Positions 1 through 64,000 of a stretch of 64,000 nt of DNA are shown here, one piece after another. The position numbers were made by a program, and so were the translations under genes. Numbering within the stretch: position 1 is the first letter of the stretch; every line of letters begins with the position of its first letter. The notes under the pieces were generated by a model, which saw only the letters and a list, made by a program, of their open reading frames with translations, made no database searches and was not told the origin of the DNA. This stretch comes from Allacma fusca (lineage: Eukaryota; Arthropoda; Collembola; Symphypleona; Sminthuridae), in assembly GCA_947179485.1 (NCBI GenBank), contig OX359250.1, positions 30,204,654-30,268,653 of the forward strand, given 5' to 3'.

Positions 1-3000
1 TACAAATTGTAGTTTATGAACTTTAATACAAATTGTATTTTATGCACTTTAATACAAATTATATTTTATGCACTTTAATACAAATTGTATTTCATGCACT
101 TTAATACAAATTGTATTTTATGCACTTTAATACAAATTGTATTTAATGCACTTTAATAAAATTGTAATTAATGCACTTTTATACAAATTGTAATTTATGC
201 ACTTTAATACAAATTATATTTTTTGCACTTTAATACAAATTGTATTTTATGCACTTTAATACAAATTGTATTTTATGCACTTTAATACAAATTGTATTTC
301 ATGCACTTTTATACAAATTGTATTTTATACACTTTTCTACAAATTGTACTCTATGAACTTTTCTACAAATTGTATTTTATGCACTTTAATACAAATTGTA
401 TTTTATGAACTTTTCTACCAATTGTATTTTATGCACTTTAATACAAATTGTATTTTATGCACTTTAATACAAATTGTAATTTATGCACTTTAATACAAAT
501 TGTATTTTATGCACTTTAATACAAATTGTATTTTATGCACTTTTATACAAATTGTATTTTATGCACTTTAATACACATTGTATTTTATGCACTTTTATAC
601 AAATTGTATTTTATGCACTTTAATACAAATTGTATTTTATGCACTTTAATACACATTGTATTTTATGCACTTTAATACAAATTGTATTTTATGCACTTTA
701 ATACAAATTGTATTTTATGCACTTTAATACAAATTGTATTTTATGCACTTTAATACAAATTTTTTTATGCACTAATACAAATTGTATTTTATGCACTTTA
801 ATACAAATTTTTTTATGCACTTTAATACAAATTTTTTTATGCACTAATACAAATTGTATTTAATGCACTTTTAAACAAATTGTATTTTATGCACTTTAAA
901 ACAAATTGTATTTCATGCACTTTAATACAAATTGTTTTTTATGCACTTTAAAACAAATTGTATTTCATGCACTTTTATACAAATTGTATTTTATACACTT
1001 TAATACAAATTGTATTTTATACACTTTTCTAAAAATTGTATTTTAGGCACTTTTCTACAAATTGTACTCTATGAACTTTTCTACAAATTGTATTTTATGC
1101 ACTTTAATACAAATTGTATTTTATGAACTTTTCTACCAATTGTATTTTATGCACTTTAATACAAATTGTATTTTATGCACTTTAATACAAATTGTAATTT
1201 ATGCACTTTAATACAAATTGTATTTTATGCACTTTAATACAAATTGTATTTTATGCACTTTTATACAAATTGTATTTTAGGCACTTTAATACACATTGTA
1301 TTTTATGCTTTTTTATACAAATTGTATTTTATGCACTTTAATACAAATTGTATTTTATGCACTTTAATACACATTGTATTTTATGCACTTTAATACAAAT
1401 TGTATTTTCTGCACTTTAATACAAATTGTATTTTATGCACTTTAATACAAATTTTTTTATGCACTAATACAAATTGTATTTTATGCACTTTAATACAAAT
1501 TTTTTTATGCACTAATACAAATTGTATTTAATGCACTTTTATACAAATTGTATTTTATGCACTAATACAAATTGTATTTTATGCACTTTAATACAAATTG
1601 TATTTCATGCACTTTTATACAAATTGTATTTTATACACTTTTATACAAATTGTATTTTATGAACTTTTGTACAAATTGTATTTTATGCACTTTAATACAA
1701 ATTGTATTTTATGCACTTTAATACAAATTGTATTTCATGCAATTTTATACAAATTGTATTTTATACACTTTTCTACAAATTGTACTCTATGAACTTTTCT
1801 ACAAATTGTATTTTATGCATTTTAATACAAATTGTATTTTATGAACTTTTCTACCAATTGTATTTTATGCACTTTAATACAAATTGTAATTTATGCACTT
1901 TAATACAAATTGTATTTTATGCACTTTAATACAAATTGTATTTTATGCACTTTTATACAAATTGTATTTTATGCACTTTAATACACATTGTATTTTATGC
2001 ACTTTAATACAAATTGTATTTTATGCACTTTAATACAAATTGTATTTTATGCACTTTAATACACATTGTATTTTCTGCACTTTAATACAAATTGTATTTT
2101 CTGCACTTTAATACAAATTGTATTTTATGCACTTTAATACAAATTTTTTTATGCACTAATACAAATTGTATTTAATGCACTTTTATACAAATTGTATTTT
2201 ATGCACTTTAAAACAAATTGTATTTCATGCACTTTAATACAAATTGTTTTTTATGCACTTTAATACAAATTGTATTTCATGCACTTTTATACAAATTGTA
2301 TTTTATACACTTTAATACAAATTGTATTTTATACACTTTTCTAAAAATTGTATTTTATGCACTTTTCTACAAATTGTATTTTATGCACTTTAATACAAAT
2401 TGTATTTTATGCACTTTAATACAAATTGTATTTTATGCACTTTAATATAAATTGTATTTTATACACTTTTCTACAAATTGTATTTTATGCACTTTAATAC
2501 AATTTTTTATGCACTTTAATACAAATTGTATTTAATGCACTTTTATACAAATTGTGTTTTATGCACTTTAATACAAATTGTATTTTATGCACTTTAATAC
2601 AAATTGTATTTTATGCACTTTTCTACAAATTGTATTTTCGCACTTTAATACAAATTGTATTTTATGCACGTTAATACAAACTGTATTTTATGCACTTTAA
2701 TACAAAGTGTATTTATGCACTTTTATACAAATTGTATTTTATGCACTTTTATACAAATTGTATTTTATGCACTTTTCTACAAATTGTATTTTATGCACTT
2801 TAATACAAATTGTATTTTATGCACGTTAATACAAATTGTATTTTATACACTTTTCTAAAAATTGTATTTAATGCACTTTTCTACAAATTGTATTTTATGC
2901 ACTTTAATACAAATTGTATTTTATTCACTTTTATACAAATTGTATTTTATGCACTTTAATACACATTGTATTTTATGCACTTTAATACAAATTGTATTTT

Positions 3001-6000
3001 ATGCACTTTAATACAAATTGTATTTTATGCACTTTTATACAAATTGTATTTTATGCACTTTAATACACATTGTATTTTATGCACTTTAATACAAATTGTA
3101 TTTTATGCACTTTAATACAAATTGTATTTTATGCACTTTAATACACATTGTATTTTATGCACTTTAATACAAATTGTATTTTCTGCACTTTAATACAAAT
3201 TGTATTTAATGCACTTTAATACAAATTTTTTTATGCACTAATACAAATTGTATTTAATGCACTTTAATACAAATTGTATTTTATGCACTTTAAAACAAAT
3301 TGTATTTCATGCACTTTAATACAAATTGTTTTTTATGCACTTTAATACAAATTGTTTTTTATGCACTTTAATACAAATTGTAGTTCATGCACTTTTATAC
3401 AAATTGTATTTTATACACTTTAATACAAATTGTATTTTATACACTTTTCTAAAAATTGTATTTTATGCACTTTTCTACAAATTGTATTTTATGCACTTTA
3501 ATACAAATTGTATTTTATGCACTTTAATACAAATTGTATTTTATGCACTTTAATATAAATTGTATTTTATACACTTTTCTACAAATTGTATTTTATGCAC
3601 TTTAATACAATTTTTTATGCACTTTAATACAAATTGTATTTAATGCACTTTTATACAAATTGTGTTTTATGCACTTTAATACAAATTGTATTTTATGCAC
3701 TTTTCTACAAATTGTATTTTATGCACTTTTCTACAAATTGTATTTTATGCACTTTAATACAAATTGTATTTTATGCACGTTAATACAAATTGTATTTTAT
3801 GCACTTTAATACAAAGTGTATTTATGCACTTTTATACAAATTGTATTTTATGCACTTTTATACAAATTGTATTTTATGCACTTTTCTACAAATTGTATTT
3901 TATGCACTTTAATACAAATTGTATTTTATGCTCGTTAATACAAATTGTATTTTATACACTTTTCTAAAAATTGTATTTTATGCACTTTTCTACAAATTGT
4001 ATTTTATGCACTTTAATACAAATTGTATTTTATTCACTTTTATACAAATTGTATTTTATGCACTTTTATACAAATTGTATTTTATGCACTTTAATACAAA
4101 TTGTATTTTCTGCACTTTAATACAAATTGTATTTAATGCACTTTAATACAAATTTTTTTATGCACTAATACAAATTGTATTTAATGCACTTTAATACAAA
4201 TTGTATTTTATGCACTTTAAAACAAATTGTATTTCATGCACTTTAATACAAATTGTTTTTTATGCACTTTAATACAAATTGTTTTTTATGCACTTTAATA
4301 CAAATTGTAGTTCATGCACTTTTATACAAATTGTATTTTATACACTTTAATACAAATTGTATTTTATACACTTTTCTAAAAATTGTATTTTATGCACTTT
4401 TCTACAAATTGTATTTTATGCACTTTAATACAAATTGTATTTTATGCACTTTAATACAAATTGTATTTTATGCACTTTAATATAAATTGTATTTTATACA
4501 CTTTTCTACAAATTGTATTTTATGCACTTTAATACAATTTTTTATGCACTTTAATACAAATTGTATTTAATGCACTTTTATACAAATTGTGTTTTATGCA
4601 CTTTAATACAAATTGTATTTTATGCACTTTAATACAAATTGTAATTTATGCACTTTAATACAAATTGTATTTTATGCACTTTAATACAAATTGTATTTTA
4701 TGCACTTTTATACAAATTGTATTTTATGCACTTTAATACACATTGTATTTTATGCACTTTTATACAAATTGTATTTTATGCACTTTAATACAAATTGTAT
4801 TTTATGCACTTTAATACACATTGTATTTTATGCACTTTAATACAAATTGTATTTTATGCACTTTTCTACAAATTGTATTTTATGCACTTTTCTACAAAAT
4901 ATATTTTATGCACTTTAATACAAATTGTATTTTATGCACGTTAATACAAATTGTATTTTATGCACTTTAATACAAAGTGTATTTATGCACTTTTATACAA
5001 ATTGTATTTTATGCACTTTTATACAAATTGTATTTTATGCACTTTTCTACAAATTGTATTTTATGCACTTTAATACAAATTGTATTTTATGCACGTTAAT
5101 ACAAATTGTATTTTATACACTTTTCTAAAAATTGTATTTTATGCACTTTTCTACAAATTGTATTTTATGCACTTTAATACAAATTGTATTTTATTCACTT
5201 TTATACAAATTGTATTTTATGCACTTTTATACAAATTGTATTTTATGCAATTTAATACAAATTGTATTTTATGCACTTTTGTACAAATTGTATTTTATGC
5301 ACTTTTATACAAACTGTATTTTATGCAATTTTTTACAAATTGTATTTTATGCACTTTTATACAAATTGTATTTTATGCACTTTAATACAAATTGTATTTT
5401 ATGCACTTTAATACTAATTGTATTTTTTGCACTTTAATATAAAATGTATTTTATACACTTTTCTACAAATTGTATTTTATGCACTTTAATACAAATTTTT
5501 TTATGCACTTTAATACAAATTGTATTTCATGCGCTTTTATACAAATTGTATTTTATACACTTTACTACAAATTGTATTTTATGCACTTTTCTACAAATTG
5601 TATTTTATGCACTTTTCTACAAATTGTATTTTATTCACTTTAAAACAAATTGTATTTTATACACTTTTCTACAAATTGTATTTTATGCACTTTAATACAA
5701 TTTTTTATGCACTTTTATACAAATTGTATTTAATGCACTTTTATACAAATTGTGTTTAGGCACTTTAATACAAATTGTATTTTATGCACTTTAATACAAA
5801 TTGTATTTTATGCACTTTTCTACAAATTGTATTTTATGCACTTTAATACAAATTGTATTTTATGCACGTTAATACAAATTGTATTTTATGCACTTTAATA
5901 CAAAGTGTATTTATGCACTTTTATACAAATTGTATTTTATGCACTTTTATACAAATTGTATTTTATGCACTTTTATACAAATTGTATTTTATGCACTTTT

Positions 6001-9000
6001 ATACAAATTGTATTTTATGCACTTTTATACAAATTATGTTTTTTGCACTTTAGTACAAATTAAATTTTATGCACTTTAATACAAATTGTAATTATTGCAC
6101 TTTAATATAAATTGTATTTTATACACTTTTCTACAAATTGTATTTTATGCCCTTTAATACAAATTGTATTTTATGCACTTTAATACAAATTGTATTTTAT
6201 GCACTTTAATACAAATTGTGATTATTGCACTTTTATACAAATTGCATTTAATGCAATTTAAACAAATTGTATTTCATGCACTTTTATACAAATTGTATTT
6301 TATACACTTTAATACAAATTGTATTTTATGCACTTTAATACTAATTGTATTTTATGCACTTTAATATAAAATGTATTTTATACACTTTTCTACAAGTTGT
6401 ATTTTATGCACTTTTATACAAATTGTATTTTATGCACTTTAATACAAATTGTATTTTATGCACTTTAATACTAATTGTATTTTTTGCACTTTAATATAAA
6501 ATGTATTTTATACACTTTTCTACAAATTGTATTTTATGCACTTTAAGACAAATTTTTTTATGCACTTTAATACAAATTGTATTTCATGCGCTTTTATACA
6601 AATTGTATTTTATACAATTTACTACAAATTGTATTTTATGCACTTTTCTACAAATTGTATTTTATGCACTTTTCTACAAATTGTATTTTATGCACTTTTC
6701 TACAAATTGTATTTTATGCACTTTTCTACAAATTGTATTTTATGCACTTTAATACAATTTTTTATGCACTTTTATACAAATTGTATTTTATGCACTTTAA
6801 TACAAATTGTGTTTAGGCACTTTAATACAAATTGTATTTCATGCACTTTTATACAAATTGTATTTTATACACTTTTCTACAAATTGTACTCTATGAACTT
6901 TTCTACAAATTGTATTTAATGCACTTTAATACAAATTGTATTTTATGAACTTTTCTACCAATTGTATTTTATGCACTTTAATACAAATTGTAATTTATGC
7001 ACTTTAATACACATTGTATTTTATGCACTTTAATACAAATTGTATTTTATGCACTTTAATACAAATTGTATTTTATGCACTTTAATACAAATTGTATTTT
7101 ATGCACTTTAATACACATTGTATTTTATGCACTTTAATACAAATTGTATTTTATGCACTTTAATACAAATTTTTTTATGCACTAATACAAATTGTATTTA
7201 ATGCACTTTTATACAAATTGTATTTTATGCACTTTAAAACAAATTGTATTTCATGCACTTTAATACAAATTGTTTTTTATGCACTTTAATACAAATTGTA
7301 TTCCATGCACTTTTATACAAATTGTATTTTATACACTTTAATACAAATTGTATTTTATACACTTTTCTAAAAATTGTATATTATGCACTTTTCTACAAAT
7401 TGTATTTTATGCACTTTAATACAAATTGTATTTTATGCACTTTAATACAAATTGTATTTTATGCACTTTAATATAAATTGTATTTTATACACTTTTCTAC
7501 AAATTGTATTTTATGCACTTTAATACAATTTTTTATGCACTTTAATACAAATTGTATTTAATGCACTTTTATACAAATTGTGTTTTATACACTTTAATAC
7601 AAATTGTATTTTATGCACTTTAATACAAATTGTATTTTATGCACTTTTCTACAAATTGTATTTTATGCACTTTAATACAAATTGTATTTGATGCACGTTA
7701 ATACAAATTGTATTTTATGCACTTTAATACAAAGTGTATTTATGCACTTTTATACAAATTGTATTTTATGCACTTTTATACAAATTGTATTTTATGCACT
7801 TTTCTACAAATTGTATTTTATGCACTTTAATACAAATTGTATTTTATGCACGTTAATACAAATTGTATTTTATGCACTTTAATACAAATTGTATTTTATT
7901 CACTTTTATACAAATTGTATTTTATGCAATTTAATACAAATTGTATTTTATGCACTTTTGTACAAATTGTATTTTATGCACTTTTATACAAACTGTATTT
8001 TATGCAATTTTTTACAAATTGTATTTTATGCACTTTTATACAAATTGTATTTTATGCACTTTAATACAAATTGTATTTTATGCACTTTAATACTAATTGT
8101 ATTTTTTGCACTTTAATATAAAATGTATTTTATACACTTTTCTACAAATTGTATTTTATGCACTTTAATACAAATTTTTTTATGCACTTTAATACAAATT
8201 GTATTTCATGCGCTTTTATACAAATTGTATTTTATACACTTTACTACAAATTGTATTTTATGCACTTTTCTACAAATCGTATTTTATGCACTTTTCTACA
8301 AATTGTATTTTATGCACTTTAATACAAATTGTATTTTATACACTTTTCTACAAATTGTATTTTATGCACTTTAATACAATTTTTTATGCACTTTTATACA
8401 AATTGTATTTAATGCACTTTTATACAAATTGTGTTTAGGCACTTTAATACAAATTGTATTTTATGCACTTTAATACAAATTGTATTTTATGCACTTTTCT
8501 ACAAATTGTATTTTATGCACTTTAATACAAATTGTATTTTATGCACTTTTCTACAAATTGTATTTTATGCACTTTAATACAAATTGTATTTTATGCACGT
8601 TAATACAAATTGTATTTTATGCACTTTAATACAAAGTGTATTTATGCACTTTTATACAAATTGTATTTTATGCACTTTTAAACAAATTGTATTTTATGCA
8701 CTTTTATACAAATTGTATTTTATGCACTTTTATACAAATTGTATTTTATGCACTTTTATACAAATTATGTTTTTTGCACTTTAGTACAAATAAAATTTTA
8801 TGCACTTTAATACAAATTGTAATTATTGCACTTTAATATAAATTGTGTTTTTATACACTTTTCTACAAATTGTATTTTATGCACTTTAATACAAATTGTA
8901 ATTATTGCACTTTTATACAAATTGTATTTAATGCACTTTAATACAAATTGTATTTCATGCACTTTTATACAAATTGTATTTTATACACTTTAATACAAAT

Positions 9001-12000
9001 TGTATTTTATGCACTTTAATACTAATTGTATTTTATGCACTTTAATATAAAATGTATTTTATACACTTTTCTACAAGTTGTATTTTATGCACTTTAATAA
9101 AAAAAATTTTATGCACTTTAATACAAATTGTATTTCATGCGCTTTTATACAAATTGTATTTTATACACTTTACTACAAATTGTATTTTATGCACTTTTCT
9201 TCAAATTGTATTTTATGCACTTTTCTACAAATTGTTTTTAATGCACTTTAATACAAATTGTATTTTATGCACTTTAATACAAATTTTATTTTATGCACTT
9301 TTATACCAATTGTAATTTATGCACTTTAATACAAAGTGTATTTATGCACTTTTATACAAATTGTATTTTATGCACTTTTATACAAATTGTATTTTATGCA
9401 CTTTTATACAAATTGTATTTTATGCACTTTTATACAAATTGTATTTTATGCACTTTTATACAAATTGTATTTTATGCACTTTTATACAAATTGTATTTTA
9501 TGCACTTTTATACAAATTGTATTTTATGCACTTTTATACAAATTATGTTTTTTGCACTTTAGTACAAATTAAATTTTATGCACTTTAATACAAATTGTAA
9601 TTATTGCACTTAAATATAAATTGTATTTTATACACTTTTCTACAAATTGTATTTTATGCACTTTAATACAAATTGTATTTTATGCACTTTAATACAAATT
9701 GTATTTTATGCACTTTAATACAAATTGTATTTTATGCACTTTAATACAAATTGTAATTATTGCACTTTTATACAAATTGTATTTTATGCACTTTAATACA
9801 AATTGTATTTTATGCACGTTAATACAAATTGTATTTTATGCACTTTAATACAAAGTGTATTTATGCACTTTTATACAAATTGTATTTTATGCACTTTTAA
9901 ACAAATTGTATTTTATGCACTTTTATACAAATTGTATTTTATGCACTTTTATACAAATTGTATTTTATGCACTTTTATACAAATTATGTTTTTTGCACTT
10001 TAGTACAAATTAAATTTTATGCACTTTAATACAAATTGTAATTATTGCACTTTAATATAAATTGTGTTTTATACACTTTTCTACAAATTGTATTTTATGC
10101 ACTTTAATACAAATTGTAATTATTGCACTTTTATACAAATTGTATTTAATGCACTTTAATACAAATTGTATTTCATGCACTTTTATACAAATTGTATTTG
10201 ATACACTTTAATACAAATTATATTTTATGCACTTTAATACTAATTGTATTTTATGCAGTTTAATATAAAATGTATTTTATACACTTTTCTACAAGTTGTA
10301 TTTTATGCACTTTAATAAAAAAAATTTTATGCACTTTAATAAAAAAAATTTTATGCACTTTAATACAAATTGTGTTTCATGCGCTTTTATACAAATTGTA
10401 TTTTATACACTTTACTACAAATTGTATTTTATGCACTTTTCTACAAATTGTATTTTATGCACTTTAATACAAATTGTATTTGATGCACTTTAATACAAAT
10501 TTTATTTTATGCACTTTTATACCAATTGTAATTTATGCACTCTTATGCAAATTGTATTTTATGCACTTTAAAACAAATTGTATTTCATGCACTTTAATAC
10601 AAATTGTTTTTTATGCACTTTAATACAAATTGTATTTCATGCACTTTTATACAAATTGTATTTTATGCACTTTAATACAAAGTGTATTTATGCACTTTTA
10701 TACAAATTGTATTTTATGCACTTTGATACAAATATTATTTTATGCACTTTTATACAAATTGTATTTTATGCACTTTTATACAAATTGTATTTTATGCACT
10801 TTTATACAAATTGTATTTTATGCACTTTTCTAAAAATTGTATTTTATGCACTTTAATACAAATTGTATTTTATGCACTTTAATACAAATTGTATTTCATG
10901 CACTTTAATACAAATTGTATTTTATGCACTTTAATACAAATTGTATTTAATGCACTTTAATAAAAATTGTAATTAATGCACTTTTATACAAATTGTATTT
11001 AATGCACTTTTATACAAATTGTATTTTATGCACTTTTATACAAATTGTATTTTATGCACTTTTATACAAATTGTATTTTATACACTTTAATACAAATTGT
11101 ATTTTATACACTTTTCTACAAATTGTATTTTATGCACTTTAATAAAAAAAATTTTATGCACTTTAATACAAATTGTATTTCATGCGCTTTTATACAAATT
11201 GTATTTTATACACTTTACTACAAATTGTATTTTATGCACTTTAATACAAATTGTAATTATTGCACTTTTATACAAATTGTATTTAATGCACTTTAATACA
11301 AATTGTATTTCATGCACTTATATACAAATTGTATTTTATACACTTTAATACAAATTATATTTTATGCACTTTAATACTAATTGTATTTTATGCACTTTAA
11401 TATAAAATGTATTTTATACACTTTTCTACAAGTTGTATTTTATGCACTTTAATAAAAAAAATTTTATGCACTTTAATACAAATTGTATTTCATGCGCTTT
11501 TATACAAATTGTATTTTATACACTTTACTACAAATTGTATTTTATGCACTTTTCTACAAATTGTATTTTATGCACTTTTCTACAAATTGTATTTTATGCA
11601 CTTTAATACAAATTGTATTTTATGCACTTTAATACAAATTTTATTTTATGCACTTTTATACCAATTGTAATTTATGCACTCTTATGCAAATTGTATTTTA
11701 TGCACTTTAAAACAAATTGTATTTCATGCACTTTAATACAAATTGTTTTTTATGCACTTTAATACAAATTGTATTTTATGCACTTTAATACAAATTGTAT
11801 TTCATGCACTTTAATACAAATTGTATTTTATGCACTTTAATACAAATTGTATTTAATGCACTTTAATAAAAATTGTAATTAATGCACTTTTATACAAATT
11901 GTATTTAATGCACTTTTATACAAATTGTATTTTATGCACTTTTATACAAATTGTATTTTATGCACTTTTATACAAATTGTATTTTATACACTTTAATACA

Positions 12001-15000
12001 AATTGTATTTTATACACTTTTCTACAAATTGTATTTTATGCACTTTAATAAAAAAAATTTTATGCACTTTAATACAAATTGTATTTCATGCGCTTTTATA
12101 CAAATTGTATTTTATACACTTTACTACAAATTGTATTTTATGCACTTTAATACAAATTGTAATTATTGCACTTTTATACAAATTGTATTTTATACACTTT
12201 AATACAAATTGTATTTTATACACTTTTCTACAAATTGTATTTTATGCACTTTAATAAAAAAATTTTTATGCACTTTAATACAAATTGTATTTCATGCACT
12301 TTTTTACAAATTGTATTTTATGCACTTTTATACAAATTATGTTTTTTGCACTTTAGTACAAATTAAATTTTATGCACTTTAATACAAATTGTATTTTATG
12401 CACTTTAATACAAATTGTATTTATTGCACTTTTATACAAATTGTATTTAATGCACTTTAATACAAATTGTATTTCATGCACTTTTATACAAATTGTATTT
12501 TATACACTTTAATACAAATTGTATTTTATGCACTTTAATACTAATTGTATTTTATGCACTTTAATATAAAATGTATTTTATACACTTTTCTACAAGTTGT
12601 ATTTTATGCACTTTAATAAAAAAAATTTTATGCACTTTAATACAAATTGTATTTCATGCGCTTTTATACAAATTGTATTTTATACACTTTACTACAAATT
12701 GTATTTTATGCACTTTTCTACAAATTGTATTTTATGCACTTTTCTACAAATTGTATTTTATGCACTTTAATACAAATTGTATTTTATGCACTTTAATACA
12801 AATTTTATTTTATGCACTTTTATACCAATTGTAATTTATGCACTCTTATACAAATTGTATTTTATGCACTTTAAAACAAATTGTATTTCATGCACTTTAA
12901 TACAAATTGTTTTTTATGCACTTTAATACAAATTGTATTTCATGCACTTTTATACAAATTGTATTTTATACACTTTAATACAAATTGTATTTTATGCACT
13001 TTTCTACAAATTGTATTTTATGCACTTTAATACAAATTGTATTTCATGCACTTTTATACAAATTGTATTTTATGCACTTTTATACAAATTATGTTTTTTG
13101 CACTTTAGTACAAATTAAATTTTATGCACTTTAATACAAATTGTAATTATTGCACTTTTATACAAATTGTATTTAATGCACTTTAATACAAATTGTATTT
13201 CATGCACTTTTATACAAATTGTATTTTATACACTTTAATACAAATTGTATTTTATGCACTTTAATACTAATTGTATTTTATGCACTTTAATATAAAATTT
13301 ATTTTATACACTTTTCTACAAATTGTATTTTATGCACTTTAATAAAAAAATTTTTATGCACTTTAATACAAATTGTATTTCATGCGCTTTTATACAAATT
13401 GTATTTTATACACTTTACTACAAATTGTATTTTATGCACTTTTCTACCAATTGTAATTTATGCACTTTTATACAAATTGTATTTAATGCACTTTAAAACA
13501 AATTGTATTTCATGCACTTTAATACAAATTGTTTTTTATGCACTTTAATACAAATTGTATTTCATGCACTTTTATACAAATTGTATTTTAGACACTTTAA
13601 TACAAATTGTATTTTATACACTTTTCTAAAAATTGTATTATATGCACTTTTCTACAAATTGTATTTTATGCACTTTAATACAAATTGTATTTTATGCACT
13701 TTAATACAAATTGTATTTATTGCACTTTTATACAAATTGTATTTAATGCACTTTAATACAAATTGTATTTCATGCACTTCTATACAAATTGTATTTTATA
13801 CACTTTAATACAAATTGTATTTTATGCACTTTAATACTAATTGTATTTTATGCACTTTAATATAAAATGTATTTTATACACTTTTCTACAAGTTGTATTT
13901 TATGCACTTTAATAAAAAAAATTTTATGCACTTTAATACAAATTGTATTTCATGCGCTTTTATACAAATTGTATTTTATACACTTTACTACAAATTGTAT
14001 TTTATGCACTTTTCTACAAATTGTATTTTATGCACTTTTCTACAAATTGTATTTTATGCACTTTAATACAAATTGTATTTTATGCACTTTAATACAAATT
14101 TTATTTTATGCACTTTTATACCAATTGTAATTTATGCACTCTTATACAAATTGTATTTAATGCACTTTAATACAAATTGTATTTCATGCACTTTTATACA
14201 AATTGTATTTTATACACTTTAATACAAATTGTATTTTATGCACTTTAATACTAATTGTATTTTATGCACTTTAATATAAAATGTATTTTATACACTTTTC
14301 TACAAGTTGTATTTTATGCACTTTAATAAAAAAAATTTTATGCACTTTAATACAAATTGTATTTCATGCGCTTTTATACAAATTGTATTTTATACACTTT
14401 ACTACAAATTGTATTTTATGCACTTTTCTACAAATTGTATTTTATGCACTTTTCTACAAATTGTATTTTATGCACTTTAATACAAATTGTATTTTATGCA
14501 CTTTAATACAAATTTTATTTTATGCACTTTTATACCAATTGTAATTTATGCACTCTTATACAAATTGTATTTTATGCACTTTAAAACAAATTGTATTTCA
14601 TGCACTTTAATACAAATTGTTTTTTATGCACTTTAATACAAATTGTATTTCATGCACTTTTATACAAATTGTATTTTATACACTTTAATACAAATTGTAT
14701 TTTATGCACTTTTCTACAAATTGTATTTTATGCACTTTAATACAAATTGTATTTCATGCACTTTTATACAAATTGTATTTTATGCACTTTTATACAAATT
14801 ATGTTTTTTGCACTTTAGTACAAATTAAATTTTATGCACTTTAATACAAATTGTAATTATTGCACTTTTATACAAATTGTATTTAATGCACTTTAATACA
14901 AATTGTATTTCATGCACTTTTATACAAATTGTATTTTATACACTTTAATACAAATTGTATTTTATGCACTTTAATACTAATTGTATTTTATGCACTTTAA

Positions 15001-15008
15001 TATAAAAT

Positions 15009-15990
15009 GTATTTTATACACTTTTCTACAAATTGTATTTTATGCACTTTAATAAAAAAATTTTTATGCACTTTAATACAAATTGTATTTCATGCGCTTT
15101 TATACAAATTGTATTTTATACACTTTACTACAAATTGTATTTTATGCACTTTTCTACCAATTGTAATTTATGCACTTTTATACAAATTGTATTTAATGCA
15201 CTTTAAAACAAATTGTATTTCATGCACTTTAATACAAATTGTTTTTTATGCACTTTAATACAAATTGTATTTCATGCACTTTTATACAAATTGTATTTTA
15301 TACACTTTAATACAAATTGTATTTTATACACTTTTCTAAAAATTGTATTATATGCACTTTTCTACAAATTGTATTTTATGCACTTTAATACAAATTGTAT
15401 TTTATGCACTTTAATACAAATTGTAATTATTGCACTTTTATACAAATTGTATTTAATGCACTTTAATACAAATTGTATTTCATGCACTTTACTACAAATT
15501 GTATTTTATGCACTTTTCTACAAATTGTATTTTATGCACTTTTCTACAAATTGTATTTTATGCACTTTGATACAAATTGTATTTTATACACTTTTCTACA
15601 AATTGTATTTTATGCACTTTAATAAAAAAATTTTTATGCACTTTAATACAAATTGTATTTCATGCGCTTTTATACAAATTGTATTTTATACACTTTACTA
15701 CAAATTGTATTTTATGCACTTTTCTACCAATTGTAATTTATGCACTTTTATACAAATTGTATGTAATGCACTTTAAAACAAATTGTATTTCATGCACTTT
15801 AATACAAATTGTTTTTTATGCACTTTAATACAAATTGTATTTCATGCACTTTTATACAAATTGTATTTTATACACTTTAATACAAATTGTATTTTATACA
15901 CTTTTCTAAAAATTGTATTTTATGTACTTTTCTACAAATTGTATTTTATGCACTTTAATACAAATTGTATTTTATGCACTTTAATACAAA
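15009..15990 (+). repeat. 570-bp tandem duplication inside the satellite
   Basis: The pattern of variant units from about 15009 to 15420 recurs with an offset of 570 bp at about 15579-15990, including the A-run unit (AATAAAAAAATTTTTATG), the TGCGCTTT unit and the CTACCAATTGTAATT unit. The copies differ at a few bases, for example TATATGCAC near 15350 against TTTATGTAC near 15920. This is a higher-order duplication of roughly 22 basic units. Confidence 0.7.
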
Positions 15991-18900
15991 TTGTATTTTA
16001 TGCACTTTAATACAAATTGTATTTTATGCACTTTAATACAAATTGTAATTATTGCACTTTTATACAAATTGTATTTAATGCACTTTAATACAAATTGTAT
16101 TTCATGCACTTTACTACAAATTGTATTTTATGCACTTTTCTACAAATTGTATTTTATGCACTTTTCTACAAATTGTATTTTATGCACTTTAATACAAATT
16201 GTATTTTATACACTTTTCTACAAATTGTATTTTATGCACTTTAATAAAAAAATTTTTATGCACTTTAATACAAATTGTATTTCATGCGCTTTTATATTAA
16301 TTGTATTTTATACACTTTACTACCAATTGTATTTTATGCACTTTTCTACCAATTGTAATTTATGCACTTTTATACAAATTGTATTTTATGCACTTTAAAA
16401 CAAATTGTATTTCATGCACTTTAATACAAATTGTTTTTTATGCACTTTAATACAAATTGTATTTCATGCATTTTTATACAAATTGTATTTTATACACTTT
16501 AATACAAATTGTATTTTATACACTTTTCTAAAAATTGTATTTTATGCACTTTTCTACAAATTGTATTTTATGCACTTTAATACAAATTGTATTTTATGCA
16601 CTTTAATACAAATTGTATTTTATGCACTTTAATATAAATTGTATTTTATACACTTTTCTACAAATTGTATTCTATGCACTTTAATACAAATTGTATTTTA
16701 TGCACTTTTATACAAATTGTAGTTTATGAACTTTAATACAAATTGTATTTTATGCACTTTAATACAAATTGTATTTTATGCACTTTAATACAAATTGTAT
16801 TTCATGCACTTTAATACAAATTGTATTTTATGCACTTTAATACAAATTGTATTTAATGCACTTTAATAAAAATTGTAATTAATGCACTTTTATACAAATT
16901 GTATTTAATGCACTTTAATAAAAATTGTATTTTATGCACTTTAATACAAATTGTAATTTATTCACTTTAATAAAAATTATTTTATGCACTTTAATACAAA
17001 TTGTATTTTATGCACTTTAATACAAATTGTATTTTATGCACTTTAATACAAATTGTAATTTATGCACTTTAATACAAATTGTATTTTATGCACTTTAATA
17101 CAAATTGTATTTTATGCACTTTTATACAAATTGTATTTTATGCACTTTAATACAAATTGTATTTTATACACTTTTCTACAAATTGTATTTTATGCACTTT
17201 AATAAAAAAATTTTTATGCACTTTAATACAAATTGTATTTCATGCGCTTTTATATTAATTGTATTTTATACACTTTACTACCAATTGTATTTTATGCACT
17301 TTTCTACCAATTGTAATTTATGCACTTTTATACAAATTGTATTTTATGCACTTTAAAACAAATTGTATTTCATGCACTTTAATACAAATTGTTTTTTATG
17401 CACTTTAATACAAATTGTATTTCATGCATTTTTATACAAATTGTATTTTATACACTTTAATACAAATTGTATTTTATACACTTTTCTAAAAATTGTATTT
17501 TATGCACTTTTCTACAAATTGTATTTTATGCACTTTAATACAAATTGTATTTTATGCACTTTAATACAAATTGTATTTTATGCACTTTTATATAAATTGT
17601 ATTTTATACACTTTTCTACAAATTGTATTCTATGCACTTTAATACAAATTGTATTTTATGCACTTTTATACAAATTGTAGTTTATGAACTTTAATACAAA
17701 TTGTATTTTATGCACTTTAATACAAATTGTATTTTATGCACTTTAATACAAATTGTATTTCATGCACTTTAATACAAATTGTATTTTATGCACTTTAATA
17801 CAAATTGTATTTAATGCACTTTAATAAAAATTGTAATTAATGCACTTTTATACAAATTGTATTTAATGCACTTTAATAAAAATTGTATTTTATGCACTTT
17901 AATACAAATTGTAATTTATTCACTTTAATAAAAATTATTTTATGCACTTTAATACAAATTGTATTTTATGCACTTTAATACAAATTGTATTTTATGCACT
18001 TTAATACAAATTGTAATTTATGCACTTTTCTACAAATTGTATTTTATGCACTTTTCTACAAATTGTATTTTATGCACTTTAATACAAATTGTATTTTATA
18101 CACTTTTCTACAAATTGTATTTTATGCACTTTAATAAAAAAATTTTTATGCACTTTAATACAAATTGTATTTCATGCGCTTTTATACAAATTGTATTTTA
18201 TACACTTTACTACAAATTGTATTTTATGCACTTTTCTACCAATTGTAATTTATGCACTTTTATACAAATTGTATTTTATGCACTTTAAAACAAATTGTAT
18301 TTCATGCACTTTAATACAAATTGTTTTTTATGCACTTTTATACCAATTGTAATTTATGCACTCTTATACAAATTGTATTTTATGCACTTTAAAACAAATT
18401 GTATTTCATGCACTTTAATACAAATTGTTTTTTATGCACTTTAATACAAATTGTATTTCATGCACTTTTATACAAATTGTATTTTATACACTTTAATACA
18501 AATTGTATTTTATACACTTTTCTAAAAATTGTATTTTATGCACTTTTCTACAAATTGTATTTCATGCACTTTTATACAAATTGTATTTTATGCACTTTTA
18601 TACAAATTATGTTTTTTGCACTTTAATACAAATTGTTTTTTATGCACTTTAATACAAATTGTATTTCATGCACTTTTATACAAATTGTATTTTATACACT
18701 TTAATACAAATTGTATTTTATACACTTTTCTAAAAATTGTATTTTATGCACTTTAATACAAATTGTATTTCATGCACTTTTATACAAATTGTATTTTATG
18801 CACTTTTATACAAATTATGTTTTTTGCACTTTAGTACAAATTAAATTTTATGCACTTTAATACAAATTGTATTTTATGCACTTTAATACAAATTGTATTT

Positions 18901-21900
18901 ATTGCACTTTTATACAAATTGTATTTAATGCACTTTAATACAAATTGTATTCCATGCACTTTTATACAAATTGTATTTTATACACTTTAATACAAATTGT
19001 ATTTTATGCACTTTAATACTAATTGTATTTTATGCACTTTAATATAAAATGTATTTTATACACTTTTCTACAAGTTGTATTTTATGCACTTTAATAAAAA
19101 AAATTTTATGCACTTTAATACAAATTGTATTTCATGCGCTTTTATACAAATTGTATTTTATACACTTTACTACAAATTGTATTTTATGCACTTTTCTACA
19201 AATTGTATTTTATGCACTTTTCTACAAATTGTATTTTATGCACTTTAAAACAAATTGTGTTTTATGCACTTTAATACAAATTTTATTTTATGCACTTTTA
19301 TACCAATTGTAATTTATGCACTCTTATACAAATTGTATTTTATGCACTTTAAAACAAATTGTATTTCATGCACTTTAATACAAATTGTTTTTTATGCACT
19401 TTAATACAAATTGTATTTCATGCACTTTTATACAAATTGTATTTTATACACTTTAATACAAATTGTATTTTATGCACTTTTCTACAAATTGTATTTTATG
19501 CACTTTAATACAAATTGTATTTCATGCACTTTTATACAAATTGTATTTTATGCACTTTTATACAAATTATGTTTTTTGCACTTTAGTACAAATTAAATTT
19601 TATGCACTTTAATACAAATTGTAATTATTGCACTTTTATACAAATTGTATTTAATGCACTTTAATACAAATTGTATTTCATGCACTTTTATACAAATTGT
19701 ATTTTATACACTTTAATACAAATTGTATTTTATGCACTTTAATACTAATTGTATTTTATGCACTTTAATATAAAATGTATTTTATACACTTTTCTACAAA
19801 TTGTATTTTATGCACTTTAATAAAAAAATTTTTATGCACTTTAATACAAATTGTATTTCATGCGCTTTTATACAAATTGTATTTTATACACTTTACTACA
19901 AATTGTATTTTATGCACTTTTCTACCAATTGTAATTTATGCACTTTTATACAAATTGTATGTAATGCACTTTAAAACAAATTGTATTTCATGCACTTTAA
20001 TACAAATTGTTTTTTATGCACTTTAATACAAATTGTATTTCATGCACTTTTATACAAATTGTATTTTATACACTTTAATACAAATTGTATTTTATACACT
20101 TTTCTAAAAATTGTATTTTATGTACTTTTCTACAAATTGTATTTTATGCACTTTAATACAAATTGTATTTTATGCACTTTAATACAAATTGTATTTTATG
20201 CACTTTAATACAAATTGTATTTTATGCACTTTAATACAAATTGTAATTATTGCACTTTTATACAAATTGTATTTAATGCACTTTAATACAAATTGTATTT
20301 CATGCACTTTACTACAAATTGTATTTTATGCACTTTTCTACAAATTGTATTTTATGCACTTTTCTACAAATTGTATTTTATGCACTTTAATACAAATTGT
20401 ATTTTATACACTTTTCTACAAATTGTATTTTATGCACTTTAATAAAAAAATTTTTATGCACTTTAATACAAATTGTATTTCATGCGCTTTTATATTAATT
20501 GTATTTTATACACTTTACTACCAATTGTATTTTATGCACTTTTCTACCAATTGTAATTTATGCACTTTTATACAAATTGTATTTTATGCACTTTAAAACA
20601 AATTGTATTTCATGCACTTTAATACAAATTGTTTTTTATGCACTTTAATACAAATTGTATTTCATGCATTTTTATACAAATTGTATTTTATACACTTTAA
20701 TACAAATTGTATTTTATACACTTTTCTAAAAATTGTATTTTATGCACTTTTCTACAAATTGTATTTTATGCACTTTAATACAAATTGTATTTTATGCACT
20801 TTAATACAAATTGTATTTTATGCACTTTAATATAAATTGTATTTTATACACTTTTCTACAAATTGTATTCTATGCACTTTAATACAAATTGTATTTTATG
20901 CACTTTTATACAAATTGTAGTTTATGAACTTTAATACAAATTGTATTTTATGCACTTTAATACAAATTGTATTTTATGCACTTTAATACAAATTGTATTT
21001 CATGCACTTTAATACAAATTGTATTTTATGCACTTTAATACAAATTGTATTTAATGCACTTTAATAAAAATTGTAATTAATGCACTTTTATACAAATTGT
21101 ATTTAATGCACTTTAATAAAAATTGTATTTTATGCACTTTAATACAAATTGTAATTTATTCACTTTAATAAAAATTATTTTATGCACTTTAATACAAATT
21201 GTATTTTATGCACTTTAATACAAATTGTATTTTATGCACTTTAATACAAATTGTAATTTATGCACTTTAATACAAATTGTATTTTATGCACTTTAATACA
21301 AATTGTATTTTATGCACTTTTATACAAATTGTATTTTATGCACTTTAATACAAATTGTATTTTATACACTTTTCTACAAATTGTATTTTATGCACTTTAA
21401 TAAAAAAATTTTTATGCACTTTAATACAAATTGTATTTCATGCGCTTTTATATTAATTGTATTTTATACACTTTACTACCAATTGTATTTTATGCACTTT
21501 TCTACCAATTGTAATTTATGCACTTTTATACAAATTGTATTTTATGCACTTTAAAACAAATTGTATTTCATGCACTTTAATACAAATTGTTTTTTATGCA
21601 CTTTAATACAAATTGTATTTCATGCATTTTTATACAAATTGTATTTTATACACTTTAATACAAATTGTATTTTATACACTTTTCTAAAAATTGTATTTTA
21701 TGCACTTTTCTACAAATTGTATTTTATGCACTTTAATACAAATTGTATTTTATGCACTTTAATACAAATTGTATTTTATGCACTTTTATATAAATTGTAT
21801 TTTATACACTTTTCTACAAATTGTATTCTATGCACTTTAATACAAATTGTATTTTATGCACTTTTATACAAATTGTAGTTTATGAACTTTAATACAAATT

Positions 21901-22218
21901 GTATTTTATGCACTTTAATACAAATTGTATTTTATGCACTTTAATACAAATTGTATTTCATGCACTTTAATACAAATTGTATTTTATGCACTTTAATACA
22001 AATTGTATTTAATGCACTTTAATAAAAATTGTAATTAATGCACTTTTATACAAATTGTATTTAATGCACTTTAATAAAAATTGTATTTTATGCACTTTAA
22101 TACAAATTGTAATTTATTCACTTTAATAAAAATTATTTTATGCACTTTAATACAAATTGTATTTTATGCACTTTAATACAAATTGTATTTTATGCACTTT
22201 AATACAAATTGTAATTTA
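15578..22218 (+). repeat. 4,198-bp higher-order repeat, two copies (15578-18020 and 19776-22218)
   Basis: The order of variant units from 15578 to about 18020 is repeated at an offset of exactly 4,198 bp. Landmarks that match are the A-run unit at about 15617/19815, the rare GTATGTAATGC unit at about 15759/19957, TTTTATATTAATTG at about 16288/20486 and AATTTATTCACTTT at about 16950/21150. A shorter 958-bp repeat (landmarks 16405/17363 and 20603/21561) lies inside both copies, so it formed before the 4.2-kb duplication. Confidence 0.8.
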
Positions 22219-23399
22219 TGCACTTTAATACAAATTGTATTTTATGCACTTTAATACAAATTGTATTTTATGCACTTTTATACAAATTGTATTTTATGCA
22301 CTTTAATACACATTGTATTTTATGCACTTTAATACAAATTGTATTTTATGCACTTTAATACAAATTGTATTTTATGCACTTCAATACACATTGTATTTTA
22401 TGCTCTTTAATACAAATTGTATTTTCTGCACTTTAATACAAATTGTATTTTTTGCACTTTAATACAAATTTTTTTATGCACTAATACAAATTGTATTTAA
22501 TGCACTTTTATACAAATTGTATTTTATGCACTTTAATACAAATTGTATTTTACACACTTTTCTAAAAATTGTATTTTATGCACTTTTCTACAAATTGTAT
22601 TTTATGCACTTTAATACAAATTGTATTTTATGCACTTTAATACAAATTGTATTTTATGCACTTTAATATAAATTGTATTTTATACACTTTTCTACAAATT
22701 GTATTTTATGCACTTTAATACAATTTTTTTATGCACTTTAATACAAATTGTATTTAATGCACTTTTATACAAATTGTGTTTTATGCACTTTTATACAAAT
22801 TGTATTTTATACACTTTAATACAAATTGTATTTTATGCACTTTAATAAAAAAAATTTTATGCACTTTAATACAAATTGTATTTCATGCGCTTTTATACAA
22901 ATTGTATTTTATACACTTTACTACAAATTGTATTTTATGCACTTTTCTACCAATTGTAATTTATGCATTTTTATACAAATTGTATTTTATGCACTTTAAA
23001 ACAAATTGTATTTCATGCACTTTAATACAAATTGTTTTTTATGCACTTTAATACAAATTGTATTTCATGCACTTTTATACAAATTGTATTTTATACACTT
23101 TAATACAAATTGTATTTTATACACTTTTCTAAAAATTGTATTTTATGCACTTTTCTAAAAATTGTATTTTATGCACTTTAATACAAATTGTATTTTATGC
23201 ACTTTAATACAAATTGTATTTTATGCACTTTAATATAAATTGTATTTTATACACTTTTCTACAAATTGTATTTTATGAACTTTAATACAAATTGTATTTT
23301 ATGCACTTTTATACAAATTGTATTTTATGCACTTTTCTACAAATTGTATTTTATGCACTTTAATACAAATTGTATTTTATGCACTTTAATACAAATTGT

Positions 23400-26300
23400 A
23401 TTTCATGCACTTTAATACAAATTGTAATTAATGCACTTTTATACAAATTGTATTTAATGCACTTTAATAAAAATTGTAATTAATGCACTTTTATACAAAT
23501 TGTATTTAATGCACTTTAATAAAAATTGTATTTTATGCACTTTAATACAAATTGTAATTGATGCACTTTAATACAAATTATATTTTTTGCACTTTAATGC
23601 AAATTGTATTTTATGCACTTTAATACAAATTGTATTTTCTGCACTTTAATACAAATTGTATTTTATGCACTTTAATACAAATTTTTTTATGCACTAATAC
23701 AAATTGTATTTAATGCACTTTTATACAAATTGTATTTTATGCACTTTAAAACAAATTGTATTTCATGCACTTTAATACAAATTGTTTTTTATGCACTTTA
23801 ATACAAATTGTTTTTTATGCACTTTAATATAAATTGTATTTCATGCATTTTTATACAAATTGTATTTTATACACTTTAATACAAATTGTATTTTACACAC
23901 TTTTCCAAAAATTGTATTTTATGCACTTTTCTACAAATTGTATTTTATGCACTTTAATACAAATTGTATTTTATGCACTTTAATACAAATTGTATTTTAT
24001 GCACTTTTATATAAATTGTATTTTATACACTTTTCTACAAATTGTATTTTATGCACTTTAATACAAATTGTATTTAATGCACTTTTATACAAATTGTGTT
24101 TTATGCACTTTTATACAAATTGCATTTTATACACTTTAATACAAATTGTATTTTATGCACTTTAATACAAATTGTATTTTATGCACTTTAATACAAATTG
24201 TATTTTATGCACTTTTCTACAAATTGTATTTTATGCACTTTAATACAAATTGTATTTTATGCACTTTTCTAGAAATTGTATTTTATGCACTTTAATACAA
24301 ATTGTTTTTTATGCACGTTAATACAAATTGTATTTTATGCACTTTAATACAAATTGTATTTTATGCACTTTTATACAAATTGTATTTTATGCACTTTTAT
24401 GCAAATTGTATTTTATGCAATTTAATACAAATTGTATTTTATGCACTTTTGTACAAATTGTATTTTATGCACTTTTATACAAACTGTATTTTATGCAATT
24501 TTTTACAAATTATGTTTTATGCACTTTTATACAAATTGTATTTTATGCACTTTAATACAAATTGTATTTTATGCACTTTAATACTAATTGTATTTTTTGC
24601 GTTTTAATATAAAATGTATTTTATACACTTTTCTACAAATTGTATTTTATGCACTTTAATACAAATTTTTTTATGCACTTTAATACAAATTGTATTTCAT
24701 GCGCTTTTCTACAAATTGTATTTTATGCACTTTTCTACAAATTGTATTTTATGCACTTTAATACAAATTGTATTTTATGCACTTTAATATAAATTGTATT
24801 TTATACACTTTTCTACAAATTGTATTTTATGCACTTTAATACAATTTTTTTATGCACTTTAATACAAATTGTATTTAATGCACTTTTATATAAATTGTAT
24901 TTTATACACTTTTCTACAAATTGTATTTTATGCACTTTAATACAATTTTTTTATGCACTTTAATACAAATTGTATTTAATGCACTTTTATACAAATTGTG
25001 TTTTATGCACTTTTATACAAATTGTATTTTATACACTTTAATACAAATTGTATTTTATGCACTTTAATACAAATTGTATTTTATGCACTTTAATACAAAT
25101 TGTATTTTATGCACTTTTCTACAAATTTTATTTTATGCACTTTAATACAAATTGTATTTTATGCACGTTAATACAAATTGTATTTTATGCACTTTAATAT
25201 AAAATGTGTTTTATACACTTTTCTACAAATTGTATTTTATGCACTTTAATAAAAAATTTTTTATGCACTTTAATACAAATTGTATTTCATGCGCTTTTAC
25301 ACAAATTGTATTTTATACACTTTACCACAAATTGTATTTTATGCACTTTTCTACCAATTGTAATTTATGCACTTTTATACAAATTGTATTTTATGCACTT
25401 TAAAAAAAATTGTATTTCATGCACTTTAATACAAATTGTATTTTATACACTTTTCTACAAATTGTATTTTATGAACTTTAATACAAATTGTATTTTATGC
25501 ACTTTTATACAAATTGTATTTTATGCACTTTTCTACAAATTGTATTTTATGCACTTTAATACAAATTGTATTTTATGCACTTTAATACAAATTGTATTTC
25601 ATGCACTTTAATACAAATTGTAATTAATGCACTTTTATACAAATTGTATTTAATGCACTTTAATAAAAATTGTAATTAATGCACTTTTATACAAATTGTA
25701 TTTAATGCACTTTAATAAAAATTGTATTTTATGCACTTTAATACAAATTGTAATTTATGCACTTTAATACAAATTATATTTTTTGCACTTTAATGCAAAT
25801 TGTATTTTATGCACTTTAATACAAATTGTATTTTCTGCACTTTAATACAAATTGTATTTTATGCACTTTAATACAAATTTTTTTATGCACTAATACAAAT
25901 TGTATTTAATGCACTTTTATACAAATTGTATTTTATGCACTTTAAAACAAATTGTATTTCATGCACTTTAATACAAATTGTTTTTTATGCACTTTAATAC
26001 AAATTGTTTTTTATGCACTTTAATATAAATTGTATTTCATGCATTTTTATACAAATTGTATTTTATACACTTTAATACAAATTGTATTTTACACACTTTT
26101 CCAAAAATTGTATTTTATGCACTTTTCTACAAATTGTATTTTATGCACTTTAATAAAAAATTTTTTATGCACTTTAATACAAATTGTATTTCATGCGCTT
26201 TTACACAAATTGTATTTTATACACTTTACCACAAATTGTATTTTATGCACTTTTCTACCAATTGTAATTTATGCACTTTTATACAAATTGTATTTTATGC

Positions 26301-28330
26301 ACTTTAAAAAAAATTGTATTTCATGCACTTTAATACAAATTGTATTTTATACACTTTTCTACAAATTGTATTTTATGAACTTTAATACAAATTGTATTTT
26401 ATGCACTTTTATACAAATTGTATTTTATGCACTTTTCTACAAATTGTATTTTATGCACTTTAATACAAATTGTATTTTATGCACTTTAATACAAATTGTA
26501 TTTCATGCACTTTAATACAAATTGTAATTAATGCACTTTTATACAAATTGTATTTAATGCACTTTAATAAAAATTGTAATTAATGCACTTTTATACAAAT
26601 TGTATTTAATGCACTTTAATAAAAATTGTATTTTATGCACTTTAATACAAATTGTAATTTATGCACTTTAATACAAATTATATTTTTTGCACTTTAATGC
26701 AAATTGTATTTTATGCACTTTAATACAAATTGTATTTTCTGCACTTTAATACAAATTGTATTTTATGCACTTTAATACAAATTTTTTTATGCACTAATAC
26801 AAATTGTATTTAATGCACTTTTATACAAATTGTATTTTATGCACTTTAAAACAAATTGTATTTCATGCACTTTAATACAAATTGTTTTTTATGCACTTTA
26901 ATACAAATTGTTTTTTATGCACTTTAATATAAATTGTATTTCATGCATTTTTATACAAATTGTATTTTATACACTTTAATACAAATTGTATTTTACACAC
27001 TTTTCCAAAAATTGTATTTTATGCACTTTTCTACAAATTGTATTTTATGCACTTTAATACAAATTGTATTTTATGCACTTTAATACAAATTGTATTTTAT
27101 GCACTTTTATATAAATTGTATTTTATACACTTTTCTACAAATTGTATTTTATGCACTTTAATACAAATTGTATTTAATGCACTTTTATACAAATTGTGTT
27201 TTATGCACTTTTATACAAATTGCATTTTATACACTTTAATACAAATTGTATTTTATGCACTTTAATACAAATTGTATTTTATGCACTTTAATACAAATTG
27301 TATTTTATGCACTTTTCTACAAATTGTATTTTATGCACTTTAATACAAATTGTATTTTATGCACTTTTCTAGAAATTGTATTTTATGCACTTTAATACAA
27401 ATTGTTTTTTATGCACGTTAATACAAATTGTATTTTATGCACTTTAATACAAATTGTATTTTATGCACTTTTATACAAATTGTATTTTATGCACTTTTAT
27501 GCAAATTGTATTTTATGCAATTTAATACAAATTGTATTTTATGCACTATTGTACAAATTGTATTTTATGCACTTTTATACAAACTGTATTTTATGCAATT
27601 TTTTACAAATTATGTTTTATGCACTTTTATACAAATTGTATTTTATGCACTTTAATACAAATTGTATTTTATGCACTTTAATACTAATTGTATTTTTTGC
27701 GTTTTAATATAAAATGTATTTTATACACTTTTCTACAAATTGTATTTTATGCACTTTAATACAAATTTTTTTATGCACTTTAATACAAATTGTATTTCAT
27801 GCGCTTTTCTACAAATTGTATTTTATGCACTTTTCTACAAATTGTATTTTATGCACTTTAATACAAATTGTATTTTATGCACTTTAATATAAATTGTATT
27901 TTATGCACTTTAATATAAATTGTATTTTATACACTTTTCTACAAATTGTATTTTATGCACTTTAATACAATTTTTTTATGCACTTTAATACAAATTGTAT
28001 TTAATGCACTTTTATATAAATTGTATTTTATACACTTTTCTACAAATTGTATTTTATGCACTTTAATACAATTTTTTTATGCACTTTAATACAAATTGTA
28101 TTTAATGCACTTTTATACAAATTGTGTTTTATGCACTTTTATACAAATTGTATTTTATACACTTTAATACAAATTGTATTTTATGCACTTTAATACAAAT
28201 TGTATTTTATGCACTTTAATACAAATTGTATTTTATGCACTTTTCTACAAATTGTATTTTATGCACTTTAATACAAATTGTATTTTATGCACGTTAATAC
28301 AAATTGTATTTTATGCACTTTAATATAAAA
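23400..28330 (+). repeat. 3.1-kb higher-order repeat, two copies
   Basis: Sequence from about 23400 recurs at an offset of 3,100 bp (start near 26500). Shared landmarks include TTACACACTTTTCCAAAA at about 23894/26994, the GTTTTTTATGCACGTT unit at about 24304/27404, TTTTATGCAAATTG at about 24396/27496 and TTTTTTGCGTTTTAAT at about 24594/27694. After about 27890 the second copy carries one extra 26-bp unit, so the offset becomes 3,126 bp (25204/28330). At least one base differs: CTTTTGTAC near 24446 reads CTATTGTAC near 27546. Confidence 0.8.
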
Positions 28331-31300
28331 TGTGTTTTATACACTTTTCTACAAATTGTATTTTATGCACTTTAATAAAAAATTTTTTATGCACTTTAAT
28401 ACAAATTGTATTTCATGCGCTTTTACACAAATTGTATTTTATACACTTTACCACAAATTGTATTTTATGCACTTTTCTACCAATTGTAATTTATGCACTT
28501 TTATACAAATTGTATTTTATGCACTTTAAAAAAAATTGTATTTCATGCACTTTAATACAAATTGTTTTTTATGCACTTTAATACAAATTGTATTTCATGC
28601 ACTTTAATACAAATTGTATTTTATGCACTTTAATACAAATTGTATTTTATGCACTTTAATACAAATTGTATTTCATGCACTTTTATACAAATTGTATTTT
28701 ATACACTTTTCTACAAATTGTACTCTATGAACTTTTCTACAAATTGTATTTTATGCACTTTAATACAAATTGTATTTTATGCACTTTAATACAAATTGTA
28801 TTTTATGCACTTTAATACAAATTGTATTTTATGCACTTTTCTACAAATTGTATTTTATGCACTTTAATACAAATTGTATTTTATGCACTTTTCTAGAAAT
28901 TGTATTTTATGCACTTTAATACAAATTGTTTTTTATGCACGTTAATACAAATTGTATTTTATGCACTTTAATACAAATTGTTTTTTATGCACTTTTATAC
29001 AAATTGTATTTTATGCACTTTTATGCAAATTGTATTTTATGCAATTTAATACAAATTGTATTTTATGCACTTTTGTACAAATTGTATTTTATGCACTTTT
29101 ATACAAACTGTATTTTATGCAATTTTTTACAAATTATGTTTTATGCACTTTTATACAAATTGTATTTTATGCACTTTAATACAAATTGTATTTTATGCAC
29201 TTTAATACTAATTGTATTTTTTGCGTTTTAATATAAAATGTATTTTATACACTTTTCTACAAATTGTATTTTATGCACTTTAATACAAATTTTTTTATGC
29301 ACTTTAATACAAATTGTATTTCATGCGCTTTTCTACAAATTGTATTTTATGCACTTTTCTACAAATTGTATTTTATGCACTTTAATACAAATTGTATTTT
29401 ATGCACTTTAATATAAATTGTATTTTATACACTTTTCTACAAATTGTATTTTATGCACTTTAATACAATTTTTTTTATGCACTTTAATACAAATTGTATT
29501 TAATGCACTTTTATATAAATTGTATTTTATACACTTTTCTACAAATTGTATTTTATGCACTTTAATACAATTTTTTTATGCACTTTAATACAAATTGTAT
29601 TTAATGCACTTTTATACAAATTGTGTTTTATGCACTTTTATACAAATTGTATTTTATACACTTTAATACAAATTGTATTTTATGCACTTTAATACAAATT
29701 GTATTTTATGCACTTTAATACAAATTGTATTTTATGCACTTTTCTACAAATTGTATTTTATGCACTTTAATACAAATTGTATTTTATGCACGTTAATACA
29801 AATTGTATTTTATGCACTTTAATATAAAATGTGTTTTATACACTTTTCTACAAATTGTATTTTATGCACTTTAATAAAAAATTTTTTATGCACTTTAATA
29901 CAAATTGTATTTCATGCGCTTTTACACAAATTGTATTTTATACACTTTACCACAAATTGTACTTTATGCACTTTTCTACCAATTGTAATTTATGCACTTT
30001 TATACAAATTGTATTTTATGCACTTTAAAAAAAATTGTATTTTATGCACTTTAATACAAATTGTTTTTTATGCACTTTAATACAAATTGTATTTCATGCA
30101 CTTTAATACAAATTGTATTTTATGCACTTTAATACAAATTGTATTTTATGCACTTTAATACAAATTGTATTTCATGCACTTTTATACAAATTGTATTTTA
30201 TACACTTTTCTACAAATTGTACTCTATGAACTTTTCTACAAATTGTATTTTATGCACTTTAATACAAATTGTATTTTATGAACTTTTCTACTAATTATAT
30301 TTTATGCACTTTAATACAAATTGTATTTTATGCACTTTAATACAAATTATAATTTATGCACTTTAATACAAATTGTATTTTATGCACTTTAATAAAAATT
30401 GTATTTTATGCACTTTTATACAAATTGTATTTTATGCACTTTAATACACATTGTATTTTATGCACTTTAATACAAATTGTATTTTATGCACTTTAATACA
30501 AATTGTATTTTCTGCACTTTAATACAAATTGTATTTTATGCACTTTAATACAAATTTTTTTATGCACTAACACAAATTGTATTTAATGCACTTTTATACA
30601 AATTGTATTTTATGCACTTTAAAACAAATTGTATTTCATGCACTTTAATACAAATTGTTTTTTATGGACTTTAATACAAATTGTATTTGATGCATTTTTA
30701 TACAAATTGTATTTTATACACTTTAATACAATTTTTTTATGCACTTTAATACAAATTGTATTTTATGCACTTTTCTACAAATTGTATTTTATGCACTTTA
30801 ATACAAATTGTATTTTATGCACTTTAATACAAATTGTATTTTATGCACTTTAATATAAATTGTATTTTATACACTTTTCTACAAATTGTATTTTATGCAC
30901 TTTAATACAATTTTTTTATGCACTTTTATACAAACTGTATTTTATGCAATTTTTTACAAATTATGTTTTATGCACTTTAATACAAATTGTATTTCATGCA
31001 CTTTAATACAAATTGTATTTTATGCACTTTAATACAAATTGTATTTTATGCACTTTAATACAAATTGTATTTCATGCACTTTTATACAAATTGTATTTTA
31101 TACACTTTTCTACAAATTGTACTCTATGAACTTTTCTACAAATTGTATTTTATGCACTTTAATACAAATTGTATTTTATGCACTTTAATACAAATTGTAT
31201 TTTATGCACTTTAATACAAATTGTATTTTATGCACTTTTCTACAAATTGTATTTTATGCACTTTAATACAAATTGTATTTTATGCACTTTTCTAGAAATT

Positions 31301-34300
31301 GTATTTTATGCACTTTAATACAAATTGTTTTTTATGCACGTTAATACAAATTGTATTTTATGCACTTTAATACAAATTGTTTTTTATGCACTTTTATACA
31401 AATTGTATTTTATGCACTTTTATGCAAATTGTATTTTATGCAATTTAATACAAATTGTATTTTATGCACTTTTGTACAAATTGTATTTTATGCACTTTTA
31501 TACAAACTGTATTTTATGCAATTTTTTACAAATTTTGTTTTATGCACTTTTATACAAATTGTATTTTATGCACTTTAATACAAATTGTATTTTATGCACT
31601 TTAATACTAATTGTATTTTTTGCGTTTTAATATAAAATGTATTTTATACACTTTTCTACAAATTGTATTTTATGCACTTTAATACAAATTTTTTTATGCA
31701 CTTTAATACAAATTGTATTTCATGCGCTTTTCTACAAATTGTATTTTATGCACTTTTCTACAAATTGTATTTTATGCACTTTAATACAAATTGTATTTTA
31801 TGCACTTTAATATAAATTGTATTTTATACACTTTTCTACAAATTGTATTTTATGCACTTTAATACAATTTTTTTATGCACTTTAATACAAATTGTATTTA
31901 ATGCACTTTTATATAAATTGTATTTTATACACTTTTCTACAAATTGTATTTTATGCACTTTAATACAATTTTTTTATGCACTTTAATACAAATTGTATTT
32001 AATGCACTTTTATACAAATTGTGTTTTATGCACTTTTATACAAATTGTATTTTATACACTTTAATACAAATTGTATTTTATGCACTTTAATACAAATTGT
32101 ATTTTATGCACTTTAATACAAATTGTATTTTATGCACTTTTCTACAAATTGTATTTTATGCACTTTAATACAAATTGTATTTTATGCACGTTAATACAAA
32201 TTGTATTTTATGCACTTTAATATAAAATGTGTTTTATACACTTTTCTACAAATTGTATTTTATGCACTTTAATAAAAAATTTTTTATGCACTTTAATACA
32301 AATTGTATTTCATGCGCTTTTACACAAATTGTATTTTATACACTTTACCACAAATTGTATTTTATGCACTTTTCTACCAATTGTAATTTATGCACTTTTA
32401 TACAAATTGTATTTTATGCACTTTAAAAAAAATTGTATTTTATGCACTTTAATACAAATTGTTTTTTATGCACTTTAATACAAATTGTATTTCATGCACT
32501 TTAATACAAATTGTATTTTATGCACTTTAATACAAATTGTATTTTATGCACTTTAATACAAATTATAATTTATGCACTTTAATACAAATTGTATTTTATG
32601 CACTTTAATAAAAATTGTATTTTATGCACTTTTATACAAATTGTATTTTATGCACTTTAATACACATTGTATTTTATGCACTTTAATACAAATTGTATTT
32701 TATGCACTTTAATACAAATTGTATTTTCTGCACTTTAATACAAATTGTATTTTATGCACTTTAATACAAATTTTTTTATGCACTAACACAAATTGTATTT
32801 AATGCACTTTTATACAAATTGTATTTTATGCACTTTAAAACAAATTGTATTTCATGCACTTTAATACAAATTGTTTTTTATGGACTTTAATACAAATTGT
32901 ATTTGATGCATTTTTATACAAATTGTATTTTATACACTTTAATACAATTTTTTTATGCACTTTAATACAAATTGTATTTTATGCACTTTTCTACAAATTG
33001 TATTTTATGCACTTTAATACAAATTGTATTTTATGCACTTTAATACAAATTGTATTTTATGCACTTTAATATAAATTGTATTTTATACACTTTTCTACAA
33101 ATTGTATTTTATGCACTTTAATACAATTTTTTTATGCACTTTTATACAAACTGTATTTTATGCAATTTTTTACAAATTATGTTTTATGCACTTTAATACA
33201 AATTGTATTTCATGCACTTTAATACAAATTGTATTTTATGCACTTTAATACAAATTGTATTTTATGCACTTTAATACAAATTGTATTTCATGCACTTTTA
33301 TACAAATTGTATTTTATACACTTTTCTACAAATTGTACTCTATGAACTTTTCTACAAATTGTATTTTATGCACTTTAATACAAATTGTATTTTATGCACT
33401 TTAATACAAATTGTATTTTATGCACTTTAATACAAATTGTATTTTATGCACTTTTCTACAAATTGTATTTTATGCACTTTAATACAAATTGTATTTTATG
33501 CACTTTTCTAGAAATTGTATTTTATGCACTTTAATACAAATTGTTTTTTATGCACGTTAATACAAATTGTATTTTATGCACTTTAATACAAATTGTTTTT
33601 TATGCACTTTTATACAAATTGTATTTTATGCACTTTTATGCAAATTGTATTTTATGCAATTTAATACAAATTGTATTTTATGCACTTTTGTACAAATTGT
33701 ATTTTATGCACTTTTATACAAACTGTATTTTATGCAATTTTTTACAAATTTTGTTTTATGCACTTTTATACAAATTGTATTTTATGCACTTTAATACAAA
33801 TTGTATTTTATGCACTTTAATACTAATTGTATTTTTTGCGTTTTAATATAAAATGTATTTTATACACTTTTCTACAAATTGTATTTTATGCACTTTAATA
33901 CAAATTTTTTTATGCACTTTAATACAAATTGTATTTCATGCGCTTTTCTACAAATTGTATTTTATGCACTTTTCTACAAATTGTATTTTATGCACTTTAA
34001 TACAAATTGTATTTTATGCACTTTAATATAAATTGTATTTTATACACTTTTCTACAAATTGTATTTTATGCACTTTAATACAATTTTTTTATGCACTTTA
34101 ATACAAATTGTATTTAATGCACTTTTATATAAATTGTATTTTATACACTTTTCTACAAATTGTATTTTATGCACTTTAATACAATTTTTTTATGCACTTT
34201 AATACAAATTGTATTTAATGCACTTTTATACAAATTGTGTTTTATGCACTTTTATACAAATTGTATTTTATACACTTTAATACAAATTGTATTTTATGCA

Positions 34301-37300
34301 CTTTAATACAAATTGTATTTTATGCACTTTAATACAAATTGTATTTTATGCACTTTTCTACAAATTGTATTTTATGCACTTTAATACAAATTGTATTTTA
34401 TGCACGTTAATACAAATTGTATTTTATGCACTTTAATATAAAATGTGTTTTATACACTTTTCTACAAATTGTATTTTATGCACTTTAATAAAAAATTTTT
34501 TATGCACTTTAATACAAATTGTATTTCATGCGCTTTTACACAAATTGTATTTTATACACTTTACCACAAATTGTATTTTATGCACTTTTCTACCAATTGT
34601 AATTTATGCACTTTTATACAAATTGTATTTTATGCACTTTAAAAAAAATTGTATTTTATGCACTTTAATACAAATTGTTTTTTATGCACTTTAATACAAA
34701 TTGTATTTCATGCACTTTAATACAAATTGTATTTTATGCACTTTAATACAAATTGTATTTTATGCACTTTAATACAAATTGTATTTCATGCACTTTTATA
34801 CAAATTGTATTTTATACACTTTTCTACAAATTGTACTCTATGAACTTTTCTACAAATTGTATTTTATGCACTTTAATACAAATTGTATTTTATGAACTTT
34901 TCTACTAATTATATTTTATGCACTTTAATACAAATTGTATTTTATGCACTTTAATACAAATTATAATTTATGCACTTTAATACAAATTGTATTTTATGCA
35001 CTTTAATAAAAATTGTATTTTATGCACTTTTATACAAATTGTATTTTATGCACTTTAATACAAATTGTATTTTATGCACTTTAATAAAAATTGTATTTTA
35101 TGCACTTTTATACAAATTGTATTTTATGCACTTTAATACAATTTTTTTATGCACTTTAATACAAATTGTATTTAATGCACTTTTATACAAATTGTGTTTT
35201 ATGCACTTTTATACAAATTGTATTTTATACACTTTAATACAAATTGTATTTTATGCACTTTAATACAAATTGTATTTTATGCACTTTAATACAAATTGTA
35301 TTTTATGCACTTTTCTACAAATTGTATTTTATGCACTTTAATACAAATTGTATTTTATGCACGTTAATACAAATTGTATTTTATGCACTTTAATATAAAA
35401 TGTGTTTTATACACTTTTCTACAAATTGTATTTTATGCACTTTAATAAAAAATTTTTTATGCACTTTAATACAAATTGTATTTCATGCGCTTTTACACAA
35501 ATTGTATTTTATACACTTTACCACAAATTGTATTTTATGCACTTTTCTACCAATTGTAATTTATGCACTTTTATACAAATTGTATTTTATGCACTTTAAA
35601 AAAAATTGTATTTTATGCACTTTAATACAAATTGTTTTTTATGCACTTTAATACAAATTGTATTTCATGCACTTTAATACAAATTGTATTTTATGCACTT
35701 TAATACAAATTGTATTTTATGCACTTTAATACAAATTATAATTTATGCACTTTAATACAAATTGTATTTTATGCACTTTAATAAAAATTGTATTTTATGC
35801 ACTTTTATACAAATTGTATTTTATGCACTTTAATACACATTGTATTTTATGCACTTTAATACAAATTGTATTTTATGCACTTTAATACAAATTGTATTTT
35901 CTGCACTTTAATACAAATTGTATTTTATGCACTTTAATACAAATTTTTTTATGCACTAACACAAATTGTATTTAATGCACTTTTATACAAATTGTATTTT
36001 ATGCACTTTAAAACAAATTGTATTTCATGCACTTTAATACAAATTGTTTTTTATGGACTTTAATACAAATTGTATTTGATGCATTTTTATACAAATTGTA
36101 TTTTATACACTTTAATACAATTTTTTTATGCACTTTAATACAAATTGTATTTTATGCACTTTTCTACAAATTGTATTTTATGCACTTTAATACAAATTGT
36201 ATTTTATGCACTTTAATACAAATTGTATTTTATGCACTTTAATATAAATTGTATTTTATACACTTTTCTACAAATTGTATTTTATGCACTTTAATACAAT
36301 TTTTTTATGCACTTTTATACAAACTGTATTTTATGCAATTTTTTACAAATTATGTTTTATGCACTTTAATACAAATTGTATTTCATGCACTTTAATACAA
36401 ATTGTATTTTATGCACTTTAATACAAATTGTATTTTATGCACTTTAATACAAATTGTATTTCATGCACTTTTATACAAATTGTATTTTATACACTTTTCT
36501 ACAAATTGTACTCTATGAACTTTTCTACAAATTGTATTTTATGCACTTTAATACAAATTGTATTTTATGCACTTTAATACAAATTGTATTTTATGCACTT
36601 TAATACAAATTGTATTTTATGCACTTTTCTACAAATTGTATTTTATGCACTTTAATACAAATTGTATTTTATGCACTTTTCTAGAAATTGTATTTTATGC
36701 ACTTTAATACAAATTGTTTTTTATGCACGTTAATACAAATTGTATTTTATGCACTTTAATACAAATTGTTTTTTATGCACTTTTATACAAATTGTATTTT
36801 ATGCACTTTTATGCAAATTGTATTTTATGCAATTTAATACAAATTGTATTTTATGCACTTTTGTACAAATTGTATTTTATGCACTTTTATACAAACTGTA
36901 TTTTATGCAATTTTTTACAAATTTTGTTTTATGCACTTTTATACAAATTGTATTTTATGCACTTTAATACAAATTGTATTTTATGCACTTTAATACTAAT
37001 TGTATTTTTTGCGTTTTAATATAAAATGTATTTTATACACTTTTCTACAAATTGTATTTTATGCACTTTAATACAAATTTTTTTATGCACTTTAATACAA
37101 ATTGTATTTCATGCGCTTTTCTACAAATTGTATTTTATGCACTTTTCTACAAATTGTATTTTATGCACTTTAATACAAATTGTATTTTATGCACTTTAAT
37201 ATAAATTGTATTTTATACACTTTTCTACAAATTGTATTTTATGCACTTTAATACAATTTTTTTATGCACTTTAATACAAATTGTATTTAATGCACTTTTA

Positions 37301-40300
37301 TATAAATTGTATTTTATACACTTTTCTACAAATTGTATTTTATGCACTTTAATACAATTTTTTTATGCACTTTAATACAAATTGTATTTAATGCACTTTT
37401 ATACAAATTGTGTTTTATGCACTTTTATACAAATTGTATTTTATACACTTTAATACAAATTGTATTTTATGCACTTTAATACAAATTGTATTTTATGCAC
37501 TTTAATACAAATTGTATTTTATGCACTTTTCTACAAATTGTATTTTATGCACTTTAATACAAATTGTATTTTATGCACGTTAATACAAATTGTATTTTAT
37601 GCACTTTAATATAAAATGTGTTTTATACACTTTTCTACAAATTGTATTTTATGCACTTTAATAAAAAATTTTTTATGCACTTTAATACAAATTGTATTTC
37701 ATGCGCTTTTACACAAATTGTATTTTATACACTTTACCACAAATTGTATTTTATGCACTTTTCTACCAATTGTAATTTATGCACTTTTATACAAATTGTA
37801 TTTTATGCACTTTAAAAAAAATTGTATTTTATGCACTTTAATACAAATTGTTTTTTATGCACTTTAATACAAATTGTATTTCATGCACTTTAATACAAAT
37901 TGTATTTTATGCACTTTAATACAAATTGTATTTTATGCACTTTAATACAAATTGTATTTCATGCACTTTTATACAAATTGTATTTTATACACTTTTCTAC
38001 AAATTGTACTCTATGAACTTTTCTACAAATTGTATTTTATGCACTTTAATACAAATTGTATTTTATGAACTTTTCTACTAATTATATTTTATGCACTTTA
38101 ATACAAATTGTATTTTATGCACTTTAATACAAATTATAATTTATGCACTTTAATACAAATTGTATTTTATGCACTTTAATAAAAATTGTATTTTATGCAC
38201 TTTTATACAAATTGTATTTTATGCACTTTAATACACATTGTATTTTATGCACTTTAATACAAATTGTATTTTATGCACTTTAATACAAATTGTATTTTCT
38301 GCACTTTAATACAAATTGTATTTTATGCACTTTAATACAAATTGTATTTTATGCACTTTAATATAAATTGTATTTTATACACTTTTCTACAAATTGTATT
38401 TTATGCACTTTAATACAATTTTTTTATGCACTTTTATACAAACTGTATTTTATGCAATTTTTTACAAATTATGTTTTATGCACTTTAATACAAATTGTAT
38501 TTCATGCACTTTAATACAAATTGTATTTTATGCACTTTAATACAAATTGTATTTTATGCACTTTAATACAAATTGTATTTCATGCACTTTTATACAAATT
38601 GTATTTTATACACTTTTCTACAAATTGTACTCTATGAACTTTTCTACAAATTGTATTTTATGCACTTTAATACAAATTGTATTTTATGCACTTTAATACA
38701 AATTGTATTTTATGCACTTTAATACAAATTGTATTTTATGCACTTTTCTACAAATTGTATTTTATGCACTTTAATACAAATTGTATTTTATGCACTTTTC
38801 TAGAAATTGTATTTTATGCACTTTAATACAAATTGTTTTTTATGCACGTTAATACAAATTGTATTTTATGCACTTTAATACAAATTGTTTTTTATGCACT
38901 TTTATACAAATTGTATTTTATGCACTTTTATGCAAATTGTATTTTATGCAATTTAATACAAATTGTATTTTATGCACTTTTGTACAAATTGTATTTTATG
39001 CACTTTTATACAAACTGTATTTTATGCAATTTTTTACAAATTTTGTTTTATGCACTTTTATACAAATTGTATTTTATGCACTTTAATACAAATTGTATTT
39101 TATGCACTTTAATACTAATTGTATTTTTTGCGTTTTAATATAAAATGTATTTTATACACTTTTCTACAAATTGTATTTTATGCACTTTAATACAAATTTT
39201 TTTATGCACTTTAATACAAATTGTATTTCATGCGCTTTTCTACAAATTGTATTTTATGCACTTTTCTACAAATTGTATTTTATGCACTTTAATACAAATT
39301 GTATTTTATGCACTTTAATATAAATTGTATTTTATACACTTTTCTACAAATTGTATTTTATGCACTTTAATACAATTTTTTTATGCACTTTAATACAAAT
39401 TGTATTTAATGCACTTTTATATAAATTGTATTTTATACACTTTTCTACAAATTGTATTTTATGCACTTTAATACAATTTTTTTATGCACTTTAATACAAA
39501 TTGTATTTAATGCACTTTTATACAAATTGTGTTTTATGCACTTTTATACAAATTGTATTTTATACACTTTAATACAAATTGTATTTTATGCACTTTAATA
39601 CAAATTGTATTTTATGCACTTTAATACAAATTGTATTTTATGCACTTTTCTACAAATTGTATTTTATGCACTTTAATACAAATTGTATTTTATGCACGTT
39701 AATACAAATTGTATTTTATGCACTTTAATATAAAATGTGTTTTATACACTTTTCTACAAATTGTATTTTATGCACTTTAATAAAAAATTTTTTATGCACT
39801 TTAATACAAATTGTATTTCATGCGCTTTTACACAAATTGTATTTTATACACTTTACCACAAATTGTATTTTATGCACTTTTCTACCAATTGTAATTTATG
39901 CACTTTTATACAAATTGTATTTTATGCACTTTAAAAAAAATTGTATTTTATGCACTTTAATACAAATTGTTTTTTATGCACTTTAATACAAATTGTATTT
40001 CATGCACTTTAATACAAATTGTATTTTATGCACTTTAATACAAATTGTATTTTATGCACTTTAATACAAATTGTATTTCATGCACTTTTATACAAATTGT
40101 ATTTTATACACTTTTCTACAAATTGTACTCTATGAACTTTTCTACAAATTGTATTTTATGCACTTTAATACAAATTGTATTTTATGAACTTTTCTACTAA
40201 TTATATTTTATGCACTTTAATACAAATTGTATTTTATGCACTTTAATACAAATTATAATTTATGCACTTTAATACAAATTGTATTTTATGCACTTTAATA

Positions 40301-40600
40301 AAAATTGTATTTTATGCACTTTTATACAAATTGTATTTTATGCACTTTAATACACATTGTATTTTATGCACTTTAATACAAATTGTATTTTATGCACTTT
40401 AATACAAATTGTATTTTCTGCACTTTAATACAAATTGTATTTTATGCACTTTAATACAAATTTTTTTATGCACTAACACAAATTGTATTTAATGCACTTT
40501 TATACAAATTGTATTTTATGCACTTTAAAACAAATTGTATTTCATGCACTTTAATACAAATTGTTTTTTATGGACTTTAATACAAATTGTATTTGATGCA
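28330..40600 (+). repeat. Tandem run of 2.1-3.2-kb higher-order repeats
   Basis: The same long series of variant units is repeated five to six times. The GTTTTTTATGCACGTT landmark recurs at about 28926, 31325, 33541, 36714 and 38833, which gives spacings of 2,399, 2,216, 3,173 and 2,119 bp. The TATAAAATGTGTTTTATAC landmark recurs at about 28330, 29829, 32227, 34443, 35400, 37616 and 39735. The 2,216-bp spacing occurs three times with different landmarks, so it appears to be the basic higher-order unit. The others are that unit plus or minus blocks of 26-bp monomers, as expected from unequal exchange. Confidence 0.8.
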
Positions 40601-41361
40601 TTTTTATACAAATTGTATTTTATACACTTTAATACAAATTGTTGTTTACACACTTTTCTAAAAATTGTATTTTATGCACTTTTCTACAAATTGTATTTTA
40701 TGCACTTTAATACAAATTGTATTTTATGCACTTTAATACAAATTGTATTTTATGCACTTTAATATAAATTGTATTTTATACACTTTTCTACAAATTGTAT
40801 TTTATGCACTTTAATACAATTTTTTTATGCACTTTAATACAAATTGTATTTAATGCGCTTTTATACAAATTGTGTTTTATGCACTTTTATACAAATTGTA
40901 TTTTATACACTTTAATACAAATTGTATTTTATTTACTTTAATAAAAAAAATTTTATGCACTTTAATACACATTGTATTTCATGCGCTTTTATACAAATTG
41001 TATTTTATACACTTAACTACAAATTGTATTTTATGCACTTTTCTACCAATTGTAATTTATGCACTTTTATACAAATTGTATTTTATGCACTTTAAAACAA
41101 ATTGTATTTCATGCACTTTAATACAAATTGTTTTTTATGCACTTTAATACAAATTGTATTTCATGCACTTTTATACAAATTGTATTTTATACACTTTAAT
41201 ACAAATTGTATTTTATACACTTTTCTAAAAATTGTATTTTATGCACTTTTCTACAAATTGTATTTTATGCACTTTAATACAAATTGTATTTTATGCACTT
41301 TAATACAAATTGTATTTTATGCACTTTAATATAAATTGTATTTTATACACTTTTCTACAAA

Positions 41362-42240
41362 TTGTATTTTATGAACTTTAATACAAATTGTATTTCATGC
41401 ACTTTTATACAAATTGTATTTTATACACTTTTCTACAAATTGTACTCTATGAACTTTTCTACAAATTGTATTTTAAGCACTTTAATACAAATTGTATTTT
41501 ATGAACTTTTCTACCAATTGTATTTTATGCACTTTAATACAAATTGTATTTTATGCACTTTAATACAAATTGTAATTTATGCACTTTAATACAAATTGTA
41601 TTTTATGCACTTTAATACAAATTGTATTTTATGCACTTTTATACAAACTGTATTTTATGCACTTTAATACACATTGTATTTTATGCACTTTAATACAAAT
41701 TGTATTTTATGCACTTTAATACAAATTGTATTTTATGCACTTTAATACAAATTGTATTTCATGCACTTTAATACAAATTGTATTTTATGCACTTTAATAC
41801 AAATTGTATTTAATGCACTTTAATAAAAATTGTAATTAATGCACTTTTATACAAATTGTATTTAATGCACTTTAATAAAAATTGTATTTTATGCACTTTA
41901 ATACAAATTGTAATTTATGCACTTTAATACAAATTATATTTTTTGCACTTTAATACAAATTGTATTTTATGCACTTTAATACAAATTGTATTTTATGCAC
42001 TTTAATACAAATTGTATTTCATGCACTTTTATACAAATTGTATTTTATACACTTTTCTACAAATTGTACTCTATGAACTTTTCTACAAATTGTATTTTAA
42101 GCACTTTAATACAAATTGTATTTTATGAACTTTTCTACCAATTGTATTTTATGCACTTTAATACAAATTGTATTTTATGCACTTTAATACAAATTGTAAT
42201 TTATGCACTTTAATACAAATTGTATTTTATGCACTTTAAT
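41362..42240 (+). repeat. 624-bp tandem duplication (24 units)
   Basis: The block that begins near 41362 (CATGCACTTTTATAC, then TATACACTTTTCTAC, then the rare GTACTCTATGAAC unit and TTTTAAGCAC) recurs at 41986, an offset of 624 bp or 24 monomers of 26 bp. The GTACTCTATGAAC unit is a useful rare marker that is also found near 345, 1069, 1784, 6886, 28710, 30210 and 44417. Confidence 0.65.
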
Positions 42241-45149
42241 ACAAATTGTATTTTATGCACTTTTATACAAATTGTATTTTATGCACTTTAATACACATTG
42301 TATTTTATGCACTTTAATACAAATTGTTTTTTATGCACTTTAATACAAATTGTATTTTATGCACTTTTATACAAATTGTATTTTATGCACTTTAATACAA
42401 ATTGTATTTTCTGCACTTTAATACAAATTGTATTTTATGCACTTTAATACAAATTTTTTTATGCACTAATACAAATTGTATTTAATGCACTTTTATACAA
42501 ATTGTATTTTATGCACTTTAAAACAAATTGTATTTCATGCACTTTAATACAAATTGTTTTTATGCACTTTAATACACATTGTATTTTATGCACTTTAATA
42601 CAAATTGTATTTTATGCACTTTAATACAAATTGTATTTTCTGCACTTTAATACAAATTGTATTTTATGCACTTTAATACAAATTTTTTTATGCACTAATA
42701 CAAATTTTTTTATGCACTAACACAAATTGTATTTAATGCACTTTTATACAAATTGTATTTTATGCACTTTAAAACAAATTGTATTTCATGCACTTTAATA
42801 CAAATTGTTTTTTATGCACTTTAATACAAATTGTATTTGATGCATTTTTATACAAATTGTATTTTATACACTTTAATACAAATTGTTGTTTACACACTTT
42901 TCTAAAAATTGTATTTTATGCATTTTTCTACAAATTGTATTTTATGCACTTTAATACAAATTGTATTTTATGCACTTTAATACAAATTGTATTTTATGCA
43001 CTTTAATATAAATTGTATTTTATACACTTTTCTACAAATTGTATTTTATGCACTTTAATACAATTTTTTTATGCACTTTAATACAAATTGTATTTAATGC
43101 ACTTTTATATAAATTGTATTTTATACACTTTTATACAAATTGTATTTTATACACTTTAATACAAATTGTATTTTATGCACTTTAATAAAAAAAATTTTAT
43201 GCACTTTAATACAAATTGTATTTCATGCGCTTTTATACAAATTGTATTTTATACACTTTACTACAAATTGTATTTTATGCACTTTTCTACCAATTGTAAT
43301 TTATGCACTTTTATACAAATTGTATTTTATGCACTTTAAAACAAATTGTATTTCATGCACTTTAATACAAATTGTTTTTTATGCACTTTAATACAAATTG
43401 TATTTCATGCACTTTTATACAAATTGTATTTTATACACTTTAATACAAATTGTATTTTATACACTTTTCTAAAAATTGTATTTTATGCACTTTTCTACAA
43501 ATTGTATTTTATGCACTTTAATACAAATTGTATTTTATGCACTTTAATACAAATTGTATTTTATGCACTTTAATATAAATTGTATTTTATACACTTTTCT
43601 ACAAATTGTATTTTATGAACTTTAATACAAATTGTATTTTATGCACTTTTATACAAATTGTAGTTTATGAACTTTAATACAAATTGTATTTTATGCACTT
43701 TAATACAAATTGTATTTTATGCACTTTAATACAAATTGTATTTCATGCACTTTAATACAAATTGTATTTTATGCACTTTAATACAAATTGTATTTAATGC
43801 ACTTTAATAAAAAATTGTAATTAATGCACTTTTATACAAATTGTATTTAATGCACTTTAATAAAAATTGTATTTTATGCACTTTAATACAAATTGTAATT
43901 TATGCACTTTAATACAAATTATATTTTTTGCACTTTAATACAAATTGTATTTTATGCACTTTAATACAAATTGTATTTTATGAACTTTAATACAAATTGT
44001 ATTTTATGCACTTTTATACAAATTGTAGTTTATGAACTTTAATACAAATTGTATTTTATGCACTTTAATACAAATTGTATTTTATGCACTTTAATACAAA
44101 TTGTATTTCATGCACTTTAATACAAATTGTATTTTATGCACTTTAATACAAATTGTATTTAATGCACTTTAATAAAAAATTGTAATTAATGCACTTTTAT
44201 ACAAATTGTATTTAATGCACTTTAATAAAAATTGTATTTTATGCACTTTAATACAAATTGTAATTTATGCACTTTAATACAAATTATATTTTTTGCACTT
44301 TAATACAAATTGTATTTTATGCACTTTAATACAAATTGTATTTTATGCACTTTAATACAAATTGTATTTCATGCACTTTTATACAAATTGTATTTTATAC
44401 ACTTTTCTACAAATTGTACTCTATGAACTTTTCTACAAATTGTATTTTAAGCACTTTAATACAAATTGTATTTTATGCACTTTAATACAAATTGTATTTT
44501 ATGCACTTTTCTACCAATTGTATTTTATGCACTTTAATACAAATTGTATTTTATGCACTTTAATACACATTGTATTTTATGCACTTTTCTACCAATTGTA
44601 TTTTATGCACTTTAATACAAATTGTATTTTATGCACTTGAATACAAATTGTAATTTATGCACTTTAATACAAATTGTATTTTATGCACTTTAATACAAAT
44701 TGTATTTTATGCACTTTTATACAAATTGTATTTTATGCACTTTAATACACATTGTATTTTATGCACTTTAATACAAATTGTATTTTATGCACTTTAATAC
44801 AAATTGTATTTTCTGCACTTTAATACAAATTGTATTTTATGCACTTTAATACAAATTTTTTTATGCACTAATACAAATTGTATTTAATGCACTTTTATAC
44901 AAATTGTATTTTATGCACTTTAAAACAAATTGTATTTCATGCACTTTAATACAAATTGTTTTTTATGCACTTTAATACAAATTGTATTTCATGCATTTTT
45001 ATACAAATTGTATTTTATACACTTTAATACAAATTGTATTTTACACACTTTTCTAAAAATTGTATTTTATGCACTTTTCTACAAATTGTATTTTATGCAC
45101 TTTAATACAAATTGTATTTTATGCACTTTAATACAAATTGTATTTTATG

Positions 45150-48100
45150 CACTTTAATATAAATTGTATTTTATACACTTTTCTACAAATTGTATTTTAT
45201 GCACTTTAATACAATTTTTTTATGCACTTTAATACAAATTGTATTTAATGCACTTTTATACAAATTGTGTTTTATGCACTTTTATACAAATTGTATTTTA
45301 TACACTTTAATACAAATTGTATTTTATGCACTTTAATACAAATTGTATTTTATGCACTTTAATACAAATTGTATTTTATGTACTTTTCTACAAATTGTAT
45401 TTTATGCACTTTAATACAAATTGTATTTTATGCACTTTTCTACAAATTGTATTTTATGCACTTTAATACAAATTGTTTTTTATGCACGTTAATACAAATT
45501 GTATTTTATGCACTTTAATACAAATTGTATTTTATGCACTTTTCTACAAATTGTATTTTATGCACTTTAATACAAATTGTTTTTTATGCACGTTAATACA
45601 AATTGTATTTTATGCACTTTAATACAAATTGTATTTTATGCACTTTTATACAAATTGTATTTGATGCACTTTTATGCAAATTGTATTTTATGCAATTTAA
45701 TACAAATTGTATTTTATGCACTTTTGTACAAATTGTATTTTATGCACTTTTATACAAACTGTATTTTATGCAATTTTTTACAAATTGTGTTTTATGCACT
45801 TTTATACAAATTGTATTTTATACACTTTAATACAAATTGTATTTTATGCACTTTAATACAAATTGTATTTTATGCACTTTAATACAAATTGTATTTTATG
45901 CACTTTTCTACAAATTGTATTTTATGCACTTTAATACAAATTGTATTTTATGCACTTTTCTACAAATTGTATTTTATGCACTTTAATACAAATTGTTTTT
46001 TATGCACGTTAATACAAATTGTATTTTATGCACTTTAATACAAATTGTATTTTATGCACTTTTATACAAATTGTATTTGATGCACTTTTATGCAAATTGT
46101 ATTTTATGCAATTTAATACAAATTGTATTTTATGCACTTTTGTACAAATTGTATTTTATGCACTTTTATACAAACTGTATTTTATGCAATTTTTTACAAA
46201 TTGTGTTTTATGCACTTTTATACAAATTGCATTTTATGCACTTTAATACAAATTGTATTTTATGCACTTTAATACTAATTGTATTTTTTGCGTTTTAATA
46301 TAAAATGTATTTTGTACACTTTTCTACAAATTGTATTTTATGCACTTTAATACAAATTTTTTTATGCACTTTTATACAAATTGTATTTCATGCGCTTTTA
46401 TACAAATTGTATTTTATACACTTTACTACAAATTGTATTTTATGCACTTTTCTACAAATTGTATTTTATGCACTTTTCTACAAATTTTATGTTATGCACT
46501 TTAATACAAATTGTATTTTATACACGTTTCTACAAATTGTATTTTATGCACTTTAATACAATTTTTTTATGCACTTTAATACAAATTGAATTTAATGCAC
46601 TTTTATACAAATTGTGTTTTAGGCACTTTAATACAAATTGTATTTTATGCAAGTTAATACAAATTGTATTTTATGCACTTTAATACAAAGTGTATTTAAG
46701 CACTTTTATACAAATTGTATTTTATGCACTTTTATACAAAGTGTTTTTTATGCACTTTTATACAAATTGTACTTTATGCACTTTTATACAAATTGTATTT
46801 TATGCATTTTTATACAAATTATGTTTTTTGCACTTTAGTACAAATTAAATTTTATGCATTTTAATACAAATTGTAATTATTGCACTTTTATACAAATTGT
46901 ATTTAATGCACTTTAATACAAATTATGTTTTTTGCACTTTAATACAAATTTTATTTAATGAACTTTAATACAAATTGTATTTCATGCGCTTTTATACAAA
47001 TTGTATTTTATACACTTTACTACAAATTGTATTTTATGCACTTTTCTACAAATTGTATTTTATGCACTTTTCTACAAATTGTATTTTATGCACTTTAATA
47101 CAAATTGTATTTTATACACTTTTCTACAAATTGTATTTTGTGCACTTTAATACAATTTTTTTATGCACTTTAATACAAATTGTATTTAATGCACTTTTAT
47201 ACAAATTGTGTTTTAGGCACTTTAATACAAATTGTATTTTATGCAAGTTAATACAAATTGTATTTTATGCACTTTAATACAAAGTGTATTTAAGCACTTT
47301 TATACAAATTGTATTTTATGCACTTTTATACAAATTGTATTTTATGCACTTTAATATAAATTGTATTTTATACACTTTTCTACAAATTGTATTTTATGCA
47401 CTTTAATACAATTTTTTTATGCACTTTAATACAAATTGTATTTAATGCACTTTTATACAAATTGTGTTTTATGCACTTTTATACAAATTGTATTTTATAC
47501 ACTTTAATACAAATTGTATTTTATGCACTTTAATACAAATTGTATTTTATGCACTTTAATACAAATTGTATTTTATGTACTTTTCTACAAATTGTATTTT
47601 ATGCACTTTAATACAAATTGTATTTTATGCACTTTTCTACAAATTGTATTTTATGCACTTTAATACAAATTGTTTTTTATGCACGTTAATACAAATTGTA
47701 TTTTATGCACTTTAATACAAATTGTATTTTATGCACTTTTATACAAATTGTATTTGATGCACTTTTATGCAAATTGTATTTTATGCAATTTAATACAAAT
47801 TGTATTTTATGCACTTTTGTACAAATTGTATTTTATGCACTTTTATACAAACTGTATTTTATGCAATTTTTTACAAATTGTGTTTTATGCACTTTTATAC
47901 AAATTGTATTTTATACACTTTAATACAAATTGTATTTTATGCACTTTAATACAAATTGTATTTTATGCACTTTAATACAAATTGTATTTTATGCACTTTT
48001 CTACAAATTGTATTTTATGCACTTTAATACAAATTGTATTTTATGCACTTTTCTACAAATTGTATTTTATGCACTTTAATACAAATTGTTTTTTATGCAC

Positions 48101-49103
48101 GTTAATACAAATTGTATTTTATGCACTTTAATACAAATTGTATTTTATGCACTTTTATACAAATTGTATTTGATGCACTTTTATGCAAATTGTATTTTAT
48201 GCAATTTAATACAAATTGTATTTTATGCACTTTTGTACAAATTGTATTTTATGCACTTTTATACAAACTGTATTTTATGCAATTTTTTACAAATTGTGTT
48301 TTATGCACTTTTATACAAATTGCATTTTATGCACTTTAATACAAATTGTATTTTATGCACTTTAATACTAATTGTATTTTTTGCGTTTTAATATAAAATG
48401 TATTTTGTACACTTTTCTACAAATTGTATTTTATGCACTTTAATACAAATTTTTTTATGCACTTTTATACAAATTGTATTTCATGCGCTTTTATACAAAT
48501 TGTATTTTATACACTTTACTACAAATTGTATTTTATGCACTTTTCTACAAATTGTATTTTATGCACTTTTCTACAAATTTTATGTTATGCACTTTAATAC
48601 AAATTGTATTTTATACACGTTTCTACAAATTGTATTTTATGCACTTTAATACAATTTTTTTATGCACTTTAATACAAATTGAATTTAATGCACTTTTATA
48701 CAAATTGTGTTTTAGGCACTTTAATACAAATTGTATTTTATGCAAGTTAATACAAATTGTATTTTATGCACTTTAATACAAAGTGTATTTAAGCACTTTT
48801 ATACAAATTGTATTTTATGCACTTTTATACAAAGTGTATTTTATGCACTTTTATACAAATTGTACTTTATGCACTTTTATACAAATTGTATTTTATGCAT
48901 TTTTATACAAATTATGTTTTTTGCACTTTAGTACAAATTAAATTTTATGCATTTTAATACAAATTGTAATTATTGCACTTTTATACAAATTGTATTTAAT
49001 GCACTTTAATACAAATTATGTTTTTTGCACTTTAATACAAATTTTATTTAATGAACTTTAATACAAATTGTATTTCATGCGCTTTTATACAAATTGTATT
49101 TTA
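45150..49103 (+). repeat. 2.1-kb tandem higher-order repeat next to the array edge
   Basis: Sequence from about 45577 recurs at an offset of 2,093 bp (45577/47670, 45993/48086, 46305/48398, 46638/48731) and matches almost base for base until about 49103, where the second copy leaves the pattern. A base difference I can see is T at 46745 against A at 48838. Before 45577 the offset is 2,197 bp, because the first copy contains an extra 104 bp (four monomers) that duplicates the TTTTTTATGCACGTT block. The two copies are among the youngest looking in the array. Confidence 0.85.
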
Positions 49104-49153
49104 TGCACTTTAATACAAATTGTATTTTATGCTTTTTTATACAAATTGTATTT

Positions 49154-49270
49154 AAATAAATTCACACTCTGTCAATAAAATCGCGATCTCATTAAATAAA
49201 TATCCTATGTCTGTCAATAAATTCTCGCTCTCCTTCAATAAAATACCGTCTAAATAAAATCTCTCAAGTT
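49154..49270 (+). repeat. Degenerate 21-bp tandem repeat at satellite boundary
   Basis: Directly after the last 26-bp unit come about six degenerate units that each begin AAATAAA or CAATAAA and end in a C/T-rich tail with CTCT or CTGT. Units start near 49154, 49173, 49194, 49215, 49236 and 49252; the middle three are 21 bp long. The unit is not obviously related to the 26-bp satellite apart from its AT richness. It marks a sharp change of sequence class at the array edge. Confidence 0.6.
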
Positions 49271-50143
49271 TTTTTAACATGCTGTTTTTTGCAGTACATT
49301 GCATAAATCACAACTCCTAGAATTCGAGATGGACTGATGATTCAAAGAGTCAAACTAATTTTGATTTAATTTATGGCCATAATTATTGTCACGAATATAT
49401 TCCAAACAATTTATAATATTTCAATTGCAGGAAGCACAGGTGAATCGTTGATGAATGTAAATGTGGACTTTTTTTTAAAGGAATCTCAAAAGGAGTCGTA
49501 CTTCGCCCATTCCCGTATCCACTCACTGCAACTCTAAAAGGGCAAGAGTCTTTGCTCCATTGATTCACAAAATGGAATACATACAAAACGTATTTTGAAG
49601 AATTATAAATGCACAAAGTGCACTAAGAAACCTATGGTATTAGTTCCCTATTCGTATACAATTTAACGGAATTACTTATTTCACGTATGAAACTCCTATA
49701 TCATTTTTTAGCTGGAGGAGGGGCAAAGTGAGACATGTCTCAATACCGTGTCTTTGTAGCAAGAATGCTCTCCGGGTCTCATCTGCTGTAGTGAGGATTA
49801 CTTTATACATCAACAGAAGAATACACTACGAATTGTGACTTACATGGCTAATATAAAGTTGTCAATAAAATCTTGGTTTGTTTACAGAAAAATTAAAACA
49901 ATTAAATCAGTACAGGAAAATATCATTAATAATCTTCTATCATTTTTCGTTTAGAGGATATAATTTTGAGTGCCGTTTGTCGTTACATGCGAGTCCGTGT
50001 GTTTAAAAAAATTATAAATACAAAATACTTCGTAAAAATGCTCCAGGATTGATAATGACAGCATACATTTCCTTATCGTAGGTTCAATTCTATATAAGTA
50101 ATAATTGGGGTTGGAAATATCGATCTCTGCATAAGAGTTCAGG
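49271..50143. other. Unique non-coding sequence
   Basis: I see no supported gene here. The longest open stretch, on the minus strand at about 49389-49616, lacks family features and splice context. The sequence is AT-rich but no longer tandemly repeated. Confidence 0.5.
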
Positions 50144-50149
50144 TTTATT
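50144..50149 (-). promoter_or_regulatory. Candidate polyadenylation signal
   Basis: On the minus strand the hexamer reads AATAAA and lies about 36 nt after the stop codon of the 50185-50480 exon. That is a typical distance for a 3' processing signal and supports a minus-strand transcript ending here. Confidence 0.45.
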
Positions 50150-50184
50150 TGATCAAAAAAATAATCAACCGATTAAATAACATT

Positions 50185-50480
50185 TTAATCGGCTAACAGC
50201 ATGTCCTCAATACCGACATCATCAAAAACGTCGTTTTCTGGAAACGGGACAGGATTTATTGGAACAGGATCCGGAATTCCGGCCTGAACTTGACCTGGGG
50301 CAGGGGGAAGTGCACCTGCTGCTGCTGGGGCCGGGTTCGGAACGATGGGCTGATGATTTAGCATGTTCCGAATGGCCTCGGCCTGATTCATCATTCCTCT
50401 GATCTGCTGATTTAGGAGGCGTTGGTAGGTAGCTCCTGCTGGCGTCCTCCATTGACACAGAGCGCAGAAACGTTGCCCAT
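50185..50480 (-). CDS. Probable 3' terminal exon of an unrecognised gene, Pro/Ala/Gln-rich
   Basis: On the minus strand a good acceptor (T-rich tract, then TTTTTCAG) opens an exon at 50480. It stays open for about 98 codons to a TAA at 50185-50187, followed by AATAAA. The frame assumes one base carried over from an upstream exon. The product begins DGQRFCALCQW (a lone CxxC), then has a Gln/Asn-rich, probably helical stretch (residues about 20-50), a Pro/Ala-rich linker (about 52-85) and an acidic end. GC content is far higher than in the flanks, and codon use looks protein-like. I do not recognise the family. The upstream exon or exons were not found. It could be the end of a host gene or of an old transposon ORF. 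Confidence 0.5.
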
Positions 50481-50987
50481 CTGAAAAATAAATATATATC
50501 AAATATATAAGTCCCAAAGGTATCTATATTTGAAATTCACATTCCTTCTAAAGGTTTAATGCAACTTTTCCAGTAAATTTTGTAAACTGTATTTCACTGA
50601 ATTGAGACTAATTATTTTTTAGTACCTAAATAATATTATTACTGGATGCAAGTCAGTAATCTATTAGTAAATAAATACGTAGTGTTTTTGAAATAGAACG
50701 ATTTTAAATTAAATGGTAAATAAGTGGAAGAAATTGTGGATTTTGTGCACTCCGTCCTAAAAATGTCCTAAAAATATAGTGTAATTTTTGATCACACTTT
50801 TCCTTCCTGATTCCTTGCCAAGAGGAAAAGCTTTCATATTAATCCTACATTATGGTGTTAAATCCTTAAACGCTCATTAGGATTCCGCAATAAAGAGAAA
50901 TAATAATACAGTAAATTAAATGATAACATTAAGGTCTGATACTGTCAACGTATAGTTAGTAAGTATCCATTTACTAAATGCACACAT
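50481..50987. other. Non-coding, possibly intronic
   Basis: This is AT-rich sequence immediately upstream, in minus-strand sense, of the Pro/Ala-rich exon. It is probably an intron of that gene. I find no open frame with protein-like composition and no clear repeat. Confidence 0.35.
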
Positions 50988-51250
50988 GTTAAAAACTGTC
51001 TCCACTTTCTGTCCACGCCTCATTTACACTGACCCCTTACGCACACACACGAAATAGAATATTATTTAATTAAAAAACTCAAATTCCTCCTCCCTCCTCT
51101 TAATTCCAAGATTAAGAGCAGGGGCCAAGATCTTCCTCCGCCGTCCTAAAGAAAATACGACTGGGAATATCCTGCAAGAAATTAACAATAATTATTAAAA
51201 CCTAAATGTTATCTGCCATATCAACTCAATTCCAGAAAAATAAATTCGGC
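50988..51250. repeat. Diverged direct repeat, copy 1
   Basis: This segment of about 263 bp is clearly similar by eye to 52195-52448. Both begin with GTTAAAA and GTCTCCACTTT. Both share a TTTAATTAAAAAA block followed by AAATTCC, and both end with CCATATCA and CCAGAAAAATAAA. Several small gaps are needed to align them. On the minus strand both contain a TTGCAG that could act as a splice acceptor. The family is unknown: it may be an old dispersed repeat or a duplicated non-coding exon. Confidence 0.65.
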
Positions 51251-51382
51251 TAGAGTCAATAACAATATAACAAATCATCCATCACTTCGAAGCTAATTCC
51301 ATTACGTCTCGTAAAATGCAAGTGCAATTTCAGATCCCTTCAACTCAACCAACTCCAGCCTAAAATTCACACAGATACTTGA

Positions 51383-51436
<54 letters not shown>

Positions 51437-52194
51437 TATATAGTATAGTATATACAATATATAAGTATATCCATGACCCCTCTCAACAAAATAAAACCAA
51501 TAATGCTACTACTCATTGCTCGAAAATTCTAAATCTCTACCACCATTGTAAATCCCCCACTACCTCTTTCAAAATGCACCATCAACCCTTTAATCCCCTA
51601 ATTACTTACGTTACCCATTCACGCTAGTTCCGGTCCCACCACCACAATCCAAACCTCACTCTCTTGCTTCTTCCGACCTATTGGGTAATAAGCAACATTT
51701 TAATGTATAACATTTAATTTACAACCACAATGTTCCTCAACTTCCAACTTTTAATACGGCTCCAGAATCCAACACAGATACTTTTACAACAGCACTGTCC
51801 CGTATTTATACCACCTCACGCCGGTCTTCCGTTCCCCTAAACTACGGCCCCTACTTATAAAATAAGCATCAAATTTTTACAAAATCATATTACCACTAAA
51901 TTACAACCATTTTATAATGTACTTCATCACTTACTCACTTTAACTTTCCTCAAATCTCCAAATCGGTATTCTATCAAATAATCTGAAGGCACGTCGTCCC
52001 ACACAAAGGCACTCTCCCAACCCGCAATAAATAACTTAAAAAAATAATTGAAATAAATTTAATTCATTGGCAACATTAAAAATGTAAGGAAGTCTTCCTG
52101 AACTCATCTCAACACACAAAAAAGATGACTTTAAACCAGATTTAAGAGATGATAAAATTAAAACTGAATATATATTGTACCACTTGAAAAATGG
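51251..52194. other. Non-coding, C-rich/G-poor on the + strand
   Basis: No gene is supported. Between roughly 51440 and 51960 the + strand has far more C than G. In 51541-51600, for example, I count about 24 C and 2 G. It carries a TA microsatellite near its start. The skew suggests a long-standing strand asymmetry such as transcription, but no exon is visible. Confidence 0.4.
51387..51434. repeat. (TA)24 microsatellite
   Basis: An uninterrupted run of 24 TA dinucleotides, followed by a degenerate tail of TATAGTATAGTATAT-like sequence. Confidence 0.95.
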
Positions 52195-52448
52195 GTTAAA
52201 ACGGTCTCCACTTTGTCCGTTCTACACCTCACTTCCACTGATTGCGAACGCGCATACACAAACCAGAATACCATTTAATTAAAAAAACTTAAATTCCTTA
52301 CCTACAGATGGACAGCATGGGTCAAGAACTTCCACCTCCTTGAAGAAAATTCAGCTATGGGAATCACCTGCAATAAACTAATAAGATTTAATAAAAAACG
52401 TTAACGGTTGTCGCCCATATCAGCTCAACTCCAGAAAAATAAACTCGG
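52195..52448. repeat. Diverged direct repeat, copy 2
   Basis: This is the partner of 50988-51250, about 1,207 bp away in the same orientation. On the minus strand it has both a TTTATTGCAG acceptor and, about 70 bases on, a GTAAGG donor, so it looks like a small exon. The sequence between those sites is not open throughout, so a non-coding transcript is as likely as a coding one. Confidence 0.6.
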
Positions 52449-52519
52449 ATCATTCAAGCGAAGATTTCCACAGAATATTATACGAAAGAAATCAATTAAT
52501 TAAATTTATAATATAATAT

Positions 52520-52604
52520 AATTCAGTTCTCCGGACTCAACCACGTGGTTTCTTAATGCTTTAGGCGTAGGAAGACCTGGAGGTTGAGTTAGGAGAACTG
52601 AATT
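52520..52604 (+). ncRNA. Long imperfect hairpin H1 (candidate hairpin RNA)
   Basis: Bases 52520-52561 pair with 52563-52604. The outer 23 bases of each arm match at 21 positions (AATTCAGTTCTCC and ACTCAACC are shared exactly). Over 42 positions about 30 are Watson-Crick pairs and about six more are G.U pairs if the + strand is transcribed. Inside lies the palindrome CCACGTGG. The size and arm length resemble a microRNA precursor or a hairpin-RNA locus, but no known mature sequence is recognised. It could also be a small foldback element. Confidence 0.4.
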
Positions 52605-52623
52605 AACGGACAACAGATTATTT

Positions 52624-52757
52624 TCAAAATTTTGGAAATTCTCGGCTATGGGTTCCGCTGTCTTTTCCCAACCGCATGGCTCTCCTATGCTTAAGCATGG
52701 GAGAACCAAGAGGTTGAGAAAAAGAGAGCCAAAAACAGCAGAGAATTTCAAAATTGT
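52624..52757 (+). ncRNA. Long imperfect hairpin H2, related to H1
   Basis: The centre is the perfect palindrome ATGCTTAAGCAT (52687-52698). Around it the arms 52624-52692 and 52693-52757 pair imperfectly over about 65 bases, with conserved paired blocks CAACC/GGTTG, TGG/CCA, TCTCC/GGAGA, GCTG/CAGC and AAATTCTC/GAGAATTT. The inner half is recognisably similar to H1 (CAACC, TGG, ATGCTT, GGA, ACC, GAGGTTGAG in the same order), so the two look like a duplicated hairpin. A minus-strand open frame over this region starts with TTG, not ATG, and is explained by the inverted repeats. Confidence 0.4.
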
Positions 52758-52774
52758 TCACGATGGAGAGCGAA

Positions 52775-52900
52775 CTGTCGTAGACCTTAGGTTCCAACTT
52801 CCATTCAGATACTGAGGAGCTGAAGTGGAAACACTAAAGCACGCTTTGACTTCAACTCCTCACTACAGTCTGCAGAGCAGAGTTGGCGTCTGTGCTCTCC
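52775..52900 (+). ncRNA. Third long hairpin H3
   Basis: Bases 52814-52826 (GAGGAGCTGAAGT) pair with 52849-52861 (ACTTCAACTCCTC) with one mismatch. Pairing extends outward through CCAACT at 52794 with AGTTGG at 52881-52886, and GGAGAGC at 52775 with GCTCTCC at 52894-52900, with bulges. Its sequence is not closely like H1 or H2, but the three hairpins lie in tandem within 380 bp. Confidence 0.35.
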
Positions 52901-54803
52901 ACACTCGTTGGACAATTACAGGGAGTGCGAAGTTTTAAAATTCATTTTTTGTTCGTGCCATCACGGTCGTTTTATAGTTTTAAGATACTTTTGGCTAATA
53001 GGATATGCAATTTTTTATCGTGGTTTCTCTCTCTCTTTCCACTGCTGATGTGTGCGTATATACTTCAAGCATAACGTGTACTACAGGATTACAGGGACTG
53101 ATAATCAGTCGTAGAAGCTTCAGCTTGTATGTGGGAATCACACTTTACTAAAATTGCGACTCGTGTAAATCCACACAGGAACATTTAGACACTTCCCAAG
53201 AACGTATAATGAACCGGTGTCATTGAAAGTGGGGGGCATTAAGTGTTGATACGGAAATTAGAGGCTTTTGTATTTACATTTTTGGGGGAGTATTACCAAA
53301 CCGACTTTTGGAAGCAATTGTTGAGTTTGTTATTTACTGTACATTAGAATTTATTGAGCTCGTTATTGAGCTCATTTATTTTTACACAAGGTGAATTTCA
53401 AACCATAAAGCTTCCTGAAATACAATAGAATTTGAGAGGGTCAATGTCATTATTGTCCGACGGATTTATTCCGGGCTTTGGTTTTTAAACAACATTGAAC
53501 AATCCGAGGTAAGGACTGCTACTTTGTCTGACATTATTTGCAGCTGTAATTAATTAAAACCATTCATTAACGAACCTACTTACTTTACAACAGTTAGTTG
53601 GTGAGAAGCAGCATTTACTTGTTATTGCAATTGTATATACTACTCATGTGATATTGTCACTTGTTACTGTTACCACGTTACCAGTAAAGTCATTTCATGA
53701 CAAATTAATATTTCAGAACCTTATTCGTGTTGCACTGGAAACAATTCTGATCCAGTGTAGCTATGGAGGTATGGACGTGCTGCATGTCGAATTTATTTTT
53801 CTCCAGAGTACAACATTATGTAATATTTTTGATTGAGGGCAGACGATCATATCGGAATAAAAAACATGATGTATACTAGTTTAATTTCATGACGTGACTT
53901 TTCCATGAAAAAAACGCTAATCGCGTCTCTCTATTTGCTCTCTTCGCTATGGAGTAGTCTGTCCTTTTGATTGTCAGCTATCGGAAGGTTTAACTTGGTA
54001 TTTTGTGAGGTGATGGTGTGTCTATTATATTATGGTTGTTGTCGTCTAGCAAGTTAAAAGTGAGATAACAATTTAAACATTGTAAGTTTGAGGAGCTATG
54101 TTACCATGCATCATAATATCTGTTGACATTTGGTACTTAAATTGTGTTTCTGAATATGGTTGTGCTCATTACGAGTAGGGAATGAACTCCAGAGGTTTGA
54201 AAGTTTCGAAAAATAATAACTACTTACTTTACACATATTAAATAGAACGGATAGGTATGTGTCTTTGTTGCTATGAAAAAAATACTAGCTAAAAGCTGAC
54301 AATGAGCTATATTGTATATTGTTAGGTCAATAGTAATGCTGCTCAACAAAATTGGCTTTGACCATTGTTGAAACTTTTAGCCTCATAAGTAGGAGTCCGT
54401 CAAGTTAGCCGGAGTTACAATACATGCCATTGAAATACATACATTTGAGCCGGAGTACCATAATCAACAGTCTTTGAGGGAATGAGACTTACGACTTGAT
54501 ATAAAGACTGATAACGGCAAATAAATTAACTAGGTGTTTCTAATTCTGACCTAACAATGGTACGCACTGTCCGGTGTAACCTTAGTATTACTTTCAGTAT
54601 TCTCATTACAGCTCACGGCACAACGATGTTTTGAACTCAATCTTCGAACTAATATTAAGTAAAAAATATAAAAAAGTATAAATAATAAGTCTGTAAATTA
54701 ATAGCAATCTTGATTCACGACTTACATGATTGTTACAGATACTAGAAGCTCAAAAACGTATTAAAATTATTCTGTGCTAAATAGTTGTGAATACGCTTAG
54801 TTA
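52901..54803. other. Unique sequence without a supported gene
   Basis: Only short open frames occur on either strand (for example + 53648-53836), without recognisable motifs, splice context or unusual composition. I see no tandem repeat. The motif AGCCGGAGT occurs twice near 54407 and 54450, which I cannot interpret. Confidence 0.4.
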
Positions 54804-55010
54804 TTAGATGTAGGGTTTGTCGATTTTTAAATGACACGGCGTAAATGGCAAATTAGGCAGGCATATATTTGGCAGGCATTTAGGGCATTTATTCACATGG
54901 GGATCAAATGATTTTTTATGCCATTCTGGCAGAATTGGCATATAATATGTTTTTCCCTGGCAAAACTGGCATAAATTAGCCATGCTCATGGAACGCTCTT
55001 TTTCCGCCAT
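54804..55010 (-). CDS. Small hypothetical ORF with CxxC pairs
   Basis: A 68-codon frame starts at a true ATG (55008-55010) in a reasonable initiation context (AACAATAATGG) and ends at TAA. The product has two CxxC pairs (CQFC near residue 14, CPKC near residue 42) and further Cys, so it could in principle form a small zinc-binding fold. However, the DNA is built from repeated GGCA/TGCC blocks (TCTGGCAGAATTGGCATA and CCTGGCAAAACTGGCATA), which alone would generate the Cys-Pro pattern. I do not recognise the family, and a chance ORF in a short internal repeat is a real alternative. Confidence 0.2.
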   Translation of the reverse strand: MAEKERSMSMANLCQFCQGKTYYMPILPEWHKKSFDPHVNKCPKCLPNICLPNLPFTPCHLKIDKPYI

Positions 55011-55593
55011 TATTGTTGCTTGTTCCGACAGTGGCTAATTTTAAAATATTTAAAACTTGCAAAGTAGCGGTTTCTCAATTCTTAAAGTACAGTAGCAAGT
55101 CAAAACGCATCTCATTGCATATTGAGCTTGGTGTGAACATACACTATTATTTTAATTTTCTATGGCTTATCGCTATCTGGTCTTACTGACATTTATATGG
55201 CAACCAAAACGAGGAGACGACTGGAAAAGAAAATCTGGTTGCACCATACCGAAATTTAGGGTTCAAATTTTGGAACGTGTTATGTAAAATGTCATTTTTA
55301 TAGTAACGTTCAAAGAAAACACAGTTAAATGCATGATGCAGACATCCACGTGCAAGCAAGCTTCAGTGGATATTAAAAGACAATTCCGTAAAGATTCTGT
55401 GAATTCAAAATTCCGGGGGTGCCTTCCGGGGATCTAGCTCGTCTAAAAATTAATACTTGTATTACACAAAAAATACTGCAATTTATAAGTTCAAATCCCA
55501 AGTTCATCCTCTCGTGGGCCCTATTATAACTAACCGTATGCATGATAGATAAAAAGAAACATTTAATAGTTCAGCCGTACTCAAAAGATGTTG
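55011..55593. other. Non-coding flank downstream of the transposase gene
   Basis: No exon is supported. This is the region where the 3' end of the minus-strand transposon should lie, but I could not identify a terminal inverted repeat matching the other side. Confidence 0.4.
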
Positions 55594-55599
55594 TTTATT
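55594..55599 (-). promoter_or_regulatory. Candidate polyadenylation signal of the transposase gene
   Basis: AATAAA on the minus strand lies five bases after the TGA stop at 55604-55606. Such closeness is typical of compact transposon genes. Confidence 0.45.
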
Positions 55600-55603
55600 C
55601 ATA

Positions 55604-56130
55604 TCATTTTTTCCCACTGTAAGTGCCCCTAACTCTGTGAAAATTGCGATTAAGGGCTTGCTTCTGACGCCGATCTTTCTCCTTCTGCTTTCCCACGGTA
55701 GATTTACGCTTTTGTTGAACACCCAACTTCCTTCTCTCCTTCCTAGTCAAGGCAGGTTCTGTCGGTTCTTCCAAGAACATTTGAATAAAATAATTTTCAA
55801 TACAGTTATTTTGCTAAACGAAGAGCACATAATCAATAAATCACAAAGTACAAGTACAGTTGGTATTGTAATTAGCTATAACAAATCATGGTACTTAATT
55901 CTGCCGAAAGGTTTATTGAGAAGTGTTACAACCTGTGTAAGTCGATGTGGTTCATCCAAGGTTTCCATCTCTCCAGGATCTGTAGCATTATCGACTGCAA
56001 CACGACGGTTCCCTTCTTCCGGATCAATCTGCCATGGTTTCAATGGCGTAGCTGGAGCACTGCGGAAGTCCCAGTCAGCTGCGTTATTCCCCCATAGTAC
56101 GTCTTTATGGATTTCTCCATCGTAAATTGG
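55604..56130 (-). other. Exons 13-14: C-terminal tail
   Basis: Exon 13 (56130-55933) has a T-rich acceptor and encodes an acidic, Trp-containing segment (for example ADWDF, KPWQID). The CAG/GTTGTA donor is at a codon boundary. Exon 14 (55813-55604) is in phase and ends in a strongly basic segment (TRKERRKLG, QQKRKS, KEKDRRQK) that could be a nuclear localisation signal, then TGA. The + strand open frames across this stretch are shadows of these exons. Confidence 0.6.
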
Positions 56131-59100
56131 CTAAAAAATTTGAAAATTTACATAGTTATATTATTTAAGCAATATAGAGTTTGTATTACCATTCTGATAT
56201 TGTTTTACAGCTAACACAATGTTGAAAATTGTTGCAAAACGTGCTTACAACTTTATAGCCATCCAAAAAATGCGAATATTGGATCGCTCCTACGTGGATA
56301 GTTTTGCACAGGGTGCAAGCAGTTTTGGTATCCATACTACAAATAAAAATTGCAATGATCAGAAACACGAAATCATTATATCCAGACGTGTAACTTTATA
56401 AAAGTGCAATGTATCAGCCATATCAACAAAATGTGTACTAAATTATTAAAATCGAGCATTTTAAATTATAAGCATGACAGCAACAACCCAATATAGAGCC
56501 AGCAAACAACTGTAAATATAAAAACAATAATACTTGGTTGGTGTTTCAAATACGTAGCGAACACTTGCAAATTAACAGTTATAAAATGATGCACCGAAGC
56601 AAATGATATTAATAGCAGCTTTATTACCACAACCTGCACTACCATGTACAGAAATATAGGTTGCCATTCTAAACACGATCCAAATATATTACAACCTTGA
56701 TTGCAGATATTTTCCCACATAAAATGAAATATAAAGTAGTTATTACTATGGGCACACAACCGTTGTAAACATATGGATTAGAAAATTGCAATAACTATAG
56801 TCAGAAAAAGTAAATGCTAATACTACCACAAGAACTACAAAGTATAAATTTCAGAACTTACAGCAAAACAAGCTGAGATACCAAGCCAAAATATTATATT
56901 ACAAGGTCTACATTTACAAAACACGGACAGTATTTCATATTCGATATTTTAAATCAGATTCTATTCCAAACTCCACCTTAAACATTTAGTTCTTAAACTA
57001 CACCAATTTATATAAAACAAACAACATATTCAAAACAAGCCCAACGTTGTTTTAGGACATTCAGCAAGCAGCAACTTTTTAACTGACTAGATTTACTGTG
57101 TACCAGCAGGTACTTACACCAACGTAGTCATTAAACAGCCCGGGTAAATACTTCATCTGTCCTTCCATGCCGTCATATCTAATAGGTTGTTCATTATGCA
57201 AAATTTGAAGGACGAAATGTCCTCCTGTGTTTAACGTATAACCTACAAGAGAATATACAGTATCAAATAATTTTATTCTGAGTGAAATATCGCCAATCCT
57301 CTTTCCCAGTCCATTCTCGGATACCATAGTTCCGCTTGTAAACTCAAAAACAATTATTGGGGACGGGATTTCAGGTTGTCTATAGCTAACACTCTTGTTG
57401 TTTCGACAACCCCGACAGATAGAACCTAGAAAAGTTGTTGTCTCATTTAATCGGTGCACGATTAATTCAATACCGGGACCACACAAGGCTATTATAGGAA
57501 AACTGCAAATCCAATACAATTTATTAGTATTTTCAAAACAACTAGTCATTAGAAATAGTTGTTTCATACCTCCTGAAATTCTCATAATCACATGTACTGC
57601 AAGAAGTCACTTGCACGTATTCTTCAAACAGTCCATAAAGAGCAGCAAGTCCATATTCCTCCTCACCATTCCACATGTTATTCACAGCAGGTTTGAGTTG
57701 CAAATGGCGATCAGTCAGAGATAACCACTTCTGTTTCGCTAGATTTTGATATCCTTCTCTTAACAACTGAATTGCATCAACAATAAATTTCCTACCTGTG
57801 GAACCATTGACTAAGTAATTACGAAACTGAGGGTTAGTCTCGTATAGGTACAGATTCATCGTCATAACGTTATCGAAAGAGCACGTGTTTACAAAGAGAA
57901 AATCGCCATCATCTCGAGCTTTTGAACCCCAACTGTAAAAAATCAAAGTGTTTAAGGAACCCTAAAATATGTGCCAATACAAGCAATATTCACTAACGGA
58001 ATGAATGGCAGCGTCTCAAAAATCGATGCAACCAATTTCACTTTGGGCACACGTTTGCCTTTCTTCTGCCACGTTTCTGTGAGAAGACATGAGCTTTCCT
58101 GCATTGGAAGGACTGCAACATTTACAGGATTTTCACATGTCTTGTAAGTGGATACAGTCGGTGTGATGTTCTTCCTATTTCGTCCAACTCTACGCTGTTT
58201 ATTAACACCTTCCAGTTTTCCTAAGTAACGGATGTAATCAGCTAAAAACCGTGTACAACGTCCTGTACACAAATATGTTTAGAATGTATTCATCTATTGC
58301 TAAACACATAGAGATCCAGGTAAATATTTTAAATCCAATTAAATATATAAAGTAAAAATGACTGATACCTTCTACAACATTTTTAGCTTGATGAACGTAT
58401 CTTGCTAATGTCAGCTTCCCATCCTTACACTGCTCATGCTGTTTCACAACTTTATTCCAGTTTTCGACAGGTTCTTGGGTGTCGTTACGGCGGTGGTCTC
58501 CGCGCAATTCAAACAGTATGTGTGTAAGCATAGGAGTATAAGGCAACATGTGTGTGCACAGATACGTGACGAAATCCTCGTTGTGAAAAATATTTGGTGA
58601 TTCAGCAGACGTGACTTGGTTTTTTGATAGCTCACCTTCAACAATAACGCGCAAATCGTTATAAAATCTTCCAAACGATGTTCCACGACAAACGGTTTTA
58701 TCTGACAGATGATTACCCAGATAACTTTGATGAACGATCTCGTGTTCTGCAAAACAACATAACTAAGAAATTTTCCTGCAAAGGTAATATAAAACGTGAG
58801 GTTTATAACTCTTACCAAGTTGCAGCAGTTTTGGTGGAGCCGATTGAAGTGTGGATAACACTTTTGTAACAAGTGAGCTTGCTGTCGGTGACAAACATAA
58901 CACAAATATCTTCCGAACGTAATAGTTGGCAGTGTGAATATCGTACGAATACTGATACCGATTGAAAAGCTTCTTTATGATTTTTACTTGGTCGTCCTCC
59001 TTCTGCACGTAAACCTCTTCTAATTTTGCAATGATTGCTTGTATTACATGCATGCGGCAAACGTGATGATTGATTTTAGAGGGCTTTTGGATCTTGAAAA

Positions 59101-61688
59101 GTTCCTCCCAGCAAAGGTTGAGATAAGAGGACGTACTATGCCCATTCCAGAATGTGTGGATGACTGCTGAGATGGTTGCTAAACAAAAATCGGTTTCAAT
59201 ACGTGTCATCCATCCAGATGGGCCACTTTTGAAGTACGTATCGACTCTGCAAGTAACAAGTGATAGGTTAATAACAAACTTGTACAACAGAATAAAATAG
59301 ACGTTACACTCTTACGTGGTTCGAAACGCTGCCAAACATTGGCCTATTGAGTCAGTATTCTGGGAATTGCTCAAGAATTCACAAACTGCCAGCGAATTCG
59401 AATTATTTACTGGGTTTGTAATTACCACTGCGTACAACAAGATTTGACTGCCCCCAAATTCTCATTAAGGTGCCGAACGACACCTCCTGTCGCATCTACG
59501 TGTATTACAGTATGTTGTTTGCGTTGCTTGAATGTCTTTAAAACTTCCATTTGCTTTGCGGACATCATAACAACGTGCAAAGGTTTTACACTATACCCAA
59601 TTACAAATTTTGCTAAATGTGCATCGGTGTAAAGCCGGCGATGTAGATCTACAGTAGGCAAACAGTCAGAGTCGTGTTCCTTCAGCATCTGAAAGCAAAT
59701 GTATATTTCACAAAACTTAATCGAAATAATGGAATAAATGTATTAGTTACCTCATGTCTGACTTGTCGTAGTACTTGGCCACGTGGTACCCCAGTAAAGT
59801 TACCGCAAGTTTGAGGCAAATCGTCAGCTGTGTTAGCTATATCTGTAGCAACCGCATCTGCCTGTCTAAATTGCAAGGATTCCTTAACAGCTGCTCGATT
59901 TTCAGCTTGCAGTTTATTACTGCAAACTCTAAGCGGATGATGGTTGATTGTGCCATGACATCTGCAAAAATTTTACGTTGAGGTAATACAAGTACAAATA
60001 ACATTATAACGAAATACGCGAATGTACTTACACGACTTTAAAGACAACTTTAGATTTGTCGAAATTAAAATTCCCCGTGATCCTTATTCTATCCCAGCAG
60101 TCAGGCTTATGTGTGCAATAGTCATCTAAAACATACAAGTTGCCTCGTTTACCAGTTGAAACGTCCTGACGTTTACAGATTGGAAAACAGCAAGGATTCA
60201 CTTTGTTGAACTTCTTTCTTAATATGATGTCCAAACAGCCTTGACGCATATTAAATACAGTTTTGCCATTGCGATTTCGACTTTCAACGTATTGGTCCCA
60301 AACTTTCCTCTTTATGGTAAACTGAAAACTCTTAGGAATAACTACAGTTCTGCTGTTAGCCTCAACTTTCACCGAGTCGCCTTGATCTAAAATAAAGTCA
60401 AGATGTTCAAGTCAGAACATACTCCCTTCAAATGAGACGCGATGTAGTACCTGTATATTTGGTTCCAAAGTTATCAAAATCTGCGTCCTTTTCTTCAGCT
60501 TTCTCGAAAACATCCAACTCCACAGCTAGATCTCCAACTTCATGTTCGTCTCCGCAAATGGCAATTGATGTCTTTGCTGCTGGGGATTTCTGGTCTTTGT
60601 GATCGGTAATGAGCGAGTCGTCGCTGGCGGTCATTTGTGATTGGGTAACCGCAAAGTCAACCTTCCTACTGATATCTGCACAAAAATTGTATTTGCTTGA
60701 AACTGGTTTACTATAAATGGATCTTCAATGAACCTGATTATAACCTTTAAGTGGTTTCCGGCTAAGATTAAATTTTCGTGCAGAAGCCAATACACCTGCA
60801 CTTCCTTCCCAAATTTCGGTTGGCTGTGTACAATCTGCGAGTGTCTTAGGGACATTTCCAGCTGCAGTGTTTATATCTACATGAACAGCATTCTCTGAAC
60901 ATACGACGTTGTCCCCGTCGTCAAGGGTAGCAAGTGAGTGATCATCTCCGTGTTGGTCCATTGTAATGTCACTGATGTTAGTGATACCTACACAACCATG
61001 AAAACACTATACAAAAAGGTTTGATTTACATTCTCGATCTCAATGTAAGTTGTAATGCTTGTCGATACTTACTATCAACAGTTTCCAAAAACAGTGATGG
61101 ATAGCGGATCCAAGAGTTGGCATTGCATGTAGGGCATTTGAAGTTGTCGTCCTTCGCAGCCTTCCTTCTATCAACCCGAATGCACAAGCAGTGGTACCAT
61201 TGCACATGACCCACATTCAACTATGTCCCCTGACGTTGATCCAAGACAAATGCAGTGAACTGATCTGCTGGTCGTAGGAGTAGAACACGCGGGAGGTGGA
61301 TCCAAACGCACCAAAGGAGTACCATGCGTATTCAAAAACGCAGCCTATGAAAACACAATCATTAAAACTCGACACACCGACTGTTAGCATTGAAAAGGAC
61401 GAAGGCACTGACTTTTAAAGCGGATTGCTCCCTACGAAACCAACTACGCAAAAACTTAATATCTCTCTCCAGCTGCTTCGGATAAAACTCAGACAAAACT
61501 TGGCCCCACAAATCAGATTTTCTGTTGTAACCAGCTTTCTCCCAACGGTCAAAACTCTCACAAATCCTGTGCATAACTGCTGTAATTTCACCAGTCGTAT
61601 ACCCGCTCAACCTAGCTCCTTTAAGACAAATACTCCCACGCCTCTTCAGGCCTAAACTAACGTTGCCCACTAGGTCGCTGTGGTCCAT
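55604..61688 (-). CDS. MULE-like transposase with PHD finger and USP-like protease domain (14 exons)
   Basis: Exons on the minus strand, all with GT-AG borders and matching phases: 61688-61413, 61344-61073, 60987-60745, 60675-60451, 60386-60032, 59961-59751, 59688-59316, 59246-58816, 58746-58369, 58262-57998, 57932-57570, 57502-57118, 56130-55933 and 55813-55604. The product has about 1,390 residues. Domain order: Trp-containing N-terminus (1-92), PHD finger (about 120-165), acidic linker (about 185-340), WRKY/FLYWCH-like zinc finger (about 420-475), DDE core (about 560-895), USP-like domain (about 1020-1250), acidic and basic tail. The likely role is DNA cleavage and joining in the nucleus; the role of the protease-like part is unknown. 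Introns are 64-80 bp except the twelfth (987 bp). The reading frame changes once in exon 2 and once in exon 7. The first ATG follows TTTCAG, so a 5' untranslated exon may exist further up. Confidence 0.65.
56131..57117 (-). other. Long intron 12 of the transposase gene
   Basis: At 987 bp it is more than ten times the length of the other introns in the gene. It has a strong donor (GTAAGT) and a T-rich acceptor. Open stretches inside, such as 56466-56759, are hydrophobic and lack motifs. I see no clear insertion with inverted repeats or target duplications. Confidence 0.5.
57118..58262 (-). other. Exons 10-12: compact USP-like cysteine protease domain
   Basis: Exon 10 (58262-57998) is a basic linker. 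In exon 11 (57932-57570) the block FVNTCSFDN resembles the Cys box of ubiquitin-specific proteases (N-x-x-x-C), with Cys at 57881-57883. Two CxxC pairs follow (CSTC at the end of exon 11, CRGC in exon 12), as in the USP zinc-finger subdomain. Exon 12 (57502-57118) then has YSLVGYTLNTGGHF, with His at 57217-57219, and RYDGM, with Asp at 57172-57174, matching the USP His box and the following YD motif. The Cys-first order argues against the Ulp1/C48 proteases found in some plant MULEs. At about 230 residues it is shorter than usual USPs. OTU-like folds are an alternative. Confidence 0.5.
58369..59688 (-). other. Exons 7-9: DDE transposase core of MULE type
   Basis: First Asp: HVDATGG at 59494-59496. 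Second Asp: RIETDFCLATISAVI at 59189-59191, as in the MULE consensus where this Asp leads a helix. C-x2-H: HHVCRMHVIQAI, with Cys at 59057-59059 and His at 59048-59050, typical of MULE-type insertions. Glu: PVENWNKVVK at 58463-58465, matching the V-E-N-x-N-x-x-K pattern. Exons are 59688-59316, 59246-58816 and 58746-58369. In exon 7 the frame changes near 59465 (a run of G after AATTT), best explained by one missing base; downstream of it the frame is again open and ends at a phase-compatible donor. Confidence 0.7.
59751..60386 (-). other. Exons 5-6: WRKY/FLYWCH-like zinc finger region
   Basis: Across the junction of exon 5 (60386-60032) and exon 6 (59961-59751) the ligand pattern is YC-x5-C followed by a beta-rich stretch (IRITGNF, KVVFKVV) and then CHGTINHH. 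The C-x5-C...H-x-H layout matches the WRKY-GCM1/FLYWCH class of DNA-binding zinc fingers, which is known to sit just before the DDE domain in many MULE transposases. An extra Cys-rich piece (PCCFPIC) lies upstream. Exon 6 goes on into a helical, Ala/Gln-rich segment that joins the transposase core. Confidence 0.55.
60451..60987 (-). other. Exons 3-4: acidic, low-complexity linker
   Basis: The two exons (60987-60745 and 60675-60451) join in phase and encode about 155 residues rich in Asp, Glu, Ser and Thr, for example DDGDNVV and EKAEEKDADFDNF. No domain is visible. It probably links the PHD finger to the zinc-finger region. Confidence 0.6.
61125..61254 (-). other. PHD finger (in exon 2), frame change inside
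   Basis: The order of zinc ligands is C-x-C (HCIC), about 13 residues, C-x2-C (ECGSC), WYH, C (HCLC), about 17 residues, C-x2-C (KCPTC). This is the C4HC3 pattern with the aromatic residue just before the His that is typical of PHD fingers, which often read histone H3 tails. Reading from ECGSC to WYHC requires a change of frame at about 61195-61200. The spacing usual for PHD fingers fits best with two bases missing. It may be decay or a sequence error. Known PHD-bearing transposases use such fingers for chromatin targeting; that role here is inferred. Confidence 0.7.
61413..61688 (-). other. Exon 1: N-terminal region with three spaced tryptophans
   Basis: The exon begins with ATG and encodes 92 residues, ending at AAA with a GTCAGT donor, phase 0. 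The segment from about residue 28 to 90 is rich in charged and aromatic residues with Trp in DRWEKAG, DLWGQVLS and RSWFRRE (spacings of about 13 and 22). That rhythm recalls Myb/SANT-type helices, but I cannot call the domain securely. A DNA-binding role would suit the N-terminus of a transposase. This is inference. Confidence 0.55.
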
Positions 61689-61709
61689 CTGAAATGATCA
61701 AAGTAGTAT

Positions 61710-64000
61710 TCAAAGATATTCATAATTCGGTGCCAATTGGAAAGATCATAGCCAAGGAACTCAAATAGAAATTCATAGGTTTTTAAAAAATTCGTAATTA
61801 AACAAATCTGGCCAAAACTTATGAAGGCTAGAGGAATCGACCATAGGAATTCTGATTCTGCAGTCAGAATTGAGTTCGGCCAACTGGTTTCAAAATAAAA
61901 ACGGGGGTGTCCTCTTTTACCCCCATATTCAAGAAATTAAAAGATTTTTTAAAAATTCATTATTCGCCTAATACGGCCAAAATTTATGAAGGCGAGAGGA
62001 ATCGACCATTGGGATTCTGATTCCGAAGTCAGAATTGAGTTCGGCCAACTGGTTTTGAAATAAAAATAGGGGTGACCTTATTTACCCCCATATTCCAGAA
62101 ATTCAAAGATTTTTTAAAAATTCATTCTTCGCCAAATCCGGCCAAAAGTTAAGAAGGCCAGAGTAATCTACCATAGGGATTCTGATTCTAAAGTCAGAAT
62201 TGAGTTCGGCCAACTGGTTTCGGAAAAAAATAGGGTGTCCTCATTTACCCCTATATTCCAGAAATTCAAAGAATTTTTTAAAATTCATCATTCGCCAAAT
62301 ACGGCCAAAATTTATGAAGGCGAGAGGATTCGACCATGGTGATTCTGATTCTGAAGTCAGAATTGAGTTCGGCTAACTGGTTTCGAAATGAAAACGGGGG
62401 TGTTCTCATTTACCCCCATATTCCAGAATTTCAAAGATTTTTTTAGAATTCATTATTCGCCAAATCTGGCCAAAAGTTAAAAAGACGAAAGAAATCTACC
62501 ATAGGGATTCTGTTTCTGAAGTCACAATTGAGTTCGGCCAACTGGTTTCGAAATGAAAACGGGGGTGTTCTCATTTACCCCCATATTCAAGAATTTCAAA
62601 GATTTTTTAAAAATTCATTATTCGCCAAATCTGGCCAAAATTTTTAAAGGCAAGAGGAAATGACCATGGGGATTCTGATTCTAAAGTCACAATTGAGGTC
62701 GGCCAACTGGTTTCGAAATAAAAACGGGGGTGTCCTCATTTACCCCCATATTCCAGAAATTCAAAGATTTTTTAAAAATTCATTATTCGCCAAATCCGGC
62801 CAAAAGTTAAGAAGGCGAGAGTAATCTACCATAGGGATTCTGATTCTGAAGTCAGAATTGAGTTCGGCTAACTGATTTCGAAATGAAAACGGGGGTGTTC
62901 TCATTTACCCCCATATTCAAGAATTTCAAAGATTTTTTTAGAATTCATTATTCGCCAAATCTGGCCAAAATTTAAAAGCCGAAAGGAATTTTACAATATG
63001 GATTCTGTTTCTGAAGTCACAATTGAGTTCGGCCAACTGGTTTCGAAATAAAAACGGGGGAGTTTTTATTTACCCCCATATTCCAGAATTTTAAAAAAAT
63101 TTTAAAAATTCGTTTTTATCCAAATCCGGCCAAAATTTTTGAAGGCAACAGGAAATGACCATGGGGATTCTGATTCTGAAGTCACAACTGAGGTCGGCCA
63201 ACTGGTTTCGAAATAAAAACGGGGGGTTTTTATTTACCCCCATATTCCAGAATTTTAAAAAAAAATTAAAAATTCGTTTTTATCCAAATCCGGCCAAAAT
63301 TTTTGAAGGCAACAGGAAATGACCATGGGGATTCTGATTCTGAAGTCACAATTGAGGTCGGCCAACTGGTTTCAAAATAAAAACGGGGGTGTCTTCATTT
63401 ACCCTCATATTCCCGAAATTCAAAGATTTTTTAAAAATTCATTATTCGCCGAATACGGCCAAAATTTATGAAGGCGAGAGGAATCGACCATGGGGATTCT
63501 GATTCCGAAGTCAGAATTGAGTTCGGCCAACAAGTTTCGAAATAAAATAGGGGTGACCTCATTTACCCCCATATTCCAGAAATTCAAAGATTTTTTTTTA
63601 ATTCATTCTTCGCCAAATCTGGCCAAAAGTTAAGAAGGCGAGAGTAATCTACCATGGGGATTCTGATTCCGAAGTCAGAATTGAGTTCCGCCAACTGATT
63701 TCGGAAAAAAATAGGGGTGTCCTTATTTACCCCTATATTCCAGAATTTCAAAGATTTTTTAAAATTCGTTTTTATCCAAATCCGGCCAAAATTTATGAAG
63801 GCGAGAGGAAATGACCATGGGGATTCTGATTCTAAAGTCACAATTGAGGTCGGCCAACTGGTTTCGAAATTAAAACGGGGGTGTTCTCATTTACCCGCAT
63901 ATTCCAGAAATTCAAAGATTTTTTAAAAATTCTTTATTCGCCGAATACGGCCAAAAATTTTGAAGGCAAGAGGAAATGACCATGGGGATTCTGATTATAA
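61710..64000. repeat. 165-bp tandem array (14 units seen), continues past the right edge
   Basis: Using the GGCCAAAA landmark, units lie at 61810, 61975, 62140, 62303, 62468, 62633, 62798, 62963, 63128, 63292, 63457, 63621, 63784 and 63949. The spacing is nearly always 165 bp, with some 163 or 164. Each unit carries ATTCGCCAAAT, GGCCAAAA, GATTCTGATTCTGAAGTC, GGCCAACTGGTTTCGAAAT, GGGGGTG, TTTACCCCCATATTCC and a T/A run. Units fall into at least three types by the segment before GGGATTCTG (AATCGACCAT, TAATCTACCAT, AAATGACCAT). The first unit, at about 61710-61800, is diverged. Because 165 is 55 codons, spurious 55-residue-periodic frames appear on both strands. Confidence 0.95.

Follow-up and report, generated by a model that had tools for sequence, protein, structure and literature searches.

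Known from very few elements (PMC6446971), Rehavkus is a MULE-related superfamily of transposons that the available descriptions place either as an outgroup or as a sister of the MULEs. The Repbase elements Rehavkus-1_TC, from Tribolium castaneum, and Rehavkus-1_HR are described as being ~10 kb long, with a PHD finger, 9-bp target site duplications (TSDs), terminal inverted repeats (TIRs) and a minisatellite (PMC6446971, PMC10218199). The TIRs given for Rehavkus range from 26 to 400 bp, and Phantom and other animal MULEs are described with TSDs of 8–10 bp and, in some of them, Foldback-like complex ends. The transposases of animal MULEs have a D-D-E core with a C-x2-H motif.

Ulp1, OTU and VTD proteases have each already been found on unrelated eukaryotic transposons. 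Ginger1 and some Mutator transposases are described with C-terminal Ulp1 or OTU proteases, and a PHD finger with one Ginger1 family; a T. vaginalis transposase_11 protein is fused with a Peptidase C19 domain (PMC2836005). The VTD deubiquitinases of Helentrons are transposon-encoded and experimentally active (PMC9741609).

The window analyzed here is a stretch of 64,000 nucleotides from Allacma fusca. It probably holds a damaged Rehavkus-like transposon with a PHD-DDE-USP transposase, the protease of which would act in cis to remove ubiquitin or a tag resembling it.

The element and its transposase gene

Twelve exons on the minus strand of the window (61688-57079), located where the preliminary description had placed them, make up one transposase gene, ORF1, with a product of roughly 1270 amino acids (Table 1). 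The window copy is broken: compared with the intact relative L011 (L numbers denote loci related to the window copy), exon 2 is 2 nt and exon 7 is 1 nt shorter, and both are therefore frameshifted. The exon-intron structure is retained among copies that are ~72% identical in protein sequence, with weak conservation of exons 3-4 (38–40% protein identity between L011 and L016/L022). The existence of near-identical intact copies points to recent activity of the element.

Table 1. Features of the Allacma fusca element in the window
Feature	Position	Strand	Basis
165-bp minisatellite, upstream of gene	61767..64000	.	TRF
ORF1 exon 1, start ATG, N-terminal region	61413..61688	-	alignment to intact copy L011
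ORF1 exon 2, PHD finger, frameshifted	61073..61344	-	Pfam PHD in L011/L017; 2 nt shorter vs L011
ORF1 exons 3-4, fast-evolving linker	60451..60987 (60987-60745, 60675-60451)	-	alignment to L011
ORF1 exons 5-6, conserved Cys/His-rich region	59751..60386 (60386-60032, 59961-59751)	-	
ORF1 exon 7, frameshifted; HVDATGG with first catalytic Asp at 59496-59494	59316..59688	-	1 nt shorter vs L011
ORF1 exon 8, RIETDF with second Asp; C-x2-H with its Cys at 59059-59057	58816..59246	-	
ORF1 exon 9, PVENWN with third acidic residue	58369..58746	-	
ORF1 exon 10, conserved basic linker, DDE core to USP-like domain	57998..58262	-	
ORF1 exon 11, USP-like part 1, catalytic Cys (NTCSFDN) 57883-57881, first CxxC	57570..57932	-	
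ORF1 exon 12, USP-like part 2 with second CxxC; His at 57219-57217, Asp at 57174-57172 and stop at 57081-57079	57079..57502	-	
ORF2, three exons	55604..56335 (56335-56249, 56130-55930, 55771-55604)	-	alignment to L011
3' terminal inverted repeat region, outer end ~54393	54393..54480	.	

The related copies in which both ends were read are 9183–13408 bp long, and all five are flanked by perfect 9-bp TSDs. Their TIRs are imperfect, with 22 matches in the outer 27 bp and patchy similarity up to ~80 bp. An inverted-repeat search found no TIR pair within the window because the 5' end of the window copy lies outside it; the 165-bp array runs on past the window for at least 7.8 kb and was still running after two further 4-kb pieces, short of the outer 5' end. 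The 165-bp minisatellite is common to all 15 copies fetched. It separates the 5' terminus from the gene, and no array was detected on the 3' side of the element.

The element thus resembles Rehavkus, as set by the available descriptions, in the PHD finger of its transposase, the 9-bp TSD, the TIRs, the presence of a minisatellite, the MULE-related D-D-E motifs and the length of ~10 kb (PMC6446971, PMC10218199). The minisatellite unit is 165 bp, compared with 164 bp in the Tribolium Rehavkus (PMC10218199), and its placement differs: the Rehavkus minisatellite is described as preceding the 3' TIR (PMC6446971), and that of the Tribolium element as present in both inverted termini (PMC10218199), whereas in Allacma it is on one side only, 5' of the gene. 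The element in the window is best explained as a damaged copy of a Rehavkus-like, MULE-related DNA transposon that is autonomous and moves by cut and paste.

The label "MULE-type" given in the preliminary description is supported in part. The Pfam MULE model PF10551 matched 63 places in the genome, none of them within 1.5 kb of the 150 DDE matches listed (a DDE-only match has one at a distance of 2.5 kb), and hmmscan found no PF10551 match in L011, L017 or two L034 fragments. Phantom and other animal MULEs are like the Allacma family in TSD length, in the complex ends of some and in the D-D-E motifs with C-x2-H. They differ from the Allacma family, to which PF10551 gave no match, also in their set of zinc fingers, and the available description of Phantom names no protease.

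PHD finger and D-D-E core

The PHD finger reported earlier was borne out by related copies, in two of which Pfam PF00628 scored above its cut-off (E-values of 2.6e-6 in L011 and 1.5e-6 in L017). The WRKY/FLYWCH-like finger that had also been proposed was a resemblance by eye and is not confirmed, as a Pfam search of L011 and L017 returned no such match at E <= 1. The Cys/His-rich region of exons 5-6 is nevertheless conserved (NG86 dN/dS of 0.10–0.22 in three pairs) and probably binds DNA.

The D-D-E motifs with C-x2-H were also recognized correctly. The motifs HVDATGG, RIETDF and PVENWN, with CRMH, occur in the window copy and recur in distant copies; judging by these motifs and the 9-bp duplications, the core would cut and join DNA. 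Since no single open frame spans both aspartates and the glutamate at any of the 17 loci scanned, a fragment of L018 covering the two aspartates was folded with ten other rows, which gave a model (pLDDT 47.7, pTM 0.28) too poor to support an RNase H fold.

A C-terminal domain with a predicted USP fold

The Cys box NTCSFDN, the two CxxC pairs and the GGHF...RYDG box noted in the preliminary description are all present in the window copy, and the order in which it had read them, Cys before His and Asp, holds in all 17 aligned relatives, which were chosen for a nearly complete USP-like domain. In this selected set, Cys and His are invariant (17/17 each) and the third position is Asp in 15 sequences and Asn in two. 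An aromatic residue directly follows the His in every sequence, against an F/Y background of 10%, three finger cysteines are conserved throughout (17/17), and NTC is found at the active Cys in 13 of the 17. Members of the domain are otherwise highly diverged, with a minimum pairwise identity of 14% and a median of 23%. The domain is under purifying selection, as indicated by dN/dS values of 0.13–0.21 in three copy pairs by two methods.

No profile search brought the domain above the Pfam cut-off for USPs. Pfam UCH (PF00443) matched two of 11 members at E <= 1, the better with an E-value of 0.0039, and the best score, 17.3 bits, is below the curated cut-off of 23.9; across the genome the same model matched 73 places, none of them within 3 kb of the USP-like loci. 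When the PDB was searched by sequence with L038, the L011 domain and two profiles (A1 and A4), no USP was returned. The matches obtained there, with BRCA1 as the best (E-value of 0.043) and TFIIH and a Cas12a among the others, appear to be due to chance. Among viral contigs, 22 pattern matches were found and none was confirmed as a relative.

The protein folded was L033, a relative with 29% identity to the L011 domain, and the AlphaFold model of its C-terminal domain is confident (pLDDT 84.2, pTM 0.86). In a Foldseek comparison with the PDB, this model matched USP deubiquitinases best, USP15 at the top with an E-value of 2.6e-9, among 157 matches at E <= 0.001 that include USPL1 (4.8e-8); TM-scores are moderate (query-normalized 0.38–0.53 among the 50 matches listed) and the rmsd is high. 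A significant match to a cysteine protease fold was thus found for this relative, and its predicted fold upholds the earlier proposal of a USP-like protease domain joined to a PHD finger and a D-D-E transposase. The data support the assignment of the C-terminal domain as a predicted USP-fold cysteine protease with the Cys preceding the His and Asp.

The domain shares with USP (C19) and USPL1 (C98) proteases the predicted fold, the Cys-His-Asp/Asn order, the finger cysteines and the prevalent NTC, and departs from C19 in falling under the Pfam UCH cut-off and in the divergence of its own members. In Ulp1 (C48) proteases, the His and Asp precede the Cys; the Allacma domain has the order Cys-His-Asp and gave no Pfam match to Ulp1. 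As described, the Ginger1 and Mutator proteins are alike in having a C-terminal ubiquitin/SUMO-type cysteine protease, but they belong to other transposase superfamilies, and Ulp1 and OTU are other protease families; the C19 fusion of T. vaginalis is also alike but sits on a different transposase superfamily (PMC2836005). The VTD enzymes provide a functional precedent but come from a rolling-circle element and have an Asp-x-His site (PMC9741609), a motif absent from L033, where the His is 15 residues before the Asp, as in USPs. No report of a USP-like domain in Rehavkus was found in the open-access literature searched. The preliminary description had regarded the architecture as not belonging to a described family; the superfamily, Rehavkus, has already been described, and the USP-like domain goes unmentioned in the descriptions found.

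Linkage and possible function

A DDE match is located within 3 kb of at least 48 of the 67 USP-domain loci, among the DDE matches listed. The remaining 19 loci, without such a match among those listed, would fit two neighboring genes wrongly joined, one encoding the transposase and the other a USP-like protein, but this is highly improbable: the spliced frame is open across all 12 exons in seven of 15 copies, and the linker of the exon 10 type is homologous between lineages and in L034 shares one ORF with the USP part (1469-2602). The reading of the USP part as a neighboring host gene was rejected on grounds of phase and recurrence.

In a PHD-DDE-USP transposase, the protease would most likely work in cis, taking off ubiquitin or a tag resembling it. 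We infer that the domain is catalytically active on such a substrate and that transposition benefits. One option is that the tag is taken off the transposase itself, which might, hypothetically, be protected from degradation in this way; the other is that it is taken off the chromatin to which the PHD finger recruits the protease.

It is conceivable, if doubtful, that the domain is instead an isopeptidase of the USPL1 type, directed at SUMO or another ubiquitin-like protein, which would act on SUMO-dependent transposon silencing. USPL1 (7zjv) ranks with the best structural matches and has the top target-normalized TM-score (0.50) of the 50 listed, and in five of the 17 selected sequences the active Cys is part of C-x-x-D-C, which resembles USPL1; yet the Foldseek E-values of ubiquitin USPs are equal or better, and no Pfam USPL1 family (PF15499) was matched at E <= 1. 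The domain might also have little or no catalytic activity and serve as a binding module for the recruitment of chromatin or partners modified with ubiquitin or SUMO. This reading has a parallel in the inactive insect DUB-like domains described as akin to transposon-encoded VTDs (PMC9741609), but is unlikely in view of the Cys, His and Asp/Asn retained in all 17 selected sequences despite the median identity given above. Still less probable is a protease that cuts the transposase itself into working parts, with no ubiquitin substrate: its location in the same long polypeptide, separated from the core by a basic linker, would suit such a role, whereas the USP fold, the finger cysteines and the aromatic residue after the His argue for ubiquitin-like tails.

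If the reading as a tag-removing PHD-DDE-USP transposase is true, transposons would have acquired a protease of this kind independently once more, here a USP-fold enzyme on a transposase with a PHD finger, and this would strengthen the case that removal of ubiquitin or SUMO is a general need of transposons. The predicted deubiquitinase-like fold suggests that such mobile elements carry their own means of interfering with host protein tagging. Very tentatively, Rehavkus transposases as a class could be PHD-DDE-USP fusions in which a highly diverged USP-fold protease, representing a new peptidase family, is guided by the PHD finger to erase ubiquitin or SUMO from chromatin or the transpososome, opening targets and escaping silencing. 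The element gives Rehavkus a target for study at the protein level, and its several near-identical intact copies make the role of the protease directly testable.

A second open reading frame

The exons at 56335-55604 had been assigned to the same protein in the preliminary description. They are not in phase with exon 12, and the USP-like ORF ends before them at its own conserved stop, the last residues before which, STCWY, have aligned coding counterparts in distant relatives; these exons are therefore read as a second ORF rather than as the C-terminus of ORF1. ORF2 encodes ~151 amino acids in L011, and its last acceptor in the window copy is not AG. It has 99 matches, four of them weak (E > 0.02), and a USP match is located within 5 kb at 30 of the 35 ORF2 loci listed, which indicates that ORF2 is associated with this clade rather than being a general component.

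A transposon family encoding a USP-like domain

The window (G000:C9:30204654-30268653, within a 393-Mb genome) contains a gene, ORF1, that joins a PHD finger and a D-D-E transposase core to a C-terminal USP-like domain and was mapped onto an intact related copy, L011. In the window copy all ORF1 introns are bordered by GT/AG, and the USP-like exons form an open frame; judging from the sequence, the copy is probably inactive, since relative to L011 it has one frameshift in the PHD exon (exon 2) and another in exon 7, which holds the first D. The element carrying ORF1 is a transposon. Both ends were read for five copies (9183-13408 bp), all five with identical 9-bp flanking duplications (ATCGGTAAC, CTTAGTTTC, ACCACCATA, ATGTTCACA and CGAGGTTGA) and imperfect terminal inverted repeats, the 5' end beginning with CCGTCA.

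Coordinates of the features of the window element
Feature	Position	Strand	Description
ORF1	61688 to 57079	minus	12 coding exons; mapped onto related copy L011
ORF2	55604-56335		small, about 151 aa; Cys pair and basic C-terminus
3' end of the window copy	about 54393
165-bp minisatellite	61767-64000		runs at least 7.8 kb past the window

A genome search with the exon 11 region DNA found 29 matching places, and 15 related copies were retrieved for comparison. Seven of the 15 (L011, L012, L016-L019 and L022) have, once spliced, an uninterrupted reading frame that runs from the first ATG to a single terminal stop, the other eight being truncated, rearranged, interrupted or not fully mappable; in L016-L019 and L022 the exon 3 acceptor mapped slightly off, and the remaining intron borders are AG/GT. 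Protein identity reaches 99.9% between L011 and L012 and 99.3-99.8% among L016-L019, with about 72% between the two groups, and in the exon 11 DNA search twelve of the listed copies of the L016 group score equally (352 bits) and a thirteenth nearly so (356). Such near-identical copies with equal scores point to recent activity of the family.

The preliminary description had read the exons of ORF2 as the last ones of the same protein. This reading does not hold: no phase was found in which exon 12 continues into them, and exon 12 meets a stop after STCWY, a stretch for which distant relatives have SNCWY or SSSWY at the aligned positions. By its genomic neighbourhood ORF2 goes with the window's clade of elements, a USP match lying within 5 kb at 30 of the 35 ORF2 loci listed.

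Predicted fold and conservation of the USP-like domain

A protein search with the domain returned 136 places; at E <= 1e-3 there are 115, which fall into 67 loci. Among the matches listed, a DDE match lies within 3 kb at no fewer than 48 of these 67 loci (19 without), and a USP match at E <= 1e-3 accompanies at least 48 of 63 DDE loci (15 without); these counts are lower bounds, with 105 of 161 candidates scored, and at least two "DDE-only" loci, L056 and L057, do hold at least part of the domain. The motifs H[VLIF]DATG, R[IV]ETDF, C-R-x-H and P[VA]E.WN are kept in the distant copies L034, L055, L056 and L060, where the USP-like domain follows shortly after the E motif. Structure prediction of the D1-D2 fragment gave no usable fold, so that we can only infer an RNase H fold for the core.

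A Pfam search with a single protein gave no match over the USP-like region. Among 11 members, UCH (PF00443) was reached below cut-off by L038 (E 0.0039) and L035 (0.28) only, the others giving no match at E <= 1, and UCH itself matches 73 places genome-wide, none of them at a USP-like domain locus; at the profile level, the domain is therefore not assignable to Pfam UCH. Structural prediction bore out the proposed USP-like cysteine protease, as a predicted fold of a relative. Using an alignment of 11 copies in which a single frame covers all or almost all of the domain, the domain of the relative L033 was modelled with pLDDT 84.2 and pTM 0.86. Foldseek against PDB matched this model to USP15 (2.6e-9), USP47 (2.5e-8), USP18 (4.2e-8) and USPL1 (4.8e-8), with 157 matches at E <= 0.001, moderate TM-scores and high rmsd; against viral models, the top three matches carry the annotation ubiquitin carboxyl-terminal hydrolase. 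In the model the Cys begins the first helix, the His begins one strand and the Asp closes the next, which we take to be the usual USP arrangement. The model thus supports a USP-like fold, and the function is probably USP-like as well.

Conservation was assessed in 17 sequences, three from the window clade and 14 from loci outside it, chosen for a nearly complete domain rather than at random from the 67. The Cys, the Asp following in C-x-x-D, three finger Cys and the His are invariant; the catalytic Asp position holds D in 15 and N in two, the lineages L039 and L055. Asn is accepted at this position in USPs. The "gatekeeper" aromatic position comes after the His, and the residue right behind the His is F or Y in 17 of 17. 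Among known DUBs, according to the available text of PMC9741609, this motif is absent only from VTDs and ZUFSP. For the pairs L011/L016, L011/L022 and L016/L022, domain dN/dS is 0.21, 0.17 and 0.15 (NG86) or 0.16, 0.16 and 0.13 (YN00), lower than in the exons 3-4 linker (0.58, 0.86 and 0.60, NG86).

Classification and possible role

The element had been called MULE-type. As far as the accessible part of PMC6446971 describes it, Rehavkus, from Arthropoda and Annelida, is MULE-like, with a 9-bp TSD, TIRs of 26-400 bp, a PHD finger and a minisatellite, and the window family shares 9-bp TSDs, TIRs and the PHD finger, and has a minisatellite in another position; to that extent the label stands. The Pfam MULE model, however, matches 63 places in the genome, all of them more than 1.5 kb away from the 150 DDE matches listed, as would fit an outgroup position of Rehavkus to MULEs. 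The minisatellite precedes the 3' TIR in that description of Rehavkus, whereas all 15 copies retrieved of the window family have it on the 5' side, before the gene, and a search of the element's 3' end revealed none. Because of this difference, and with Rehavkus compared by description rather than sequence, we call the element only Rehavkus-like, a close but incomplete fit.

The transposase would bind the target and both termini of the element, make the cuts and carry out the insertion, leaving 9-bp duplications. The C-terminal protease would most likely remove ubiquitin or a ubiquitin-like protein near the transposase's site of action; candidate substrates are the transposase itself, a histone and a repair factor. 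Precedents, in the portions of the sources available, are Ulp1 and OTU domains on Ginger and Mutator transposases and a transposase from T. vaginalis that carries Peptidase C19 (PMC2836005), together with the active VTD deubiquitinases of Helentrons (PMC9741609). In the portions of the open-access literature available, we found no mention of Rehavkus carrying a USP-like domain.

Repeats in the window and elsewhere in the genome

The minisatellite of the window copy spans at least about 10 kb (its part in the window plus loci L053 and L054), so the whole element is longer than every one of the five elements read at both termini; it looks like a satellite expansion out of the transposon. A block of ~600 bp in the 3' region (54811-55410) recurs at no fewer than 30 other genome places, mostly 76-85% identical, and is perhaps an older nested non-autonomous element. 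Three equal-score UCH-domain matches spaced 5.9 kb apart (G000:C1:74366787, 74372706 and 74378625) would be either a host USP gene triplicated in tandem or a repeat introduced by the assembly. Near the transposon, positions 1-49153 of the window form a continuous AT-rich 26-bp tandem satellite (consensus TACAAATTGTATTTTATGCACTTTAA; ~1900 copies; ~20% GC).
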